Assembly (NCBI RefSeq): GCF_001570365.1
Contig: NZ_BBYK01000044.1
Span: 62,001-126,000 of the forward strand
Direction of reading: 5' to 3'
Origin: Microtetraspora fusca
Lineage (GTDB): Bacteria; Actinomycetota; Actinomycetes; Streptosporangiales; Streptosporangiaceae
Length of the DNA: 64,000 nt
Part shown: piece after piece, positions 1 through 64,000 of the stretch
Layout: every line of letters starts with the position of its first letter
Numbering within the stretch: the first letter of the stretch is position 1
Program-made: the position numbers and the translations under genes
Notes under the pieces: generated by a model
Told to the model about the DNA's origin: nothing
What the model saw: only the letters and a program-made list of their open reading frames with translations
Database searches by the model: none

Positions 1-158
1 AGCGAGATGTGGCCGCGCGCGGAATGCCACTCATGCGCGACGACGGTCTCGGCGGGCACCGGGAAGGCCCGCGTTATGGCCTCGCGGGCCGTGGTGAGGG
101 CCTCGAGCGGCAGCGGGACACCGGCGCGCCTGGCCGCGATGCCTAGATGAACGCGCAC
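1..158 (-). CDS. Hypothetical protein, N-terminal part only
   Basis: A minus-strand reading frame opens with GTG at 158 and runs off the left edge of the window. About 52 residues are visible, with no stop, actinobacterial third-position GC and a sequence rich in Ala, Arg and His. A GGGG-containing ribosome-binding site lies about 6-10 bases upstream of the GTG (around 163-170). I do not recognise the family from this fragment. It is divergent from the acyltransferase gene at 485, so the 160-484 gap probably holds two promoters. Confidence 0.5.
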   Translation of the reverse strand, partial: MRVHLGIAARRAGVPLPLEALTTAREAITRAFPVPAETVVAHEWHSARGHIS

Positions 159-484
159 CGTGCCACCCCTGCCGTCCGGCAGCCCGTACCGCCGTCGAGA
201 TGAAGGGGAAACGGTGCCCGGGAACGACCGGGCCGAGCCATGGTTGTGCTCCGATAGATCACGAATCGCATACCCGGTAAGAGACGCCGGCGGTCAGGAA
301 AGTTGGCGAGAACTCGTCACGACCGATCCGCACCCGTGTATCGGCACTCGCGCCGAGGTTACCCGACGGGTCCGGCACGCTCGCCGAGGTTCCCCGACGG
401 GTCTGGCAGCGTGCCGCAAAAGGCAGCAAACTGAGCCTTTCACGCACGGCGGCACCCGGCTGACGCGGACCCGGCGGAGGCAGC
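159..484. other. Intergenic region with a 28-bp direct repeat
   Basis: No gene is supported here. Two imperfect direct repeats of 28 bp lie at 351-378 and 382-409, with 25 of 28 positions matching and a period of 31 bp. They sit about 75-130 bp upstream of the acyltransferase start and could be a repeated regulator site; this is inference. Confidence 0.4.
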
Positions 485-1753
485 ATGACGACGGCGCACC
501 GCGACCCGCCCCAGACGCGACGGCCGGAGTTGGACGTCATCCGCGCGCTCGTGGTGGTCGGGCTGGTGTTCTTCCACGCGGCGCTGGTGTTCGACACGGG
601 CGACGACTACTACGTCAAGAACGCCGAGACCACCGAGGCGACCACGGTCGTGGCGGGCCTGGCCGTGGTGTGGGCGATGCCGATGCTCTTCCTCATCGCC
701 GGGCTCGGCGCGTGGCACTCCCTCCGCCGTCGCGGGCCCGCCGGGTTCGCGGTGGAACGGCTGCTGCGGCTCGGCGTTCCCCTGGTCTTCGCGACCATCG
801 CCCTCCTACCGGTGCCGCAGTGGCTGAGGCTGCGGGCGGACCCCGCCTACCAGGAGTCGTATCCGCGCTTCCTGCCGCGCTTCTTCGACGTACGGCTGGA
901 CCTGTCGGAGTTCCCCTTCGTCGTGCAGGGCGAACACTTCGAGTCCGGCCATCTGTGGTTCGTGGTGATGCTGCTCGCGTACGCGCTGCTGCTCGCCCCG
1001 CTGGTCCGCTGGCTGCCGCGCGAGCCCGGCCGCCGGATCCGCGAACGGCTGGCCGCCGCCGTGCGGACGCGCGGGGCGATCCTCGCGCTTCCGGCGCTCC
1101 CGATCTCCCTGATCACCGCCCTGGCGGGCATGGAGAAGCCGTTCGCCGGGTGGAGCCGCTGGGCATACCTGCTGTTCTTCCTGTACGGGTTCGTGCTCGC
1201 CTCCGACGAGCGGTTCCGCGTCGCGATGCGGCGGGACGCCCGCCCCGCGCTCGGCTCCGCGCTTGTTCTACTGGGGATCGGAATGCCGGGCTTCCTGATC
1301 GCGGGCGACGCCCTCGGCGCGGACCCCTTCACCGACATGACCGCGCTCGCGATCACGGTCCGCGCGCTGTACGGCGCGGCCGGCTGGTGCTGCCTGGTCG
1401 CCATCCTGGGCCTGCTCGACCGCCGCCGCACCGCGCGGAGCCCTGGGACGGAGCCGACCGCCCCTGCTCTCTCGTCCTCGCCGGGGCGCGGCCCCGGAGG
1501 GCCGCATCCGGCGCCGCGGGCCGGCCTCGGCAGGCGGCTGTACGGCTACCTGGCCGCCGCCGTGCTGCCGCTGTACATCCTCCACCAGCCGATCCTCGTC
1601 GCCGTCGCGTACGGCGTGGTCCGGTGGGACGCCGCGACGCCGGTCAAGTACGTCGCGATCGTGGCGGCCTCGCTCACCCTGACGGTCGCCGCGTACGAAC
1701 TGGTGGTGCGCCGCACCCGCGCGACCCGTTTCCTGTTCGGGATACGCCGATGA
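485..1753 (+). CDS. Acyltransferase family 3 membrane protein
   Basis: This 422-residue multi-spanning membrane protein belongs to the acyltransferase-3 (OpgC/OafA-like) family, which transfers acyl groups to envelope glycans or other extracytoplasmic acceptors. The family signature near the N-terminus is visible: RRPELDVIRALVVVGLVFFH at about residues 12-31, with the conserved Arg and the His in the first membrane helix. About ten hydrophobic segments follow. A Pro/Gly-rich hydrophilic linker at residues 318-345 interrupts the membrane part before the last helices. ATG at 485 is preceded by GGAGG at 474-479. The acceptor substrate cannot be told from sequence. A longer overlapping frame starting at 160 is a shadow. 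Confidence 0.85.
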   Translation: MTTAHRDPPQTRRPELDVIRALVVVGLVFFHAALVFDTGDDYYVKNAETTEATTVVAGLAVVWAMPMLFLIAGLGAWHSLRRRGPAGFAVERLLRLGVPLVFATIALLPVPQWLRLRADPAYQESYPRFLPRFFDVRLDLSEFPFVVQGEHFESGHLWFVVMLLAYALLLAPLVRWLPREPGRRIRERLAAAVRTRGAILALPALPISLITALAGMEKPFAGWSRWAYLLFFLYGFVLASDERFRVAMRRDARPALGSALVLLGIGMPGFLIAGDALGADPFTDMTALAITVRALYGAAGWCCLVAILGLLDRRRTARSPGTEPTAPALSSSPGRGPGGPHPAPRAGLGRRLYGYLAAAVLPLYILHQPILVAVAYGVVRWDAATPVKYVAIVAASLTLTVAAYELVVRRTRATRFLFGIRR

Positions 1754-2023
1754 GCGAGCCGCCCGTCGCGCGGGCCGGTTCCACGGCCGGCGTACGGAGG
1801 CTGAGCTGCGCGTCCGCAGCCCGATGATCTGGGAACGCGCCGACGTCCGCGTCCGCCCCTTAAAGCTTCCAGGTACCCGACAGAACCGGTCCCCCTCACC
1901 ATCTCCTTATGCGGCGCCTGGACGGCCCGGGAGCCTTTCATCCCTCACCCAAGGCTTCTACGGGTCGGATCGGGTTCGCACACTTTTCCGCCCCTAACCG
2001 GGGCACGAAAACAAGGAGACAAA

Positions 2024-2446
2024 GTGGCATCACGGAGGATCAGAGTGCCCATGCCGTCTCGACGGCTTGCGGCGGCGGGCACCGTGGCGGCGGCGTTCCT
2101 GGGAACGGTGCTGATCGCCGGACCGGCCTCGGCCGAGCCGTACGGCACCCGCACCTGCAACAACGCCCCTCCGCTGATCTCGTGCACGACGGGGTCGCTG
2201 GAGCCGCACAGCACCCAGAAGTGGCTGGAGGTCAAGCTCAACCCCAGCGGCTCCGCGATCTGCCGCGTCAGCTGGTCGCTGTACGACATCACGAACAACT
2301 GGACCCGAGTGGCGGACGGCACCAAGTACCTCGCGACCAGCAGCACGACGTTCAAGGTCAACAACCTGAACGCCAGTCACTACTACAGGCTCGAGGCCGT
2401 GTCCCAGAACTGCATGCTCTCGATCCGGCTGCGCAACTTCACCTGA
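2024..2446 (+). CDS. Small secreted protein, unknown function
   Basis: The 140-residue product has a classical Sec signal peptide: an Arg-rich n-region, a hydrophobic core and a likely cleavage after GPASA near residue 37. The mature part of about 103 residues has four cysteines, so two disulfides are possible, and ends in RNFT. The start is GTG at 2024, chosen because AAGGAG lies at 2013-2018 and the signal peptide begins directly after it. I do not recognise a family. No operon partner is apparent. Confidence 0.8.
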   Translation: MASRRIRVPMPSRRLAAAGTVAAAFLGTVLIAGPASAEPYGTRTCNNAPPLISCTTGSLEPHSTQKWLEVKLNPSGSAICRVSWSLYDITNNWTRVADGTKYLATSSTTFKVNNLNASHYYRLEAVSQNCMLSIRLRNFT

Positions 2447-2525
2447 ACAGGCGATGTGGCCGGGGCGGGCCCGCGTTCGCTCTCAGGTCCGCCCCCCACA
2501 ACGTGAGCCCGCGCCGCGGCCCCCA

Positions 2526-2816
2526 TCAGCCGCGGGCGCGGTGCGTTGTCAGAAGGCCCGCGCCGCACTCCGCGGCCAGGTGGTGCGCGATCCTTCGGGC
2601 CGGGTCGAGTTCCGGCGAGGAGATCAGCAGGAGCCGGCCGGCTCCGTCGAACGCCGCCCGCAGGCTCGCCGGGTCGTCGTAGTCGCCCCGCCGTACGGGG
2701 ACGCCCTCCGGAGCCCGCGCGGGGTCGCGGACGACGGCCACCACGTCGGTCCTGCCGGAGAGCCGGTCGACGACCAGGCGTCCGAGCTGTCCGGACGCGG
2801 CCGAGATCACAATCAT
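2526..2816 (-). pseudogene. Truncated NmrA/SDR-type NAD(P)-binding protein
   Basis: The frame encodes 96 residues that begin like NAD(P)H-dependent NmrA/QorB-type reductases. There is a Rossmann glycine motif (ISAASGQLGRLVVDRL), then an aspartate-containing second strand and the conserved region ending SSPELDPARRIAHHLAAE. Intact family members are about 280 residues. Here the frame ends a few residues after the helix that precedes the catalytic region, and only 80 bp separate it from the upstream secreted-protein gene. The rest is therefore deleted. It lies downstream of the LysR gene on the same strand and may once have been its neighbour target. Confidence 0.7.
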
Positions 2817-2914
2817 GGCGCAGGAGAACAGCCTGAAGGAGGGCGATCCCCCTTCGCGCCGGGGAAACGCCGACGCCGCAGATCGCCGGTCCTCTGACGT
2901 CGCCGGCGACGCAG

Positions 2915-3829
2915 TCAGGGATCGGTCTCGGGGTGCAGGGGTGGCCTGTTGTCCAGGCAGCAGCGGACGAAGTCCCGGACGACGGGGTTGGCGTCGTCGG
3001 CGGGTGCCCAGGCGACGCCGACCTGGCTGGGGCTGACGCCGCTGACGGGCCGGTAGACGACGCCCGGGCGCGCGTAGAACCGAGCGGAGGATTCGGGAGC
3101 CAGCGCGATGCCGTAGCCGTTGGCGATCACGCTCAGCCAGTCGTCGGGTTGGTCCATGACGGCGCCGACGCGGACCGGATGGCCGTCACGCTCGTCGGCG
3201 GCCAGCCAGTAGTCCCGCCACCCGCCTGTCTCGGGTGGGGCGGCGACGAAGGGCTCGTCCCACAGGTCGCGGAACGGGATCACGTCACGCATGGCGAACG
3301 GATGCGTGTCGGGGAGCGCAACCCAGCGCGGCTCGGCGAACAGAACCTCCACACGCAGGGTGTCCTGGCCGGGGAACGGCAGGCGCAGCAGGGCGACGTC
3401 GACGTCTCCGTCGGCGAGTCCGGCGGTCGGGTTCGACCACGCGGCCTGCCGCATGTCGACGCGCCAGCCCGGCCGGCGGCGGGTGAACGCCGCGATGATG
3501 CGCGGGGTGGCCTCGTTCGCGGCGCTCGCGATGAAGCCGACCCGCAGCACGCGGGCCGCCCGCTCGGCCACCTGCCTGGTCTCCCGCAGCGCCCGGTCCC
3601 AGTCGGCCAGCAGGGCGGGCACCCGCTCCGCCAGCGCCTGTCCCGGTTCGGTCAGCGCCATCCCGGCCCGGGACCGCGTGAACAGCCGCGTCCCGAGCAG
3701 GTTCTCGAGTTGCCTGATCTGCTTGGTGAGCGCCGGTTGCGACACGAACAGCCGGGCGGCGGCGTGCGTGAGGCTCCCTTCCTCGGCCACCGCGAGGAAG
3801 TACCGCAACAGTCGCGTGTCGACATCCAT
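2915..3829 (-). CDS. LysR family transcriptional regulator
   Basis: This 304-residue protein has the full LysR layout. An N-terminal winged helix-turn-helix (residues 1-60, LLRYFLAVAEEGSLTHAAAR followed by LFVSQPALTKQIRQLE) is joined to a periplasmic-binding-protein-like effector domain from about residue 90. It starts at ATG 3829. It probably controls neighbouring oxidoreductase-type genes; the truncated NmrA-like gene just downstream on the same strand is a candidate former partner. The effector is unknown. Confidence 0.9.
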   Translation of the reverse strand: MDVDTRLLRYFLAVAEEGSLTHAAARLFVSQPALTKQIRQLENLLGTRLFTRSRAGMALTEPGQALAERVPALLADWDRALRETRQVAERAARVLRVGFIASAANEATPRIIAAFTRRRPGWRVDMRQAAWSNPTAGLADGDVDVALLRLPFPGQDTLRVEVLFAEPRWVALPDTHPFAMRDVIPFRDLWDEPFVAAPPETGGWRDYWLAADERDGHPVRVGAVMDQPDDWLSVIANGYGIALAPESSARFYARPGVVYRPVSGVSPSQVGVAWAPADDANPVVRDFVRCCLDNRPPLHPETDP

Positions 3830-4057
3830 GCCATCAGGTTATAGACGCAGGTATTGGACGCCTGAGGCGGCGCTCGGTGAGACTCGACACAGCGAGCGGG
3901 GAGCGGCTCGCAGCGCTCACGTCCGTGGGAGACGCCATGCCGTCTCGATGCTTTCGCCACAGCTGCCCCGCGACCGTGGCCGTGCGGACTGTACGGCCGC
4001 GTGCCGCCCCCGCGACGCGCCATCTCCCCCATCTCCATCCGAACAGGGGCCATCCGC

Positions 4058-4408
4058 GTGTTCATCGCCTACGTCATCGTCACCGTCGTCACGATCGCGG
4101 CCAACGCCGGGATCGCCGTCGCCGACTTCTCCCGGGCCAGGGCCGTACTCGCCAACTCGGCCGCGGTCGGTGTCCCGCCGTCCTGGATCCCGCTGCTGGC
4201 CACCTTGAAGGCCGCCGGAGCGGCCGGGCTCCTCCTCGGCCTTCTGGGCGTGCGGGCCATCGGCATCGCCGCGGCCGTCGGGCTTGTCCTGTTCTTCACC
4301 GGCGCCGTCGCCGTCCACGTACGGGCCCGCGTGTTCCACAACATCGCCTTCCCGGCGGGCTACTTCGCGCTGGCCGTCGCGTCCCTCGCCCTCGCCGCCG
4401 CGCGATGA
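4058..4408 (+). CDS. DoxX-like family membrane protein
   Basis: A small four-helix membrane protein of about 116 residues that resembles the DoxX-like family: a first helix VFIAYVIVTVVTIAANAG, then LKAAGAAGLLLGLLG and a helix ending before VHVRAR. I choose GTG at 4058, because AGGGG at 4043-4049 precedes it and family members begin right at this helix. A frame opening at 4001 would add a hydrophilic Pro/Arg tail with no similarity. Function is unknown; such proteins are often found beside redox genes. Confidence 0.75.
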   Translation: MFIAYVIVTVVTIAANAGIAVADFSRARAVLANSAAVGVPPSWIPLLATLKAAGAAGLLLGLLGVRAIGIAAAVGLVLFFTGAVAVHVRARVFHNIAFPAGYFALAVASLALAAAR

Positions 4409-4628
4409 CGCCACTGGCGCGTACCGACCCTCGCTCCCAAAACGGGCGAACCAGTCGGGAAGATCGCACATCTTCACAGCTGTGATCAAACGCGTTATAG
4501 CGACGGCCTAGGGGTGACGTGCGCGAGCCCGCTCCGTTCCGGGACTCCCGGACTTCTGAACGAACGGCGCGGCGGAAATGGTGCGGGCGGACGAAGTCCG
4601 TCGCTCTCGATATCAGCAGGATGAACGA

Positions 4629-5963
4629 ATGGCTGACCTCACCCACCTGCAGAGCCTGCTGGACCGCGAGGCGAAATCCCTTCAGGTCCCCGGCGCCGCC
4701 GTCGGCGTGCTCTTCGACGGCGCGGAGCACGTCCTCACCACCGGCGTCACCAGCGTCGACGCGCCGACCCCGGTGACCGGCGACACGCTGTTCCAGATCG
4801 GGTCGACCACCAAGACGGTCACGGCGACAGCGATCATGCACCTCGTCGAGCGCGGCCGGCTCGACCTGGACGGGCGGGTACGGCAGTACCTGCCCGACTT
4901 CCGGCTGGCCGACGAGCGGGCCGCCGACGAGCTGACCGTACGGCACCTGCTCACCCACACCGGCGGATTCCTCGGGGACATCGACGACGGCGAGAGCTGG
5001 GACACCGGCGCGCTGGCCGCCTCGATCGACGCCTACGACCGGCTGCCCCAGCTCTTCCCGCCCGGCGCGCTCGCCTCGTACAACAACGCCGGGTTCCGGC
5101 TGCTCGGCAGGGTCATCGAGGCCGTGTGCGGCGAACCGTACGAGCACGCGGTCAGCCGGATCGTGCTCGAACCTCTGGGCATGAGCTCCAGCTTCTTCTT
5201 CCCCTGGGAGGTGGCGACGCGTCCGCACGCCGTCGGCCACACCGTTCGGGAGGACGGCCCGCAGGTCGCGCACACGTGGGGACTGTTCCGCGAAAGCATG
5301 CCCGAAGGCGGGCTGGTGTCGTCGGTGCGCGACCAGCTCCGCTACGCCGCCTTCCACCTGGGCGCGAGCGGTGAGGAGCCGGTCGGTGCCGCCACCAGGG
5401 AGCTGATGCAGGCGGAGCACGTCCCGGTCGGCGTGCCGTGGACCGGCATCGGGCTGCCGTGGCTGCTGGACGAGCAGGCGGGCGTGCGTTTGGTCACGCA
5501 CGGCGGCAACATCGGCAACCTGCAGTTGTCCGCGTTCGTGCTGGCGCCCGAGCGCGGCTTCGCGGTCACCACGCTCACCAACTCCGCGCCCGGCAAGGCG
5601 CTGGGCAACCTGGTGACCGACTGGTGCCTGGAGCACCTCCTCGGCGCCACGCCGCAGGCCGTACGGCTGACGCTGCGCGAACCCACACCGGAGTACGTCG
5701 GCGGCTACGACGCGGGGCAGTGGACCTTCGAGGTCGACGAACACCTGACCGCGCGGTTCGTGCTCTGCCCCGAACTGGTGGCCGCGGGGGTGGAGGGCAT
5801 GCCCGACATGCCGCTCGCGCTGGTCGAAGGCTGTGACGACGTGACGCTCGCCGCCGCCCCGCAGCGCGCCGTCGGTCGCTTCCTTCGAGACGACGCAGGC
5901 GAGGTCGCATTCCTGCACCTGGCCGGTAGGGCGGCCCGACGGATCCGCGACACCAGCCGCTGA
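4629..5963 (+). CDS. Serine hydrolase of the beta-lactamase/class C family
   Basis: The 444-residue product is a beta-lactamase-related serine hydrolase (esterase/DD-peptidase-like). The nucleophile motif SxxK is at Ser59-Lys62 (GSTTK), a YxN motif appears in LASYNNAGFRLLG near residue 140, and a HGGN motif near residue 295 takes the place of the KTG triad. A C-terminal extension follows after about residue 340. No signal peptide is seen, so it is probably cytoplasmic. ATG 4629 is preferred over the frame opening at 4578: AGGA lies 7 bases upstream and the family N-terminus starts there. The substrate is unknown. Confidence 0.85.
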   Translation: MADLTHLQSLLDREAKSLQVPGAAVGVLFDGAEHVLTTGVTSVDAPTPVTGDTLFQIGSTTKTVTATAIMHLVERGRLDLDGRVRQYLPDFRLADERAADELTVRHLLTHTGGFLGDIDDGESWDTGALAASIDAYDRLPQLFPPGALASYNNAGFRLLGRVIEAVCGEPYEHAVSRIVLEPLGMSSSFFFPWEVATRPHAVGHTVREDGPQVAHTWGLFRESMPEGGLVSSVRDQLRYAAFHLGASGEEPVGAATRELMQAEHVPVGVPWTGIGLPWLLDEQAGVRLVTHGGNIGNLQLSAFVLAPERGFAVTTLTNSAPGKALGNLVTDWCLEHLLGATPQAVRLTLREPTPEYVGGYDAGQWTFEVDEHLTARFVLCPELVAAGVEGMPDMPLALVEGCDDVTLAAAPQRAVGRFLRDDAGEVAFLHLAGRAARRIRDTSR

Positions 5964-6199
5964 CGATGACAACGGAGGGGCCCGGCACCAGGGCGCGCAT
6001 CTGGCTGTGATCAAGGAACGGTCCGGTGACGTCTCTGATCCAGACCGCGGCGCGAAGGTGGAGGCCGGACTTCGATCTCACCGAGACCGTCGTACGCGGG
6101 CGCCGGGCCGTTCGTCCTCGGCGCCCCGGGCGACGGTTTCGGCACCCACGCGGCGTTCCCGCTGGTGCCCGCGCCGATCGCTCGTGGTCGGCGGGATCG

Positions 6200-6811
6200 T
6201 CAGCTCCAGGTCGCGTACTTGAGGACCGTCGAGAGGCCCTGCGTGTTCCACTGGTCCACGAACAGGATCTTGGACTTGGGCAGGTACCACTCGCGCTGGG
6301 TGAAGCGACCCTTCACCTTGCCGCTGTTCGGGGTGACGCAGTCGGCCGACCAGGCGCGATAGTACGCCTTGTGCCCTGGGCCGACCTGGCGCAGCCCCTT
6401 GGCAGCGAGCTTCATCTCGCCGACCGAGAGGTTCGCGTCGTACACGCAGGGGCCGACGTCGGTGGCCGGATAGAACGGGGCGTCCGGGGTGTACGCCTGG
6501 AACACCTCGTGCCCTATCTCGATCGCGCTCGGGCCCAGCACCCAGAAGCTGCGGCAACCGGAGTCACGGAACCCGAAGACCTCGTCGTTGACGGTCGGGC
6601 ACGAACCGGTCACCACGCGGGTCCAGTCCTTGCTGATCTTGTAGACCTTCCAGGACTCGGGGATGATCAGGCTCAGTCCGGCACGCAGCCGGAGGGTCTT
6701 GGTGTCGGAAGCGGCGGCGGAAGCGGCGGCGGAAGCGGCGGCGGAAGCGGCGGCCGAAGTCACCAGGACAGCGAGGCCGGCGACCACAGCGGTGATCGTC
6801 TTCTTCATCAT
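6200..6811 (-). CDS. Secreted protein with a repeat-bearing signal peptide
   Basis: A 203-residue exported protein starts at ATG 6811 (or the adjacent ATG 6808). The n-region MMKK and hydrophobic core are followed by a SAAA tetrapeptide repeated four times, encoded by four perfect tandem copies of a 12-bp unit at 6707-6754. The signal peptidase site should fall in or just after this repeat. The mature domain carries six cysteines and many aromatic residues and ends VLKYATWS. I do not recognise its family. No strong Shine-Dalgarno sequence precedes the start. Confidence 0.7.
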   Translation of the reverse strand: MMKKTITAVVAGLAVLVTSAAASAAASAAASAAASDTKTLRLRAGLSLIIPESWKVYKISKDWTRVVTGSCPTVNDEVFGFRDSGCRSFWVLGPSAIEIGHEVFQAYTPDAPFYPATDVGPCVYDANLSVGEMKLAAKGLRQVGPGHKAYYRAWSADCVTPNSGKVKGRFTQREWYLPKSKILFVDQWNTQGLSTVLKYATWS

Positions 6812-7195
6812 GGCGCGATCGTAGAAACGCGTGGTTGTAAATGACTTGCCGGAGATATGTGGTGCGCGTCTCGCGGTGTACCGCCTCGCCCGTATCAAGG
6901 TCCGCCTGCCCGTTGGTCGCCCGCGAACCCGCCCAGGTGCGGTAGCCGCCGACAATGCCTACTCCTCTCGCGCTAACCGCACCCATCTGCGTCGACGCCG
7001 AATCAAGGCCGTCATCCCGGAAAAGGCCGACCAGGCGGCCAACCGTAAGAAACGTGGGACACAAGTCATATCCAAGAGGTGCTGCCTAACATCTCCCTGG
7101 ACGCTGGACCGGGAGCGTCCAGGTATCGAGATGCGTACGCAATATGCACCTCAGTTCTTCCCGGCTTTCCACGGCGAAGTATCAAGGAATTTCTC
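6812..7195. other. Intergenic region, nothing recognised
   Basis: This 384-bp gap separates two divergently transcribed genes and must hold their promoters. I see no gene, tRNA or strong hairpin; reading frames crossing it lack ribosome-binding sites and coding bias. Confidence 0.4.
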
Positions 7196-8113
7196 ATGCA
7201 GATCGGATATGCAGTCCCGCAGTACGGTGCCTTCGCGGACCCGGATTTCATCCGGCAGGCCAGCGCGGACCTGGAGGCCATGGGCTACAGCAGCCTGTGG
7301 GCGGGTGATCGAATTATGCTGCCGCTCGCACCCAGCGATCCCTACCCGGGAGGAGACGGCGAGGTCCCCCCGGCCTTCGCGACGTTCTTCGACCCGCTGA
7401 CCGCGTTGACGCTGGCCGCCGTCAGCACTCGGGAGGTCCGGCTGGGAACCAGCACGCTCAACGCGCTGTGGCAACCGCCGGTCCTGCTCGCCCGCATGCT
7501 GACCTCGCTCGACCTGCTCAGCCACGGACGGCTGGACGTCGGCATCGGCCTCGGCTGGCTGCGTGACGAATACACCGCGACCGGGGTGCCCTGGCAGGGG
7601 AGGGGAGACCGGCTCGAAGAGACGCTCGACCTGATGGAGGCCGTCTGGAGCAGTGAGGTGGTCGAGCACAAGGGCACGCTCTGGACCGTGCCGCCGTCAC
7701 ACATCGACCTCAAGCCCTTCCAGCGGCCGCGCCCCCCGATCCTGCTCGCCGGTTACACGCCCTCCTCTCTGGAGAGGATCGGCAGGCGAGCCGACGGCTG
7801 GCTGAGCGCGGCGATCCCCATGCCCTATCTGACTTCCCTGTGGGATGTGGCGCTGCAGACCGCGGCACGCGTCGACCGGGACCCGTCGGCCCTGCGAATG
7901 GTGGTGCGCGTCAATCCGAAGATCACCGATTCTCCCGCGCCCGACGACCAGGTGCCGCACGCCGGAACCGTGCAGCAGATCGGTGACTACCTGCTGACCC
8001 TCGCCCAGGCCGGTGCCCACGAGGCGTTCGTCGACCTGCAGACGACGACGTCCTCGCGCGATCAGTTCCTGGACGTCGCGCATGAGCTCATCACCAGGCT
8101 GCACGCCGGCTGA
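7196..8113 (+). CDS. Luciferase-like (LLM) F420-dependent oxidoreductase
   Basis: This 305-residue protein has the luciferase-like monooxygenase/F420-dependent oxidoreductase fold. The N-terminal strand MQIGYAVPQYGAFADP is followed by SLWAGDR, VRLGTSTLN, the segment GRLDVGIGLGWLRDEY typical of this family, and IGRRADGWL near the C-terminus. ATG 7196 is chosen over an upstream start because AAGGA lies at 7184-7188 and the first beta-strand begins there. The cofactor F420 is inferred from actinobacterial membership; the substrate is unknown. Confidence 0.87.
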   Translation: MQIGYAVPQYGAFADPDFIRQASADLEAMGYSSLWAGDRIMLPLAPSDPYPGGDGEVPPAFATFFDPLTALTLAAVSTREVRLGTSTLNALWQPPVLLARMLTSLDLLSHGRLDVGIGLGWLRDEYTATGVPWQGRGDRLEETLDLMEAVWSSEVVEHKGTLWTVPPSHIDLKPFQRPRPPILLAGYTPSSLERIGRRADGWLSAAIPMPYLTSLWDVALQTAARVDRDPSALRMVVRVNPKITDSPAPDDQVPHAGTVQQIGDYLLTLAQAGAHEAFVDLQTTTSSRDQFLDVAHELITRLHAG

Positions 8114-8309
8114 GCTCGCGCGCCCGGCCCACGCTCGGCACCGTGGCACCGCAGGACGCCGCACCAGCCAGATCAAGGAGTGGCGCGGGCCGGCTTGCCG
8201 CTTCGACAAGACGCCGGAGAGCTATCTGGCAGTACTCCGTCCGCGCGGTGCCATCCTGTGGATCCGGAGCCTCCGTCCCATCTAAAGATCCGAACTCCGC
8301 GAGCAGGCC

Positions 8310-8981
8310 CTAGTCAAGCCAGATCACGATGCCGGTCAGGCCGTTGAGCACGGCTGCGGCACCGGCCCGGACGGCGCGCCCGGCACGCTCGGGGGTGAAG
8401 GTGCCGGGATCGTACGTCGACGACATGCCGAGCCCTTCGCCTCGAAACGACGCACCGGCCCAGTCGGCGGCGGTGACGTTCGCGGTGGGCTCGGCCAGTT
8501 CGGCGCCGACCACGAGGAACTGCTGGTCGAGGTGGTTGGGAGTGACCAGGGCCAGGGGGTCGATGAGGTCGTCGCCGGCGCTGATGATGAGGTCGGGCTT
8601 CATGTCGATCGCGCTGCTGATGCGCGGAATGAACTGGTCCGGCTCCGTGGCCGTGAGGGTCTTGAGGCTGACGTGCTCCTCCTCGGCCCACTCCGTCACG
8701 GCGCTCACCAGCGTTTCGGTCTGGGCGTCGTCCCCCGCGGTGAGCAGCACCACCCGGTAGCCCTCCGACGGGCGAACCCCGTTCCATGAGCCGGGTCGCG
8801 GCGTGATCGTCGCCTCCGGGGCGGGCGACGCGTCCGGGAAGAACCCCGGGCCGGGGGTGCCGACGGCGCTGGGCTTCGCGTGCGGCCGGGACCAGTCGTC
8901 GCCGGAGCCGCATCCGCCGACCAGCAGGGCGGTCGCGACTGCCGCGGCCAGTGCGCCGGCAGACAGAAGCCGAGAGCGCAT
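8310..8981 (-). CDS. BMP/PnrA-like lipoprotein
   Basis: The 223-residue product starts at ATG 8981, behind GGAGG. It has a lipoprotein signal peptide ending in LVGGC (Cys at about 25), followed by a Ser/Pro-rich linker. The globular part (YRVVLLTAGDDAQTETLVSA, DLIISAGDDLIDPLALV, FLVVGAEL) looks like half of a periplasmic-binding-protein fold of the basic membrane protein type. At 223 residues it is shorter than usual BMP proteins (about 330), so binding activity is doubtful. It is divergent from the HupE-like gene at 9157. Confidence 0.65.
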   Translation of the reverse strand: MRSRLLSAGALAAAVATALLVGGCGSGDDWSRPHAKPSAVGTPGPGFFPDASPAPEATITPRPGSWNGVRPSEGYRVVLLTAGDDAQTETLVSAVTEWAEEEHVSLKTLTATEPDQFIPRISSAIDMKPDLIISAGDDLIDPLALVTPNHLDQQFLVVGAELAEPTANVTAADWAGASFRGEGLGMSSTYDPGTFTPERAGRAVRAGAAAVLNGLTGIVIWLD

Positions 8982-9156
8982 AGAAGATCGTCCTCCGAGA
9001 TGGGGGGAAGTGCGCCTACTTCCTACCTCATCGCTTACGGCGTTCGGTGCGAGAGCTGTCTCCGCCGGGTTTGGTTCGTCGCGATTTCGCGTGCGAGAGG
9101 CCATTCGTTCATCTGAGTCGAGCAGATTTCGTACACCAAACCCGAAAAGGAGTCAT

Positions 9157-10368
9157 ATGTCCCCCGCCGCACGGCGTCGTGCCGGTGTCGTCATCACCGC
9201 CGTAGCCGTGGCCGTCCTGCTCAGTGCCGCGCCCGCTCTCGCCCACGGGTTCACCTCGACCGTGTACGCCGGCCTCACCTCAACCGAGGCCGGGCACGTC
9301 CGCACCGAGCTCCAACTGGAGTACGACCTGCTCGTCGTCTCGGCCGCCGACAACGCAAAGAATGATCAGCTCTTCCGAGCGGGCACCGCGGCGTTCGAGG
9401 CCGGTGACGCGGCGGAGCAGGCCGCCGCGCTCGACGCCCACGCCGACTCGGTCGTCGCGTACGTGACCGAGCGCTTCGGCGTCACGGCCGGAGGCAAGGC
9501 GTGCACCCCGGTCCGGGACGGCGACTTCACGATCGGGCAGCGCGAGGGTGTCCCGTACGCGCTGTTGACCCTCGACTACCGGTGCCCGGAGTCCGCCGAA
9601 GCGCACGAGGTGCGCAGCGGGCTGTTCCCGGATTCCGAGGGCTATGTACGTGACAGCAAGACGATCGTCACCTACGACCTCGACCTGCAGTCCGGGAGCA
9701 CCGCCCTCGACGCCCAGCATCGGTCGTTCTCCACGCAACAGTCCTGGATCGAGCGGTTCTGGCAGTTCTTCCGGCTCGGGGCCGAGCACCTGCTCGGCGG
9801 ACTCGACCACATCCTGTTCCTGCTGGCGCTCATCGCGGGATCACGCCGCCTGCGCGAGATCGTGCTGGCGGCGACGACCTTCACGCTGGCCCACTCGGTG
9901 ACCTTCATCATCGCCGCCCTCGGCCTCGTGGAGGTGCCCGAGTCGTTCGTCGAGCCCGTCATCGCCCTCTCGATCGCGGTCGTCGCCGGCTGGCATCTGT
10001 GGCAAATCTGGCGACGCCGATCGCATGCCACGGAACTCGCGACGCTCAGCCGCAGTCACCTCAGCCTGGACCGCGCGGGCTGGACGCGGCTCGCGGTGGT
10101 CTTCTGCTTCGGACTCGTGCACGGGCTCGGCTTCGCCTCGGCGCTGGGGATCGATCAGGCCTGGTCGTGGACGCTTCTGTGGTCGCTCCTCGTCTTCAAC
10201 GTGGGTATCGAGGCCGTCCAGTTGGCGATCATCATCGTCGTCTTCCCGCTGCTCGCCCTGCTGCGCCACCGCCGACCGGCCGCGGGGCTGTGGGCGACCG
10301 GGGCGATCGCGGCGGGAGTGTCCGTGATGGGCCTGGTGTGGTTCGTGCAACGAGTTCTCGAAATCTGA
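9157..10368 (+). CDS. HupE/UreJ family membrane protein
   Basis: This 403-residue protein has a signal peptide (about residues 1-30) and an extracytoplasmic domain to about residue 190. A membrane domain of the HupE/UreJ_2 type follows, with the hallmark segments GLDHILFLLALI, TLAHSVTFI, FGLVHGLGFASALG and FNVGIEAVQL. The His residues of these motifs suggest metal (nickel or similar) transport. ATG 9157 follows AAAAGGAG. No hydrogenase or urease genes are in the window, so the transported ion and partner enzyme are unknown. Confidence 0.82.
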   Translation: MSPAARRRAGVVITAVAVAVLLSAAPALAHGFTSTVYAGLTSTEAGHVRTELQLEYDLLVVSAADNAKNDQLFRAGTAAFEAGDAAEQAAALDAHADSVVAYVTERFGVTAGGKACTPVRDGDFTIGQREGVPYALLTLDYRCPESAEAHEVRSGLFPDSEGYVRDSKTIVTYDLDLQSGSTALDAQHRSFSTQQSWIERFWQFFRLGAEHLLGGLDHILFLLALIAGSRRLREIVLAATTFTLAHSVTFIIAALGLVEVPESFVEPVIALSIAVVAGWHLWQIWRRRSHATELATLSRSHLSLDRAGWTRLAVVFCFGLVHGLGFASALGIDQAWSWTLLWSLLVFNVGIEAVQLAIIIVVFPLLALLRHRRPAAGLWATGAIAAGVSVMGLVWFVQRVLEI

Positions 10369-10485
10369 GATCACGTCACAACTTCCGGCGCGCGCAACAG
10401 CCTGCCCACCCGGCGTTCACCTCCACGACACCGCTTTCCGGAATCTTGACAAACCTCCCTAATACCCCCAATTGGATGGAAACAC

Positions 10486-12015
10486 ATGAAGATCGACAAG
10501 GGGACCCAAGGTCCGGGGCGTGTTCTGCGCCGGGTGGCCATGAGCGCCACCGCGGCGGCCATCGGTGTCACCGCGGTGCTCGGCGGCGGCCTGGCGACCG
10601 CGGCCCACGCTGACGGCACGACGCTCACCGGCATCGTCCTCGGCGTGGGCACCAACGAAACGCAGCGCGTCGTGTCGTGGTACTCCTCGGCCGGCACCGC
10701 GCAGGTGGTCCAGGTCGCGCCGACGTCCAAGCTCGTCAACGGCCAGTTCCCCGCCAGCGCCGTCACCTTCCCGGCCACGGTCGCCGCCAACAGCGTCAAC
10801 GGCGGCCACAACGCCCACGCCACGATCGACAGCCTGAAGCAGAACACCTCGTACTCCTACCGTGTCGGTGCCGAGGGCCAGTGGTCCCCGACGTACTCCT
10901 TCACGACCCAGGACTTCAACGGCAACAACCTCGACTTCCTGTTCTTCGGCGACCCGCAGATCGGCTCGTCCGGCAATGTGGCGAAGGACGGTGCCGGGTG
11001 GCTCGACACCCTGGACGTCGCCCTCGCCGCCAACCCGAAGGCCGAGCTGCTGGTCTCGGGTGGCGACCAGGTCGAGACCGCCAACACCGAGACGCAGTGG
11101 GACGCGTTCCTCGCGCCCGCCAAGCTGCGCCAGTACCCGTGGGCCGCCACCATCGGTAACCACGACGTCGGCGGCAAGGCGTACGAGCAGCACTTCTGGA
11201 CGCCGAACACCGACCGTTCCGCGCCGTACTACAACGGCGCCTCGACGACCCGGTCGGGCGGCAACTACTGGTTCAAGTACAAGAACGTGCTGTTCATCGA
11301 CATCAACAGCAACGCCTACGCCAGCGGCTCCGACGCCGCGCACGTCGACTACATCAGCAAGGTCATCAAGGAGCAGGGCGCCGACGCCAAGCACACGGTG
11401 CTCATCTACCACCACGCGATCTACTCTCCGGCCAGCCACGCGAACGACTCCGACAACAAGCAGCGCCGCCAGGACTTCCCGACCGCCTTCTCCAAGCTCG
11501 GCGTCGACCTGGTTCTGCAGGGTCACGACCACAGCTACTCCCGCAGCTACGTGATCAAGAACGGCCAGAAGGCGAACAAGGACGAGCAGCCCGGCGCCGC
11601 CGAGGTCTCCAAGGGTCCGGGCGGCGTCATCTATGTGACGGCGAACTCCGCGTCGGGTTCGAAGTACTACGACCTGACCGCTCCGGACGCCACCAAGGAC
11701 CCGAACTACGGTCCCGACCCGCTGAACCCCAAGAGCCACTGGGCCAACTCGGTCGAGAACCAGGAGCACGTCCGCACCTACGTGAGGGTCCAGGTGCGCG
11801 GCAACAAGCTCGTTGTGGAGAACATCCGCAGCGGCACCTGCGCCGCCCCCAACGCCGCGGTGGAGCTCGGCCAGGTGAAGTGGTGCGGCCCGAACAACGG
11901 CGCCGACGCCGCTCCGGGGGTCGGCTCCAGCGTCGACAAGGTAGTGATCCACACGAACGAGGGCAAGGCCAACGGGAACAAGTCAGCCGCGGCTGACTCC
12001 GGCTGGCTTCAGTAG
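10486..12015 (+). CDS. Secreted purple-acid-phosphatase-like metallophosphoesterase
   Basis: The 509-residue secreted protein begins with a Tat/Sec-like signal peptide to about residue 43 and an N-terminal fibronectin-like domain (about 45-145). A calcineurin-type metallophosphoesterase domain follows. All metal-ligand blocks are visible in order: FFGDPQIG, SGGDQVE, IGNHDVG, YHHAIYSPASH and LQGHDHSYSR. ATG 10486 is preceded by GGA-rich sequence. It probably hydrolyses phosphomonoesters or diesters outside the cell. Phosphate regulation is plausible, but I cannot identify a PHO box with certainty. Confidence 0.87.
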   Translation: MKIDKGTQGPGRVLRRVAMSATAAAIGVTAVLGGGLATAAHADGTTLTGIVLGVGTNETQRVVSWYSSAGTAQVVQVAPTSKLVNGQFPASAVTFPATVAANSVNGGHNAHATIDSLKQNTSYSYRVGAEGQWSPTYSFTTQDFNGNNLDFLFFGDPQIGSSGNVAKDGAGWLDTLDVALAANPKAELLVSGGDQVETANTETQWDAFLAPAKLRQYPWAATIGNHDVGGKAYEQHFWTPNTDRSAPYYNGASTTRSGGNYWFKYKNVLFIDINSNAYASGSDAAHVDYISKVIKEQGADAKHTVLIYHHAIYSPASHANDSDNKQRRQDFPTAFSKLGVDLVLQGHDHSYSRSYVIKNGQKANKDEQPGAAEVSKGPGGVIYVTANSASGSKYYDLTAPDATKDPNYGPDPLNPKSHWANSVENQEHVRTYVRVQVRGNKLVVENIRSGTCAAPNAAVELGQVKWCGPNNGADAAPGVGSSVDKVVIHTNEGKANGNKSAAADSGWLQ

Positions 12016-12165
12016 ACGACCGAGAGTGGTGCCGGGCTCCTCACGCTCACCGCGTTGAGCCGATCCGGCCCGCTCGACCTCGTGGGGTGGGTGCCGTCGG
12101 GCGCCCACCCCACCACAGGTCCTCCATCCCACGCACGCCTTCCAGAACCGCCCAAGGACCATGAG

Positions 12166-13224
12166 ATGCACCCGTCCAGACCGCGTACGTCCACAGCAGC
12201 CGGATCCCTCGCCCAGGCCACCGTCGTGGTGCTGCTCGCCGTGCTCGGCTTCCTCGGAGTGGGAACGGGACCTGCCGCCGCGGCGGACGGCGAGGTCTCC
12301 TGGACGGTCAGGACGGCCTCCAACGACTTCGGGTCCGGCCGTCAGAACTACGGCTACACCCTCGACCCGGGCGGGCAGCTCGAGGACGGTCTCGTGGTCG
12401 TCAACCACGGCACGGCGCCGCTCCGCCTGGCCGTGTACGCCGCCGACGGGTTCACCACCGAGCAGGGCCGGCTCGACCTGGCCGCCAAGGACGCGAAGTC
12501 GACCGGGGTGGGTGCGTGGGTCCACACGGACCGGTCCGACGTGACCGTCCCACCCGGTAAGTCGGTCGAGGTGCCGTTCACCGTCGCTCTTCCGGACAGC
12601 GCCGCGCCCGGCGAATACATGGGCGGCATCGTCACCTCGCCGGCGCAGGCCGGCGAAGCGGACGGGATCGATGGGGACCGGCGTCTCGGCATCCGGATCC
12701 GCCTGCGCGTGGGGGGAGAGCTCAAGCCGAGCCTCTCGGTAGAGGAGCTGAACGTGCGCTACTCGGGCACGCCCAACCCCTTCGGGAAGGGCGATGCCAC
12801 CGTCACATACACGATCCACAACACGGGCAACGCCATCCTCTCCGCTCGGCAGGCGGTGTCCGTTTCCGGCCTCTTCGGGCGCTCGGACGGCCAGGCGGGG
12901 GAGATCGACGATTCGCCCCAGTTGCTCCCGGGCGACACCTGGAAGGTCTCCGTGCCGATACACGGAGTGGTTCCCGCGCTGAGACTGACGGGGACGGTCA
13001 CCCTCGTCCCGCTGCTCACCGACGCGGCGGGCTCGGTCGCCCCGCTCGCCGACGTTGAGAACACCACGCACGCCTGGACCGTCCCCTGGGCACTGCTGCT
13101 CTTCCTCATCGTCCTTTGCGGCCTCGTCGTCGCGGCTCTGGCCTCCCGCCGCCGTCGGACCAAGCTCCGCGTCCAGGAGGGTGTCGAGCACCCGCTCCGC
13201 GAGCGGGAGACCTCCGACCGGTAG
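12166..13224 (+). CDS. DUF916-like (WxL-binding) surface protein
   Basis: A 352-residue protein with a signal peptide (to about residue 42), an Ig-like extracellular region, one C-terminal transmembrane helix (about 305-330, PWALLLFLIVLCGLVVAALA) and a basic cytoplasmic tail. The first 170 residues (ASNDFGSGRQNYGYTLDPGG, VNHGTAPLRLAVYAADGF) resemble DUF916, the peptidoglycan-binding component of WxL-type surface systems. ATG 12166 has AAGGA 8 bases upstream. It follows the secreted phosphatase gene on the same strand. A role in cell-envelope display is inferred. Confidence 0.75.
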   Translation: MHPSRPRTSTAAGSLAQATVVVLLAVLGFLGVGTGPAAAADGEVSWTVRTASNDFGSGRQNYGYTLDPGGQLEDGLVVVNHGTAPLRLAVYAADGFTTEQGRLDLAAKDAKSTGVGAWVHTDRSDVTVPPGKSVEVPFTVALPDSAAPGEYMGGIVTSPAQAGEADGIDGDRRLGIRIRLRVGGELKPSLSVEELNVRYSGTPNPFGKGDATVTYTIHNTGNAILSARQAVSVSGLFGRSDGQAGEIDDSPQLLPGDTWKVSVPIHGVVPALRLTGTVTLVPLLTDAAGSVAPLADVENTTHAWTVPWALLLFLIVLCGLVVAALASRRRRTKLRVQEGVEHPLRERETSDR

Positions 13225-13302
13225 CCGTTCGGATCCACGGCGTGCCTCCAGCTCAGCGGACCGGGCATCACCCTGGGCCCGGCACGGCGCACCGGTTGGG
13301 AG

Positions 13303-15006
13303 TCAGCCGGCCGTGGCGCGCCGGCAGCGGGCCAGTGCCGCACGCAGGTCGCGTCGCAGTGCCCGGTCCAGGCCGGGCTGGGCGAGGGCGTCGGCGAAGT
13401 CGCGGGCGGCCTCGTCCCACCGCTCCAACCGCATCAGGGCCGTACCCCGGTTGTAACGGGGCACCGGCGCCGGCGACAGCGCCACCGCCCGGTCCAGGTC
13501 GGCCACGGCGGCGGCCACGTCGCCGCGTTCGAACCGGACGGCGGCCCGGTTCGTCCATGCCTCGACCAGCTCCGGATCCCCGGCCAGGGCCCGGGTGAGC
13601 AGCTCGTCGGCTTCGGCGAGGCCGCCGCGCTCCGAGCGGATCAGCCCGAGGGTGCACAGCAGCGCGGGCTCCTGCGGGGCCAGCGCCAGCCCGGCTCGCG
13701 CGCCCTCCTCGGCCGCGTCGAGCGCGCCGCGCTCCACCTGCAGGTTGACCAGGGCGATCCGAGCGTCGAGGTGCCCGGGGTCGATGGCGAGCACCCGCTC
13801 CAGGTCGTTTCGCGCCGACTCCGGTCGGCCCCGCTCCTGCTGGAGCACGGCGCGGTTGTAGTACGCCTCGGGCAGGTGCGGTCCGAGGCGGATCGCGGTG
13901 TCATAGTCCTTGATCGCGGCCTGGGAGCGACCCGCCGCCCGGTGCAGGGCGGCCCGGTCCACGTAGTACTCACAGTTGTCGGGGTCGTGTGCGATCACCG
14001 TGTCGAGGTCGGCCAGGGCCTGTTCCGGGTCGCCCAGGGCCAGATGCACCTGTGCCCGGTTGTGGCGTAACCGAGCCAGATCCTGCGGACGCTCGCCGGG
14101 AGCGAGCACCGCCGTCAGTCGGGCCAGCCCGTCGTCGATCAGCCGCAGCGCGCGGGCAGGCTCACCCTCCCTGCTGTCCAGCAGCGCCAGACCCTGCTCG
14201 TAGAAGACGGTGGACAGCACCCGCTGCCGCGGGTCGTCCAGTCCGGCGGCGAGGTGGAGCGCCTGTTCCAGCCAGTGCCGCGCCTGCGCCTGGTCCTGCT
14301 CGGCCGCCGGCAGGTGCCTGGCGTACAGCATGGCGGTGGCGTACGCGGCCGACATGGTGATCTTGGGGTCGTCAGTGGCGGCGCGCGCCTCGTGGTAGAG
14401 GTCGAGAGCCTCGGCGGCGCGGTCCAGCGCCGCGAGGGCGGTGGCCAGGCCGGTGGTGAACGCCCACCAGTGCCGCAGATCGCCCTCCGGCGTCACCATG
14501 GCGCGCCCGCGCGAGGCGACTCGGGCCGCGTGGTGGTAGAAGCCGCGGGCCAGGCTGTCGCCCAGGGCCGTGCGTATCGCCTCCGGCGTCGGGTCGGCCG
14601 CCACCGGCTCGCGGGCGCCGCCGTCGCGCAGGTCCAGGCGCAACGGGGACGATCCGACCCGGCGGGTCAGCGCGTCCAGCAGTTCGCGGGTGGTCTCGTC
14701 GGCATCGGCCACGTGGTCGAACCGCACGGTGACCGGGTGCCGGAGCGTGTCCGCCCAGGCCCCTGCGAACTCGGCGGCGCCGTACGCCAGACAGGCGGTG
14801 CGCCGGGCGGGATGGAACCGGATCGGCTCCTCCTCAGCCGCCGGTCGCGCCACGGGGTCGAGCCAGGGGGCGATGGCGTACAGCTCGACCTTGTGGCGGG
14901 ACGCCAGACGGGGACGGTCGGCGGCGATCCGGCCGAGAAAAGCCGCGACCCCGGCGTACGGCCCGTGGTCGCGATGGCAGTCGTACCCGCTGTGCTCGTC
15001 GGTCAC
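13303..15006 (-). CDS. TPR-repeat protein downstream of a Trp-rich peptide gene
   Basis: A large protein built mostly of tetratricopeptide repeats. An N-terminal helical/alpha-beta domain (about the first 160 residues) is followed by at least eight TPR units, for example NRAQVHLALGDPEQALADLD, YNRAVLQQERGRPESARNDL and YNRGTALMRLERWDEAARDF. There is no helix-turn-helix, signal peptide or kinase motif. I prefer GTG at 15006 (567 residues). A GTG at 15096 is also in frame and would make the gene overlap the peptide gene at 15062-15145, implying translational coupling. TPR proteins of this type bind peptides or proteins; a link to the adjacent small peptide is inference. Confidence 0.8.
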   Translation of the reverse strand: MTDEHSGYDCHRDHGPYAGVAAFLGRIAADRPRLASRHKVELYAIAPWLDPVARPAAEEEPIRFHPARRTACLAYGAAEFAGAWADTLRHPVTVRFDHVADADETTRELLDALTRRVGSSPLRLDLRDGGAREPVAADPTPEAIRTALGDSLARGFYHHAARVASRGRAMVTPEGDLRHWWAFTTGLATALAALDRAAEALDLYHEARAATDDPKITMSAAYATAMLYARHLPAAEQDQAQARHWLEQALHLAAGLDDPRQRVLSTVFYEQGLALLDSREGEPARALRLIDDGLARLTAVLAPGERPQDLARLRHNRAQVHLALGDPEQALADLDTVIAHDPDNCEYYVDRAALHRAAGRSQAAIKDYDTAIRLGPHLPEAYYNRAVLQQERGRPESARNDLERVLAIDPGHLDARIALVNLQVERGALDAAEEGARAGLALAPQEPALLCTLGLIRSERGGLAEADELLTRALAGDPELVEAWTNRAAVRFERGDVAAAVADLDRAVALSPAPVPRYNRGTALMRLERWDEAARDFADALAQPGLDRALRRDLRAALARCRRATAG

Positions 15007-15061
15007 GGTCGGGCCGATCGCCGCAGGGGCGGGCGCCCGGGAGCGCCCGCCGTGCCGGCAA

Positions 15062-15145
15062 CTACCAGCACCACTCGATCCAGAGACGACGGGCACCGGA
15101 CAGCAGGCGCAGCCCGGCCTTGCGACGGACGGTCATCTTCCTCAT
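15062..15145 (-). CDS. 27-residue Trp-rich peptide, possible RiPP precursor or leader peptide
   Basis: An overlooked small gene: ATG at 15145 is preceded by GGAGG with a 5-6 base gap and the frame closes with TAG at 15062. The peptide begins MRKMTVRRKAGLRLLSG and ends ARR-LWIEWCW, so a strongly basic N-terminal half is followed by seven residues holding three Trp and one Cys. No signal peptide is present. Its stop overlaps the longest possible frame of the TPR gene, so the two are probably cotranscribed. It could be a precursor whose aromatic tail is cross-linked, a signalling peptide, or a Trp-codon attenuator leader. No P450, radical-SAM or cyclase gene is adjacent. Confidence 0.6.
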   Translation of the reverse strand: MRKMTVRRKAGLRLLSGARRLWIEWCW

Positions 15146-15286
15146 GAGCACCTCCGCTTGATCCACTTCAGGACTGGCCCGAGCATAATCCGACACAACG
15201 GAAATAAATAGACACCTTTCACTTACGTCAGGCCATGCTCATGCGGACGGGATGCGTCTGCGGGCAGGCGCGGACGCCGGATCTGG

Positions 15287-15882
15287 TCAGCCGTCGTCCA
15301 GAGTGAGCAGGCCGCGCCGGAAGGCGACGGCGACAGCGGCCGCCCGGTCGTTGACGCCGAGCTTTGTGTAGATGTGCAGCACGTGGCTCTTCACCGTGGC
15401 CTCACTGATGAACAGGCGCGCGGCGGCTTCGCGGTTGGTGGCGCCCTCGGCGATGAGGTGGAGGACCTCCAGTTCCCGGGCGCTCAGCGGGTCGGCGGGC
15501 GCGCGGACCTGGCCGAGAAGACGGGTGGCGACCGACGGGGACAGCACGGCTTCGCCCCGCGCCGCCGTACGGACGGCACGGATGAGCTCGTCCCGGCCGG
15601 TGTCCTTGAGGAGGTAGCCGGTGGCGCCGGCCTCGACGGCGGGCAGGACGTCCCTGTCGGTGCCGTACGTGGTGAGGATGAGGACGCGGGCCGCGACGCC
15701 CAGCCTGGCGAGTTCCTTGATGGCCGCGACGCCGTCCATCCTGGGCATGCGGAGGTCCATGAGGATCACGTCGGGGTTCAGCGCCCGCGCGAGTTCGACG
15801 GCCTGGGCGCCGTCCCCGGCCTCGCCGAGCACCTCGAAGTCCGGGGTCGATGACTGCCATGGCTCAAGCATCTTTCGCCTGC
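15287..15882 (-). pseudogene. NarL/FixJ-type response regulator lacking its N-terminus
   Basis: From about 15850 leftward the frame encodes most of a LuxR-type response regulator. It has the phosphoacceptor block DVILMDLRMPRMDG, the receiver end LKDTGRDELIRAV and a complete C-terminal HTH (LSARELEVLHLIAEGATNRE, then LFISEATVKSHVLHIYTKLG). The first 30 or so receiver residues, carrying the acidic Asp pair and first helix, are absent. The frame opens upstream into unrelated sequence, and the best in-frame ATG (15871) gives MLEPWQSSTPDFEVLGEAG. No histidine kinase precedes it, as expected if a deletion removed the kinase and the start of this gene. The HTH could still be expressed. Confidence 0.7.
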
Positions 15883-15971
15883 GCCCGGGGCGAATCGATC
15901 TGCCGGCCATACTCGTCCGCGAATGCTGCTGACCCGAAAATCCACCGTTCGGTGGATGCCGCCGAAGAGCC

Positions 15972-16100
15972 CTACGAGGCAGGCGGCGGTTCCAGAAGGT
16001 CGACGTTGACACCGGGACCACGGCGTTCGGCTTCCTGGTAGGCGAGCCAGGCCAGGGCGAGGTCCTGACAGAGGAAGCAGCGCAGGCGGATGCCGGTCAG
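15972..16100 (-). pseudogene. Fragment of a small CxxC protein
   Basis: About 40 codons in a minus-strand frame read RLRCFLCQDLALAWLAYQEA and then continue to a stop at 15972. The sequence looks coding (CxxC followed by an amphipathic helix). However, no ATG, GTG or TTG with a ribosome-binding site precedes it, and the frame begins at the end of the response regulator gene. It is probably a remnant left when the adjacent response-regulator region was deleted. Function unknown. Confidence 0.35.
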
Positions 16101-16741
16101 GTAAGACCTGCGTCGTGAGCGAGGAGCGCGATCTGGGTGCGGTTGTCCAGGCCGAGCTTGGTCAGGATGCTGGAGACGTGGGCTTTCACGGTCGTGATGC
16201 CCATGACGAGATCGGCGGCGATGTCGGCGTTCGTCCTGCCCCGGGCGATCGCCAGCGCCACCTCGTGTTCGCGCGGGGTGAGTGCGGCCAACGCGGCGCG
16301 AGCACGCTCGTAGGCGCCGGCCTGGGCGACTGTTCGATCCATCAACCGCCGGGTGATGCGCGGGGACAGAATCGGGTCTCCCGCGGCGACCCGGGTGATC
16401 GCTTCCACGATCTGCGGCGGCGAGGTGTCCTTGAGCAGGAACCCGGCGGCGCCTGCGCGGAGCGCGTGCAGGACGTTCTCATCCGTGTCGAACGTGGTCA
16501 GCACGATCACCTCGGGCGGCCGGGCGCGGGCACGCAGTCGGCGGGTGGCGGTGATGCCGTCCACGCGGGGCATCCGCAGGTCCATCAGGACGACGTCGGG
16601 GGCGTGGGCGTCGGTGGCGGTGATGGCCTCCTGGCCGTCCGCCGCCTCGGCGACGACGGTGATGCCGGCGGCGCCGTCGAGCATCATGGACAGCCCGGCG
16701 CGGACCAGGGCGTCGTCGTCGACAAGTAGCACGCGGATCAC
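16097..16741 (-). CDS. NarL/FixJ family response regulator
   Basis: A complete 214-residue response regulator. The receiver has acidic Asp8-Asp10 in VLLVDDD, phosphoacceptor Asp54 in VLMDLRMP and a LuxR-type HTH at the C-terminus (LTPREHEVALAIARGRTNAD, then MGITTVKAHVSSILTKLG). I choose GTG 16741, which overlaps the kinase stop by four bases (GTGA); an ATG at 16750 is the alternative. It is the cognate partner of the histidine kinase encoded immediately upstream. The pair likely controls the exporter operon (DUF6069-like plus ABC genes) transcribed divergently from 18000. Confidence 0.9.
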   Translation of the reverse strand: MIRVLLVDDDALVRAGLSMMLDGAAGITVVAEAADGQEAITATDAHAPDVVLMDLRMPRVDGITATRRLRARARPPEVIVLTTFDTDENVLHALRAGAAGFLLKDTSPPQIVEAITRVAAGDPILSPRITRRLMDRTVAQAGAYERARAALAALTPREHEVALAIARGRTNADIAADLVMGITTVKAHVSSILTKLGLDNRTQIALLAHDAGLT

Positions 16742-17868
16742 GCCGGCCATGGTAGCCAGGCCTGGAGCCGGAACTCTCCGTCGGTGGTGTGGTGGTCCAG
16801 TTGCCCGCCGGCCAGCCGTACCCGCTCGGTGAGCCCGACCAGGCCGAGCCCGCTGCCCGGCGCGAGGGGGGCGGCGTCCGCCGGGGGCAGCGGGTTGCGG
16901 ACGTCGATCAGCAAGGGTGTGCCGGGAGCGCCGCGCAGCAGCACCTCGACCTGCCGGCCCGGGGCGTGCTTGCGGGCGTTGGTCAGGCCCTCCTGCACGA
17001 CGCGGTACGCGGTCCAGGACACGGCCGCCGGCAGGGCGGCGACGTCGGTGGCCTCCTCGCGCAGCCGTACCGACTGGCCCGCCTGCCGTACGTCGGCGAT
17101 CAGGCCGGCCAGGTCGGCCAGGCCCGGCCGGGGTTCCAGCTCGTCCACTTCGTCGTCCTGCTCGTGCAGCAGGTTGATCACCTGGCGCAATTCCTCCAGC
17201 GCCTGGTGCACACCGGCGCGGACCACCCCGGCGGCGCGGGCGAGCTGGTCGGGAGAGGAGTCGGGGCGGTATTCCAGTGCCCCGGCATGCGTGGCCACCA
17301 GAGACAGGCGGTGGGCCAGCACATCGTGCATCTCTCTGGCGAGCCGGCGGCGTTCGGCCATGCGGGCCTCGGCCACCTGCCTGCCTTGTTCGGCCTCGGC
17401 GCGGTGGGCGCGTTCGCGCAGGGAGATGAGCAGGGCGCGGCGGGAGCGGGTCAGCGCACCCCAGCCGAGGAGCGCTCCGTAGGAGGCACAGATCAGCAGC
17501 AGCCACCAGCCGAGGGAGATACCGGAGTTCGGTCGCCACAGCCCCTGGACGACGTGTGCCGCCATGCCTGCGGCGGCCACCGCGGCTGCGACGGGGAAGC
17601 GCCTGCGCTGGGCCACCTGCAGCGCCCCCATCGACGCCGCCGGCGTGGCCACTGGAGAGAGCGTGGCAAGGAGGGTGGCGGCCAGTGCCCCGGAGGTCGG
17701 CCACCGCAGCTGGGCGAGCGCGGCGACCATGCTCACCGCCGCGACCGCGATGTCCAGCCCCCACGTGGGCCGGCCGGCCTGGGCCCACAGCGCCACCGCG
17801 GTCAGCGCGCCCATCCCGAGGACCACGCCGGCCACCGCGACCACGTACGGAGGCTGGATCTTGCTCAT
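16738..17868 (-). CDS. NarL-type sensor histidine kinase
   Basis: The 376-residue kinase has four to five membrane helices in its first 135 residues and little periplasmic sequence. A HisKA_3 dimerisation domain follows with phospho-acceptor His181 (REMHDVLAHRLSLVATHAG), then a HATPase_c domain with GSGLGLVGLTERV near residue 340. The membrane-buried sensor suggests detection of a membrane or cell-envelope signal. It is cotranscribed with the response regulator gene, which starts on its stop codon. The start is ATG 17868, leaving 131 bp to the divergent gene at 18000. Confidence 0.9.
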   Translation of the reverse strand: MSKIQPPYVVAVAGVVLGMGALTAVALWAQAGRPTWGLDIAVAAVSMVAALAQLRWPTSGALAATLLATLSPVATPAASMGALQVAQRRRFPVAAAVAAAGMAAHVVQGLWRPNSGISLGWWLLLICASYGALLGWGALTRSRRALLISLRERAHRAEAEQGRQVAEARMAERRRLAREMHDVLAHRLSLVATHAGALEYRPDSSPDQLARAAGVVRAGVHQALEELRQVINLLHEQDDEVDELEPRPGLADLAGLIADVRQAGQSVRLREEATDVAALPAAVSWTAYRVVQEGLTNARKHAPGRQVEVLLRGAPGTPLLIDVRNPLPPADAAPLAPGSGLGLVGLTERVRLAGGQLDHHTTDGEFRLQAWLPWPA

Positions 17869-17999
17869 CGGCCCAGGTTAGTCGGCGGTACGGCGGAGCC
17901 ATCACCTACCAAAGTCGGACCCGTACCCCACAGGGGAAGGACAGGGCGCGACCTCGCGCCCGATGTGGCAGACCGGGCCGGCGGGCGAAGCTGACCGAC

Positions 18000-18377
18000 A
18001 TGAACATCTCCGTCAAAAGACTCCTGCTCACTGTGATCGGCGCACCCGCGGCCGCCCTGGCCGTCTGGGCCCTGGCGGTTCCGGTGGCCGGAACGACGCT
18101 GACCGCGCGGATGGGCGACAGCACGCAGCCGGTGGGGCCGGTACTGGTCGTGGTGACGAGCCTGCTGGCCGGGCTGGCGGGCTGGGGGCTGTTGGCCGTT
18201 CTGGAGCGATTCGCGTCCCGGCCCGGCCGGACCTGGACGATCGTCGCCCTGATCGTGCTCGCCCTGTCCCTGTTCGGCCCGGTCGGCAACGCCGTCGGTA
18301 TCGCCGCGACGCTGGTGCTGCTCCTGCTGCACCTGGTCGTCGGCGCCGTGCTCGTTCTGGGGCTGGCCCGGCGATGA
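18000..18377 (+). CDS. DUF6069-like small membrane protein
   Basis: A 125-residue protein with four predicted membrane helices, beginning MNISVKRLLLTVIGAPAAAL. It resembles small four-helix actinobacterial membrane proteins of the DUF6069 type found next to two-component systems; the family name is from recall, so moderate certainty. It is divergent from the histidine kinase and 174 bp upstream of the ABC exporter genes on the same strand. Function unknown. Confidence 0.65.
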   Translation: MNISVKRLLLTVIGAPAAALAVWALAVPVAGTTLTARMGDSTQPVGPVLVVVTSLLAGLAGWGLLAVLERFASRPGRTWTIVALIVLALSLFGPVGNAVGIAATLVLLLLHLVVGAVLVLGLARR

Positions 18378-18551
18378 ACGTGCCCGGCGAATGCCTGATC
18401 ACCTGGGTGGTGTCGCGATCTCCACCCTGTGCGCATCGGCCGCACCGGCCCGGACCCGACTGCGGACGGTCGCCCGATTTGCGGGCCTTTGCGAAGACCA
18501 GGACGATTCGCACCTTGTTGGACAACAGCAGGACGACACAGGAGACATGAC

Positions 18552-19433
18552 ATGACGGTCCTCGCCAGAGCGATCGAGGCCACCCGCCAATACGGTGACG
18601 TGCTCGCGCTCGACCGCGTCTCGCTCGACATCAGGGCAGGCGAGCTGGTCGGGCTGCTCGGCCCGAACGGCGCGGGCAAGTCCACCCTCATCAACCTCTT
18701 CGCGGGACTGCGCCGGCCGACGTCGGGCGTGGTGGAGCTGTTCGGCGGCTCGCCGCTGGACCCGGCCATACGGCGCGGCATCGGTGTGACGCCGCAGGAG
18801 ACCGGGCTGCCCGAGTCGTTCCGCGTGGGCGAGATCGTCGACTTCGTCTCCGCGCACTTCCCCGAGCCCGTCGGCAGGGCGGAGCTGCTGGCCAGGTTCG
18901 GCCTCAGCGACCTGGTCAAGCGGCAGATCGGGGGGCTGTCCGGCGGGCAGCGGCGGCGGCTGGCGGCGGCACTCGCGTTCGCGGGCCGGCCGCGGCTGGT
19001 GTTCCTCGACGAGCCCACGACCGGGCTGGACGTCGAGGCCAGGCGGGCGCTGTGGGACGGCATCAAGGCTTTCCACGAGGACGGCGGCACCGTGCTGCTC
19101 ACCAGCCACTACCTGGAGGAGATCGAGGCCCTGGCCCAGCGGGTCGTGGTGGTCGGCAACGGCCGCGTGCTGGTCGACGACACCGTGCCGGCCGTACGCG
19201 GCATGGTGGGCGCGCGGCGCGTCTCCCTCGTCGCCGAGGACCTGCCCGAGCTGCCCGGCGTGCTCGGCTCCGAACGTGCGGACGGCCGGATCGACCTGGT
19301 CACCACCGACCCCGACCGGCTGGTCGTGGAGCTGGTGCGCAGCCGCGTGCCGTTCTCCGGCCTGGAGATCAGGCCGGCCACTCTGGAAGAGGCCTTCCTC
19401 GCCATCACTTCGAAGGAGTCCGCGAATGTCTAA
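18552..19433 (+). CDS. ABC-2 type exporter ATP-binding protein
   Basis: The 293-residue ATPase has Walker A GLLGPNGAGKST (about 36-47), signature LSGGQRRRL, Walker B LVFLDEPTTGLD and the switch His in LLTSHYLEEIE. A C-terminal accessory region follows, as in drug- and antibiotic-export ATPases. ATG 18552 follows GGAGA. Its last codons overlap the permease gene start by 8 bp, so the two form one exporter. Control by the divergent two-component system is likely from context. Confidence 0.92.
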   Translation: MTVLARAIEATRQYGDVLALDRVSLDIRAGELVGLLGPNGAGKSTLINLFAGLRRPTSGVVELFGGSPLDPAIRRGIGVTPQETGLPESFRVGEIVDFVSAHFPEPVGRAELLARFGLSDLVKRQIGGLSGGQRRRLAAALAFAGRPRLVFLDEPTTGLDVEARRALWDGIKAFHEDGGTVLLTSHYLEEIEALAQRVVVVGNGRVLVDDTVPAVRGMVGARRVSLVAEDLPELPGVLGSERADGRIDLVTTDPDRLVVELVRSRVPFSGLEIRPATLEEAFLAITSKESANV

Positions 19434-20166
19434 CCTGGTCCTCGCCCATACCCGCTTTCTCATGGTCGAGCAGATCAGGGTGCCGATCGGGCTTCTGGCC
19501 AGTTCGTTGTTCCCGGCCATCTCGATGCTGGCGTTCGTGGTGCCGTTCGCGGGCCAGGACGTGCGGGGAGCGACGACGGCGACGGCCTCGCTGATGTTCT
19601 TCGGCGCCATGTCGGCCGCGCTGATCGGGCTCAGCAACGCGGTCTCGCAGGACCGCGAGCGGTCGTGGAACCCGTACCTGCGCACACTGCCCGCGGGCCC
19701 GTTCCCGCGCTTCGCCGGGCGGATCCTGTCGACGCTCGCGGTCATGCTGATCTCGGTGATCCCCGTACTCGTGGTGGGCGCGCTGTTCACGGTGGCGACG
19801 ATCACGCCGGCCAGGCTGCTGCTGGGGCTGGGCGCGCTGGTCACGGGTGTCGTGCCATTCATGCTGATGGGGCTGTTCGTCGGCTTCGTGATGGCGTCGA
19901 AGGCCGCGATGGCGGTGTCGCAGCTCCTGTTCTTCCCGATGGCCATCCTCGGGGGGCTGCTGCTGCCACCACAGATCCTGCCGGAGTTCGTGCAGGTCGT
20001 CTCGCCGTACGTGCCCACCAGGGGCGCGGCCGAGCTGATCTGGTGGGCAACCGCCGGCGTCAGCCCGAGCGCGGTGTCGCTGGTCATGCTGGCCGTCTGG
20101 ACTGTTCTCTTGGCGGCTGCGGCCGTGTGGGCCTACCGCCGCGACGAGGGCAGGCGTTTCTCCTGA
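19426..20166 (+). CDS. ABC-2 type exporter permease
   Basis: A 246-residue protein with six membrane helices and the ABC-2 permease pattern: a cytoplasmic N-terminus LAHTRFLMVEQIRVPIGLLA, then long helices and a late re-entrant region GGLLLPPQILPEFVQ typical of this class. ATG 19426 sits behind GAAGGAG inside the ATPase gene. It pairs with the preceding ATPase to export an unknown substrate, perhaps a lipid, peptide or drug. Confidence 0.9.
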   Translation: MSNLVLAHTRFLMVEQIRVPIGLLASSLFPAISMLAFVVPFAGQDVRGATTATASLMFFGAMSAALIGLSNAVSQDRERSWNPYLRTLPAGPFPRFAGRILSTLAVMLISVIPVLVVGALFTVATITPARLLLGLGALVTGVVPFMLMGLFVGFVMASKAAMAVSQLLFFPMAILGGLLLPPQILPEFVQVVSPYVPTRGAAELIWWATAGVSPSAVSLVMLAVWTVLLAAAAVWAYRRDEGRRFS

Positions 20167-20452
20167 CCCGCCGAACCTTAAGCTAGAAGAGGGCCTCCGG
20201 GCCGACCGGCGGATGGGCGCATGGTCCTGCGGGGCGCGTACGAGGTTTCGCGAGAGTGGCGCGGGAACAGCATGTTGCGTGTAGTGTCGCAGGCACAGGT
20301 TGTGTCGAAGTCCCAGTATGCGTAAAGCGCCTGCGGAGCTATGACAGCGGGCGTTACCGTACGAAGCCGAGGCTTTCCCAAGGCGGTCGGTCGCAGCAGC
20401 CCGAGGATCACATTCGTGGCTCTCAAGATCGTCTAAACAAGGAGAAAGCATC
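20167..20452. promoter_or_regulatory. Upstream region and long 5' leader of the cold-shock gene
   Basis: This 286-bp gene-free stretch precedes the cold-shock gene. Such genes usually have long structured 5' untranslated regions, and this one ends with AAGGAG about 8 bases before the ATG. I can see several short inverted repeats but cannot assign a transcription start with confidence. Confidence 0.4.
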
Positions 20453-20656
20453 ATGGCTCAGGGAACCGTCAAGTGGTTCAACGCCGAGAAGGGCTTCGGC
20501 TTCATCGCCCCCGACGACGGCACTCCGGACGTCTTCGTCCACTACTCGGCCATCGACGCCGGCGGCTACCGCTCGCTGGAGGAGAACCAGCGGGTTGAGT
20601 ACACCGCGGGCCAGGGCGCCAAGGGCCCGCAGGCCGAGCACGTCCGACCGCTCTAA
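20453..20656 (+). CDS. Cold-shock protein (CspA family)
   Basis: A 67-residue single OB-fold protein starting [21 protein letters not shown]1 (KGFGFI) and RNP2 (VFVHYSAI) are both intact, so it should bind single-stranded RNA/DNA and act as an RNA chaperone. Length is normal for the family. It is monocistronic: a long leader lies upstream and hairpins follow at about 20682 and 20718. Confidence 0.95.
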
Positions 20657-20681
20657 GCAGCGCTTCGCACCGCTGATGCCG

Positions 20682-20747
20682 GGCCCACTGAGAGTGGCCC
20701 GTCATCCGACGGCATCCGGCCCCGGGCTTCTCACGGAGTCCGGGGCC
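20682..20747 (+). terminator. Two hairpins after the cold-shock gene
   Basis: A weak hairpin GGGCCCAC-TGAGA-GTGGCCC lies at 20682-20701. A perfect 8-bp stem GGCCCCGG/CCGGGGCC lies at 20718-20725 and 20740-20747 with a 14-base loop. GC-rich hairpins without a long T tract are usual terminators in actinobacteria. Confidence 0.6.
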
Positions 20748-20934
20748 TCGTCATGCGGACGCACGATCTTCAGCGGCCGAGGTCGCCGCTCCGATCTTTT
20801 GCGGCAACGAGATCCCGCTGTGCGCGGGCGTCGCGGGGATACCCACCTGGACCGCGTCGGGGATCGACACGATGGAACTCCTACAGGATATCCGTTCGTC
20901 TTCTGGACGATCACGACGACGTGTCGGCCGGCCG

Positions 20935-20952
20935 ACCTACGCTAGCGTAGGT
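20935..20952. promoter_or_regulatory. 18-bp perfect palindrome upstream of the desaturase gene
   Basis: ACCTACGCTAGCGTAGGT is a perfect 18-bp inverted repeat centred 44 bp before the desaturase ATG. The size and symmetry suit a TetR-type dimer operator, and lipid desaturase genes are commonly controlled by such repressors. No regulator gene is adjacent, so it would act in trans. Confidence 0.6.
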
Positions 20953-20987
20953 TACGTTTCGGCAGCTTGCAGACCCGGAGGCCACAC

Positions 20988-21932
20988 ATGCCGATCACGT
21001 CTCGCCCGCTCACCCAGACGGAGCTTCTCGTGGAGCTCGAACCCGTGGTCGGGCGAGAGCTGGACCGCCACCTCGCAGTGGCCAAGGAGTGGTTCCCTCA
21101 CGAGTTCATCCCGTGGAGCGAGGGCCGGACGTTCGACGGGGTCCTGGGGGGCGAGGCCTGGTCGCCGGAGGACTCCTCGATTCCCGAACCCGCCCGTGTT
21201 TCGCTCATCGTCAACCTCCTGACCGAGGACAACCTGCCGAGCTACCACCACGAGATCGCCACGACATTCGGCAGGGACGGCGCTTGGGGCACCTGGGTGC
21301 ACCGGTGGACAGCGGAGGAGGGCCGGCACGGGATCGCCATCCGCGACTACCTCACCGTCTCCCGGGCCGTCGACCCGGTCGCTCTGGAACGAGCCAGGAT
21401 GACCCACATGCAAACCGGCTTCGCCACGGAGTACGACGGCATGCTCCGGCAGTTGGCATACGTCTCGTTCCAGGAGCTGGCCACCCGCGTCGCCCACCGG
21501 AACACCGGGAAGGTGTCGGGAGACCCTCTCTGCGAGAGGTTGCTCTCGAGGGTCGCCGCTGACGAGAACCTCCATATGCTCTTCTACCGGAACCTCCTCG
21601 CCGCCGCGTTCGAGCTGGCCCCGTCGCAGACCATGCGAGCCGTCACCGATGTCGTGACCTCATTCCAGATGCCGGGCCAGGGCATGGAGGGCTTCGCCCG
21701 CAAGTCGGTGATGATCGCCATGGCGGGCATCTACGACCTGCGCCAGCATTGTGACGAGGTTCTGACGCCGGTGCTGCGGCAGTGGAAGCCCTTCGACATG
21801 GAAGGGCTCGACGCGGAGGGGGAGCAGGCCCGCGAGGAGTTGGCGGCCTTCCTCGCCAAGCTCGAAGTGGCCGCGACCCGCTTCGAGGAGCGCCGGGACG
21901 CCCGGCGGGCGAGGGCCGAATCAGTGTCGTAG
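20988..21932 (+). CDS. Acyl-ACP desaturase
   Basis: This 314-residue soluble di-iron enzyme introduces a double bond into acyl-ACP chains. Both ferritin-like metal-binding motifs are visible, EEGRHG (EExxH-type, about residue 112) and DENLHM (about residue 192), with the earlier Glu in LLTEDNLPSYHHEI. ATG 20988 is chosen because GGAG lies 8-11 bases upstream. A palindromic operator at 20935-20952 overlaps its likely promoter, suggesting repression in response to fatty acids. It would adjust membrane lipid unsaturation. Confidence 0.9.
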   Translation: MPITSRPLTQTELLVELEPVVGRELDRHLAVAKEWFPHEFIPWSEGRTFDGVLGGEAWSPEDSSIPEPARVSLIVNLLTEDNLPSYHHEIATTFGRDGAWGTWVHRWTAEEGRHGIAIRDYLTVSRAVDPVALERARMTHMQTGFATEYDGMLRQLAYVSFQELATRVAHRNTGKVSGDPLCERLLSRVAADENLHMLFYRNLLAAAFELAPSQTMRAVTDVVTSFQMPGQGMEGFARKSVMIAMAGIYDLRQHCDEVLTPVLRQWKPFDMEGLDAEGEQAREELAAFLAKLEVAATRFEERRDARRARAESVS

Positions 21933-22305
21933 CGAATGCGGACGCCTCTCGACACGCCCGCCCCGGAAATTCACGCAACACAGGAGTTCCTCTACCGCGC
22001 CCACTACGGGGACGACTGGGCAGACGAGGAGGAGACAGAGGTTGTCGTCAGCGTTGTCGTCAAGGCCAGGCAAGAACGCCCCGGCCGTGATCGGCTCGGG
22101 GCGTTTGGGCTGTTCTTTTGGGCTGTTCAGAGAGTGTGGCCAGGGGCAGGGGCGAACTGCCGACCTTCCGCTTTTCAGCTGTCGCAGTCGCCCTGCCACC
22201 TATCCGGGATCCGGGGATGGAGGGCGCGTGATGGCGCCCGGCGTATGCCTCTGACCGAGGACGTTGCCGCCAAGGTTGCCGTCGGCATCAGCAGCAGGAA
22301 ACTCG
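21933..22305. other. Gene-poor junction with terminator hairpin and tRNA-Phe fragment
   Basis: The stretch holds a 7-bp stem CGCCCCG/CGGGGCG at 22077-22083 and 22097-22103, matching the terminator that follows the intact tRNA-Phe. The 42-bp tRNA-Phe fragment is at 22137-22178. Reading frames across it are not convincing genes; several merely translate the tRNA copy. Confidence 0.6.
22137..22178 (-). repeat. 3'-half tRNA-Phe fragment (att-like copy A)
   Basis: 42 bp match the 3' half of tRNA-Phe, from the anticodon loop to the discriminator base, at 40 of 42 positions (compare 29802-29843). The match stops abruptly at the anticodon loop on the right. The flanking terminator-like sequence on the left is also similar to that of the real gene. 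This is the pattern left by a tyrosine recombinase that uses the tRNA anticodon loop as crossover site. Confidence 0.75.
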
Positions 22306-22671
22306 TCAGTAGCTGAAAGTGGTCGCGCCCTCGTCGCCGATCCACTGCCACATCGGGATGGTGCCGCCCAATTCCGCGCCCTCGATGAGCCGCTGCCCGT
22401 CGAGCGCGCGCGCCTCGAAGCAGATCGGGCAGACGAAGTAACGCCCGCCTGCCTTGGCGTACCGGGCTACGAGGTCGGCCAGTGGAGGACAGCCGTCACA
22501 TGCGACTGCGGTGGCGACGCCGTCCAGGGCCAGCCGGGTTGCTTCCTTGGTAAGGAACATGAGTGTGGGGCGGCCCTGCTCGGCCGCGCCGAGCGCGACC
22601 AGGAACGCGACAGTGACCCGCTCGGGGTCCTCCAGTCCGGTAGTCAGGCTGATGACGGCTTTTCCGGCCAT
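22306..22671 (-). CDS. DsrE/DsrF-like family protein
   Basis: A 121-residue cytoplasmic protein of the DsrE/F-like sulfur-relay fold. It begins MAGKAVISLTTGLEDPERV and has the typical segment LGAAEQGRPTLMFLTKEATR. Four cysteines occur in two pairs (ACDGC and CPIC), suggesting thiol or persulfide chemistry. ATG 22671 follows AAGGAG. It lies near an AhpD-like gene on the same strand, hinting at a redox or sulfur function for this island segment. Confidence 0.8.
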   Translation of the reverse strand: MAGKAVISLTTGLEDPERVTVAFLVALGAAEQGRPTLMFLTKEATRLALDGVATAVACDGCPPLADLVARYAKAGGRYFVCPICFEARALDGQRLIEGAELGGTIPMWQWIGDEGATTFSY

Positions 22672-22818
22672 GATCTTCTCCTTGTCCTTCGTCGAGAGCG
22701 TGTATCGGTGCCAGTGAGTCAGGGAGCGGGTAGCGGTCCACCACGCCGTCGGCGAACCTGCCCGCTCGGCGCCGGGGACAGTTGGTGGAAGTCATCGGGA
22801 CACCCCGAGCGGATCGAG

Positions 22819-23412
22819 CTACGAGCCGCCTGCGTCGCCCCGCCGGTGGGAAAAGGCCTCATCGGTAGCCCCGACGGCCGCCCGGACACCTGGGGGCAGC
22901 TCGCGGAAGACCGGATCCGGGACGGCGCCGACCGCGGACAGGATGCCGCTGAAGAACCGGCGCAGACAGACGGCGAGGACGATCTGGAAGATGTCGGCAT
23001 CGGCCAGGCCGTGCCCGCGCAGGACCGCGATGTCCCCCTCGGTCACGCCGGCGGGATCGGCGGCGACGCGGTCCGCGAAGTCCATGGCCGCCACATCCAC
23101 CGGCGCCAGCCCCGCGTCGTGATGGTCGGCCATGATCACCCGCAGGGCCGCGTCATCGTAGAACCGCTCAAGCAGCGCGGCCGCGTGCGCGAGACCGCAG
23201 TACGTGGAACCGAGGCGGCGGGCGGCCGTCAGGGTGACCAGTTCGTACCGACGCGGGTCCATACCGGCCCTGACCGCCTCCCCGAGCCGCAGCCATGCGT
23301 GGTAGACCTCAGGCCGCAGCGCCAGCACCCTCAGATAGTTGGGCACGTATCCCTGGGCTGCCCGCTCAGCTTCGTAAAGGGGTGATTCGCCGGGTGTGCT
23401 GAGATAACTCAT
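22819..23412 (-). CDS. AhpD-like/carboxymuconolactone decarboxylase family protein
   Basis: The 197-residue protein resembles peroxidase-related AhpD-like proteins. The core helix pair RYELVTLTAARRLGSTYCGL followed by AHAAAL carries the active-site Cys and the following His (C-x3-H). The second Cys of the usual CxxC is missing. ATG 23412 is chosen because GGGGGAG lies just upstream; an upstream ATG at 23433 has no such site. It probably acts on peroxides or organic substrates with the DsrE-like neighbour. Confidence 0.78.
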   Translation of the reverse strand: MSYLSTPGESPLYEAERAAQGYVPNYLRVLALRPEVYHAWLRLGEAVRAGMDPRRYELVTLTAARRLGSTYCGLAHAAALLERFYDDAALRVIMADHHDAGLAPVDVAAMDFADRVAADPAGVTEGDIAVLRGHGLADADIFQIVLAVCLRRFFSGILSAVGAVPDPVFRELPPGVRAAVGATDEAFSHRRGDAGGS

Positions 23413-23485
23413 GTCTCCCCCTTGGGACGGCATCTCAGCGCAGAACGGTAGGTCCTCGCGACGATCCGCGATTGGGGAGAATTCC

Positions 23486-26071
23486 CTATTTTGCCGGCTT
23501 CCGGACTAGGTTCAGCCGGTGTGCCGCAGCAACTGCCTGGCCCCGGTTGGCCACACCGAGCTTGTCCAGCACCGCGGAAACGTGGTGGTCGACGGTTTTG
23601 ACCGACAACGACAGGCGCCCGGCTATCTCGGCATTGGACAGCCCTTCGACCAGCAGCGCGAGCACCTCCGCCTGGCGCAGCGTAAGGCCGCCGGGGTTGG
23701 CGGCCGTCGTCCGGCGAGGGCCACGCGGCACCTGAGTGAAACCGCGCCTTCTCAGCTCCGCCCGCAACCGCTCCGCCACCCGCGTGGCCCCCAGCTCGTC
23801 CAGGACCCGCAAGGCTTCGGCCGCAGCGCCCTGATCACCGCCCGCCAGTGCCTCGACGCGCATATACGCGGCCCCGCGCCGCGCCCACTCCGCGGCCGCG
23901 CCGGCCCAGTCTCCGTCGATCATCATCTGGTACGGCCGGGCCCCCGCACCGGGCGACCCGTCCTCCCCGGCCCGCCACAACCGGTAGGCCAGCTCCCCGA
24001 TGTAAACCGAATGGTTCGCCCTGACGGCCAGGTCCAGGCCGTGCCGGGCCTCCTCGGCGGCACGCTTGGCATCGCCATACAGCAGGAAGTACTCCGAGCG
24101 GGCCGCCGCCACCGGGCAGACCCGCTGCACCTCACCGGTGCGTTCGGCCTGGCGGGCGGCCTCGTCGAGCGTGACCCGCGCCTCGCGTTCGCCACGGGCC
24201 GCCTGAATCCGGCCCCGCGCCAACAGCGCGGGAACCACGGCGACCCCGGCTCGGACCGGCCGATCCAGTGCCGCGTCCGCATCGGCCAGAGCGCCGGCCC
24301 AGTCACACCGCACCAGCCGCACCCCCGCTCGCACCCCGAGCAGGTACTGGACGTAGCCGTCGAGGTCCTGTTGAGTCGCGTACGCCAGCGCATGTTCGAC
24401 CGCCGGTGCGGCGGCTTCGTACTCGGCCAGTTGCACCAGCGAGGTCGCCAGGTTGACGAGTGCCCGGACGGCGTGATCGGCCAGCCCGAGGGTTGAGGCG
24501 CGCTCGTGCACCTTCCGCAGCGCCGCGACCGCGGTTTCGTCACCGCCGGTGAGCCGGGCGGTGCTCACGTTGATCTCAGCGTGGACGGAGGTCTCCACAT
24601 CCCCCAGCCGAACGGCCAGGGTTCGCGCCCGCTCTCCCCACGAGACCGCCGCCTCCCCCTCGCCCGCAAGCATGTGCAACTGGGACCGGTTGCTGTAGGC
24701 CATGGCCAGTTGCCGCCCCGGCGGCTCGGTCTCGAGGACTGTGATCGTCCGCGCGGCCGCCTCCCATGCCTGCCCCGCGTTCCCCGCCCACCAGGCCAAC
24801 CGGGAGATCCAGCGCAGATTCTCACCGACCTGTTCGGCTTGCCGCAGATTCTCCCGTACGGCCAGCGCCGCCCACCGGGCCTGCAATCCCTCCTCGGCCA
24901 GCCCGGCCAGGTACGCCTGGAACGCGTAGGCCTCCAGCAGCTCGGCCTGCTCCTCGGCCGGTAGCCGGTCCGCGTACACGGCGGCCGACCGATAGTGTGC
25001 CGTCGCCTCTCGATGGGCGCCCTGCCGGGCAGCTCCGGCCCCCGCCACCTGCCCGTACCGCAGAACCGCGGCCTCGTCCCCCGCTTGCGTAGCGTGATGG
25101 ACCAAGCGGCCCGGGTCGACCCCGGAGACCCCGGCCAGCACGCCCAGCACCCGCCGGTGCAGCGCGGCGCGGCGCGCGGGCGGCAGCGCGTCCTCCACCG
25201 CACTCCGCAGCAACTCGTGACGGTACGACACACCGTCACCGGACGGCACGAGCACCCCGGCGTCGACGCACATGTCGACCAGGTCCGGCACTCCCGCCAC
25301 GACGGCGGCGTCGGCGCGAGTCGGGATCACCGACACCAGGTGGGCCAGCTCCCGGGCGGGCCGCGGCAACAGCCGCAGCCGGTCCAGGACAAGGTCCTGC
25401 ACGGTGGCCGGCACCGCCCGCCCCTCCGCCTTCAACAGTTCGGTCACCAGCAACGGGTTGCCGCCGGACAACCGGTAGACCAGCTCCGGATCCCGCCCGG
25501 TCCGGTCTGCCTGATCCGCCACGCACTCCCGCGACAGCGGCGACAGCGCCACGCGTCGCGTGATCGCGCCGGGCAGGGTCGCAAGGGCGCCCCGCAGCGG
25601 GTGCTCGGCACCCACCTCGTCGTCACGGTAGGTCACCACGAACAGGACCGGCATCCGACCGATCCGTCGGCCCGACCAGATCAGCCAGTCGAGTGTGGCC
25701 TCGTCAGCCCAGTGGGCGTCCTCTACGACAACGACCGGGCGCGGGCGCTGCGGCGGGCCGGAGATCTCGTCCAGAAACGCCGTGAAGAGCTCCTCCTGCG
25801 CGGCGCCGGCGTTCAGCCGCTCGGCCAGGACACCTCTGGTCTGGCGGCCGATGTCGTGCAGGGGACCAAGGGCCCGTGGGGTGATCAACCGGTCGCAGCC
25901 GCCCCAGAGCACCCATGCCGCCGGCCCGCATCGCCGGACGAACTCGGTCACGAGCACGGACTTGCCGATCCCGGCCTCGCCGGCCACCACCGCCACGCGA
26001 CCGCCGCGGGCGCTCTCACGCAGAAGATCGCCGAGGAGATCCAGCGTCCCGGAACGCTCCCACAGCTCCAT
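23486..26071 (-). CDS. Large ATP-binding LuxR family regulator (LAL/MalT-like)
   Basis: An 861-residue regulator. An N-terminal NTPase has Walker A VVAGEAGIGKSVLV (about 26-39) and a Walker B-like VVVVEDAHWADEAT. A long TPR-like helical midsection follows, and a LuxR HTH closes it (LTLRQAEVLALLVEGLSNAE, then LSLSVKTVDHHVSAVLDKLG). Such LAL regulators activate secondary-metabolite or catabolic operons on binding an inducer and ATP. ATG 26071 is used; a TTG at 26092 is also in frame. It sits in the island segment bounded by tRNA-Phe copies A and B. Confidence 0.88.
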   Translation of the reverse strand: MELWERSGTLDLLGDLLRESARGGRVAVVAGEAGIGKSVLVTEFVRRCGPAAWVLWGGCDRLITPRALGPLHDIGRQTRGVLAERLNAGAAQEELFTAFLDEISGPPQRPRPVVVVEDAHWADEATLDWLIWSGRRIGRMPVLFVVTYRDDEVGAEHPLRGALATLPGAITRRVALSPLSRECVADQADRTGRDPELVYRLSGGNPLLVTELLKAEGRAVPATVQDLVLDRLRLLPRPARELAHLVSVIPTRADAAVVAGVPDLVDMCVDAGVLVPSGDGVSYRHELLRSAVEDALPPARRAALHRRVLGVLAGVSGVDPGRLVHHATQAGDEAAVLRYGQVAGAGAARQGAHREATAHYRSAAVYADRLPAEEQAELLEAYAFQAYLAGLAEEGLQARWAALAVRENLRQAEQVGENLRWISRLAWWAGNAGQAWEAAARTITVLETEPPGRQLAMAYSNRSQLHMLAGEGEAAVSWGERARTLAVRLGDVETSVHAEINVSTARLTGGDETAVAALRKVHERASTLGLADHAVRALVNLATSLVQLAEYEAAAPAVEHALAYATQQDLDGYVQYLLGVRAGVRLVRCDWAGALADADAALDRPVRAGVAVVPALLARGRIQAARGEREARVTLDEAARQAERTGEVQRVCPVAAARSEYFLLYGDAKRAAEEARHGLDLAVRANHSVYIGELAYRLWRAGEDGSPGAGARPYQMMIDGDWAGAAAEWARRGAAYMRVEALAGGDQGAAAEALRVLDELGATRVAERLRAELRRRGFTQVPRGPRRTTAANPGGLTLRQAEVLALLVEGLSNAEIAGRLSLSVKTVDHHVSAVLDKLGVANRGQAVAAAHRLNLVRKPAK

Positions 26072-26142
26072 GCGCACGATAGTAAAGTCCAAAACGGCCC
26101 GGAGCGTGATCGCTCGGGGCGTTTGGGCTGTTCAGAGAAGTG

Positions 26143-26184
26143 TGGTCATGGGCAGGGGCGAACTGCCGACCTTCCGCTTTTCAG
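26143..26184 (-). repeat. 3'-half tRNA-Phe fragment (att-like copy B)
   Basis: A second 42-bp copy of the tRNA-Phe 3' half, again 40 of 42 identical to the real gene and ending at the anticodon loop. Copies A and B share about 15 further bases beyond the break point (CTGT-GCAGTCGCCC), which the intact gene lacks. They therefore derive from the same kind of integration event. Confidence 0.75.
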
Positions 26185-26194
26185 CTGTGGCAGT

Positions 26195-26570
26195 CGCCCA
26201 CCTCGCCCTTGCTGACCTGGGGCTGGAGAGTGCTCGGCGGTCCTGTTGAACACGTTGATGTGGCCGGTGCCGTCGTACCAGGTGTTCTCGACCGCCGGGA
26301 CCGCGACCAGGTCGTCCTGCTCGGCATTGAACTTCGCGGCGCTCTCGTGCAGGTAGCGCCACTCGGCGGAGTCGGCGTCCGGAGGGCCGGGCACATCCCA
26401 GCGGAGTCGGATCTTCTCTCGTCCACGCCGACCACCACCAGCCGGTCGGTCTCGTAAGCACGAGCCCCGTGAACGGTGTCGCAGGCACCGTAGCCATACC
26501 GGAGAAGCAGTTCGTTCGGCTCGCTGGCGACGAGGTCGAACGCCGTCACTTCTTCGACGTCCCCGTGCAT
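26195..26570 (-). pseudogene. Frameshifted hypothetical gene
   Basis: On the minus strand, a frame from about 26570 reads EEVTAFDLVASEPNELLLRY and continues through ETDRLVVVGVDE. It then loses coding character near 26420. A second frame picks up as DVPGPPDADSAEWRYLHESA and runs on as VENTWYDGTGHINVFNRTAE. Together they give one plausible protein of about 125 residues broken by a single frameshift. I do not recognise it. It overlaps the 5' end of the frame of the plus-strand maturation gene. Confidence 0.5.
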
Positions 26571-26612
26571 CCCCTTGGGACGGGTTGTGACGGCCGAGGG
26601 GTCGACCGCCAC

Positions 26613-27236
26613 ATGGACCTTCTTCTGCTCGACTCCCTCAACGGTGTCGGCGGAACTCGTCGGCGGCGCGGGCTCACCGGCCGGGCGCGGACGCTGGACT
26701 GGCTCGCCGAGGCCGGTATGTCGGAGGAGGCGTTCTGGAGCCACGTCAAGACGCAGGCGCTCATCGGCCGGGTCCGCGAGCGCTTCGCCGGTGAGTCCGC
26801 CCGGCGCTATCTCGCCGAACACCCGGACGAATTCACCGTACGGCGGGCCGCGTGGGTGACCGGACCGCGGCCGGAGGCGCTGCATGCCCTCCTCGACGGC
26901 CCGGTTGCGGAGTTCACCGACCGGGCCACCACGGCGCTGCTGCCCACACGGCACGCCGGACACCCTGCCGTGGCGGGCGCCGACGATCTGGGACTCCACT
27001 TCGAAGCCTCCGCGACGCTCACCCCCCGGCTCCCGGAACCCCTGCGCGGGCTGCCCGCGGGGGCCGCGATCGGGCCGGTCCCCTACGGCGGCGGTCACAT
27101 GGCCGGAGTCGTGTACGAGGTGCTCCCGCCGGATCCCGAGGCTCAGGAGGTGCTCAACGCGGCGCGCGATGCCGCGTTCCAGGCGTGGCTGGACGAGCGG
27201 CGGCGCACATCGGACATCAGGTGGTTCTGGCTGTGA
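26613..27236 (+). pseudogene. 5'-truncated RiPP peptide-maturation protein (TIGR04500-like)
   Basis: From about 26655 the frame reads RRRRGLTGRARTLDWLAEAG, then helical and PpiC-like sequence (EPLRGLPAGAAIGPVPYGGG, then HMAGVVYEVLPPD), ending DIRWFWL. This matches my recollection of the C-terminal half of the TIGR04500 putative peptide maturation system protein, which accompanies C39 exporters in actinobacterial RiPP clusters. The family's N-terminal half is absent, and no start codon with a ribosome-binding site is visible. The C39 transporter gene starts on its stop codon (GTGA). It is either truncated or expressed from an internal start such as ATG 26613. Confidence 0.55.
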
Positions 27237-29386
27237 GAAGGCGAGTGCCGCTGCGGATGCAGCTCGACCGCAGCGACTGCGGCGCCGCCTGTCTCGCCAT
27301 GGTGCTCGGCGCCCTGGGGCGCCGTACGAGCCTCGCCGAGGTGCGCCGCCATCTCGCCGAGGGCGTCGACGGCGTGAGCATGCGCGAGATGATCCAGGCC
27401 GGTGCCCGCTTCGGGCTGCGGCTGCGTGCCTGCCGCGCCCCGATGGACACCATCTCCGGCCTTCCCACGCCGTTCGTCGCCCTGTGGGAGAACAACCACT
27501 TCGTCGTGGTCGAGCGGATCACCCCGCGTGCCATCGCCGTCCTGGATCCGGCGCGGGGACGGCGGCGGCTGTCACAGCGGCAGTTCAGGGCTGGGTACTC
27601 GGACAAAGTGCTGCTCGCCGACGCTCCCGCCGGACTCACCCCCGCCGCCAAGTCGCGGCCGTGGCGGGTGCTGCGCCCGCTGGTCGCGCCCGCGCTGGCC
27701 AACCGGGGGCTGATCGTCGCCGTGGTGCTGGCCTCGCTCGGTACACAGCTCCTCGGGCTGGCCGTCCCGCTGTTCACCAAACTCGTGGTAGACCGGCCGG
27801 CGACCCTGGATACGACGGCGCTCGCGGCGGCGGCGGCGTGCGTCGCCTTCGTCCACGCCCTGCTGTCATGGGTACGCGCTTGGGTGATGATCAGGCTGGA
27901 GACGTCGGTCGCGGCCGAGGCGATGCGCAAGCTGGTCGGCCACACGCTGGCCCTGCCGTACCGCTTCTTCCAACGCCGCTCCAGCGGCGACCTGCTGAGC
28001 AGACTCAGCGGGGTGGCGATGCTGCGCGACCTGCTCACCGAACAGTCGCTCACCTTCCTCTTCGACCTGTTCACCGCCGTGACGTACCTGACGCTGCTCT
28101 TCATCGCCTCGCCTGGCCTGGCGCTGTTGACACTCGCGGCCGCGGCCGCCCAGGGTGCCGTGGTATTGGCCACGGCCCGCCGCGGAATGCACCTGGCTTT
28201 CGCCGCGCTGCACACCAACGCCACCACCCAGTCCACCCTGGTCGACAGCCTCGCCGGCATCGAGGCCATCAAAGCCTCCGGCGGCGAAGCCGCCGCAGTC
28301 GCCCGATGGCGCGCCCATCACGACGATGAGCTGACCACCGGCGCCGCCCGCGACCGGCACGTGGCCGGGGTGCAGGCGGTGAGCGGCGCCCTGCGGACGG
28401 CGCTCCATCTGGGGCTGCTCGTCGCCGTGTTCGCCACCACCGGCGGCGACGCCATGCTAGGCGACCAGCTCGCCCTGGTGTCCCTCGCCATCGCGGCGAC
28501 CACCCCGCTCGCGTCGTTGCTCGGCATCGTGTACCAGCTCCAGCTCGCCGCCGCACACATCGGGCGAATCGCCGACCTGATGGGCACCGCGCCGGAACGC
28601 ATCGGCGGCATCCGGCTGGGCGGCCGGCTGCGCGGCGAGATCACCGTCACCGGGCTCAGCACCGGCTACGACGCCCGCACGCCGGTGCTGCGCGACATCT
28701 CCCTGCGCATCCCGCAGGGTTCGAGAGTCGCGATCGTCGGCACATCCGGATCCGGCAAGACCACCCTCGGACGTGTACTGGTCGGGCTGGTCGAGCCGAC
28801 CGCCGGACGGGTCTACTTCGACGGGATACCGCTGGAGGAGCTCGACCGGCAATGGTTACGCGGGCAGGTGGGAGTCGTCACCCAGCAGCCGCACCTGTTC
28901 GCCGGCACCATCATGGCCAACATCGCCGGATTCTCCGGGCTGAGCAGACCGGCGGTCGAGTACGCCGCCCGCATGGCCGAGATCCACGACGAGATCGTGC
29001 GGCTCCCGCAGGGATACGACACCGACATCGGCGAGGGCGGCGGGCGCCTGTCGGGAGGGCAGCGCCAGCGTCTGGCCATGGCCCGCGCGCTCGTCCGCCG
29101 CCCGCGGATCCTGCTGCTGGACGAGCCGACCGCCAGCCTGGACGCGGTCACCGAAGAGCGCATCCGCCGCAACCTGTTGAGGCTCGGGCAGACGCAGATC
29201 ATCATCGCCCACCGGCTGTCGACCATCCAGGACGCCGACCTGATCGTCGTGCTGAACCGCGGCCAGCTGATCGAGGCCGGCACCCACCACCAGCTGATGG
29301 CCTACGGCGGGCACTACGCCGACCTGGTCCGTTACCAGCACCAGTCGACCGGCCCCACCTTGACAACCGCCCCCGGCTCCCGCTGA
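27233..29386 (+). CDS. Peptidase-containing ABC transporter (C39 PCAT)
   Basis: A 717-residue bacteriocin/RiPP exporter. The N-terminal C39 peptidase has catalytic Cys16 in LDRSDCGAACLAMVL, His in WENNHFVVVER (about residue 90) and Asp in AIAVLDPARG. Six membrane helices follow (about 160-430). The NBD has Walker A VGTSGSGKT, signature LSGGQRQR and Walker B ILLLDEPTAS. It would cleave a leader after a double-Gly-type motif and export the core peptide. The start is GTG 27233, overlapping the preceding gene. No precursor gene is visible near it. Confidence 0.9.
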   Translation: MRRRVPLRMQLDRSDCGAACLAMVLGALGRRTSLAEVRRHLAEGVDGVSMREMIQAGARFGLRLRACRAPMDTISGLPTPFVALWENNHFVVVERITPRAIAVLDPARGRRRLSQRQFRAGYSDKVLLADAPAGLTPAAKSRPWRVLRPLVAPALANRGLIVAVVLASLGTQLLGLAVPLFTKLVVDRPATLDTTALAAAAACVAFVHALLSWVRAWVMIRLETSVAAEAMRKLVGHTLALPYRFFQRRSSGDLLSRLSGVAMLRDLLTEQSLTFLFDLFTAVTYLTLLFIASPGLALLTLAAAAAQGAVVLATARRGMHLAFAALHTNATTQSTLVDSLAGIEAIKASGGEAAAVARWRAHHDDELTTGAARDRHVAGVQAVSGALRTALHLGLLVAVFATTGGDAMLGDQLALVSLAIAATTPLASLLGIVYQLQLAAAHIGRIADLMGTAPERIGGIRLGGRLRGEITVTGLSTGYDARTPVLRDISLRIPQGSRVAIVGTSGSGKTTLGRVLVGLVEPTAGRVYFDGIPLEELDRQWLRGQVGVVTQQPHLFAGTIMANIAGFSGLSRPAVEYAARMAEIHDEIVRLPQGYDTDIGEGGGRLSGGQRQRLAMARALVRRPRILLLDEPTASLDAVTEERIRRNLLRLGQTQIIIAHRLSTIQDADLIVVLNRGQLIEAGTHHQLMAYGGHYADLVRYQHQSTGPTLTTAPGSR

Positions 29387-29801
29387 ACCGCCGGCATGTG
29401 ACCAGGAGATCCGGTCGGGAAGCCGCCGATCTGTGCTCACGCCTCCCTCGACGACAAGCGCCGTGCCCTCGGCAAGCTTGGGGAGACACTGGGCTAACCA
29501 CAAGCCACCAAGGGCCTCACCAATGAAGTGGTCGAGGCCCTTCGTCATGCACGTAGGTACTTCCGCCATGACAAGCGACGAGCCACGCTTCAGCGGGATC
29601 TTCGATGACTTCGAACCGCCAGGGGTCCTCTGGCCGATTGCTGATGACGATCTCCTCGCCGAAGATCCCGACTGGCGGTTTGTGGCCCGCCTCGACTTCC
29701 AGAAGGGCGAGTGGCATGGCTACAGGCACGTTGCTGTCATTGGAGATCAAAAAGCCCCGGGCCGTCATCGGCTCGGGGCGTTCTTGCTGTTCAGAGAAGT
29801 G
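29387..29801. other. Gene-free region with two hairpins
   Basis: A 9-bp stem AAGGGCCTC/GAGGCCCTT at 29510-29518 and 29534-29542 probably terminates the exporter transcript. The tRNA terminator at 29749-29779 follows. Short frames on both strands between them have no ribosome-binding site and are not called. Confidence 0.5.
29749..29779 (-). terminator. Rho-independent terminator of the tRNA operon
   Basis: On the minus strand a GCCCCG/CGGGGC stem (29754-29759 with 29774-29779) is followed by five T residues. It lies 23 bp past the tRNA-Phe 3' end. Confidence 0.75.
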
Positions 29802-29875
29802 TGGTCAGGGGCAGGGTCGAACTGCCGACCTTCCGCTTTTCAGGCGGACGCTCGTACCAACTGAGCTACCTGACC
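29802..29875 (-). tRNA. tRNA-Phe (GAA)
   Basis: A complete 74-nt cloverleaf: acceptor GGTCAGG/CCTGACC, D arm GCTC/GAGC, anticodon stem TCCGC/GCGGA with loop CTGAAAA (anticodon GAA), and T arm GGCAG/CTGCC. No CCA is encoded. It is the last gene of a Glu-Asp-Phe cluster and the likely attachment site of the island segments to its left. Confidence 0.96.
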
Positions 29876-29894
29876 CGGCGGCTTACGCCGTGAG

Positions 29895-29969
29895 CGGTCC
29901 TGACGGGACTTGAACCCGCGACCTCCACCTTGACAGGGTGGCGAGCACTCCAAACTGCTCTACAGGACC
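29895..29969 (-). tRNA. tRNA-Asp (GTC)
   Basis: A 75-nt cloverleaf with acceptor GGTCCTG/CAGGACC, anticodon stem CCACC/GGTGG, loop CTGTCAA (anticodon GTC) and T stem GCGGG/CCCGT (one G-T pair). CCA is not encoded. It is the middle gene of the cluster. Confidence 0.96.
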
Positions 29970-30073
29970 TTGTTTCGGAGGCTTTTCGCTTCCGTTTTGT
30001 TCGGCTTGCTTAGCTTACCAGTTCTTCGGAGGTCTTCGACCTTCCGTTTCCCCGGTGAGCTTTCGCTCGCCAG

Positions 30074-30146
30074 TGCCCCCAACGGGATTCGAACCCGTGC
30101 CGCCGCCTTGAAAGGGCGGTGTCCTAGGCCGCTAGACGATGGGGGC
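30074..30146 (-). tRNA. tRNA-Glu (TTC)
   Basis: A 73-nt cloverleaf with acceptor GCCCCCA/TGGGGGC, anticodon stem CCGCC/GGCGG, loop CTTTCAA (anticodon TTC) and T arm CGGGT/CCCGT. First gene of the cluster. Its 5' end is overlapped by the upstream metallophosphoesterase frame. Confidence 0.96.
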
Positions 30147-31763
30147 TCGGAGCTTTCGCCCCGTTCCGTTCCGTCTTCCGTCGGAGACCTCTGAAGCATA
30201 GGGGACGTTTGCCCGTGATGCCAAAGCGATCGGCGACGGTGTGCCGCTGATCGTTCCCGTTGGCGACGGGACGTTCTTCGGCTCCGGAAGAATTGTACGG
30301 CCCGGCTCCGCCTCGATACGCCGCTGGCACTGGATCCACTGCTCTCCCAGACCGCCCACAGTGATGTCGTCCCAGGCCTGGAGCCGGTGGGTGTCCTTGC
30401 TGAAATACAGAACGGACGCCTCAAGTGGGGTCGGTTCCTCGTGCTCCAGGCCGCGAAGCCCGGCGCCTCCGGTGGATCCCTGGACCATCAGCCGCGTACC
30501 GGTGGGCAGCAGCTGGGTCGAGCGCTTGTGGACGTGCCCGGCCAGCACCAGCGCCGTGGAGCCGGAGAGCCCCCGGCCCACGGTCGGGTCGTGCACGGCG
30601 ACGAGATCGACCGGGATCTTCTCGGGCGACGGATCGGCCGCGGGGTTGGGCCGTTCGGGCGGCGCGAGCCGCGCGGCGTGGGTCCGGCCGAGGTTGACCA
30701 GGTCGGCGTCGTCGGCGGCGGGCTCCAGCGACTTGTCCGGGGTGAACCTGGGGTCGCCGATCCCGTAGATGCGCAGCCCCTTCACCGTCTTGGCGGTGCC
30801 GTCCAGCACGATCGCGTTCTTCTGCTTGGCCACCGCACGCTGCGTGATCGCCGAGTCGTGGTTGCCCCGGACGTACACGTACGGGACCCCGAGCTTGCCG
30901 ATCTCCTCGACGAACGGGTTCTCCGCGCGGGTCCCGTGGTCGCTGATGTCACCCGTGTCGATGATCAGATCGACCTTGAACTGCTCCTTGAGCGAGCGGA
31001 TGACGTTCCAGCCGACGGGGTTGATGTGCAGGTCGGAGACGTGCAGGACCCTGATCGTCCCCGGGTCGGGGGTGTAGATCGGCAGCGTGGAGCCCGCCTC
31101 GTAGAGCTGGGAGACGTTGGTCACCAGCTTGGCCAACTGGCCCCGGTACTCGTCGAACCGGGTCACGATCGACTGCGCGCTGCCGATGAGCGACGGAACG
31201 CCGGTGAGCAGCCCGGTGTAGCGGGGTTCGGAGACGGAGCGCGGGTTGAACGTGAGGACCGACACCCCACCCAGCGCGGCCACGGCGACCAGCGCCCCCG
31301 CGCCCGTCCACGCGGCGCGCGAGAGGCGGCGGAACACGATCAGCCCGGCCAGGAAGCCTCCGCCCACGGCGAAGAGCACCGCACGGATCGCCAACTGGCG
31401 CAGCCCCTCGAGCAGGTCTCTCTCGATGGTCTCCGGGAGGCGGTTGGCCCACTCGGGGCTGTTCAGGATCTCCTGCGCCACGTCCGGATGGACCGCCTCG
31501 ATGCCGAGCGTGAGCCGTACCGGCCCCCTATGAGACGCGAACCGGAGCGTTCCCAGCGGGCGGACGTCGATGACCGACTCACCGCGCCAGGTCGGCTGGA
31601 AGGACATCTGGACGTCCGCCGGCCCCATGGAGGTCCGGACGGACGCCCCGAGCGCGAGCCCGAGCCACGCACCGGCCACCGCTACGGCGGCGATCGCGAG
31701 CACTCGTGCCACGCGGCCCCTGATCAGCCGCCGGGCGATACTCTTCCACGCCGATATCTCCAT
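30132..31763 (-). CDS. Membrane-anchored metallophosphoesterase
   Basis: The 543-residue protein has a membrane helix near residues 17-40, a membrane pair around 125-175 and a C-terminal calcineurin-like phosphoesterase domain. The metal-binding blocks are HVSDLHINP, DTGDISDHG, RGNHDSAI and LAGHVHKRS. The catalytic domain would face outward or be peripheral. The final 40 residues are low-complexity. The stop codon TAG lies inside tRNA-Glu, so the annotated end overlaps the tRNA by 15 nt. The tRNA cluster is directly downstream on the same strand. Confidence 0.85.
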   Translation of the reverse strand: MEISAWKSIARRLIRGRVARVLAIAAVAVAGAWLGLALGASVRTSMGPADVQMSFQPTWRGESVIDVRPLGTLRFASHRGPVRLTLGIEAVHPDVAQEILNSPEWANRLPETIERDLLEGLRQLAIRAVLFAVGGGFLAGLIVFRRLSRAAWTGAGALVAVAALGGVSVLTFNPRSVSEPRYTGLLTGVPSLIGSAQSIVTRFDEYRGQLAKLVTNVSQLYEAGSTLPIYTPDPGTIRVLHVSDLHINPVGWNVIRSLKEQFKVDLIIDTGDISDHGTRAENPFVEEIGKLGVPYVYVRGNHDSAITQRAVAKQKNAIVLDGTAKTVKGLRIYGIGDPRFTPDKSLEPAADDADLVNLGRTHAARLAPPERPNPAADPSPEKIPVDLVAVHDPTVGRGLSGSTALVLAGHVHKRSTQLLPTGTRLMVQGSTGGAGLRGLEHEEPTPLEASVLYFSKDTHRLQAWDDITVGGLGEQWIQCQRRIEAEPGRTILPEPKNVPSPTGTISGTPSPIALASRANVPYASEVSDGRRNGTGRKLRAPIV

Positions 31764-31982
31764 GCCTTTCCTGCTTACCCCAATCCACAGTCGATCGCGA
31801 CCGGATACCCCTCGGAATCGCCGCCAAACGGGCGGCCGCCGCCCCGACCGAGCGCATCGCGAGGGCGCCGGAGGCGTGGCGGAGGGCCGGTGACCGGCCG
31901 CGGCGTCCCTTCACGGAGCCGCCGGGGCCGTACGGTGTCACCTCGCGGCGACATCCGCGTTCCCCGATGACACGATGGAGAC

Positions 31983-32324
31983 ATGATCGACGTCCCCCTG
32001 GACAGGTTCGAGGAGCTCGTTTCCGAGGCGCTGGACACGATCCCGCCCGGGCTGGCCAAGGTCATGGACAACGTGGTGGTGGTCGTCGTCGACGATCCAC
32101 CGGAGCCGGGCCTTCTCGGGCTCTACACCGGCATCCCGCTGACCGAGCGCGGCGACTGGTACTCCGGGGTCCTCCCGGACCGGATCGAGATCTACCGCAA
32201 CCCCACCCTGGAGATCTGCGAGACACCGGAGGAGGTCGTCGAGGAGGTCCGCATCACCGTCGTCCACGAGATCGCCCACCATTTCGGGATCGACGACGAT
32301 CGGCTGCACGAGCTCGGTTGGTGA
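31983..32324 (+). CDS. Small zincin-like metallopeptidase
   Basis: A 113-residue protein of the small metallopeptidase family (PF06262-like). The zinc-binding HExxH with third ligand region is intact in VVHEIAHHFGIDDDRLHELG at the C-terminus. An acidic N-terminal helix FEELVSEALDTIPP is characteristic of the family. ATG 31983 is preceded by GGAGAC. Cytoplasmic; the physiological substrate of this family is not established. Confidence 0.88.
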   Translation: MIDVPLDRFEELVSEALDTIPPGLAKVMDNVVVVVVDDPPEPGLLGLYTGIPLTERGDWYSGVLPDRIEIYRNPTLEICETPEEVVEEVRITVVHEIAHHFGIDDDRLHELGW

Positions 32325-32412
32325 TCCCGTACGAGTTGCGAAACCCCGAGACCGTGGGAACCCTTAGTGACATACTGAACACGGTTCGTATGGGTGATCT
32401 CAGCGGGGTGAT

Positions 32413-33696
32413 ATGGCGGCGACCAGGCCCGGTCGGTCCCCCGGACGGCATCGTCGTCCCATCGAAGGGCAGGCGACCTACGGCGAGGTCATCGCCATCG
32501 GCGAGTTCCGCGCCCTGTGGCTCGGCCAGGGCATGTCCCTGCTCGGCGACCAGCTCGCCCAGGTCGCCCTGGCGATCCTCGTCTACAACCGGACGCAGTC
32601 CGCTCTCGCCACCGCCGGCGTCTACGCGCTGACCTACCTGCCGCCGATCGTCGGGGGGCCGCTGCTCGCGGGGCTCGCCGACCGTTATCCGCGCCGCCGC
32701 ATCATGCTCGTCTGCGACGTCCTCAGAGCCGGGCTGATCGCCATCACCGCCGTGCCCGGCATGCCCTTCGCCGCGCTCTGCGCGCTCGTCTTCGGCGTGG
32801 TCCTGCTCAGCGCGCCGTTCTCCGCCGCCCGCGCGGCGCTGCTGCCCGAGGTGCTCGAAGGCGACCGGTACGTCGTCGGCTCCGCCCTGCAGAACGTCAC
32901 CAACCAGGCGGTCCAGATGCTGGGGTTCGCGGCGGGCGGCGCCGTCATCGCGACCCTCGGGCCGTACCGCGCGCTCGCGCTCGACGCGGCCACCTTCCTG
33001 GGGTCGGCCCTGGTCATCGTGGCGGGTGTGGCCAGGCGCGACGCCCCCGCCGGATCCGGGGGCCGCCTCTCGATGTGGACCACGACCAGGGCCGGCGGCC
33101 GCCTCGTCTTCGGTGACCGGCGGCTGCGCACCCTGGTGTTGTTCGCCTGGCTTTGCGGGTTCTACGTGCTGCCCGAGGGCATCGCCGTGCCGTACGCGAT
33201 GGAGCTCGATGACGGGACGCTGCCGGTGGCCGCCGTGACGGGGCTGCTCATGGCGGCGATGCCGACCGGGACCGTGATCGGGGCGTTCGTGTTCAGCCGG
33301 TTCATCGCGCCGTCGGCGCGGCTGCGGGCGATGGGGTGGATGGCGATGCTGACGTGCGCGCCGCTCATCGTGTGCGCGATGCGGCCCCCGCTCGTCGGCG
33401 TGCTGCTGCTGTGGGTCCTGTCAGGGATCGGCGGCGCCTACCAGCTCGCGGCGAACGCCGCCTTCGTGCAGTGCGTCCCGGCCGACCGGCGCGGCCAGGC
33501 GTTCGGGATCGTCCAGTCGGGCCTGCTGGCGGCCCAGGGCGTCGGCATCCTCATCGGAGGCGCCGTCGCCCAGGAACTCGGTCCGGAGCCGGTGGTGGCC
33601 CTCGCCGGCGCGGCCGGACTCTCCCTCGCGGCATGGCTGGCCATGGCCTGGACCGAGTCCCGTACGGAGATCTTCGCCGAGGCCCGGGCGGCGTGA
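32413..33696 (+). CDS. MFS transporter
   Basis: A 427-residue major facilitator with twelve hydrophobic segments. The MFS loop motif after helix 2 is visible (GLADRYPRRRIMLVCDVLRA), as are the EntS/MFS_3-type features FRALWLGQGMSLLGDQLAQV at the N-terminus. The substrate is unknown; drug or siderophore export is typical of this subfamily. It ends 1 bp from the convergent PspC gene, so the two 3' ends share a terminator region. Confidence 0.88.
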   Translation: MAATRPGRSPGRHRRPIEGQATYGEVIAIGEFRALWLGQGMSLLGDQLAQVALAILVYNRTQSALATAGVYALTYLPPIVGGPLLAGLADRYPRRRIMLVCDVLRAGLIAITAVPGMPFAALCALVFGVVLLSAPFSAARAALLPEVLEGDRYVVGSALQNVTNQAVQMLGFAAGGAVIATLGPYRALALDAATFLGSALVIVAGVARRDAPAGSGGRLSMWTTTRAGGRLVFGDRRLRTLVLFAWLCGFYVLPEGIAVPYAMELDDGTLPVAAVTGLLMAAMPTGTVIGAFVFSRFIAPSARLRAMGWMAMLTCAPLIVCAMRPPLVGVLLLWVLSGIGGAYQLAANAAFVQCVPADRRGQAFGIVQSGLLAAQGVGILIGGAVAQELGPEPVVALAGAAGLSLAAWLAMAWTESRTEIFAEARAA

Positions 33697-33697
33697 C

Positions 33698-34123
33698 TCA
33701 CGCCTGGGGTCCGTGCGGCCCCTGCGGCTCCTGCGGCGACTGGCGGGGCTGGGCGTAGGGGTGCTCTCCGTAGCCGTCCTGCCGGTACGGCTCCGCCGTC
33801 TCCCCCGTCGGCTGCGACCAGGCCTGCTGGGCGCGGTCCCACCTCGTCTTGGTGTCCTGCCAGACGTGCCCGTCCTTGTTCTTGTTGACCAGGTCCTGGA
33901 CGATGGAGGCGTCCTTGCCCTCCTCGGGGATGAGCAGCCAGGCGACCGCGTAGATGCCGACGCCGAGGCCGCCGAAGAACGTCGCGACGGCGAAAGCCAC
34001 CCGGAGGATGTTGGCGTCGACGCCGATGTACTGGCCGACGCCGGAGCAAACTCCGGCCACGACCCTGCCGTTCCTGGTCCGCCGTAGCTGCCTGACCGAA
34101 CTGTTCGTGTGCGTCTCGTTCAT
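33698..34123 (-). CDS. PspC domain protein
   Basis: A 141-residue protein whose PspC domain spans about residues 10-70. The segments RRTRNGRVVAGVCSGVGQYI and IYAVAWLLIPEE flank one or two membrane helices; a long hydrophilic Gln/Pro-rich C-terminal tail follows. PspC proteins sense membrane stress. ATG 34123 is chosen since GGAGAC precedes it and the domain starts soon after. Divergent from the acyl-CoA dehydrogenase gene. Confidence 0.88.
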   Translation of the reverse strand: MNETHTNSSVRQLRRTRNGRVVAGVCSGVGQYIGVDANILRVAFAVATFFGGLGVGIYAVAWLLIPEEGKDASIVQDLVNKNKDGHVWQDTKTRWDRAQQAWSQPTGETAEPYRQDGYGEHPYAQPRQSPQEPQGPHGPQA

Positions 34124-34209
34124 GTCTCCAGACTGCCTCCTGCGTCCGCGTCCGAACATCGGGATTCCCCCTGGCCCAACCCCGGCTCGGCCCCGATACG
34201 CTGGCAGCC

Positions 34210-35367
34210 ATGGACGACCTGCTGCGCCTCGATGACGAGCTCACCTCCGAACAGCGCATGATCAGGGACGCCGTGCAGTCCTTCGTCGCCGACCGGATCC
34301 TCCCGGACGTCGCCGAGTGGTTCGAGGAGGCCGTCTTCCCCGCGCGCGAGCTCGCGCCCCAGCTCGGCGCACTCGGCGTGCTCGGCATGCACCTCGAGGG
34401 GTACGGCTGCGCGGGCCTCGACGCCGTCTCGTACGGCGTGGCCTGCCGCGAGCTGGAGGCGGGCGACTCGGGGCTGCGCTCCTTCGTCTCGGTTCAGGGT
34501 TCGCTGGCCATGTTCCCGATCTGGAAGTACGGGTCCGAGGAGCAGAAGCAGGAGTGGCTGCCCCGTATGGCCGCCGGAGAGGCCATCGGCTGCTTCGGGC
34601 TGACCGAGCCCGACCAGGGCTCCGACCCCGCGGGGATGCGCACCACTGCCAAGCAGGACCCGTCCGGCGACTGGATCCTCAACGGCGCCAAGATGTGGAT
34701 CACCAACGGCTCCGTCGCCGACGTGGCGATCGTGTGGGCGCAGACGGACGGCGGCATCCGCGGCTTCGTCGTCCCGACCGACACCCCCGGGTTCTCGGCC
34801 CCGGAGATCCACAAGAAGATGTCGCTGCGCGCCTCGGTGACGTCCTCGCTCTACTTCGACGACGTCCGGCTGCCGGCGTCCGCCGTACTGCCCGGCGTGA
34901 CCGGGCTGAAGGGCCCGCTCTCGTGCCTGAGCGAGGCCCGCTTCGGCATCCTGTGGGGCGTTCTCGGCGCCGGCCGCGCGTGTCTGGAGTCCGCCGTCGA
35001 CTACGCCAAGACGCGCCTGCAGTTCGGCAAGCCCATCGGGGCGTTCCAGCTCACCCAGGAGAAGCTGGCGTGGATGGCCGTGGCCCTTGAGCAGGCGGGG
35101 CTCACCGCCCTGCACCTCGGCAAGCTCAAGGACGCGGGCACGCTCAAACCGCATCAGATCAGCTTCGGCAAGCTGGCGAACGTCCGCGCCGCCCTGGACA
35201 TCGCCCGCCAGGCCCGTTCTGTGCTCGGGGCCAACGGGATCACCCTGGAGTACCCGGTGATACGGCACATGAACAACCTGGAGAGCGTCCTGACCTACGA
35301 GGGCACCCAGGAAGTGCACCTGCTGACGCTGGGCAAGGTCCTCACCGGGCTCGATGCCTTCCGCTGA
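34210..35367 (+). CDS. Acyl-CoA dehydrogenase, glutaryl-CoA dehydrogenase-like
   Basis: The 385-residue flavoenzyme shows all acyl-CoA dehydrogenase blocks: GCFGLTEPDQGSDPAGM (FAD/substrate region), WITNGSVADVAIVWA, LQFGKPIGAFQLTQEKLAWM, and the C-terminal TYEGTQEVHLLTLGK holding the catalytic Glu. SFVSVQGSLAMFPIWKYGSE resembles glutaryl-CoA dehydrogenases, which oxidise and decarboxylate glutaryl-CoA to crotonyl-CoA in lysine/tryptophan breakdown. It is monocistronic just before tRNA-Lys. The possible promoter TACGCT lies close to the ATG. Confidence 0.87.
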   Translation: MDDLLRLDDELTSEQRMIRDAVQSFVADRILPDVAEWFEEAVFPARELAPQLGALGVLGMHLEGYGCAGLDAVSYGVACRELEAGDSGLRSFVSVQGSLAMFPIWKYGSEEQKQEWLPRMAAGEAIGCFGLTEPDQGSDPAGMRTTAKQDPSGDWILNGAKMWITNGSVADVAIVWAQTDGGIRGFVVPTDTPGFSAPEIHKKMSLRASVTSSLYFDDVRLPASAVLPGVTGLKGPLSCLSEARFGILWGVLGAGRACLESAVDYAKTRLQFGKPIGAFQLTQEKLAWMAVALEQAGLTALHLGKLKDAGTLKPHQISFGKLANVRAALDIARQARSVLGANGITLEYPVIRHMNNLESVLTYEGTQEVHLLTLGKVLTGLDAFR

Positions 35368-35436
35368 CCCGTTATCGTGATCGCGGTAAAGCACGTCGCC
35401 GGAGGCGCGGTACCCTCTGTACCCTGCTTCTAGCAA

Positions 35437-35511
35437 GGGGTGCTAGCTCAATGGCAGAGCAGCGGACTTTTAATCCGTAGGTTCAGGGTTCGAATCCCTG
35501 GCGCCCCACCA
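35437..35511 (+). tRNA. tRNA-Lys (TTT)
   Basis: Cloverleaf with acceptor GGGGTGC/GCGCCCC, D arm GCTC/GAGC, anticodon stem GCGGA/TCCGT, loop CTTTTAA (anticodon TTT), T arm CAGGG/CCCTG and an encoded CCA at 35509-35511. Its 3' half is the attachment site of the integrative element that starts here. Confidence 0.96.
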
Positions 35512-35512
35512 C
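35467..35512 (+). repeat. attL, 46-bp direct repeat in tRNA-Lys
   Basis: 46 bp from the anticodon loop to just beyond CCA recur perfectly at 49595-49640. This is the usual core of actinobacterial tRNA-targeting integrases and marks the left end of the element. Confidence 0.9.
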
Positions 35513-35596
35513 CAATGAGCTGGGCAGACTCCCGAATGATGATCCTTCGGAAGCCTGCCCAGTTGCATTTCTGGTTGCAGTTGTGCAGTTGTCTGT

Positions 35597-36952
35597 TCAG
35601 TCGGCCCACAGCGCGCGGCCCATCCTCGCGACCGCGTCACCGGCCAGATTCTCCGTGACGTGGGTGTACCGCTTCGTCGTGGTGAGCTGGGAGTGCCCCA
35701 GGATGACCTGAACGACCCGCATGTCCACGCCCTGCTCCAGGAGGAGCGTCGCGGCTGTGTGCCGAGCATCGTGGACTCTGGCGTCCTTCTCGACCTCGGC
35801 CAGGCGGAGCAGTTCCTTCCACTCCTCCCAGTCGTTCCGCGCCTCGATCGGGCTACCGTCCGGCTCACACCAGACGAGGTTCCGGTCCTGCCACTTCTCC
35901 CCCGCCGCCCGGCGTTCGGCGTCCTGGGCTTCACGGTGGAGCTTCAGAAGGGGAATCAGCGGCGGAGGGAGCGGGACGGTTCGCCGGCTCTTGCCCTTGG
36001 GCTTCACGAACGCCCATCCGCCGATGCGCTGTGGGCAGGACGGCGCGTGCTTAGTGCAGCCGGGTTCGCAGAACTTCGGGCACTTACCGCCGTGCCTGTC
36101 ACAGGAGGCCGGGCAGCGCTGCTTGACGCAGGTGTGCCGCCGTCCGGACGTCCGTTTGGCCTTGGAGCAGTCGGCCGGGCACGGGTACCGGTGACGGTCA
36201 GCGCCGCAGGCGTGGGGATCGTCGCAGCCGTGCCGGTAACGCTGGTGCTTGATCTGCCAGTAGATCCGGAGCTGCCCCTTCTTCAGGTCCACGTACTTCC
36301 ACCGCAGCCCCAGCGCCTCACATTGCCGAAGACCGAGCGCGAGAGCCACCGACCAGCGCGTACCGTTCCGGCGATCCTGGGCGACGTCGAGGATGTCGCG
36401 CGCCTCGTCCTCCGAGAGCGGCTCTATCTCGACCTCTTCGCCGTTCGGTGCGTCGATCAGGCCGCAGACGTTGCGGCTGATGATCTCGCGGCGTACGGCG
36501 AGCTTGATCGCCCGCGAGAGGATGCGATGGATCTGCAAGATGGTGTTCGGCTTGAGGTCCTGCTGGTTCAGCCAGCCATAGAAGGCGTCCAGGTGCTCCG
36601 GCCGGAGCCGATCGAGCCGATGGGAGCCGAGCCGCGGAATGATCCACCGCTCAACCTTGGGCCGGTAGGTGCTGACGAGCGTTTCCTGACTGACGTTCAG
36701 CGGCGCGATCTCGTCGAGGTAGACCCGCATCCACTCTTTTACGGTCGGCACCTTCCCCGGCTTGTCGATCTTTCCGGAGTCGCGCGACTTCTCCAGCTCT
36801 TGGACCTTGCGCGTGACCTCCGCTTCGGTCTTGCCGATACGGTGCCGCCGGTCGGGCGTGCCGTCGTCCTTGACGCCCATCGTGACCCAGCCGTGCCACT
36901 TGCCGTCCTTGCCGAAATAGATCGACGACCGGCCGTTGGGCTTCCGCGACAT
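35597..36952 (-). CDS. int: Tyrosine site-specific integrase of the AICE
   Basis: A 451-residue tyrosine recombinase. It has an N-terminal AP2-like/SAM-like DNA-binding region and a catalytic domain with Arg in [14 protein letters not shown]-x-x-R in [18 protein letters not shown], His in LGHSQLTT and Tyr in KRYTHV. A Cys/His-rich insertion of about 70 residues (about 218-290) separates the first catalytic Arg from the rest; similar zinc-binding insertions occur in Streptomyces integrases. ATG 36952 overlaps the xis stop (TGATG). It lies 85 bp from attL and should catalyse integration into tRNA-Lys. Confidence 0.93.
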
Positions 36953-37128
36953 CACGCCACCTCTTGCAGGTGACGGGCAAACTCCTGGAGGGCGTCAGCC
37001 GGGACGAGGCGGTAGCCCTCGTACTTGACCGAGCGCAGTTCGCCTGACTTGATCAGCCGGAACACCGCTGTACGGCTCATGCCGAGCACGACCGCCGCGT
37101 CCTTGGGCCGGTAGAAGAGTCGATCCAT
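36952..37128 (-). CDS. xis: Excisionase-type MerR-like HTH protein
   Basis: A 58-residue DNA-binding protein with the excisionase winged-helix pattern: [20 protein letters not shown], then [21 protein letters not shown] 37128 is chosen because the domain begins directly after it and it overlaps the rep stop codon. Its own stop overlaps the int start by one base. It should bias the recombinase towards excision. Confidence 0.9.
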
Positions 37129-38807
37129 CACGCCGCCCTCCCTTCTGTTGCCGAAAGATCTTGTCCGTCTGCTTGGGCTTGGAGCCGGGCCAGGTGGTTG
37201 CGCCATCGCTGGCGTTCGTGGACCGACCGCAGAAGCCGGACGCCGATGGGGTCGAGGCCGGGATCACCGGGCTTGACCGGCCGCCAGACGTACCGGTGTG
37301 GGTCGACTGGCTCGTCTGGCAGGCCGAGGGCTTCCAGGACCCACGTACGGCGGTCGTGCTTGTGCTCGGTGAGGGTCTTGTTCGACCACTTCCGGGAGAC
37401 CAGGACCCGGCGGCCCGCGTAGCCGAGGTGCTCGGGCTTGTGCGCCTTGCCCCGGCACCGGCCAGGGATCATGCCCGGCTTGGCGCCCTTGGGCTGGACG
37501 CCGTACCGGAGCCAGTTCGGGCACGTGGGCGAGCACGGCTCATAGCGGAGGGCGTTGCCGAGGCGTTCCGCGTGCTCCCGTTGCGCGGAGTCGTCCGGGT
37601 CGATCGCATCCCCGATGGACTTGGTCAGGTACTTCGACAGGTAGCGGATGCACGTGTCGGCATCGGTCGTACCGGCAAGGACGCCTTGGACGTCGAGCTG
37701 AGGACCGAAGGTCAGCACGTGGAGCGGTTCGGCCTCGTCATCCTGGTCGAGTTCGTCGAGGGCTTCATCCCAGGTGGGCAGGATCACGCCGGTTTCCGGG
37801 TCGAGGTAACCGACCCCGTCCGCCCACACCGGCAGGTGGTCCCCCTCGAACCTCACGGTGTCGACAGATGGCCACCACACCTGGTGGTACGTGGCCGCCG
37901 CAATCTGCTTGATCTCCGCACGCGGCAGGTGGCCCCGGACCGCCATGTGCAGATGCGGGGCGAGCCGCTTCTGAGGTTCGACGGCCGCGAAGTACTGAAC
38001 GTCGAACCCGGCCACGCGGCGGAGGTTCTGCACGAAGCGGTCCACCAGCTTGGAGAAGTGCAGCGCATCCCGAGCAGCCCGCCCGTAGTCATACGTGCTC
38101 GGATCGACGGGCGCGCCGTTCTTCCTGACCCGCCCGTACGAGGGCAGGGTGAGCGTGATGAACATCGATGGCCGGAATGTCTTACCGTTCGAGCCGGTGA
38201 AGGTCCGCCCGAGCGTCGTGGCGCTCATGGTCCGCTTGGGCAGGTCCGGGGCGTCCTGCCGCCGCCTCGTGGACCGCGACCGCTTCCCCGAGGTTCGGCC
38301 GAGGACATTGCCGCGCATCCCGGCCCGGGTGATCTCGTCGTCCAGGTCGCCTATCGCCGCGTCGAGGTCGGTTGTGTCCTCGCCGGCCTTCTCCGCTTCG
38401 TCCCGCCAGGCTTGCGCGTCGGCGCGGAGTTCGACGAGGTAGCGCTGATAGTCGTCGGCCTCATCGGGGGTGTTGACCGGCTCGTGGTCGAGGTGCCAGC
38501 CCTCCCGACACTGGGCCATCCGAAGCTGCCGATTCCGCTTGGCACAGGGTGGGCACTTGCTCTCCAAGGTCGCCCCGCACGGCACGTCGATGGTTTCGAC
38601 CTTGCCGGTGTAAGTGTCGAGCCGCCGCAGGGCGATGGGGCGGATGCACACGCCGTATTGCTTGGCGATCTCTTCGACGACCTCGCGGGCGAGTGGCTGG
38701 GCCATGCGCAGCGCGCGAGGTGTTGCCCGGTTGACGGGGCGGGAGGAGGGGCCGGGGGAGATCGCCTGGTCTCCCCCGGCCGGGTTGGCGTCGGTGGTGT
38801 CGGTCAA
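37128..38807 (-). CDS. Rolling-circle replication initiator (RepSA-like)
   Basis: A 559-residue replication initiator of pSAM2-type elements. N-terminal cysteines (CGATLESKCPPCAKRNRQ) suggest a zinc site. The HUH motif is LAPHLHMAVRG, and a Tyr-containing helix IRYLSKYLTKSIGD is the probable nicking site. A C-terminal GYAGRRVLVSRKWSNKTL block is typical of RepSA. TTG 38807 is the start: AAAGGAGG lies 4 bases upstream, and the stop of the small zinc-ribbon gene overlaps it (TTGA). It would nick the excised circle for replication. Confidence 0.88.
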   Translation of the reverse strand: MTDTTDANPAGGDQAISPGPSSRPVNRATPRALRMAQPLAREVVEEIAKQYGVCIRPIALRRLDTYTGKVETIDVPCGATLESKCPPCAKRNRQLRMAQCREGWHLDHEPVNTPDEADDYQRYLVELRADAQAWRDEAEKAGEDTTDLDAAIGDLDDEITRAGMRGNVLGRTSGKRSRSTRRRQDAPDLPKRTMSATTLGRTFTGSNGKTFRPSMFITLTLPSYGRVRKNGAPVDPSTYDYGRAARDALHFSKLVDRFVQNLRRVAGFDVQYFAAVEPQKRLAPHLHMAVRGHLPRAEIKQIAAATYHQVWWPSVDTVRFEGDHLPVWADGVGYLDPETGVILPTWDEALDELDQDDEAEPLHVLTFGPQLDVQGVLAGTTDADTCIRYLSKYLTKSIGDAIDPDDSAQREHAERLGNALRYEPCSPTCPNWLRYGVQPKGAKPGMIPGRCRGKAHKPEHLGYAGRRVLVSRKWSNKTLTEHKHDRRTWVLEALGLPDEPVDPHRYVWRPVKPGDPGLDPIGVRLLRSVHERQRWRNHLARLQAQADGQDLSATEGRAA

Positions 38808-38956
38808 CTGTCCTCCTTTCCGATCTCGGGGAAGGTGAGCGCGGTCTGTCCGCATTCGCGGCACTCGATCAGGCCCCGCACGGGGTCGAGCCACAGCACG
38901 TCGAGCGCGGCGCAGCAGGAGCAGCGCAAGCCGTCGAGCAGGTGAGCCAGGATCAC
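38804..38956 (-). CDS. 50-residue zinc-ribbon protein between tra and rep
   Basis: A small gene easily missed. GTG 38956 overlaps the stop of the FtsK-like gene (GTGA), and its own stop overlaps the TTG start of rep (TTGA). The product has a CSCC cluster near residue 12 and CREC near residue 34, a four-cysteine zinc ribbon, and ends EIGKEDS. The tight coupling on both sides argues it is translated. A role in replication or transfer is inferred from position. Confidence 0.7.
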   Translation of the reverse strand: MILAHLLDGLRCSCCAALDVLWLDPVRGLIECRECGQTALTFPEIGKEDS

Positions 38957-40455
38957 GGCGCTGCCTCCCGCATGACCGGCACGCGGGTCGTGAGGGACGT
39001 AGGGCTCGGGGCCGTCGTCTGCTCCATGACCAGCTCGGTATCCACAGCCTGTGCGTACTCGGCGACCATGGCCCGGATGTCGTCGTCGGAGACGTATGCG
39101 GCCCGCACCCGCACCGGATCCGGCGAGGTCTCCAGTCGGACGTATCCGACGCCCGCCCCGAGTTCGGGAACCGGTGAGATGTGGTCGGCCAGCGCACCGC
39201 GATCACGTGCGCCATCACCGAGGACCATGTCAACCTGTTCGGACTCATCGAGCCGGAGCGCGATCTTGTCGGGGAACAAGTTGCGGATGTTCATGACCTC
39301 CTTGCGCGGGTCCTGCAACGCGGCCATGACCCCGACGCCGACCGCCCGCCCCTGGGTCGTCAGGGTCGCGAGCGCGGCCGTGATCCGCTGCTTGAGTGCC
39401 CGGTCGGACTGGTAGGCGGTGAGGAACGCGACCTCATCGACGAGCACCAGGACGAACGGGTCCGCCACCGTCGCGGTGTGGGAGCGCTGGAGTCCGGCGA
39501 AGCGTCCGGCGCGTTCCTGCATGACCGTGACCGCCTGGTCGAGCAGGTCGGCGCACTGTTCCGGGTCGGCCGCGTACCGGGTGAACAGGTCACGGCCGAA
39601 CGAGAGCTCCATCAGCTTGGGGTCGAGCGCCCAGAGTTCGACCAGGCCCGCCCGCAGCGCGGGGAGCAAGCCGCGGATTGTCGACCAGAGGAACGAGCCT
39701 TTGCCGGCCCCGGTCGCTCCCGCGATCAGGACATGTGTGCCGTGGACCTTGAGCCGGTAGGGTGTGCCGTCCTCGCGGGCGCCGATCTCGACCGGCACCA
39801 CCGAGACCACGTCAGGGATCGGAACGGCAGGTAGCGGAACGGCCAGCGGGTCACGACGCGGGAAAGTCAGCACGAGCCGCCCAGCACGAGCGATCGAAAC
39901 CCGGCAGGTTCGGGAGTCGAAGCCGTGGGCGAGCTGGTCGGTTCGGTCGGCCCAGTCTTTGACCGCCTGCCCGTTGAGCATCTTCACGGTGACGCGGTCG
40001 GCCCAGCCGTCGCACTCGACCCGCACGAGCCGGGGCAGGTAGTCCCGGCCGCGTAAGTGCCGTCCGAGACCGGAGACGATCATCACGGGTTGCCAGTGAC
40101 GGCGGTAGATCCAGACGCGCCGCCAGAAGGCGAGCAGCCGCCAGGCAACCAACCGCGCGAACGAGCCCCGGTGAAGCGATGCCCAGGACAGGCCCGCCAG
40201 GAGGACGAGGCCGACGAGGAGCAGGGCGAGACGCCAGCCGTACAGGGTCCAGATCACGCCGGGGACGACGGGCACGGCGACGGCGATCGGATGCCGCCAG
40301 ACGAGCCGGACCAGGCCCGCGACCAGGCGCGACAGCCAGATCACGATCGTCACGAACGCCGGGGTGCGGACGACGGCCGGACGGAAGACAACAGCGGTGT
40401 CGGGTGTGGTGGAGACGAGGTTGCGCGCCTCGTCTCCGGGGAGCTTGCGGAACAT
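38953..40455 (-). CDS. FtsK/SpoIIIE-type DNA translocase (Tra, conjugative transfer)
   Basis: The 500-residue transfer protein has N-terminal membrane helices (about 30-95) and an FtsK-like motor with Walker A VLIAGATGAGKGSFLWS and Walker B FVLVLVDEVAFL. Single translocases of this kind move double-stranded DNA between hyphae in AICE conjugation (TraSA of pSAM2). ATG 40455 follows AGAGGAAA. It overlaps the next gene by four bases. Confidence 0.92.
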   Translation of the reverse strand: MFRKLPGDEARNLVSTTPDTAVVFRPAVVRTPAFVTIVIWLSRLVAGLVRLVWRHPIAVAVPVVPGVIWTLYGWRLALLLVGLVLLAGLSWASLHRGSFARLVAWRLLAFWRRVWIYRRHWQPVMIVSGLGRHLRGRDYLPRLVRVECDGWADRVTVKMLNGQAVKDWADRTDQLAHGFDSRTCRVSIARAGRLVLTFPRRDPLAVPLPAVPIPDVVSVVPVEIGAREDGTPYRLKVHGTHVLIAGATGAGKGSFLWSTIRGLLPALRAGLVELWALDPKLMELSFGRDLFTRYAADPEQCADLLDQAVTVMQERAGRFAGLQRSHTATVADPFVLVLVDEVAFLTAYQSDRALKQRITAALATLTTQGRAVGVGVMAALQDPRKEVMNIRNLFPDKIALRLDESEQVDMVLGDGARDRGALADHISPVPELGAGVGYVRLETSPDPVRVRAAYVSDDDIRAMVAEYAQAVDTELVMEQTTAPSPTSLTTRVPVMREAAP

Positions 40456-40543
40456 TAGGCTTGGTTTCCTCTCTCAAGCATTCGCGTGTGTGGGAGATCA
40501 GGGGCCGCCGGAAGGACCAGTTCCAGCGGCCCCGCTTCATCTC

Positions 40544-40858
40544 TCAGGCCGCCTCACCGGAGGCCCGAGGAGTGGCCGATTGCTGCTCGTCGTGTAGGCG
40601 CTCGCAGTCGGCCAGGTAGCGCGCGGCGGCGTTGAAGATCTGCCGGGCAATGTCGACATCGGTCGTGGTGACCGGCCCGGCCCCGCTGGTCGAGATCGAG
40701 ATGTCGGCCTCGCGGGAGGAAACCGACAACATCGGCCGTTCACCGTGCAGCACTGAGGCACGCGCCCGCAGATCCGGCGTGTAGAACGAGACGCTGATCC
40801 GGGGCGGCTCGCCGGGATCGATCGACATCGAGACGTAGGTGTACGGGGCGTGTTCCAT
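40544..40858 (-). CDS. AICE small protein, paralogue of its upstream neighbour
   Basis: 104 residues, unknown function. The segment TTTDVDIARQIFNAAARYLA parallels TAEDVEFARTLAREAASFAR in the preceding gene, so the two are diverged duplicates. ATG 40858 overlaps the stop of that gene (TGATG). No membrane helix or catalytic motif is visible. Confidence 0.75.
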   Translation of the reverse strand: MEHAPYTYVSMSIDPGEPPRISVSFYTPDLRARASVLHGERPMLSVSSREADISISTSGAGPVTTTDVDIARQIFNAAARYLADCERLHDEQQSATPRASGEAA

Positions 40859-41130
40859 CAGGCCGCCACCCCTCGACCGTCCGGCAAGCCGTGGAACATG
40901 CGCTCCACCGACCGGGCGAACGAGGCCGCCTCACGCGCCAGGGTCCGGGCGAACTCCACATCTTCGGCCGTGACGTGGTCGGCGGCCGATGTGGTGACGA
41001 GCACCTGCACGCCGCCGAAGACCAGCCCCAGCACCGGGGAGCGCTGCGGGTACGGGTGGTTGACCGCCGAGGCGCCCGGCCCCGTCTTGAGACTGATCGT
41101 GCTCACGGGGTGAGCCATACGCCGCCCCAT
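40858..41130 (-). CDS. AICE small protein, paralogue of the next gene
   Basis: 90 residues, starting MGRRMAHPVSTISLKTG. It is similar to the downstream gene in its C-terminal half (DHVTAEDVEFARTLAREA). ATG 41130 overlaps the pra stop codon (TGATG); ATG 41118 is an alternative. Such small proteins are common between pra and tra in AICEs. Function unknown. Confidence 0.72.
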   Translation of the reverse strand: MGRRMAHPVSTISLKTGPGASAVNHPYPQRSPVLGLVFGGVQVLVTTSAADHVTAEDVEFARTLAREAASFARSVERMFHGLPDGRGVAA

Positions 41131-41540
41131 CACGCCGCGTCCTTCGCGCTCGCGGTCTTGCCCGTCCGGACGGCGCGCATTTCGCGGACCCGGATCGAGT
41201 ACGCCAGCCGGTTGGTGTTGCTGTTGACGTACGGCGTGACCGTGACGCCGTCGAACTCCACCGGCGTGAACGGCACCCCCGGCACCGGGGCCGGCGGAAC
41301 CGGCTGCACCGCGGCCAGGATCTTCACCGCCACCGTCTTCTGCGACGGCTTGAGCGTCGGGTCCGCGTCCATCACCGCGACCTGCCAGACCAGTTCCCTC
41401 GTCTGCTTGTCGCGAGCCTGGACGAACCGGCCGTTGGTCGAAGCGTCGAAGTCCTTGACCGCCTCGACCTCGCCCACTAGGTAGCAGCCGTGCGGGAACA
41501 CCATGTCGAACGTGACCGGGATAGGTCCCTGTAGAGCCAT
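41130..41540 (-). CDS. pra: Plasmid replication, integration and excision activator (Pra-like)
   Basis: The 136-residue protein starts MALQGPIPVTFDMVFPHGCY and contains LVWQVAVMDADP and PFTPVEFDGVTVTPYVNSN, which I recognise as the Pra family that activates rep-xis-int transcription in pSAM2-like elements. ATG 41540 is preceded by GAGGAGG at 8 bases. It is the first gene of the operon, and its promoter region carries two copies of the presumed GntR operator. Confidence 0.82.
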   Translation of the reverse strand: MALQGPIPVTFDMVFPHGCYLVGEVEAVKDFDASTNGRFVQARDKQTRELVWQVAVMDADPTLKPSQKTVAVKILAAVQPVPPAPVPGVPFTPVEFDGVTVTPYVNSNTNRLAYSIRVREMRAVRTGKTASAKDAA

Positions 41541-41565
41541 GTCGCCCACCTCCTCTTGTCATCCT

Positions 41566-41637
41566 CTCGACAACTCGTATTGTCGAGTGATTCGAGAGTA
41601 GCAACGAGATGCAGGCTCGACAAGTCGAGTTGCCGAG
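41566..41637. promoter_or_regulatory. Two operator-like palindromes upstream of pra
   Basis: CTCGACAA-CTCGTA-TTGTCGAG (41566-41587) is a perfect 8-bp inverted repeat. A related site at 41616-41637 contains CTCGACAAGTCGAGTT. A third copy (CGACAAGTCGAGTT, reversed) lies at 44180-44193, in front of the GntR gene. A TTGCTA/AATACG promoter pair on the minus strand overlaps the first site. These are probable KorSA-like repressor sites. Confidence 0.7.
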
Positions 41638-41759
41638 CTTTTTGAAGAGTTGATCTGCGTACGCTGACCACCATGGCGGGAAACATCCCAAGGCGGGCGA
41701 AAGCGGCCGCCCTCAGATGGGTGACCACCTTGGGCGGCCCTCACATCCCCAGCACGCGT

Positions 41760-41957
41760 TCCCTACAAAGGGCACAGCAAGCCTGTCAGAGAGAAGATCG
41801 CCAACTCCAGCCCACGCCACGCTCCGCGGCCCCGGGCGAGCGAGCCAATGCCCAGTTGAAGAGTTGGCGCGACCTTCAGAAACTACGCTGCCGCCCCAAA
41901 CGAGCAGGTCAGCTCGTGAAAGCTATTCACGTCCTTCAGACCCGAGAAGCAGGATGA
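41760..41957 (+). pseudogene. C-terminal remnant of a DDE transposase
   Basis: The plus strand carries YKGHSKPVREKIANSS in one frame and GERANAQLKSWRDLQKLRCR plus AGQLVKAIHVLQTREAG in another. These match the end of IS5-type transposases. The frame is broken and no upstream catalytic part is present, so it is a scar. Confidence 0.5.
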
Positions 41958-42229
41958 AAGGGCTAGCGACTTGCCCGATGCCCGTTGGGTTTTGATCGAA
42001 TCTGCGTTGACGGCGGTGCTCCACGCGCCATCATTCGCCAACCCGCAACACGGACTACCACCTGGGAGGGCGTGAGGCGTATTTCGGGCTGCGCCAATCA
42101 ATTACTTAAGTAGGACCAGAAACGACAGGCGGACTAGCCGTGGAACATCGCAAACTGTAGCCTCTTGACAGAAACCGTCCGTGTCAGCATGTATGGTCGC
42201 GACGCACAGTTGATGCAAGAGGGGGTAGC

Positions 42230-43258
42230 GTGGCGCGAATCCGGCCAACCCGTCGCATTGAACGCGCCGGGGTCAACGCGCTTCGAACGCTTCTTGAAGA
42301 GAATGATCATCTCGTTCAAGAGATAGACGGCAGTATCGATCATGGCGAAGACCTGTATGTAATATTCACGCGGAATGGCCGAAGGACTGGTCATGTCATC
42401 GCGGCACAGGTCAAGAGTGGCCGGAAGTATAAGCGAGCAAATGGCTACGCGATCCCCGTAGATGATCACGCTCAAGACTGGAGAAATAGCCGGATTCCGG
42501 TAATAGGCGTAGTGTACGACAATGACAACAAGGAGCTCTGCTGGGTAAACTTGACAAAGGTCCTCAAGGAATACAATGCACAACTTAGTTGGATTCCGGT
42601 GCCGGCTGAGAATGTCATGTCGAAGTCTTCGTTGCGCGGTATCGTCGCAGAACTGGAAGCATTCATTGATCTGGAGGGCATGAGAGTTCGCCGATCATCC
42701 GTTGCAGAGGTTCTAGAGATAGCAATCAGAGCAAGGCGTGCGGGATTGCTTGACCATCTAGATGATCCCGATGACCCTAACCCGCTCTTTGAGCCTCTCG
42801 CAGACTTCGCCCTCAAGCACGAGAAGCCCTTGAAGCATCTCATCAAGCATTCGCCTAAGTATCTCTTGCTGTGCATTCTCGGCATGATCATGGCCTTTGA
42901 GTGGCCGCATCAGGTGAGATTCGTTCACACCTATTCACAGCTCGATCCGGTCATTTGGATAGGCAACATCTATCTCTTTACATATGTTCTTGCCTTGATA
43001 ATGTTCTTTGAATTCAAGGCCGGGCGTGTGCCAAGATTTACCGGATATATATTCACGCTAATTATGTGCAACTTCTATGTGAATCCATTCTTTATGGGGG
43101 ACGGCAAGCAAGATTTCGACGTCTTTTGGGGTAGCACATGGATTACAGTTGGAGTATTTCTCCCCACTTTTGGATATAAGCTCGCAGTGATTCATTATGT
43201 GCGTGCTGCTCTAGAGAGACGGAGGCGCAAAGCGCGAAGCAGCGCTCTTAATTCGTAG
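42230..43258 (+). CDS. DUF4365-like nuclease domain fused to membrane helices
   Basis: A 342-residue AICE cargo protein. Residues 1-150 resemble DUF4365, a PD-(D/E)xK-type fold: GSIDHGEDLYV (Glu40/Asp41) and VIAAQVKSG (Gln60, Lys62) fit the catalytic pattern. A linker (150-205) is followed by about four membrane helices, for example YLLLCILGMIMAF and IYLFTYVLALIMFFEF. The start is GTG 42230, behind GGGGG. Codon use is much more AT-rich than the flanks, indicating recent acquisition. A membrane-tethered nuclease suggests phage or plasmid defence, but that is inference. Confidence 0.7.
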   Translation: MARIRPTRRIERAGVNALRTLLEENDHLVQEIDGSIDHGEDLYVIFTRNGRRTGHVIAAQVKSGRKYKRANGYAIPVDDHAQDWRNSRIPVIGVVYDNDNKELCWVNLTKVLKEYNAQLSWIPVPAENVMSKSSLRGIVAELEAFIDLEGMRVRRSSVAEVLEIAIRARRAGLLDHLDDPDDPNPLFEPLADFALKHEKPLKHLIKHSPKYLLLCILGMIMAFEWPHQVRFVHTYSQLDPVIWIGNIYLFTYVLALIMFFEFKAGRVPRFTGYIFTLIMCNFYVNPFFMGDGKQDFDVFWGSTWITVGVFLPTFGYKLAVIHYVRAALERRRRKARSSALNS

Positions 43259-43433
43259 CAGTCGACGAAAGTAGCGGCTATGTTCCGCCACGGTGTGGAC
43301 CGCTCCGGGTTTCGTGGAGGCCCTGGTGTGATCCGGAGCGTTCGCTGCCATCGCGTCTTCCACTGGATCAGTCAGAAATCGGCGGGCATCTTCCATGGGA
43401 TGCGCGCTGAGGCTCCGGTTCTCCTGCCCCTCC

Positions 43434-44165
43434 TCAGAGGGAGTAAGCGTCTTCCAGCTCGTGAACGTCTCCAGGGAGGACCAGGTCAACGACGAGGGCC
43501 GGACGGCCGCCGCCGTTGTAGACGCTGGCCAGCACGCCGAGGACGGGCGCGGTTTTGCGGAGTTCCAAGAGCTTGGCCTCTTCCGCCGACGGATGCCGAG
43601 CGCTGAGCCGTTCCGCGACATGTTCGAGCTTGAGCCCCTTGGACTCCTGGAGATGCTGACGGATGCTCACCGCGAGGAGTTCGGAGCTGCCGAGGCCGGT
43701 GCCGTCGGCCAGTTCTGCAAGGCACCAGATGGTGACGAGGTCGATCGGTCGGTCAGCGTCTCGGAAGAGCACCCGTCGCATCATCACCGGCGTCTTCTCA
43801 GGCACGCCCAGAAGCTTCGCCACGCTCCCTGGAGCAGGGTAAGCGCCAGCGTTCACCAGTACGCCGTTCTCGTCTGCTTCCGCCCGATCCAGTACGGCCC
43901 GGCCGGGCCGGGAACTCTCCTCCACTGCGACCGGTGGGGCCGCCTTCACGAAAGAGCCTTTGCCGTGCTCCCGTTCGATCACGCCGCGAAGCTGGAGAAC
44001 CTGGAGAGCCCGAACGACGGTGGGGCGGCTGACGTGGAACTCTTTGACGAGTTGCGTCTCAGAGGGAAGAAGCGAGCCAGGCGCATAGGTGCCGTCCTCG
44101 ATCCGCCGCCGGATCGACTGGACGATCTGTACGTATTTCGGCGGAGCGTACTCTTCAGACGACAT
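43434..44165 (-). CDS. GntR family regulator with UTRA domain (KorSA-like)
   Basis: The 243-residue repressor has an N-terminal GntR winged helix (YVQIVQSIRRRIEDGTYAPG, then LLPSETQLVKEFHVSRPTVV) and a C-terminal UTRA-type effector domain. In pSAM2-like elements this protein (KorSA) represses pra and thereby excision and transfer. The presumed operator at 44180-44193 lies 15 bp upstream of its ATG, implying autorepression. Two more copies are in front of pra. Confidence 0.88.
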   Translation of the reverse strand: MSSEEYAPPKYVQIVQSIRRRIEDGTYAPGSLLPSETQLVKEFHVSRPTVVRALQVLQLRGVIEREHGKGSFVKAAPPVAVEESSRPGRAVLDRAEADENGVLVNAGAYPAPGSVAKLLGVPEKTPVMMRRVLFRDADRPIDLVTIWCLAELADGTGLGSSELLAVSIRQHLQESKGLKLEHVAERLSARHPSAEEAKLLELRKTAPVLGVLASVYNGGGRPALVVDLVLPGDVHELEDAYSL

Positions 44166-44179
44166 GACGACTTCCCTAG

Positions 44180-44193
44180 AACTCGACTTGTCG
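44180..44193. promoter_or_regulatory. Operator copy upstream of the GntR gene
   Basis: AACTCGACTTGTCG is the reverse complement of the core of the operator at 41616-41637. It lies between the GntR start codon (44165) and the divergent region. Confidence 0.65.
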
Positions 44194-44268
44194 TGAAGTC
44201 TAGCTATGCCTTTACGGTCTGTCTCCCCCAGGCGGGAACCCCGAGGCGCGACGGCGCAGGAGCTTTCC

Positions 44269-44589
44269 TCACTGTCCCGAGGGCTCGACCGCGCCGCCGC
44301 GCCCGTCTACCCGGATCTGACCGGTCAACACGGCTGTCCATGTTCGCCAGGCGTGCCGGATCGGCCACCGGTGGGTCTCGAAGATCACATGTCCGCGCTC
44401 GTTCTGGATCGTCTTCCTGATGAACGCGACACCGCCGGACTGGATCAGTTCGAAGTACACCGCACGGCAGTCGCAGGTCCAGGCCAGCACCCGCTCTCGT
44501 CCCGGGGGCTGGCGGCTCAGCCATATGAGCGGCTCGGCATCCGGCTGTGGCCGTCCAAGGTGCGGGCTCAGGTGGCGTGAAGCGCTCAC
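44269..44589 (-). CDS. AICE-associated small protein
   Basis: 106 residues, unknown function. It contains PDAEPLIWLSRQPPGRERVL and WTCDCRAVYFELIQSGGVAF, a pattern I associate with small conserved AICE proteins lying near the regulator. GTG 44589 overlaps the stop of the preceding gene (GTGA), so the two are coupled. Confidence 0.65.
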   Translation of the reverse strand: MSASRHLSPHLGRPQPDAEPLIWLSRQPPGRERVLAWTCDCRAVYFELIQSGGVAFIRKTIQNERGHVIFETHRWPIRHAWRTWTAVLTGQIRVDGRGGAVEPSGQ

Positions 44590-44945
44590 GAGCCGCCGCC
44601 CTCGAAGTACGGCGAGTACGGGTGATTGCGGCGCAGTTCCTCACGGCGCAGAGCGACCCGCCGAGCGGTCGTGATCACATCGTGTGCCGGAGCGAAGGCG
44701 TACACGGGGCGGCCGTTTACCGAGGTTCGGCCAGTCGACCAGCGGAACCAGCGGCCGTTGGTCCAGACGAGCAGCTCAACCCAGACAGAGAGCAACGCGA
44801 CGCCGTGGCCCGAGTGCACATCGGCGGTGATGCCGTGCCGTAGCGCGAGGGCATCACGGAGGAGTCCGGCCGCCTGTTCGGCGGTAAGAACGGCATCAGG
44901 AGGCAGCGAGGGAAGCTCGATCGCGTCGAGGTGGAATGCGGCCAT
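44586..44945 (-). CDS. AICE-associated small protein
   Basis: 119 residues starting MAAFHLDAIELPSLPPDAVL. It is cytoplasmic, with a helical N-terminus and a beta-rich centre (GVALLSVWVELLVWTNGRWF). No family recognised. It lies 9 bp after the small zinc-finger gene and overlaps the next gene by four bases, forming a three-gene unit upstream of the GntR gene. Confidence 0.65.
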   Translation of the reverse strand: MAAFHLDAIELPSLPPDAVLTAEQAAGLLRDALALRHGITADVHSGHGVALLSVWVELLVWTNGRWFRWSTGRTSVNGRPVYAFAPAHDVITTARRVALRREELRRNHPYSPYFEGGGS

Positions 44946-44954
44946 GGCGGGACC

Positions 44955-45119
44955 TCACTCCCCCGAAACGGTGCCGCGTCCCTGGCACCCGAGGCATTCG
45001 ACCCTGACCCGCTCCCCGCTCACGGTCTCGCCGGCCCCTTCCGTGGCCACGACGACACCGCGTCGCGGACTGGCGTATTTCCAGCCCCGACCTCCGCACA
45101 GCTCACACTGCCCATCCAT
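44955..45119 (-). CDS. 54-residue DnaJ-type zinc-finger protein
   Basis: The product has two CxxCxGxG half-sites (CELCGGRGW and CLGCQGRGT) separated by about 30 residues, making one DnaJ-like zinc finger with nothing else. ATG 45119 is chosen because the conserved part begins there; a frame from 45182 would add unrelated residues. First gene of the small-protein unit. Confidence 0.6.
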   Translation of the reverse strand: MDGQCELCGGRGWKYASPRRGVVVATEGAGETVSGERVRVECLGCQGRGTVSGE

Positions 45120-45277
45120 GATCCGAGGATTTCCCGAGGGGCTGTCACGTCTCGACCGCGCGCCTGTACCGCCTGTGTTCACGCCGTCTCGTTTTGTCTC
45201 GTCTTCGTCTCCTCCTGATCGCCTCTGCTGGTTAACCTGTGGGCAGACCAGGGTTCCCGATCTCCGAGGCGCGGATC

Positions 45278-46141
45278 ATGACCGAGCAGTCGATCGTGTT
45301 GAAGTCGCTCTTACGGCAACGCCACTGGCAGACATACGGGACGTTCTGTCGCGAGTACGACAAGGCCGCCAAGAAGGTGGATCCCGCGCTTCAGGGCAGG
45401 TGGCCCAGCCGCGCCCAGCTTCACCGCTGGCTGTCCGGCGAGCTCAAAGGCCTGCCTTACTCCGACCATTGCCGCGTCCTGGAGGCCATGTTCCCCGGCC
45501 TGTCCGCCGCCGAGCTGTTCGCGCAGAGCACACCGGAGATCCCCGCCCCCAGGAGCAGCCAGGACAGGCCGATTGAGGTTCCGGAGCCCGCCGACGATCC
45601 CCAGCTCGCTGACGTGACCGCCGTGTTCAGCAGCCGTTCCGCGTTCAGCGCCGCCTACCCACCCGCGTCGCTCTTTGACGGGGCGAACGAGATCAGCGCA
45701 TGCGGCCTGTCTTTGAACGTGATCTGCCAGAGCTACCCCGACCACCAGCTCAAACGGCTACTTGAGAACGGCACCCGCATTCGCTGCCTCTTCTTGGATC
45801 CCGAGGGCGAGGCGATCAAAGCGCGCGAGCGGGAAGAGAGCTACACCGACGGCACGCTCCAGACGCTGACCGCCCTCAACATCAGCATGTTGACCCGCCT
45901 CAAAAACAGACTCGACCCCGAGGCCGCCGAACGCCTTGAGATCCACGTCTACGACGAGACCATCCGGTTCAACATCCTGATCGTGGACGGCACGACATGC
46001 GTGGTTCAGCCGTACCTGCCAGCGGCCCGCGGAGTCGACTCACCTACGCTCGTCATCACCGACAACACCGCCGCTGACGGCCTGTTTCCCGTCTTCGATC
46101 AGGTCTTCACCTCTATGTGGGAGCGGAGCAAACCCGTATGA
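45278..46141 (+). CDS. DUF5919-like regulator with HTH
   Basis: A 287-residue protein. The N-terminal 70 residues look like a helix-turn-helix (PALQGRWPSRAQLHRWLSGE, then LKGLPYSDHCRVLEAMFP). The C-terminal part (FDGANEISACGLSLNVICQS, then HQLKRLLENGTRIRCLFLDP) matches DUF5919, a phospholipase-D-like ligand domain. ATG 45278 is chosen at the start of the conserved part. Its stop overlaps the inositol-phosphatase gene (ATGA), so the two work together. The effector may be a phosphorylated metabolite. Confidence 0.75.
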   Translation: MTEQSIVLKSLLRQRHWQTYGTFCREYDKAAKKVDPALQGRWPSRAQLHRWLSGELKGLPYSDHCRVLEAMFPGLSAAELFAQSTPEIPAPRSSQDRPIEVPEPADDPQLADVTAVFSSRSAFSAAYPPASLFDGANEISACGLSLNVICQSYPDHQLKRLLENGTRIRCLFLDPEGEAIKAREREESYTDGTLQTLTALNISMLTRLKNRLDPEAAERLEIHVYDETIRFNILIVDGTTCVVQPYLPAARGVDSPTLVITDNTAADGLFPVFDQVFTSMWERSKPV

Positions 46142-46950
46142 CCGTTGACGCCCGCGCGCTACTGCCCATAGCCGAGCAGGCCGTCACCATCGCCAGTGAA
46201 ATCGTCCGAACCAGGCTCCCCGGAACCGTCACCACCAAAGGCGACCGCGACATGGTCACCGAAGTGGACTACGCCGTCGAGCACGCCGTACGCGAGTTCC
46301 TGTCCCGCGAGACACCCCAGATCGGGTTTCTCGGCGAAGAGGAAGGCATCAGCAGCACCGGGCACGGCCTCATGTGGGCGCTCGATCCGGTGGACGGCAC
46401 CGCCAACTTCACCCACGGCATCCCGCTCTGTGGCATCTCCCTTGGTCTCGTGGACCACGACCGATCGATCCTCGGAGTAATCGACCTGCCGTTCCTCGGC
46501 TCGCGGTACGCCGCAGCCGAAGGAGCCGGCGCCACCGCCAACGGCCAGCCGATCAACGCCAGCGGCACAGATGCTCTGGATACCGCGATCGTGTCCGTAG
46601 GGGACTACGCCGTCGGCAACGGCGCGGAAGCCAAGAACCGGGTACGTCTGCCCCTGAACTACCAGCTCGCCACCCGAGTGCAGCGAGTCCGAATGTTCGG
46701 ATCAGCCGCCGTCGACCTCGCCTGGGTCGCCGAAGGCAAGACCGACGCCTGCATCATGCTGTCCAACAACCCCTGGGACACCGCCGCAGGCGTCCTCATC
46801 GCCCGCGAAGCCGGAGCAATCGTCACCGACATCGACGGAAGCCCTCATAGCACTAAAGCCCGAGCCACAATCGCCGCCACCCCCAAAATCGTCGCCGAAC
46901 TCGTCGAACTGGCCGCAGCCGCCGAAAAAGATGCAGGCCGCATACTCTAG
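46138..46950 (+). CDS. Inositol monophosphatase family protein
   Basis: A 270-residue sugar-phosphatase. Metal-binding motifs are intact: GEEEG (about residue 70), DPVDGTANFTHG (about 83) and WDTAAGVLIAREAGA near the C-terminus. ATG 46138 overlaps the DUF5919-like gene stop. This regulator-phosphatase pair is cargo of the AICE; it may produce or remove a small-molecule signal, as Nudix hydrolases do in pSAM2, but the substrate is unknown. Confidence 0.87.
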   Translation: MTVDARALLPIAEQAVTIASEIVRTRLPGTVTTKGDRDMVTEVDYAVEHAVREFLSRETPQIGFLGEEEGISSTGHGLMWALDPVDGTANFTHGIPLCGISLGLVDHDRSILGVIDLPFLGSRYAAAEGAGATANGQPINASGTDALDTAIVSVGDYAVGNGAEAKNRVRLPLNYQLATRVQRVRMFGSAAVDLAWVAEGKTDACIMLSNNPWDTAAGVLIAREAGAIVTDIDGSPHSTKARATIAATPKIVAELVELAAAAEKDAGRIL

Positions 46951-47020
46951 CAAGGCGGCGATCACGGCTATACATTAGATCGACCCACCGACCTACTCCT
47001 AAATACATAGGGCGGCATAA

Positions 47021-48373
47021 TTGGCCAGAATCCCCGCAGAGACCGCAAAGACTCGAATGATTGAGCGCAATCTCTGGCCAATAGCCGTATATAAGAACAC
47101 GCAAGACAAATGGCTGTGCGTATGCATGAACTGCGGCGAGTTTGTCGAGCCGCGATACAACAATGTCGTCAATAAAGGTGCTGGAGGGTGTCGGCCATGT
47201 GGAACGGCGACCACAACCAGCAAGTTGACGATGAATCCAGCAGTCGCAAAAATGAAAATGATTTCCTGCGGCGTCTGGCCGGTGTCGGCATTTAAAAGAA
47301 CGCTCGCACCTTGGCTGTGTGTCTGCATGGAGTGCGGTGAATTTGTTAAACCGAGCTACGCCAACGTTGTAACCAAGGGCCAGGGTGGATGTCAGCCCTG
47401 TGCAACCCGGTCCAGAACCGTCGATCCCAGCGAAGCCAAACAAGCGATGATAGACCGTGGCGTCTGGCCAATCGCAAGCTTCAGAAATACGAGCGATAAG
47501 TGGCTCTCAGTATGCATGGAGTGCGGGGAGTTTGTCACCCCCCGATACAACTCCGTCGTACACAAGGGTAACGGCGGCTGCGCGCCTTGCGGGCGAAGAG
47601 AAATCGACCCCGTGCAGGCAAAGTCATTCATGATTTCGAAGGGCATGTGGCCAGTCGAGGAGTTTGTGACTGGCAACGCTCCTTGGCTATGCATATGTAT
47701 GGACTGTGGAGAATTTATCACGCCGCGTTACGGGGTGACGCGTTATCGCGGGTCCGGATGTAAGTTCTGCGCCAAGAAGGCACTCAATCCAGAAGTGGCG
47801 AAAGCCAGGATGATTGAGCGCGGATATTGGCCCATCGCGAGGATAATTGGCTCCCATGACCGCATCCTCTGTGTCTGCATGAAATGCGGGGAATTCAACT
47901 CACCGCGCTACGATAGCCTTGTAAGTGGAATTCAGGGAGGCTGTCTTGTCTGCGCAAAGAGTGGTTTCAAGGTAGCCGAGCCAGCATCTATATATCTGCT
48001 ACGCCACGAGCTCTGGAAAGCCGCAAAAGTCGGCATCTGCAACGTGGGAAGTGGTCGCCTAGCTAAGCACGAACGATTAGGATGGGCTGCGCATAGGACC
48101 TATTCGTTCGATACAGGAGAATCCGCCTGGCTCGTGGAACAAGAAGTGCTGAGGACTTGGCGTTCCCGAGGCGACGATTGGGGGCCAGTCCTTCCATTCG
48201 ACTCCGAAAAATACGACGGATATACCGAGACCGTCTCTCTGTCCCGGCAAAACGGTGATAGTACCTCCATCGAAAGTCTCTGGGAAGACGTGATGAGGGC
48301 CACCAAGCAAGTGATGGACGACCGTCTTGTCGCCGCAGAGGCTGCAGAACTTGCTGCCGAATTACCCTTGTAA
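47021..48373 (+). CDS. Five zinc-ribbon repeats fused to a GIY-YIG-like nuclease domain
   Basis: A 450-residue AICE cargo protein. Five repeats of about 60-67 residues each contain WPI/WPV, then C-x2-C in (C)MxCGEF followed by PRY, then GGCxxC. Zinc pairs are at Cys35/38 with 57/60, 102/105 with 124/127, 165/168 with 187/190, 226/229 with 247/250, and 286/289 with 308/311. Residues 322-380 then fit GIY-YIG: IYLL (324), KVGI (336), Arg346, His350, GW (354) and a Glu-rich helix WLVEQEVLRTW. TTG 47021 is the likely start. Composition is AT-richer than the neighbours. Probably a DNA-recognising endonuclease. Confidence 0.7.
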   Translation: MARIPAETAKTRMIERNLWPIAVYKNTQDKWLCVCMNCGEFVEPRYNNVVNKGAGGCRPCGTATTTSKLTMNPAVAKMKMISCGVWPVSAFKRTLAPWLCVCMECGEFVKPSYANVVTKGQGGCQPCATRSRTVDPSEAKQAMIDRGVWPIASFRNTSDKWLSVCMECGEFVTPRYNSVVHKGNGGCAPCGRREIDPVQAKSFMISKGMWPVEEFVTGNAPWLCICMDCGEFITPRYGVTRYRGSGCKFCAKKALNPEVAKARMIERGYWPIARIIGSHDRILCVCMKCGEFNSPRYDSLVSGIQGGCLVCAKSGFKVAEPASIYLLRHELWKAAKVGICNVGSGRLAKHERLGWAAHRTYSFDTGESAWLVEQEVLRTWRSRGDDWGPVLPFDSEKYDGYTETVSLSRQNGDSTSIESLWEDVMRATKQVMDDRLVAAEAAELAAELPL

Positions 48374-48511
48374 GGATCAAGGGCGGCGCTGCGCGCCGCC
48401 TCGCGGCCCTGCGCCCGCTCGGCGGCCGGGCATGCGGCCTGGGGGCCGGTCCCGACCGCCGGCAGCTCGGGCCGCCAGCGACGGGAAAGCGGGCCGCTAT
48501 CCTGCTGCATC

Positions 48512-48898
48512 ATGCGGCCATGGCGACACGTAGACGGGCGCTTCCTCTACCTTCCGGCCAGTCAAGACGTCTGGGACCAGTTGCGGGCCCGGCTGGAACT
48601 CGCCCAACGACTCAGCGGCACAGTCGTCTGGGTTCCCCACCCCGGCGCGATAGGCATCGGCGTGGATGTCGACCTCCCAATCGGCGGCTTCGTCGACGTC
48701 CTTCTGCTGCCCCGCGACACCACCCACTGGCCTCTCGAAGGCACCCAGATGGAGTTCTACATCTGGTGGATAGACGAATATCCACAGATCCGCCTCCTAC
48801 CCGCCGACCCCCATCGTCGCCGCGAAGACTTCGACGAGTGGATCTCCGGCCAGAACGGTCCGGCCGCTGCCACCTTCCGCACCCACCACAGCGCATAG
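48512..48898 (+). CDS. Hypothetical protein
   Basis: 128 residues starting MRPWRHVDGRFLYLPASQDV, with a hydrophobic beta-strand-rich centre (FVDVLLLPRD, MEFYIWWIDEYPQIRLLPAD). GC-rich codon use differs from the preceding nuclease gene. No ribosome-binding site stands out, and I do not recognise the family. Confidence 0.5.
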   Translation: MRPWRHVDGRFLYLPASQDVWDQLRARLELAQRLSGTVVWVPHPGAIGIGVDVDLPIGGFVDVLLLPRDTTHWPLEGTQMEFYIWWIDEYPQIRLLPADPHRRREDFDEWISGQNGPAAATFRTHHSA

Positions 48899-49225
48899 GG
48901 CGGTTTTGCATTCACGAACCCTGTCTCCGACGGGAGCCTCGGCTCCGGGATGATCGCCCGAGCGTGAGCCGGAGTCCGTAGCTGGCTGAGGTGGAAGCCT
49001 GATCGCCCCGCCTGCCACGACCCAGGCAAGCCCAGCAGACCGACTCCTACGGCTCAAGCCCGTCTGTGACCGTTGGCGTCCAATGGCCGAGGAACGAGTT
49101 CCGGGCTAACGTACACGCAAAGACGGGCTTGCCCCTCCGTCGCCGGCCCACTGCCCCTTCGGGGTGGGTCGAGGCATACGGGAAGATCAGGCAGGAGGAG
49201 GTGCGGCTTGTCGCCGAGGAGTCGG
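48899..49225. other. Intergenic region, nothing recognised
   Basis: No frame here has both a start signal and coding bias. No tRNA, repeat or strong hairpin was seen. Confidence 0.4.
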
Positions 49226-49459
49226 ATGCCGCGGGCGCTGAAAGTTGATTTGCTGACGCTCTTGGGGTGTTTTCTGGGCCTGGTGCTCGTGGATCTCTTG
49301 GATGAGCCTGTGGAGGCAAGCGGTTGGCACGCGGTAAGCGTGACCTTGGCTGTTCTAGCGTGGATGTTCTCGTTCGCGATCATCATCTCCTTCGTATTCG
49401 CTGTTGTGGATAGTCTGAAGATGATCACGAAAGGCCGGCGCGAGCGAACTCGCGACTGA
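49226..49459 (+). CDS. Small two-helix membrane protein
   Basis: 77 residues with two membrane helices (LLTLLGCFLGLVLVDLL and AVLAWMFSFAIIISFVFAVV) and a basic C-terminus. ATG 49226 has GAGGAG at the right distance. It is the last gene before attR. Function unknown; SpdB-like spreading proteins of AICEs are also small and membranous, but no specific similarity is visible. Confidence 0.55.
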   Translation: MPRALKVDLLTLLGCFLGLVLVDLLDEPVEASGWHAVSVTLAVLAWMFSFAIIISFVFAVVDSLKMITKGRRERTRD

Positions 49460-49978
49460 TCTTGATCCCTGCCCTGCAGAACCTCCGGGGGTTGCAGTTT
49501 GAGTTGCAGTTCCGAGTGATCCAGATCCGTTCAAATCAGACCAGCCATGCGCGCCGACCTGCATTGAACTGTCCGGAACCATGATCCGCCGAGCTTTTAA
49601 TCCGTAGGTTCAGGGTTCGAATCCCTGGCGCCCCACCACTCCATACCCCATCTGACGTGGGGTTTCTCGACCAGGCATGACCTCGGATCGAGAAGTTGAT
49701 CTCGTTTGGTTGCTCGTTGTTTGCTCGCGGGCACGGATCGGGCACGCGGTAGATCGTTTAGACCGCCCATGTCAGGGCAGACCCGAGAGACGATCAAGAG
49801 AAGATCACAACCGAAGACCTCTCGGGGCACCCACGCCCGACGATGGCATGCCAACCGTCAAGGATCGTCTCAACGTACTCTGCTGGACTTACGGCCTCCT
49901 GAACCAGCGGACGGATAATCCGCTGGTGAAGCTGCTCAGCCGATGTTCACCCGCGAGGTGTGCTTTCTCACCCTGGTG
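49460..49978. other. Right end of the AICE and junction
   Basis: Contains attR (49595-49640) followed by a short hairpin ACCCCA/TGGGGT at about 49645-49663, then sequence with no supported gene up to the lipoprotein gene. Confidence 0.6.
49595..49640 (+). repeat. attR, 46-bp direct repeat of tRNA-Lys 3' half
   Basis: Identical over 46 bp to 35467-35512, from the anticodon loop through CCA plus one base. The 5' half of a tRNA is absent, so this is the displaced 3' end marking the right boundary of the element. Confidence 0.9.
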
Positions 49979-50467
49979 TTACATGCCGGGGCGGACGTCC
50001 ACCTTCACAAACGCGTTGTAGCAGTAGCACGGCTCGGCTTCGATCGGCGGGTATTCGGGGAAGGTAGCCTCTCCACGGCCGACAACCTGCCCCTTCCTGT
50101 TCTTTACGACAACTCGGACGGGCATGCGCGAGTAGTCGATGGCCTGTCCAGGAAGGTTGACGTTGAAGACGATGTCCTGGGCTCCGGCCGGGGTGCTGAG
50201 CCCCTGGGCAGGGGTGGGGAACATAGACGAGCTGGGAACGATCAATGGCCCTTCCCTGCAAATGTCATGTGCGTCGCAGAGTTGATAGGTGAGGCCGGAT
50301 CTCACGATCGAGTGATGCACGGTGAGCTGGACCCTGTGTCCCGCGCACGGTTTGCAGGCAGGGGTCGTCCCGCATCCCGTCAGCGCCGCCGCTACCACGG
50401 CGGCGCAGAGCAGCGTACGGAATGTCGGCGGTTGCGACTCGGGTTTTCGATGCGCTGCTGTGATCAT
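49979..50467 (-). CDS. Lipoprotein (copy A)
   Basis: 162 residues starting at ATG 50467 behind GGAGG. A lipobox AALTGC is followed by PACKPCAGH and a beta-rich domain ending VKVDVRPGM. It is paralogous to the gene at 51958: shared blocks include YQLCDAHDICREG versus YELCDARDFCRKG, RMPVRVVVKNRKGQVVGRGE versus RMAVRAVIKDKKGRIIGRGQ, and TFPEYPP. Function unknown. Confidence 0.75.
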   Translation of the reverse strand: MITAAHRKPESQPPTFRTLLCAAVVAAALTGCGTTPACKPCAGHRVQLTVHHSIVRSGLTYQLCDAHDICREGPLIVPSSSMFPTPAQGLSTPAGAQDIVFNVNLPGQAIDYSRMPVRVVVKNRKGQVVGRGEATFPEYPPIEAEPCYCYNAFVKVDVRPGM

Positions 50468-50626
50468 GTTTGCCTCCGTGGATACATCGGCTCGGAGTGG
50501 CGCATCGTTCCTCACCTTGAGCGCGTCTGGGTCACGAGAAGACTGCGGGCCCGTGGGCGGCACCCGATGGCGCCTCCCACGGGCCCGCAGCGCTTTCTCG
50601 TTCTACGGCATGCGGTACTTGCTCAA

Positions 50627-51823
50627 TTACCTCCGCCCCTGCAGGCACCGGCAGTCACCGGCGTTTTGCGGCGGGATACCGAAGGCCGAGTCTGGAAGCC
50701 GTTTGAAGAGGTACCCGGCCTCCTCTGCCTGCTTACGGAACTTGGACAGCTCCTTGTCTGTCAGGACACGAGACGGGGCGGCAGGCTGCTGCCGGACCCT
50801 GAGCGGAGACGAGGCCGCAGCTTCCAACCCACCATTGGCCGCGACAACCCGGAAGCTGTAGTTGGTAGGCCCGCCGAACAGATAGCCCATGGTGAAGCCG
50901 GGATCAAGCGTTGTGGCTTCCAGAGGAAAAGGCACCCGGACCCAGTCAGCGTTGCTTTGCGTGTGCTGGAAGTACTCGATCCAGTACCCAACCGCGCCAA
51001 AGGAGGGATTCCAGGTGAACCGAGCCTCGGCGGGACCCGTCTGCCAGGCATCGATCATTGATACGACCGGCGGCGTACCTCTGCCGGTGTGCGCGGGCAG
51101 CGCTCCTCCGGGCACACCCGGTCCGACGGCATTGGCGCTGGCGACAGCAATGTTGTAGCGGTGGTCCGTGGCAAGGCCCGTGTAGGTGTAGCTGGTCCCG
51201 GTGACGGTCACGGAGGGCAGCCAGGCTCCGGTGGTCTGGTCCTGTCCGTAGACCTCGTACTTCGTCGCACCGGGGGTCGCCTTCCACGTCACCTCGACAC
51301 TGGTCTGGCCCGGTATCAACTTCACCCCCTCGGTCTGCGGCGGGGTCTGCGGGTCGGCTACCGCCGAGGCGACTGGTGAAGCGGGACCCCCCTGGTAACC
51401 GTGGACCGGAGTGACCTTGTATTCGTAGGTGTGTCCCTTGAACAAGCTGCCGGATAACCAGTTGTCATTAGCGACCGGGTAGGGAAGCTTGTTGAACGAC
51501 GACTCACCTGCGGTCACATCGCGTGTGTGGATGTAGTAGCCGCCTGCACCGTAGACCCTGTCCCACTTGAGCTGGATGCCTTCCGGTACGGCCTGTGCCG
51601 TCATCCATTGCGGCGCGGTTAGGGTGATGCCGGGCACGTCGGAAGGGATGGACCCGAACGGCGAGCCGATCGAGAGATGAGCCGCGAAGGCGTCAGCAAA
51701 CGCCTTGGCGATTTTGTACTCGCCAAGGCCGTTCGGATGCAGTCCGTCGTAAGCGTCGCTCGCATGGTTGAACGTTTCGCACGACAGGTTCTCCCTGATG
51801 GCGTAGTAGTTGCAGAAAGCCAT
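50627..51823 (-). pseudogene. 5'-truncated SGNH hydrolase with fibronectin type III domains
   Basis: The frame encodes about 400 residues. It opens near the end of an SGNH/GDSL hydrolase domain: block V is visible in AYDGLHPNGLGEYKIAKAFA with the catalytic Asp and His. Three fibronectin-III-like modules follow (PEGIQLKWDRVYGAGGYYIH; TSVEVTWKATPGATKYEVYG; EARFTWNPSFGAVGYWIEYF). The nucleophile Ser block and signal peptide are missing, and upstream sequence is unrelated. It is a decapitated extracellular esterase lying between the two paralogous lipoproteins. Confidence 0.72.
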
Positions 51824-51957
51824 GGCTAAAAAATGGGGGAATTCGGGCAAATTTGGCAGTGATTGCCGCGAACAGTAGACATCGGGAAAGTGTCCGATTC
51901 AATATCTATTGGTCTCGCGAAATTCTGCCGCGAATTGGAGCTTTGGTAAGGTTTGTT

Positions 51958-52449
51958 TCAGGAGCTGGGATAGATGTCCAGCTGCACGGATGCGTTGTCG
52001 CAGGAGCAGGGGTCAGCAGCTTCGACGGGCGGATATTCAGGGAAAGTCGCTTGCCCGCGACCAATGATCCGCCCCTTTTTGTCTTTGATGACTGCGCGGA
52101 CGGCCATCCGCGAGTAGTCCGTAGCCTTCCCCGGGAGATCGACGAAGCCGAGAGGAATCTGGATTTCGGTACTTAGGTCGGTTCCCTCGGCAGGCGCGGG
52201 GAAGCGGGAGGAGCCGGCAAGGGGCAAGTGCCCTTTCCGGCAGAAGTCACGTGCGTCACAGAGTTCGTATGTGTGTTCAGGGCTTACGATCGACCGATAC
52301 GCGGTGAGCTCCACACCGCTTCCAGGGCACGGACCGCAGCTGGGAGTGCCCCGAGTGCACCCAGACAGCAGTGACAAGCTCACGGCCATGTGCAACAGCA
52401 CACGGAAGCTCGGCGGTCGCGACGCGCCCTTTTCCTGCGCTGCCTTCAT
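51958..52449 (-). CDS. Lipoprotein (copy B)
   Basis: 163 residues from ATG 52449, preceded by GAGGAA. Lipobox LLSGC, then SCGPCPGSG and a domain clearly paralogous to copy A at 49979-50467. In transcription order this gene, the SGNH remnant and copy A lie head to tail, suggesting an ancestral tandem duplication of a lipoprotein/esterase unit. Confidence 0.75.
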   Translation of the reverse strand: MKAAQEKGASRPPSFRVLLHMAVSLSLLSGCTRGTPSCGPCPGSGVELTAYRSIVSPEHTYELCDARDFCRKGHLPLAGSSRFPAPAEGTDLSTEIQIPLGFVDLPGKATDYSRMAVRAVIKDKKGRIIGRGQATFPEYPPVEAADPCSCDNASVQLDIYPSS

Positions 52450-52897
52450 CACGCTTCCTCCAGCAGGCACATCACGTCTTCCAGGTAAATCCGGATGGAG
52501 AAGTGGTCGTGCGCGATCAGTGGCTGGGTAGCGGGTCCATCGAGCTCGTTGCGCCAGCTGATTGCGGCCGTTACGCATGCTCAACGGCTCGTATCGAATG
52601 CCCTCGATGTCCGCCTACCCATAGCCTTCCAGGTCAACTTGTTCAGTTTGGCCCGAGCTCCCCCAGAGGCTGACTGGCCGAGCGTGACGAGTTAGCGGCA
52701 GCTGACGATGCCGGGATTGCTGTTATGGCTCTTATGCCATGAGGATCGACGTGGCGACCGAGGTCGCCTGTGCTCTCACTACGGATTGCCTCTCAAGCCA
52801 TGTCGAGTGCACACCGTAAACATGGAGCAACCCAGCGCTAATTGTCTTGTTTTGTCACAGTTCGATGATCGCTTGGGGTGTTAAAAAATATCAAGTG

Positions 52898-52926
52898 TTG
52901 ACCTCTGTCTTGCGACGTGATACCTT
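52898..52926 (+). promoter_or_regulatory. Sigma-A-like promoter with no downstream protein gene
   Basis: TTGACC (52898-52903), a 17-bp spacer and TACCTT (52921-52926) fit a vegetative promoter on the plus strand. The next plus-strand feature is the hairpin at 52994, so the transcript would be about 90 nt. Confidence 0.5.
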
Positions 52927-52993
52927 TCAGATTTTTCTCTTATTTCACTCCATCGCGCTGTTGGCCCGACCCATACGGGTCTATTAAGACTTC

Positions 52994-53020
52994 GGGCCCG
53001 CTGGCGATTCCAGCGGGCCC
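52994..53020. terminator. 11-bp GC-rich hairpin
   Basis: GGGCCCGCTGG pairs perfectly with CCAGCGGGCCC around a 5-base loop. It lies 28 bp past the stop of the truncated integrase on the minus strand and could terminate transcripts from either side. Confidence 0.7.
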
Positions 53021-53047
53021 GGGAGGCAATTCTGGGCGGAAGGCCGA

Positions 53048-54157
53048 TCAGGGGCTCGGGACGACGGCCAAACGCAAGAGGGAGCCCGTACGGGCCACTG
53101 GTCGTGACGACGGAGCCTGCCCGGGGGTGTCGCCGCGATAGTCACTTCCCCCATCAGGAGACGGCGTCGGCGGAGTTGGAGCGGCCAATAGCGCGGCGGT
53201 GGATTCGGCCGCCGCTCGCGCGACCTCGGGGTAGACACTGGTGTAGGTGTCGCGAGTAAACGTGGAGGAGACGTGGCCGAGGGTTTCCTGGACCACCTTC
53301 AACTCCACCCCGGCCGCGAGCATCAGGGAGGCGGCGCCGTGGCGCAAGTCGTGGAGCCGGATCGGCGGCAGTCCGGCCTCGTAGCACATCCAGTAGAACT
53401 GGTCGGTGACATGCTGCGGGTGTAGCGGCCGCCCGAGTGCGTCGGTGAAAACGAACCCGCTGTCCGTCCACGCCTCGCCGGCCTTCAGCCTTTCCCTGGC
53501 CTGGCGACGGTGATGGTCCTTCAGGATCTGCACGGTCTCAGCGTCCAGGGCGATGACGCGGTCGCTGGCGTCGGTCTTCGGCTTTCCCTGTACGGGGGTC
53601 CAGCCGAGCTGGGTGATCTGCCAGTTCACGCCGATCGTCCCGGCTGTGAAGCTCACCTCCGGCCAGCGCAGCCCGACCGCCTCGCCCCGGCGGAGCCCCC
53701 GCAACGCGATCAACCGATACAGGGCATACAGGCGGTGGCGGCGCGCATACGCGAGGAACGCTGAGGTTTGTTCCGGGGTCCACACCATGACCGGTGAGGG
53801 CCGGGCGGTGGTCAGGTAGACGTTGACCACGTCCACGCTGCGTCCGGCCCGCCGCTGGTTCTCAGCGGCGTGGTTGGCGGCGTGGTCGGCGCTCCAGCGG
53901 GTGAGGCGTTCCTCCGTCCACACGAGTCCTTTGGGCCGGGTGACCGTGGGGAGTTCGACCACGGCGGCGGGGTTGAAGTCGATCAGCCGGTCCTGCTTGA
54001 TCGCCACGTTGAGCGCGTGGCGGAGGGTGGCGCGGATGCGGTGCATCGTGGCCGGGCCGACCGGCTTGCGGTACTTGACCTTCGCCCGCTCCTGCGGGTC
54101 ACTGCTGGCGCGGGCGGTGGCGATGACGTCGTTGAACTCCTCGATCGCGTCGAACAT
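53048..54157 (-). pseudogene. N-terminally truncated tyrosine integrase
   Basis: The frame encodes 369 residues of integrase, beginning in the core-binding domain (DISGMFDAIEEFNDVIATAR) and containing a full catalytic domain: ALRGLRRGEAVGLRW, LHDLRHGAASLMLAAGVELK, LGHVSSTFTRDTYTSV. The in-frame sequence upstream (SLVGPPAFSDISG) continues the family but is cut by a stop near 54230, where the ABC permease gene ends. The arm-binding N-terminus of about 150 or more residues is missing. Probably inactive. Confidence 0.75.
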
Positions 54158-54235
54158 GCCGCTGATGTCGGAGAAAGCAGGTGGGCCTACCAGGCTCCGC
54201 TCGCAGCGGACGGCCAGCCGCGCGCCGCCACCAGA

Positions 54236-56401
54236 TCAGTCAGCGGTGGGGCGCCAGTGGCGAGCGGCTCGGAGAGCCCCTACGCCACCGGCCAATCCGA
54301 TGACGACTGCGAGTACTGTCGCCGCCACCGCGCTCGCCCCGAGAATCTCCCAGGAGAAAGTTCCGGATCTTGACATAGCGACGAAGAACTTACCTTGCCA
54401 GGCTGCCACGACCACGCCGATGACGACGGCGAGCATCGTGGGGAGGGTGAGGTTCACCATCGCGATGCCGAGAGGCAGTCGTTTGCGTTCGCTCAGTACC
54501 GTCAACGGTGCGACCGCGACCGTGAAGACGAGGAACTCGGCAGCTGAGCTGAGCGCCACCGCAACCAGCAGGATCGCCAGCGTCAGCACGGTGAGCAGCC
54601 TCACCCATGCGGCCATTGTGGCGAGCCGGTCCGCCCCGAGGAGGAAACCATCGAAGGGCCGGTCCACCCTGGCCATGCCGAACGCCCTATTGGCGGCGGC
54701 TTTCACTTTCCAATCGAGACCATCGGAGCCCAGCGGGGAGACGACAACGAGCTGATCGACAGGTCTCTCGCTGCGGAGAACGTCCCCCTCCCTCAGCGAG
54801 ACCTCACCGGTCATATAGCCGACGGTGCCAGCCAGGATCTGAGCACGGACATCGCCTTCACTCAAGTTACTTGTCAATACAGGGCATGTGAGCCCAATCT
54901 GGCGGAAAACCGGGCACGAGGCATGTAGCTCTGGGGGCCTCTCGGGATCACCCGACGTCCTGACCGCCATAAGACTGCTCGTTTTGGGGAGCAGACCACG
55001 GAACACGCTTATCTGAGCGGAGGTCATGGAGGGCGCGGCGACCATCATCACTGAGTCGTGTAGCTGCTGCTCCAGGCGCTTGGCGTTCTGCCCGGTATCA
55101 CCCAGCCGGCTGGTCCACACCTGCGCCTGGGTGATGACGCCGAGACCGATGACGACCACGGCCACCAGCCGCACCACGACGCCGGGCCGGGCCTGGGCCC
55201 ACCGGCCCGCGACCAGCGCGGCGCCTTGGCCGGTCCGGAGACCGAATTCTGCTAATCGTGCGCCCGACCATCGGACGACCACACCTGCAGCTGAAGGCAG
55301 CATGCCCCACAGCAGTGCGGTGCCTCCGATGTAGCCGAGGAAGCTCATGACCTTCGGCAAGTAGGGAGTGATGACTACCAGCGTCAGCCCGGCCAGCCCG
55401 GCCATCAGCCGCCACACCGGAACCCGCGCGGCGAAGGTGCGCGGCCGGGTGGTGCGGCCGTCCAGCGAGATCCGGTGCAGCATGACAACCGCGAGAAACA
55501 CGACCGCGCAGGCGATCAATGCCGCCAGGGGCACCGACCAAGCCCATACACGCAGATCGGCCGGGTCGAGGACGAACCCTGAGATCGGCAGCCTGGTGGT
55601 AACCGTCATCATGACGAGGTAAGGGAGCACGCCCAGGGCTGTGCCGAGGATGGTGGGCGGCAGCGCCTCGCCGACATTGACCAGAGCTCGGTGCCATCTG
55701 TTTCCACCCAGTGCGGCAAGGAGGTGGGTACGCCTGTCCCGCGCGACCGATCCGGTGCGCACAGCGATCACCAGCAATACCAGGGCTGTGCCTCCTAGTG
55801 TCAGCGCGAGCGCGCCAAGGAACTGCCCCGCGGGAACGCGGTTCAGCGAATCGCCCACCGGCTGGGCATGCGGAGAGCCGAATCGGGCGATCTTGAACCA
55901 GCCCCTATGGGCGTCGAGCTTGGGCCGTACATAAGCGAGCCGCTCTCCCGGAGAGGCGAGGCCTTCCTTACCGATGACTCCGGCGAGCGTGCCATATCGC
56001 GTGGTGATGTGCTCATCCACTCCTTCACGGATCAGCTCTGGGGAGAGGAACGCCTCGCCCGGCTCAGGCCATCTGGGGAGTCCCGGCGGTGGAGAGGCGG
56101 ATGAGGAGAGCGGTTCGATGGAGATGACGCTGTGGGGCACTGTGCCTACTGCGTCCCCGCTCCACTTGTAGAGGGCGATCGCCGGTGTGTTGTTGTTCCT
56201 GGCGAGCTCTGCGCCGCGGGCCGACTCACGCCGGTCCCATCCGTCGTAGACGGCCAGCACCATGAGGCAGGACATGAGAGTTGCCGTCATGACCGCCGCA
56301 GCGGAGATCAGAGCGATCTGCCGCAACCGGCCGCCGGACGAACGCCACGCGGACGCCATGCCGATCCGCAGCAGTTGGCTCCACAGCGTCCGCCCCCTCA
56401 T
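54236..56401 (-). CDS. FtsX/MacB-like ABC transporter permease
   Basis: A 721-residue permease with an N-terminal membrane helix, a large extracytoplasmic region, and FtsX-type helix groups at about 195-300, 335-440 and 585-710. Such permeases with one ATPase export peptides or lipoproteins, or act as mechanotransmitters. ATG 56401 overlaps the ATPase stop (ATGA). The unit lies downstream of a small Cys/Trp peptide remnant and a hairpin, consistent with a peptide exporter or immunity pump. Confidence 0.85.
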   Translation of the reverse strand: MRGRTLWSQLLRIGMASAWRSSGGRLRQIALISAAAVMTATLMSCLMVLAVYDGWDRRESARGAELARNNNTPAIALYKWSGDAVGTVPHSVISIEPLSSSASPPPGLPRWPEPGEAFLSPELIREGVDEHITTRYGTLAGVIGKEGLASPGERLAYVRPKLDAHRGWFKIARFGSPHAQPVGDSLNRVPAGQFLGALALTLGGTALVLLVIAVRTGSVARDRRTHLLAALGGNRWHRALVNVGEALPPTILGTALGVLPYLVMMTVTTRLPISGFVLDPADLRVWAWSVPLAALIACAVVFLAVVMLHRISLDGRTTRPRTFAARVPVWRLMAGLAGLTLVVITPYLPKVMSFLGYIGGTALLWGMLPSAAGVVVRWSGARLAEFGLRTGQGAALVAGRWAQARPGVVVRLVAVVVIGLGVITQAQVWTSRLGDTGQNAKRLEQQLHDSVMMVAAPSMTSAQISVFRGLLPKTSSLMAVRTSGDPERPPELHASCPVFRQIGLTCPVLTSNLSEGDVRAQILAGTVGYMTGEVSLREGDVLRSERPVDQLVVVSPLGSDGLDWKVKAAANRAFGMARVDRPFDGFLLGADRLATMAAWVRLLTVLTLAILLVAVALSSAAEFLVFTVAVAPLTVLSERKRLPLGIAMVNLTLPTMLAVVIGVVVAAWQGKFFVAMSRSGTFSWEILGASAVAATVLAVVIGLAGGVGALRAARHWRPTAD

Positions 56402-57081
56402 CCGCTAGCCCCAGCGAGTCGGCCCGCGATGAGATCGAGCCACCGATCGGCTCGACGGGCGACGGCCTGATCGTGGGTCACGACAAGCAGCGCGCGCCCA
56501 TCCCGCTTCGGAAGATCGAAGAGGATGTCGGCCACGGCATCGCGGTTCTCCTGATCAAGAGCTCCCGTGGGCTCATCCGCCAGGATCAGCGGCGGATCCG
56601 TGATCAGCGCTCGGGCTACCGCCACCCGCTGTCTTTCCCCACCGGACAGGTACGCGGTCGGAGTCCCGCCCTCGGGCACACCAAGATGCGCGAGCAGTGC
56701 TTCCGCCCTGTCGTACGCGGTGGTGTGCGCAACACCTGCCAGTAGCGCGGCGAGCGCCACGTTCTCCCTCGCGGAAAGCTCGGGCAGAAGCTCGCCGAAC
56801 TGGAAGACCATGCCCATATATCTCCGGCGATGAGCCGCGAGCTGGCGCTTGGACATTCGCGTCACGTCGTCGCCGGCCACGAGAACGCGGCCATGGCTCG
56901 GACTGGTGAGGCCCAGCACGCATGTGAGAAGGCTGGTCTTGCCCGTCCCACTCGGGCCGCACAGCACGACGGACTCGCCTGGATAGACATCAAGATCGAG
57001 CTCATCGAAGATCCGTGTGCCTCCAGCCGAATAACAGAGCTTTTCGATATGGAGGACAGGTGAGGGAAAGTCTGTGGTCAT
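56398..57081 (-). CDS. LolD/MacB-like ABC transporter ATPase
   Basis: A 227-residue ATPase with Walker A VVLCGPSGTGKTSLLTCVLG, Q-loop region MVFQFGELLPEL, signature YLSGGERQRVAVARAL and Walker B LILADEPTGALD. ATG 57081 follows AAGGTGA. Translationally coupled to the large permease. Together they form a type VII (MacB/FtsX-like) exporter. Confidence 0.92.
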   Translation of the reverse strand: MTTDFPSPVLHIEKLCYSAGGTRIFDELDLDVYPGESVVLCGPSGTGKTSLLTCVLGLTSPSHGRVLVAGDDVTRMSKRQLAAHRRRYMGMVFQFGELLPELSARENVALAALLAGVAHTTAYDRAEALLAHLGVPEGGTPTAYLSGGERQRVAVARALITDPPLILADEPTGALDQENRDAVADILFDLPKRDGRALLVVTHDQAVARRADRWLDLIAGRLAGASG

Positions 57082-57099
57082 CAATCACCTTAAGGCGGT

Positions 57100-57128
57100 G
57101 TCGGGCGGGCAGCAGCTGCCCGCCCGAC
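57100..57128 (-). terminator. Long palindromic hairpin between peptide remnant and ABC genes
   Basis: GTCGGGCGGGCA pairs with TGCCCGCCCGAC (12 bp, 5-base loop). It lies 22 bp after the peptide stop at 57150 and about 19 bp before the ATPase start. Attenuating hairpins in this position let a precursor be made in excess of its transporter. Confidence 0.65.
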
Positions 57129-57149
57129 TCCAAGCATGGCTAGGGCTAC

Positions 57150-57240
57150 TTACGATTGCCAGGCACTGCAGTCATCCGGCCATGCAGGGATGTTCTCGCA
57201 TGCCCGGAGCTTGGTGACGGTCGAACTGTCAATCCCCTGA
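57150..57240 (-). pseudogene. C-terminus of a small Cys/Trp-containing peptide
   Basis: The minus strand encodes about 28 codons ending in TAA at 57150. They include TVTKLRACENIPAWPDDCSA and finish with WQS. The two Cys residues flank a Pro/Trp/Asp-rich loop of ten residues. Upstream the frame runs into the IS3-like element, so the N-terminus is lost. Its place directly before an ABC exporter, with a hairpin between, suggests a bacteriocin-type or RiPP precursor. This is inference. Confidence 0.45.
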
Positions 57241-57256
57241 AAACGTGGAGACGGTC

Positions 57257-58180
57257 CTATGCCACACCGGCCCTCAGCAGGCCCGTTGACGGTTGCCTCT
57301 TCTCGGTCATCTGACGCTCGAATGCGATGGGCGACAGTCCGTCGTTGGCGCTGTGCCTCCTCCTTGCGTTGTAGAAATCGGTGATCCAGGTTGCGATCTT
57401 CACGCGGGCCTCGGCCCGCGTCCGGAAACGCTGCCGGTGCACGTACTCGACCTTGAGCGTGCTGTTGAACGCCTCGGCCGCAGCGTTGTCGAGAGCGCAT
57501 CCCACCCGGCCCATCGACTGCACGACGCCGTGCTTGCAGCATTCGGCCTGGTAACGGGCAGCGGTGTACTCCGACCCACGGTCCGAGTGAAAAATCACCC
57601 CGTCCACATTCCCGCCCCTGGTGGCCACCGCCATCTGCAGTGAAGCGACGGTCAGCGCCGCGTCGTGGTGCTCGGACATGGCGTAGCCGAGCAGCCGGCG
57701 AGAGAACAGGTCCTCAACCGTGGCCAGGTACAGCGGCCCTTCATCGGTATCGATCATCGTGCCGTCGCCGACCCACAACACGTCCGGCGCGACCGCCGTG
57801 AACGTGCGGCCGACCAGGTCCGGCGCCGCTCGCCGTTTGCCCTGCCGGGTCAGCGACCGGCGCTTCTTGGGCGGCCGGCCGGCCAGCCCGAGCACGACCA
57901 TCCGGGCTGCGACCGTGTTCTCCGACACCTTCCAGCCCTCGGCATGCAGGTCCTGCGTGATCCGGGGCGAGCCATAGGTGCCGCCCGATGCCGCAAACAG
58001 GCGCTTGATCTCCTCATCCAGACGCGCCCGCCGCTGCTCACGCGCCGTCGGGGCGGTCTGGCCGATGCGGTTCTTCCACTTGTAGAACCACGACTGCGAC
58101 ACCCCCAGCGCCCGGCAGGAGGTGGCATGGTCGATGCTGTGGTCGGTCTTCTGAGAGCAGATGAAGGCCGCCACGCTCAC
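57257..58180 (-). CDS. IS3 family transposase OrfB
   Basis: A 307-residue DDE integrase-type transposase. HTH_21-like TYGSPRITQDLHAEG is followed by the catalytic Asp in VLWVGDGTMIDT, the second Asp in VIFHSDRGSEY and the Glu in DNAAAEAFNSTLK. GTG 58180 overlaps the orfA stop. Catalytic residues appear intact. Confidence 0.9.
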   Translation of the reverse strand: MSVAAFICSQKTDHSIDHATSCRALGVSQSWFYKWKNRIGQTAPTAREQRRARLDEEIKRLFAASGGTYGSPRITQDLHAEGWKVSENTVAARMVVLGLAGRPPKKRRSLTRQGKRRAAPDLVGRTFTAVAPDVLWVGDGTMIDTDEGPLYLATVEDLFSRRLLGYAMSEHHDAALTVASLQMAVATRGGNVDGVIFHSDRGSEYTAARYQAECCKHGVVQSMGRVGCALDNAAAEAFNSTLKVEYVHRQRFRTRAEARVKIATWITDFYNARRRHSANDGLSPIAFERQMTEKRQPSTGLLRAGVA

Positions 58181-58509
58181 CGGCCCATCGCCTCTTTCAC
58201 CCACAAGACCACCGAGCGCTTGAGAACATCACGCTCGTCCTCCAGCTCAGCGCGTTCCTTCTCCCACGCCGCCTTCTCGCGAGCGCGCTCCTTGACCAGC
58301 TCGGCCTTCTCCCGCCGCAGCCGCGCCAGCTCCTCGCTTTCGGACTCCTTCAGCGTCCCGCCTCCACCGCCGACGGCCTGCCCGCTGGCATGCCGGTCCA
58401 TCTGCACCCAGTTGTGCAGCGTGTACTCGTTGATACCAAGGTCCCGCGCGACGTGCGATACGGGTTTGCCGGTCTCCTTGACGATGCGCTGCGGCTCCCC
58501 CGGTCCCAC
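58177..58509 (-). CDS. IS3 family transposase OrfA, start altered
   Basis: 110 residues: an HTH (KETGKPVSHVARDLGINEYT) followed by a charged leucine-rich coiled coil (ELARLRREKAELVKERAREK) ending in the OrfB junction. The normal MPR-YPPEFR-type beginning is replaced by MGPGEPQRIV, indicating 5' truncation. GTG 58509 is the only start available. Confidence 0.75.
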   Translation of the reverse strand: MGPGEPQRIVKETGKPVSHVARDLGINEYTLHNWVQMDRHASGQAVGGGGGTLKESESEELARLRREKAELVKERAREKAAWEKERAELEDERDVLKRSVVLWVKEAMGR

Positions 58510-58568
58510 GCGGACGACGCGTAGGAACCCGGTGGGCGCCGCCCGAAAAGAGAGGGTGCACCATCGGT

Positions 58569-58585
58569 GTGTACCACTAGTACAC
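58569..58585. promoter_or_regulatory. TetR-type operator overlapping a -10 box
   Basis: GTGTAC-CACTA-GTACAC is a 17-bp palindrome. The -10-like TACACT (58581-58586) overlaps its right arm, and the A of the ATG (58594) is 7 bases further on. The mRNA would be leaderless and blocked by a bound repressor, probably the TetR protein encoded second in the operon. Confidence 0.6.
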
Positions 58586-58593
58586 TCTGGGGC

Positions 58594-59124
58594 ATGCGGA
58601 TCATCGTCAAAACCGTGGGCACCGTCCTGGTCTCGATCGTCCTCACGTACCCGCTGTGGGCACCTCAGTGGGGGCGGGGAATCCTGGGCGAGATCGCCGC
58701 GCTGGGCATGCCCGGCGGGCTCATCGCCGTCGCCGTCTTCTTCGGCCTCGTCGCGCTGTACTGCCGCGCCCTCCAGCGCACGATGACGGCCGTACGGCCG
58801 GATGCCAGGACGGCGGCTCCCGCGTCGGTCTGGTGGATGTTCGCGATCCCCTACAACTTCACCGAGGACTTCTTCATCGTGCGGACCGTCTCCACCTCAC
58901 TGGCCGCAGACGCGTACGTGCCGAGCGGCTTCGTCCGGCGATGGGCGGCACTCGGCTACGGTTGGTGCGCGTTCCAGATCCTGTCGCTCTTCCCGGGGGC
59001 GGCCGGATACGTCGGCGGGGCGATCGCCCTCCTGATGTGGGCGGCACACTGGATCATGACGGCCCGCGTCAATCGCACGCTCGCCCTCCGGCGGCAGGCC
59101 GCCTCGCCCGCACACAGCCTCTAG
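58594..59124 (+). CDS. Hypothetical membrane protein
   Basis: A 176-residue protein with about four membrane segments, beginning MRIIVKTVGTVLVSIVLTYP. It is followed after 8 bp by the TetR gene, so the two form an operon. No Shine-Dalgarno sequence precedes the ATG, in line with a leaderless transcript. Family not recognised. Confidence 0.72.
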   Translation: MRIIVKTVGTVLVSIVLTYPLWAPQWGRGILGEIAALGMPGGLIAVAVFFGLVALYCRALQRTMTAVRPDARTAAPASVWWMFAIPYNFTEDFFIVRTVSTSLAADAYVPSGFVRRWAALGYGWCAFQILSLFPGAAGYVGGAIALLMWAAHWIMTARVNRTLALRRQAASPAHSL

Positions 59125-59132
59125 GGACACCG

Positions 59133-59720
59133 ATGCCACTGCCCCGCTTCGACCGGCTGCCGGCCGACGCACGAGCCGCCATCCTCGCGGTCGCCCGCGC
59201 CCACTTCGCCCGCGACGGCAAGGACACGGCGTCGTTCAACCAGATCATCGCCGAGGCCGGCATCTCCAAGAGCTCCGCCTACCACTACTTCGACGGCAAG
59301 GACGACCTCTTCGGCGCCGTGGTCGCCGACGCGGCGGCCCGCACGCTCACCGCGCTCGGCCCCTGGACCGAAGTGGCGACCGCGGACGAACTGTGGGAAC
59401 AGGTGGTGGCCGGTACGACACGACTGGTCGCGCATCTACGCGAGCATCCGGATGACAGGGCGGTGCTCGCCGGTCTGCCCTGGTCCGACAGCGGTTCGTG
59501 GGTCCAGAGCCTCGTCGCGAACGGCCTCAAGATCGGCCTCATCGCCCCGCACCCCAGCGCCGAACTGGTCACCGTGGCGACCACGGGCATCTTCGACGCC
59601 CTCGACACATGGGCGCTCGACCGTCCCCACGAGCTCGACAGCTCCGTCGCCGACACGCTCGTCCTGTTCCTCGCGCGGCTCTGGCAGGCCACGCCACGCG
59701 GCGAGACCGCCCCGGCCTGA
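59133..59720 (+). CDS. TetR family transcriptional regulator
   Basis: 195 residues with an N-terminal TetR HTH (FARDGKDTASFNQIIAEAGI, then SKSSAYHYFDGKDDLFGAVV) and a helical ligand-binding domain. It is cotranscribed with the upstream membrane protein and probably represses the promoter at 58569-58585. Confidence 0.88.
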   Translation: MPLPRFDRLPADARAAILAVARAHFARDGKDTASFNQIIAEAGISKSSAYHYFDGKDDLFGAVVADAAARTLTALGPWTEVATADELWEQVVAGTTRLVAHLREHPDDRAVLAGLPWSDSGSWVQSLVANGLKIGLIAPHPSAELVTVATTGIFDALDTWALDRPHELDSSVADTLVLFLARLWQATPRGETAPA

Positions 59721-59747
59721 CCGCATCGTGCGGTCGCGCTCGGCGGG

Positions 59748-60025
59748 GTGCGGCAAGCCGAGGACCTGCTCGTGCGGAGCCTTGACGCGTACCGCGAGCT
59801 GGGCGATCCGCGCGGCGAGGCCGTCAGACGCCTGGGCGATCGGCTGCCCGAGACCGCGGGGACGCTGGTCATGTCCAGGGTGGCTCTGGCCGAGGGGCGG
59901 CCCGATGCCGCTCGCCGCGGCGCGGAGGAGGCACTCGGGATCTACCGCGAGTACGCCGACGACAAGGGGGCCGCGCAGGCGCAGCTGGCCCTCGGCGGTG
60001 CACTGTTGGACCTTGACACGGCACC
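59748..60025 (+). pseudogene. TPR-containing regulator fragment
   Basis: About 90 codons of a helical repeat (AEDLLVRSLDAYRELGDPRG, then LGIYREYADDKGAAQAQLALGG) that resemble the C-terminal TPR part of AfsR/LAL-type regulators. No start or further domains; coding character ends before the tRNA-Lys fragment. A remnant. Confidence 0.5.
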
Positions 60026-60124
60026 GGTGAGGACGCCAAGTGCGTGTGCAGCGAAGTGGGCGGTTACCTCAACGCGGGCAACTCGCTCGAGATGTACGCG
60101 GTGTTCGCCGCCCCGCCTGCTTCC

Positions 60125-60157
60125 AATCCCTGGCGCCCCACTACCAATGGGCTGGGC
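60125..60157 (+). repeat. Degenerate tRNA-Lys 3'-end fragment
   Basis: AATCCCTGGCGCCCCAC plus the next 16 bases match the tRNA-Lys 3' end and its immediate downstream sequence (35494-35526) with two mismatches. It lies 50 bp from the end of a second integrase gene, as attL does for the AICE integrase. Confidence 0.65.
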
Positions 60158-60206
60158 GTTCTCCTCAATGGGAGGTCTTCCGATCATGGCCTGGGACACG
60201 GATGGG

Positions 60207-61537
60207 TCACACCTGGGTCATCCAGCCGCATCGCCCCCGGCGAACCCGTCGGGCGGTCCCGCGCGCCGCCGACAGCACCAGCCGTGCCGTCGCCCTGGCC
60301 GCCCGGTGATGCAGCTCCGGTAGCACCGAGGTGTAGGTGTCGGCGGTCAGCACGATGCTGGCGTGGCCGACCTGGTCCTGTACGACCGGTAGATCCACAT
60401 GTGCGGCCAGCGCCATCGTGACCGCGCCGTACCGCAGGTCGTGCAACCGCACCGGCGGTAGCCCGCTCCTCAGCACCAGCCCATGGAACCGGTAGGTCAG
60501 GTAGTCCGGCGCCACCGAGCTGCCGCCCCGGCGAGTCTGCGCCGTGTCGTCCCAGGCCTCCCCGCGACGTGTCTTCTCCGCCCGCCGGTCGCGTTCATGA
60601 CGGCGTAGTAGCCGCACCGTCTGCGGATCCAGCGCGACCGTGCGCCTGCCGGCCGCACTCTTGGGCGGGAACGGGACCAACTTCCCGCCGACGTGCACCA
60701 ACTGCTGGACCACGGCGAGTTCGGATGTCTCCAGGCTGAGATCCACCCAACGCAGGCTGGCCAGTTCGCCCCGGCGAAGCCCGCGAAGCGCGGCCAGCCA
60801 CCACAGCGGGAACAGCGGATCCTCGCGGACGCCGTCCAGGAAGGCCACAAGCTGCGGAATCGTCCACACCGCCACCCTGGGCCTCTCCCCGGTGGCCTTC
60901 CACACCGCCACCCACCGGTCGGTCCACACCTGCGCCCTCTGACGCGGCGCGGCAGGCAACCGTAGAGTTCGGGCGGGATTGCTGTCGATCAGCCCTTCCC
61001 GGACGGCTCGTTCAGCGCGGCCCTCAGCGTGGCGCGGATCCGCTCCAGCGACGCCGCCGCCAGCGGTCTGCCGTACCGATTCCGGCGTCCGGCCAACGCC
61101 GTGAACATTCGCCGTACATCGCGGGCGGACAGTTCCGACAGCACGATCCGTCCCAGCGCCGGGACCAGGTGCAGCCGGACATGATCCGCATACCCCTGAC
61201 GCGTCCTCGGCCGGATCCCCTGATCGGTCGCCAACCAGTACCGCAGCCACTGGGCCACCGTGCACCCCGCCCCGATCGGGCCGCCCTGCTCGGCTGCGAT
61301 CAACTGGCACCCGGCTTGCTCGGCTTCCCCCGCGCTGGCATAGCCTCCTCGCCGAACACGCTCCCGGCGTCCCGACAGACCCCGAATCTGCACCGCGAAA
61401 TACCACGAGCCATGCCCGTCCTCGAGCAGCCTCGGGCACCGCCCGCTCCGTTCAGTGCACCCGCACCGCTTGTAGACCACTGGATGGCTCTCACGCATCG
61501 CCATCACCTTCCTCTCCCAGGAGGAACGGTGAACCAC
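60207..61537 (-). pseudogene. Frameshifted tyrosine integrase
   Basis: Two overlapping frames make up one integrase. 60989-61537 encodes the N-terminal arm and core-binding domains (VAQWLRYWLATDQGIRPRTR, then LGRIVLSELSARDVRRMFTA). 60207 to about 61010 encodes the catalytic domain (ALRGLRRGELASLRW; LHDLRYGAVTMALAAHVDLP; VGHASIVLTADTYTSV). The frame changes near 61005, at LRAALNE/AVREGLIDSN. In the catalytic HxxR box the following residue is Tyr instead of His. A single indel or a sequencing error could explain it. Confidence 0.75.
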
Positions 61538-61606
61538 CTGATGGTGAGCTAGACCGCTGATGGCGCCCGTGCATAGGTTCTGCCATCTGTGAGGAGCCGT
61601 CCAGTT

Positions 61607-61939
61607 TTACGGTCCGTCGATTGCCTGTTCGAAGCGGCGCAGTACCGAACCGTCTCGCTGCCCGGCGCGATGACGGCTGCCTTCAACCGCTCGAGCGCGG
61701 GGCGCGTGTGCGGCAGGGGCGGCCCAGTAGTCGGCCAGCGGGGCGTAGCCGTTCATCGACGAGCCGAAGCCATGTGAGAAGACGATGATGGGCAGGTTGT
61801 CGCCGGTCGCGGGCGCGGATACACGGACCTGCAGATCCTGCCCGCGGTCCGGGGCGGACAGCACGACCGGTTGCGCAGATATCACCGTCGCGGGCGAGTC
61901 GGCGGACTTCGGCGTGCCGGCAAGGCTCGAGGGGGACAT
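61607..61939 (-). pseudogene. Truncated alpha/beta hydrolase
   Basis: From ATG 61939 the frame reads through VLSAPDRGQDLQVRVSAPAT and LPIIVFSHGFGSSMNGYAPL, the first strands and oxyanion HGFG motif of a dienelactone-hydrolase/chlorophyllase-type enzyme. After YWAA the family similarity ends and low-complexity sequence follows to a stop. The nucleophile elbow is missing. Divergent from a TetR gene, with twin operators between them. Confidence 0.65.
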
Positions 61940-62041
61940 GGATGCACCTTCGTTCGGTTCCGTGGGCGGCTAGGTGATGGAACGGCATGGTGACAGGGCG
62001 CGGCCTGGTGGTCGGGCAGTTGATCTGGCACCATGAACAAG

Positions 62042-62082
62042 CGGGACTCTGTCCCGTTTGACGATACGGGACACTGTCCCGT
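62042..62082. promoter_or_regulatory. Twin palindromic operators between hydrolase remnant and TetR gene
   Basis: CGGGACTCTGTCCCG (62042-62056) and ACGGGACACTGTCCCGT (62066-62082) are near-identical inverted repeats whose centres are 25 bp apart. They lie in the divergent intergenic region and probably bind the TetR protein encoded at 62089. Confidence 0.75.
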
Positions 62083-62088
62083 TTATCA

Positions 62089-62703
62089 ATGTCGAGGGTG
62101 GAGGTGAACGTCGCGGTGAATGACGGCGAACCGGGCGCCGAGCGCGCGGGCAGGCCCAGGCGAGCCGACGCCCGGCGCAACGAGGAGACCCTGCTCGACG
62201 CGGCCGCCGCGGTCTTCGTCACATCGGGCGTGGAAGCACCGATACGCGACATCGCGGCCAAGGCCGGCGTGGGAACCGCCACGATCTATCGTCACTTTCC
62301 GACGCGAGCGGATCTCATCATCGCCGTGTACCGGCACCAGGTCGAAGCCTGTGTCGAGGCCGGTCCGGCCCTGCTGGCGACCAGCGCGACCCCACACGCA
62401 GCACTGGAGCGATGGGCCGGCCTCTTCGTGGACTTCCTGGTCACCAAGCACGGGCTCGCCGCCGTGCTGAGGTCGGACAACGGCCAGTTCGACGCCCTGC
62501 ACACCTACTTCGTGGACCGCCTCGTGCCCGTGTGCGCCCAACTGATCCAGGCCGCAGCCGCCGCCGGCGAGATCCACACCGACCTGGAGGCCTACGAGCT
62601 CATGCGCGGCATCGGAAATCTCTGCATCGGCGCGGACAGCGACCCCGGCTACGACGCGCGCCGACTGGTCGCGCTCCTGCTCGCAGGACTGCGCCAACTG
62701 TAG
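62089..62703 (+). CDS. TetR family transcriptional regulator
   Basis: 204 residues. HTH region AAAVFVTSGVEAPIRDIAAK then AGVGTATIYRHFPTRADLII, and a C-terminal ligand domain. ATG 62089 lies 7 bp after the second operator; in-frame GTG starts at about 62101-62119 are possible alternatives. Its natural target, the hydrolase gene, is truncated. Confidence 0.9.
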   Translation: MSRVEVNVAVNDGEPGAERAGRPRRADARRNEETLLDAAAAVFVTSGVEAPIRDIAAKAGVGTATIYRHFPTRADLIIAVYRHQVEACVEAGPALLATSATPHAALERWAGLFVDFLVTKHGLAAVLRSDNGQFDALHTYFVDRLVPVCAQLIQAAAAAGEIHTDLEAYELMRGIGNLCIGADSDPGYDARRLVALLLAGLRQL

Positions 62704-62844
62704 CGGCCAGGGCGGCCGCTCGATTGGGCCACCGGCAGGATCCAGTGCCCACATTCGCCGTCCCATCTCCTTCTTCCTTGTCGAACAGACACTCGCCCGC
62801 TAGATCGCTCGCTTATGAGAACCGCGTCCTTGGCTCGAGGCGGC

Positions 62845-63339
62845 TCACCTGAGATTCAAGCTTGGATCGAGGCCGGTCAGGCTGGCGGTGGCGGTCCACA
62901 GGCGCGCCGCGAGTACGGTGTCGGCCAGGTGACCTTGGATGGGCTCGAGCGTGGGTAGGCCGCGGATCCCGAATACCCGAGGTCCCAAAAGCTGGCCGCC
63001 GCGCACGGACGGGTCGACGACGGCCCGGACGGCGGGCCAGGCAGCGGCCTCCTTGCTTTGCAAGAGGAGGCCGGCCGGCAGGCCGCACAGTCGTTCGCCC
63101 GTGGTTCGGAGGCGGACCGGCGGGCGTGAGGGCGTGAGGGAGTCGAGTGCGCCGCCGGGGTGGGTGATCACGCTCAGCGTCGTGCTGCCGGCGGCGTGCA
63201 GGCGGCGGTCGAGTTCGAAGCCGAAGAGCATCTGCGCGAGATTGGATCGTGCGTAGGTACGTTTCGGCCGGTAGTCCCGAGTTTCGCAGTTGGTGGGCAG
63301 ACGAGACTCGTCAATTCGGGGGCTGGCCTGCGGAGACAT
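62845..63339 (-). pseudogene. C-terminal fragment of a short-chain dehydrogenase
   Basis: The frame opens abruptly and then reads YRPKRTYARSNLAQMLFGFE, LSVITHPGGALDSL and ESTL-like end sequences of retinol-dehydrogenase-type SDRs. The cofactor-binding Rossmann half is missing. In the active-site YxxxK the Lys is replaced by Asn (YARSN). It is a non-functional remnant beside a transposase. Confidence 0.7.
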
Positions 63340-63424
63340 GCGTGAAGTAGCGGCAAAGGCGTGTGTCCACGCCCCTGCTCAGCGATTCCCCTGTTCAGGG
63401 CCTATTCGGCGGGTTGGAGACCGC

Positions 63425-64000
63425 TCATCTTCGGCGGCGGAGACGCTCCGCAGTCTTTGAAGAGCTGGGCTTGGGCCGGGTGAGTTTGGTGGTCTGGGTC
63501 AGCCGCCCGGCAGGGCCGGACAGGGTGACCTGATGGACGCGGCCGAGTTCGCGGTTGATAGTGCGCCAGGTCTGCCCGGTGCGGCGTTCGGCAACGCGGA
63601 TGAGCAGCAGCACCAGCCAGCACAGCAGGACGTGCGCGACGATCCGTTCGTCCAGGCGGTGATAGACCGGCCGCAGATCCAGGGTGGTCTTCATGGTCCG
63701 GAATGCGGCCTCGGCTTCGAGGAGGTTCTTGTAGCCGAGCGCGATGTCCTCGGGGGTCAGATCGGGGTCGGACGTGGCGATGAGGTACTTACCGTCCAGG
63801 TTCGCCTCGGCCTTCACCTTGCGCATGTCGATCGACAGGCGGCCGGTGGTGGGGTGCTGCTTGAGCCAGCGGCCGAGGGAAGCGTGATCGCGTAGCGCGC
63901 ATTCGGCCTTGCGGTGCGGGGCATCCGACGGCTTGGCTGCCATCCGCCCCTTGCCCTGCTGCGCGGCCTTCGCCTGGGCCTTCCTCACATCAGCGGCGCG
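63425..64000 (-). mobile_element. IS1634-like transposase, C-terminal part
   Basis: The frame is open at the right edge of the window and ends at 63425. It contains GRLSIDMRKVKAEANLDGKY, then NLLEAEAAFRTMKTTLDLRP and VYHRLDERIVAHVLLCWL, matching the end of IS4-superfamily (IS1634-type) DDE transposases, including the catalytic Glu region. The N-terminal half and one element end lie outside the window. Confidence 0.8.

Follow-up and report, generated by a model that had tools for sequence, protein, structure and literature searches.

The window, that is, the whole stretch of 64,000 nucleotides of Microtetraspora fusca DNA that was analysed, carries on its minus strand a gene encoding a TPR protein and, in front of it, a very short gene whose product ends in a tryptophan-rich tail. 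The features of the locus are the following.

Positions 13303 to 15006, minus strand: gene of the TPR protein, 567 aa when read from GTG 15006, with an N-terminal region of about 140 aa followed by a TPR solenoid.
Positions 15028 to 15051, minus strand: 9-bp GC-rich stem-loop between the peptide stop and the TPR gene, paired in 26 of 26 sequences.
Positions 15062 to 15145, minus strand: peptide gene, 27 residues (MRKMTVRRKAGLRLLSGARRLWIEWCW), from ATG 15145 to a TAG ending at 15062.
Positions 15151 to 15155, minus strand: Shine-Dalgarno (SD) sequence GGAGG of the peptide gene, 5 nt 5' of the ATG.
Positions 15156 to 15215, minus strand: upstream block CATATTTC .. GATTATGCTC .. CCTGAAGTGGATCAC, similar in relatives (by eye, unscored).

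The original prediction of a small gene with this start, SD sequence and stop, and with the tail LWIEWCW, was borne out by the sequence and by the conservation described below. The peptide terminates in RRLWIEWCW and its longest uncharged run (without K, R, D, E or H) is five residues; peptides of this type, hereafter WCW peptides, are basic and Trp-rich, with a median net charge of +6. When the SD-preceded short ORFs of the whole 64-kb window were counted on both strands, 76 were obtained (alternative starts counted apart), five of which had at least two Trp among their last eight residues, two of the five being alternative starts of one ORF. A Trp tail alone is therefore no evidence for a gene. 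No Pfam or NCBIfam model matched the window peptide, and none of eight family peptides scanned against NCBIfam matched a model. The block at 15156-15215 looks promoter-like, together with a 5' untranslated part.

Further upstream of the peptide, positions 15287-17868 (minus strand) encode a histidine kinase, a response regulator of the NarL type and another such regulator, which overlaps ORF 16097-17905. The ORF of the first regulator may be without a normal N-terminal part. Related ORFs were seen at two Microtetraspora loci and are not general.

Conservation of the short gene and its TPR neighbour

In a peptide search of 100 genomes, the window's own included, four others gave a match (E 3e-10 to 1e-11, 81-93% identity) and every remaining match had an E value of 0.1 or worse; a plasmid search with the window peptide gave no match. 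When the N-terminal 300 residues of the TPR protein served as query, with a cut-off of 1e-6, matches were found in 160 of the 341 genomes of the taxonomic family that were searched. Close TPR orthologues (at least 76% identity) occupied 17 loci among these 341 genomes, the window's included, and at all 17 the peptide was encoded beside the TPR gene, with 55-142 nt between its end and the point where the TPR match begins. A second scan, which overlaps this set, returned 79 loci (the best 80 of 151 candidates). The peptide was present at 25 of its 26 close loci, and the remaining one, L081, is truncated by the edge of its contig, where the bases CTGGTAA fit the end of the same peptide gene. The conservation of the tail beside this TPR family, for which a homologue search had been proposed, was thus found in both sets of loci.

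The WCW peptide and its TPR gene were found in Microtetraspora, Streptosporangium, Nonomuraea, Spongiactinospora, Micromonospora and Hamadaea. Their distribution is patchy: the WCW-type TPR branch is present in 17 of the 341 family genomes, and within the window's genus the peptide was found in three of four genomes and is absent from one. GGAGG precedes the peptide in the WCW loci listed for the 79-locus set.

The selection set comprised 30 peptide genes (25 from the 79-locus set, that of the window and four more that are possibly duplicates), corresponding to 26 distinct DNA and 22 distinct peptide sequences. The length is always 27 codons, and the mean dN/dS was about 0.25 over 323 usable pairs, a value to be taken as a description and not as a test since the rows are related. 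The peptide consensus is M R/K K M T V/I R R .. R L .. S G A R R L W I/F/M E W C W. Within the WCW branch the tail RR[LI]W[IFM]EWCW is fixed, and residues M4, R7, R13, L14, A18, R19, R20, W22, E24, W25, C26 and W27 are invariant in 26 loci (the 25 and the window). Neither a lack of conservation nor decay by frameshift, named beforehand as arguments against the gene, was encountered. On these sequence comparisons, in which conservation is decisive, the overlooked 27-residue gene is confirmed as real, and its product is a small protein that is both conserved and constrained at the protein level.

The structural model of the TPR protein had a pLDDT of 90 and a pTM of 0.82, and a fold search gave TPR solenoids among the matches listed (top 50). 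The N-terminal region of about 140 residues showed a weak AAA_16 match (0.032), and a Walker A motif was found in none of 84 TPR relatives. No DNA-binding domain or HTH was matched in the TPR protein, nor did it match any RiPP enzyme. Its relatives in the 79-locus set (the best 80 of 151 candidates) measure 520-651 aa from match start to stop.

The TPR frame had been thought able to overlap the stop of the peptide gene, and this held in part: the ORF is open back to an in-frame GTG at 15096, overlapping the peptide gene, while the start seen in many relatives fits GTG 15006, which no SD sequence precedes. At L088 and L089 (Hamadaea) and at L080, the nearest in-frame starts (ATG-GTG or GTG-GTG) lie within the last codons of the peptide gene, which leaves the TPR start unsettled. 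Coupled translation of the peptide and TPR genes is plausible, and their overlap may add to the DNA conservation at the end of the peptide gene. Tandem 15-nt units, each with an in-frame GTG, were observed at the TPR start of L040 / L071 (Nonomuraea pusilla); these six in-frame GTGs at 15-nt steps represent a natural multiplication of start codons.

Related peptide-TPR loci and the three-gene class

Where the TPR protein is a more distant relative (about 30-41% identical in its N-terminal 300 residues), the place of the peptide is taken by other short peptides, of the types SVIHKG, SPKHVG/SAKHLP and PRHCG. Over all classes, a peptide matching the fixed start pattern was found at 77 of the 79 loci (the best 80 of 151 candidates), the exceptions being L081, cut by the contig edge, and L135, where the peptide has seemingly been lost. 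An N-terminal segment K-K-[IM]-x-[VI]-R-[RK]...R-L is common across the family and the tails are class-specific. On the TPR tree (84 rows), the tail classes require five changes, for a minimum of four and a shuffled mean of 35.5; this is a quick tree with only one three-gene locus, and linked genes would share a tree even if they did not act together. At L135 (Nonomuraea maritima), no peptide gene was found and the DNA upstream of the TPR gene is unlike that of sister species, which is perhaps a natural loss of the peptide gene.

At the genome level, a KPG-type peptide profile (E<=0.01) matched 157 of the 160 TPR-positive family genomes, a figure that was obtained by comparing lists by eye and that reports co-occurrence in a genome, not gene adjacency genome by genome. 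The three TPR-positive genomes without a match were G035, G106 and G301; eight TPR-negative family genomes had weak matches (E 0.003-0.009), and many family genomes have two or three peptide matches. Outside the taxonomic family such peptides are rare, with matches in 5 of 296 phylum genomes; two of the five, the window's genome and G434, belong to the family, and the other three matches look unrelated. A wider leader profile matched 26 of 394 class genomes (16 family members, then G073, G434 and G572, and seven with weak matches), and the TPR profile matched 19 of the 394. The window's genome itself contains at least three peptide-TPR pairs, with the tails EWCW, SVIHKG and SAKHHA. An ORF for a different TPR protein (566 aa; L213:9392-11092, contig C67) sits just upstream of the SVIHKG pair, on the same strand.

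A further class, the KAG peptides, was found in the outgroup and in some family genomes. These peptides read MKKIxVRKAGxVRLT followed by an aromatic/Cys tail, such as ANANSLYAPFSCWPF, AAACSIYKNVS, SAAQPLYVCYQ or AMACYCYGCCCCGGRAAI. Between their peptide and TPR genes lies a third gene, which encodes a protein of roughly 400-470 aa with an HExxH motif (13 of the 13 proteins examined). The profile of this protein, searched in 36 chosen genomes, gave 14 places at E<1e-120 in 13 genomes; all 14 adjoin a family peptide, and the TPR gene follows at each (nine by clustering, five by TPR matches). Nine three-gene loci had been fetched for having the HExxH protein, and these counts say nothing of its frequency.

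Hydrophobic stretches in the sequences were the sole basis for taking the HExxH protein as a membrane protein, and the Pfam M50 model PF02163 matched one of three proteins (0.069, below the cut-off); the protein is probably a protease of the M50-like type. Its first 80 residues matched PF05402 (PqqD) in 4 of 10 members (best 0.037) and lasso_PqqD_Strm in 2 of 10 (best 0.0026, 17.9 bits versus a cut-off of 70), and RsmI_C, an unrelated HTH family, matched the same N-terminus in 5 of 10 (best 0.004). A PDB search with this N-terminus returned the lasso RREs TfuB1 (0.24) and TbiB1 (0.87) among 12 matches, of which the top two were unrelated, designed proteins. An RRE assignment falls below every curated cut-off, and the N-terminus may be called weakly PqqD/RRE-like.

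A divergent ORF was present at 9 of the 14 three-gene loci, encoding a SARP-type regulator (BTAD + NB-ARC) in the one scanned. A gene for an FMN oxidoreductase (PF00724 in the single case scanned) came after the TPR gene at 4 of the 14 loci, too few for it to be retained as a component of the system. Two bridging loci were recognised: one on the Streptomyces plasmid NZ_CP109482, with a ...MRKISVRRTEPIKVTSAPFSHQPAIVPV peptide, protease and TPR genes, the peptide and the HExxH protein both being annotated hypothetical, and one in which MKSTTKIKKITVRRTSDVRLTSATCQCTYPAAN occurs with protease and TPR genes. At L211 (G073), the family peptide has an extremely Cys-rich tail, AMACYCYGCCCCGGRAAI, and the genes of the HExxH protein and of the TPR protein come after it.

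Neighbourhood of the WCW loci and the intergenic stem-loop

A position-weight score over residues 2-16, trained on the other classes, favours the WCW peptide over its shuffles. With training on 51 other peptides or on 12 KAG peptides, the score of the window peptide was reached by 74 and 25 of 200,000 shuffles, respectively, and that of the Micromonospora form by 4 and 0. The WCW scores are far below those of the training peptides, and the test is not wholly independent, the bridging peptides (L278 and the Streptomyces plasmid) having been included, shortened, in the training set.

A first clustering of neighbours, from which pairs of at least 97% identity had been left out, was blurred (one cluster of 1422 ORFs from all 80 loci), and matches were therefore recounted at 100 bits or more. 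At 27 WCW loci, no ORF outside the peptide-TPR region reached this score in more than four other loci or in more than three genera. No homologue of the HExxH protein was found at any of the 79 loci (the best 80 of 151 candidates). Among the 36 genomes searched for it, 14 are WCW genomes; a close HExxH protein is encoded in four of these, at a KAG locus apart from the WCW one, and in none of the other ten. A P450 haem motif was found neither in the whole window (by motif scan, which is weaker than a profile search) nor at 26 WCW loci (from the best 80 of 151 candidates; up to 6 kb on each side, shorter at L069, L081 and L088). A shared P450 or other tailoring gene, for which a search at homologous loci had been proposed, was revealed neither by the haem-motif scan nor by the neighbour recount. 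A single Nonomuraea KPG locus was scanned; its upstream genes were GNAT and EamA-type, and the similar upstream ORFs that recur in Nonomuraea loci are read as plain synteny.

Two distant HExxH homologues occur in the window's genome, both beside other ORFs (judged by the ORF layout), one of them sharing a contig with the third peptide-TPR pair at a distance of more than 120 kb. On this layout, a trans-acting protease in this genome was rejected. These homologues, L280 (C60:10316) and L281 (C64:104689), and the related L282-L285 all have just upstream an ORF that ends in a CxxC-type tail (6/6 loci), and apparently represent another peptide-maturation system.

The stem between the peptide stop and the TPR gene pairs in all 234 cells of the 26 sequences (one alignment). 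Two pairs are changed on both sides (three cells) and six never vary; among 500 shuffles, 11 reach as many two-sided pairs and none as many such cells. A consensus fold recovers the same main stem. An alternative stem, formed by the A-R-R codons of the peptide with the 5' arm, pairs in 97% of cells, but in the same alignment of 26 sequences it shows no compensatory change and equals the shuffles. Mutually exclusive covarying stems were rejected, as only the stem after the stop covaries.

The three Trp codons had suggested an attenuator, in which Trp and Cys codons would sense charged tRNA and the stem-loop would control transcription of the TPR gene. A leader ORF that has a Trp-rich end and is followed by a GC-rich stem-loop paired in every sequence, and whose A-R-R codons can pair with the 5' arm of that stem, has the appearance of such a device. 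However, no T-run follows the stem, the alternative stem behaves like its shuffles, the N-terminal residues are conserved to about the same degree as the Trp codons, and homologous peptides without Trp precede homologous TPR genes. An attenuator role is not supported by these results and is considered extremely unlikely. Stem-loops located after the precursor genes of peptide natural product operons set the precursor in excess. Most likely, the stem-loop would here be a partial terminator or processing element, giving more peptide message than TPR message.

Possible roles of the peptide-TPR pair

The reading that we favour, with about an even chance of being correct, is that the peptide would be a RiPP-like precursor and the TPR protein its dedicated cognate partner. 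The basic N-terminal half, shared across the family, would most likely be the recognition segment, and the C-terminal tail, branch-specific yet fixed within the WCW branch, the functional product or signal. From the strict pairing and from what TPR solenoids do, the TPR protein would be the cognate binding partner. In three-gene loci, the HExxH membrane protein would probably bind the leader and cut the peptide; in the WCW and KPG branches, which have no HExxH gene at the loci looked at, maturation may be absent or supplied from elsewhere.

The RiPP-like reading gains indirect support from the homologous three-gene loci, with their HExxH protein and its weakly PqqD/RRE-like N-terminus, and confidence in it is lowered by the fact that RsmI_C matches this N-terminus as well as PqqD does. 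With regard to leader and core, a shared N-terminal segment and class-specific tails were found, the division into leader and core being a predicted one; a putative maturation enzyme, the HExxH protein, is encoded in the KAG loci, and none was found among shared neighbours of the WCW loci. RiPP cores usually vary more between species than the WCW tail, and this counts against the reading, as do the absence of any RiPP-enzyme match for the TPR protein, the absence of any shared neighbour beyond the peptide and TPR genes at WCW loci and the presence of a close protease in only 4 of the 14 WCW genomes. The original idea of a precursor with a partner protein is therefore retained in part: the two-gene pair stands and an HExxH protein is present at homologous loci, but no shared tailoring gene was found at the WCW loci by the haem-motif scan or the neighbour recount.

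According to PMC10885120, M50 proteases act on RiPP precursors, namely EpeP, and TglG and TmoG as C-terminal cutters. Like the epipeptide system EpeX/EpeP and the pearlin systems (TglG, TmoG), the present family has a short encoded peptide, a shared N-terminal segment, C-terminal residues as the probable product and, in three-gene loci, a membrane HExxH protein. In contrast to them, no radical SAM or PEARL-type partner was noticed here; the protease has its own weakly PqqD/RRE-like domain and a TPR gene beside it, and the WCW branch is without protease. The biphenomycin cluster resembles the locus in combining a precursor peptide with a protein, BipC, first annotated as TPR; in PMC12707348, however, BipC is described as an arginase, and three further enzymes belong to that cluster (an MNIO, a radical SAM enzyme and a TldD-like protease), of which no counterpart was noticed in the present loci. 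P450-crosslinked aromatic peptides (tryptorubin/atropopeptides, biarylitides) have short precursors with an aromatic C-terminus. The WCW peptide is alike in both respects, and differs from them by the lack of a P450 haem motif in the window and at the 26 WCW loci (from the best 80 of 151 candidates). A literature search found no description of these peptides, within the literature covered.

Peptide signalling of the RRNPP kind had also been evoked. As given in PMC10075063, the RRNPP criteria are a propeptide of 10-100 aa, a Sec or SHP/PptAB-type signal, a receptor of 250-500 aa, TPRs in it, and adjacent genes. A 27-aa peptide, TPRs in the partner and adjacent genes agree with this description, whereas two of the five points do not, as no Sec-like signal is seen and the putative receptor has 567 aa. 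The peptide gene directly beside the TPR gene and the tails specific to receptor branches are likenesses; the missing HTH match and the occurrence in actinomycetes instead of Bacillota are differences. RRNPP is the closest two-gene logic to the peptide-TPR pair, but only an analogy, the peptide having no signal-like hydrophobic stretch.

A signalling pair unrelated to RRNPP but similar in design, with the tail as a pheromone-like ligand, intracellular or exported, and the TPR protein as its receptor, is possible, on the doubtful side. It would account for a two-gene minimal unit without shared enzymes, for paralogous pairs with different tails in one genome, such as the three of the window's genome, and for a tail class that tracks the TPR tree; the ORF divergent from 9 of 14 three-gene loci, SARP-type in the one scanned, would also fit. 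It agrees less well with a peptide lacking a secretion signal, with a TPR protein lacking any DNA-binding match, and with a tail nearly identical across two actinomycete families, unlike diversifying pheromones. Alternatively, the peptide could serve the TPR protein as a small structural subunit or as a cofactor, without being processed, since its conservation spans the whole peptide, its length is constant and no HExxH-type processing gene occurs at the WCW and KPG loci of the 79-locus set (the best 80 of 151 candidates); we find this unlikely, as related loci encode a membrane HExxH protein, a probable protease, beside the peptide. Still less probable, indeed very improbable, is a toxin-antitoxin-like pair in which a cationic, membrane-active peptide would be neutralised by the TPR protein. 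The basic, Trp-rich composition, the strict pairing with a binding-type protein and the patchy distribution in two families would be expected of such a pair, but the sister classes SVIHKG and SPKHVG have no Trp-rich tail and the sole defence-library matches fall within the TPR region (PrimPol model).

We give a minor share of our confidence to a further proposal. The loci would form an unrecognised actinomycete family of peptide-receptor couples, of which one genome can hold several paralogous pairs and in which fixed tail codes (EWCW, SVIHKG, SPKHVG, ...) would be read by their own TPR proteins with a dead ATPase-like head. The origin of these couples would lie in a RiPP-like cassette (leader, RRE-protease, TPR) that had lost its protease.

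About half of the family genomes searched (160/341, TPR bait) carry a unit of the peptide-TPR type. If the peptides are RiPP-like, genome mining would gain a new precursor leader, KK[IM]x[VI]R[KR]...RL, as well as a new architecture of protease. If they are signals, peptide communication with TPR partners would be brought to actinomycetes. Peptide-receptor couples, if true, would mean peptide signalling in this phylum, for which the quorum signals known are typically small molecules according to PMC10075063.
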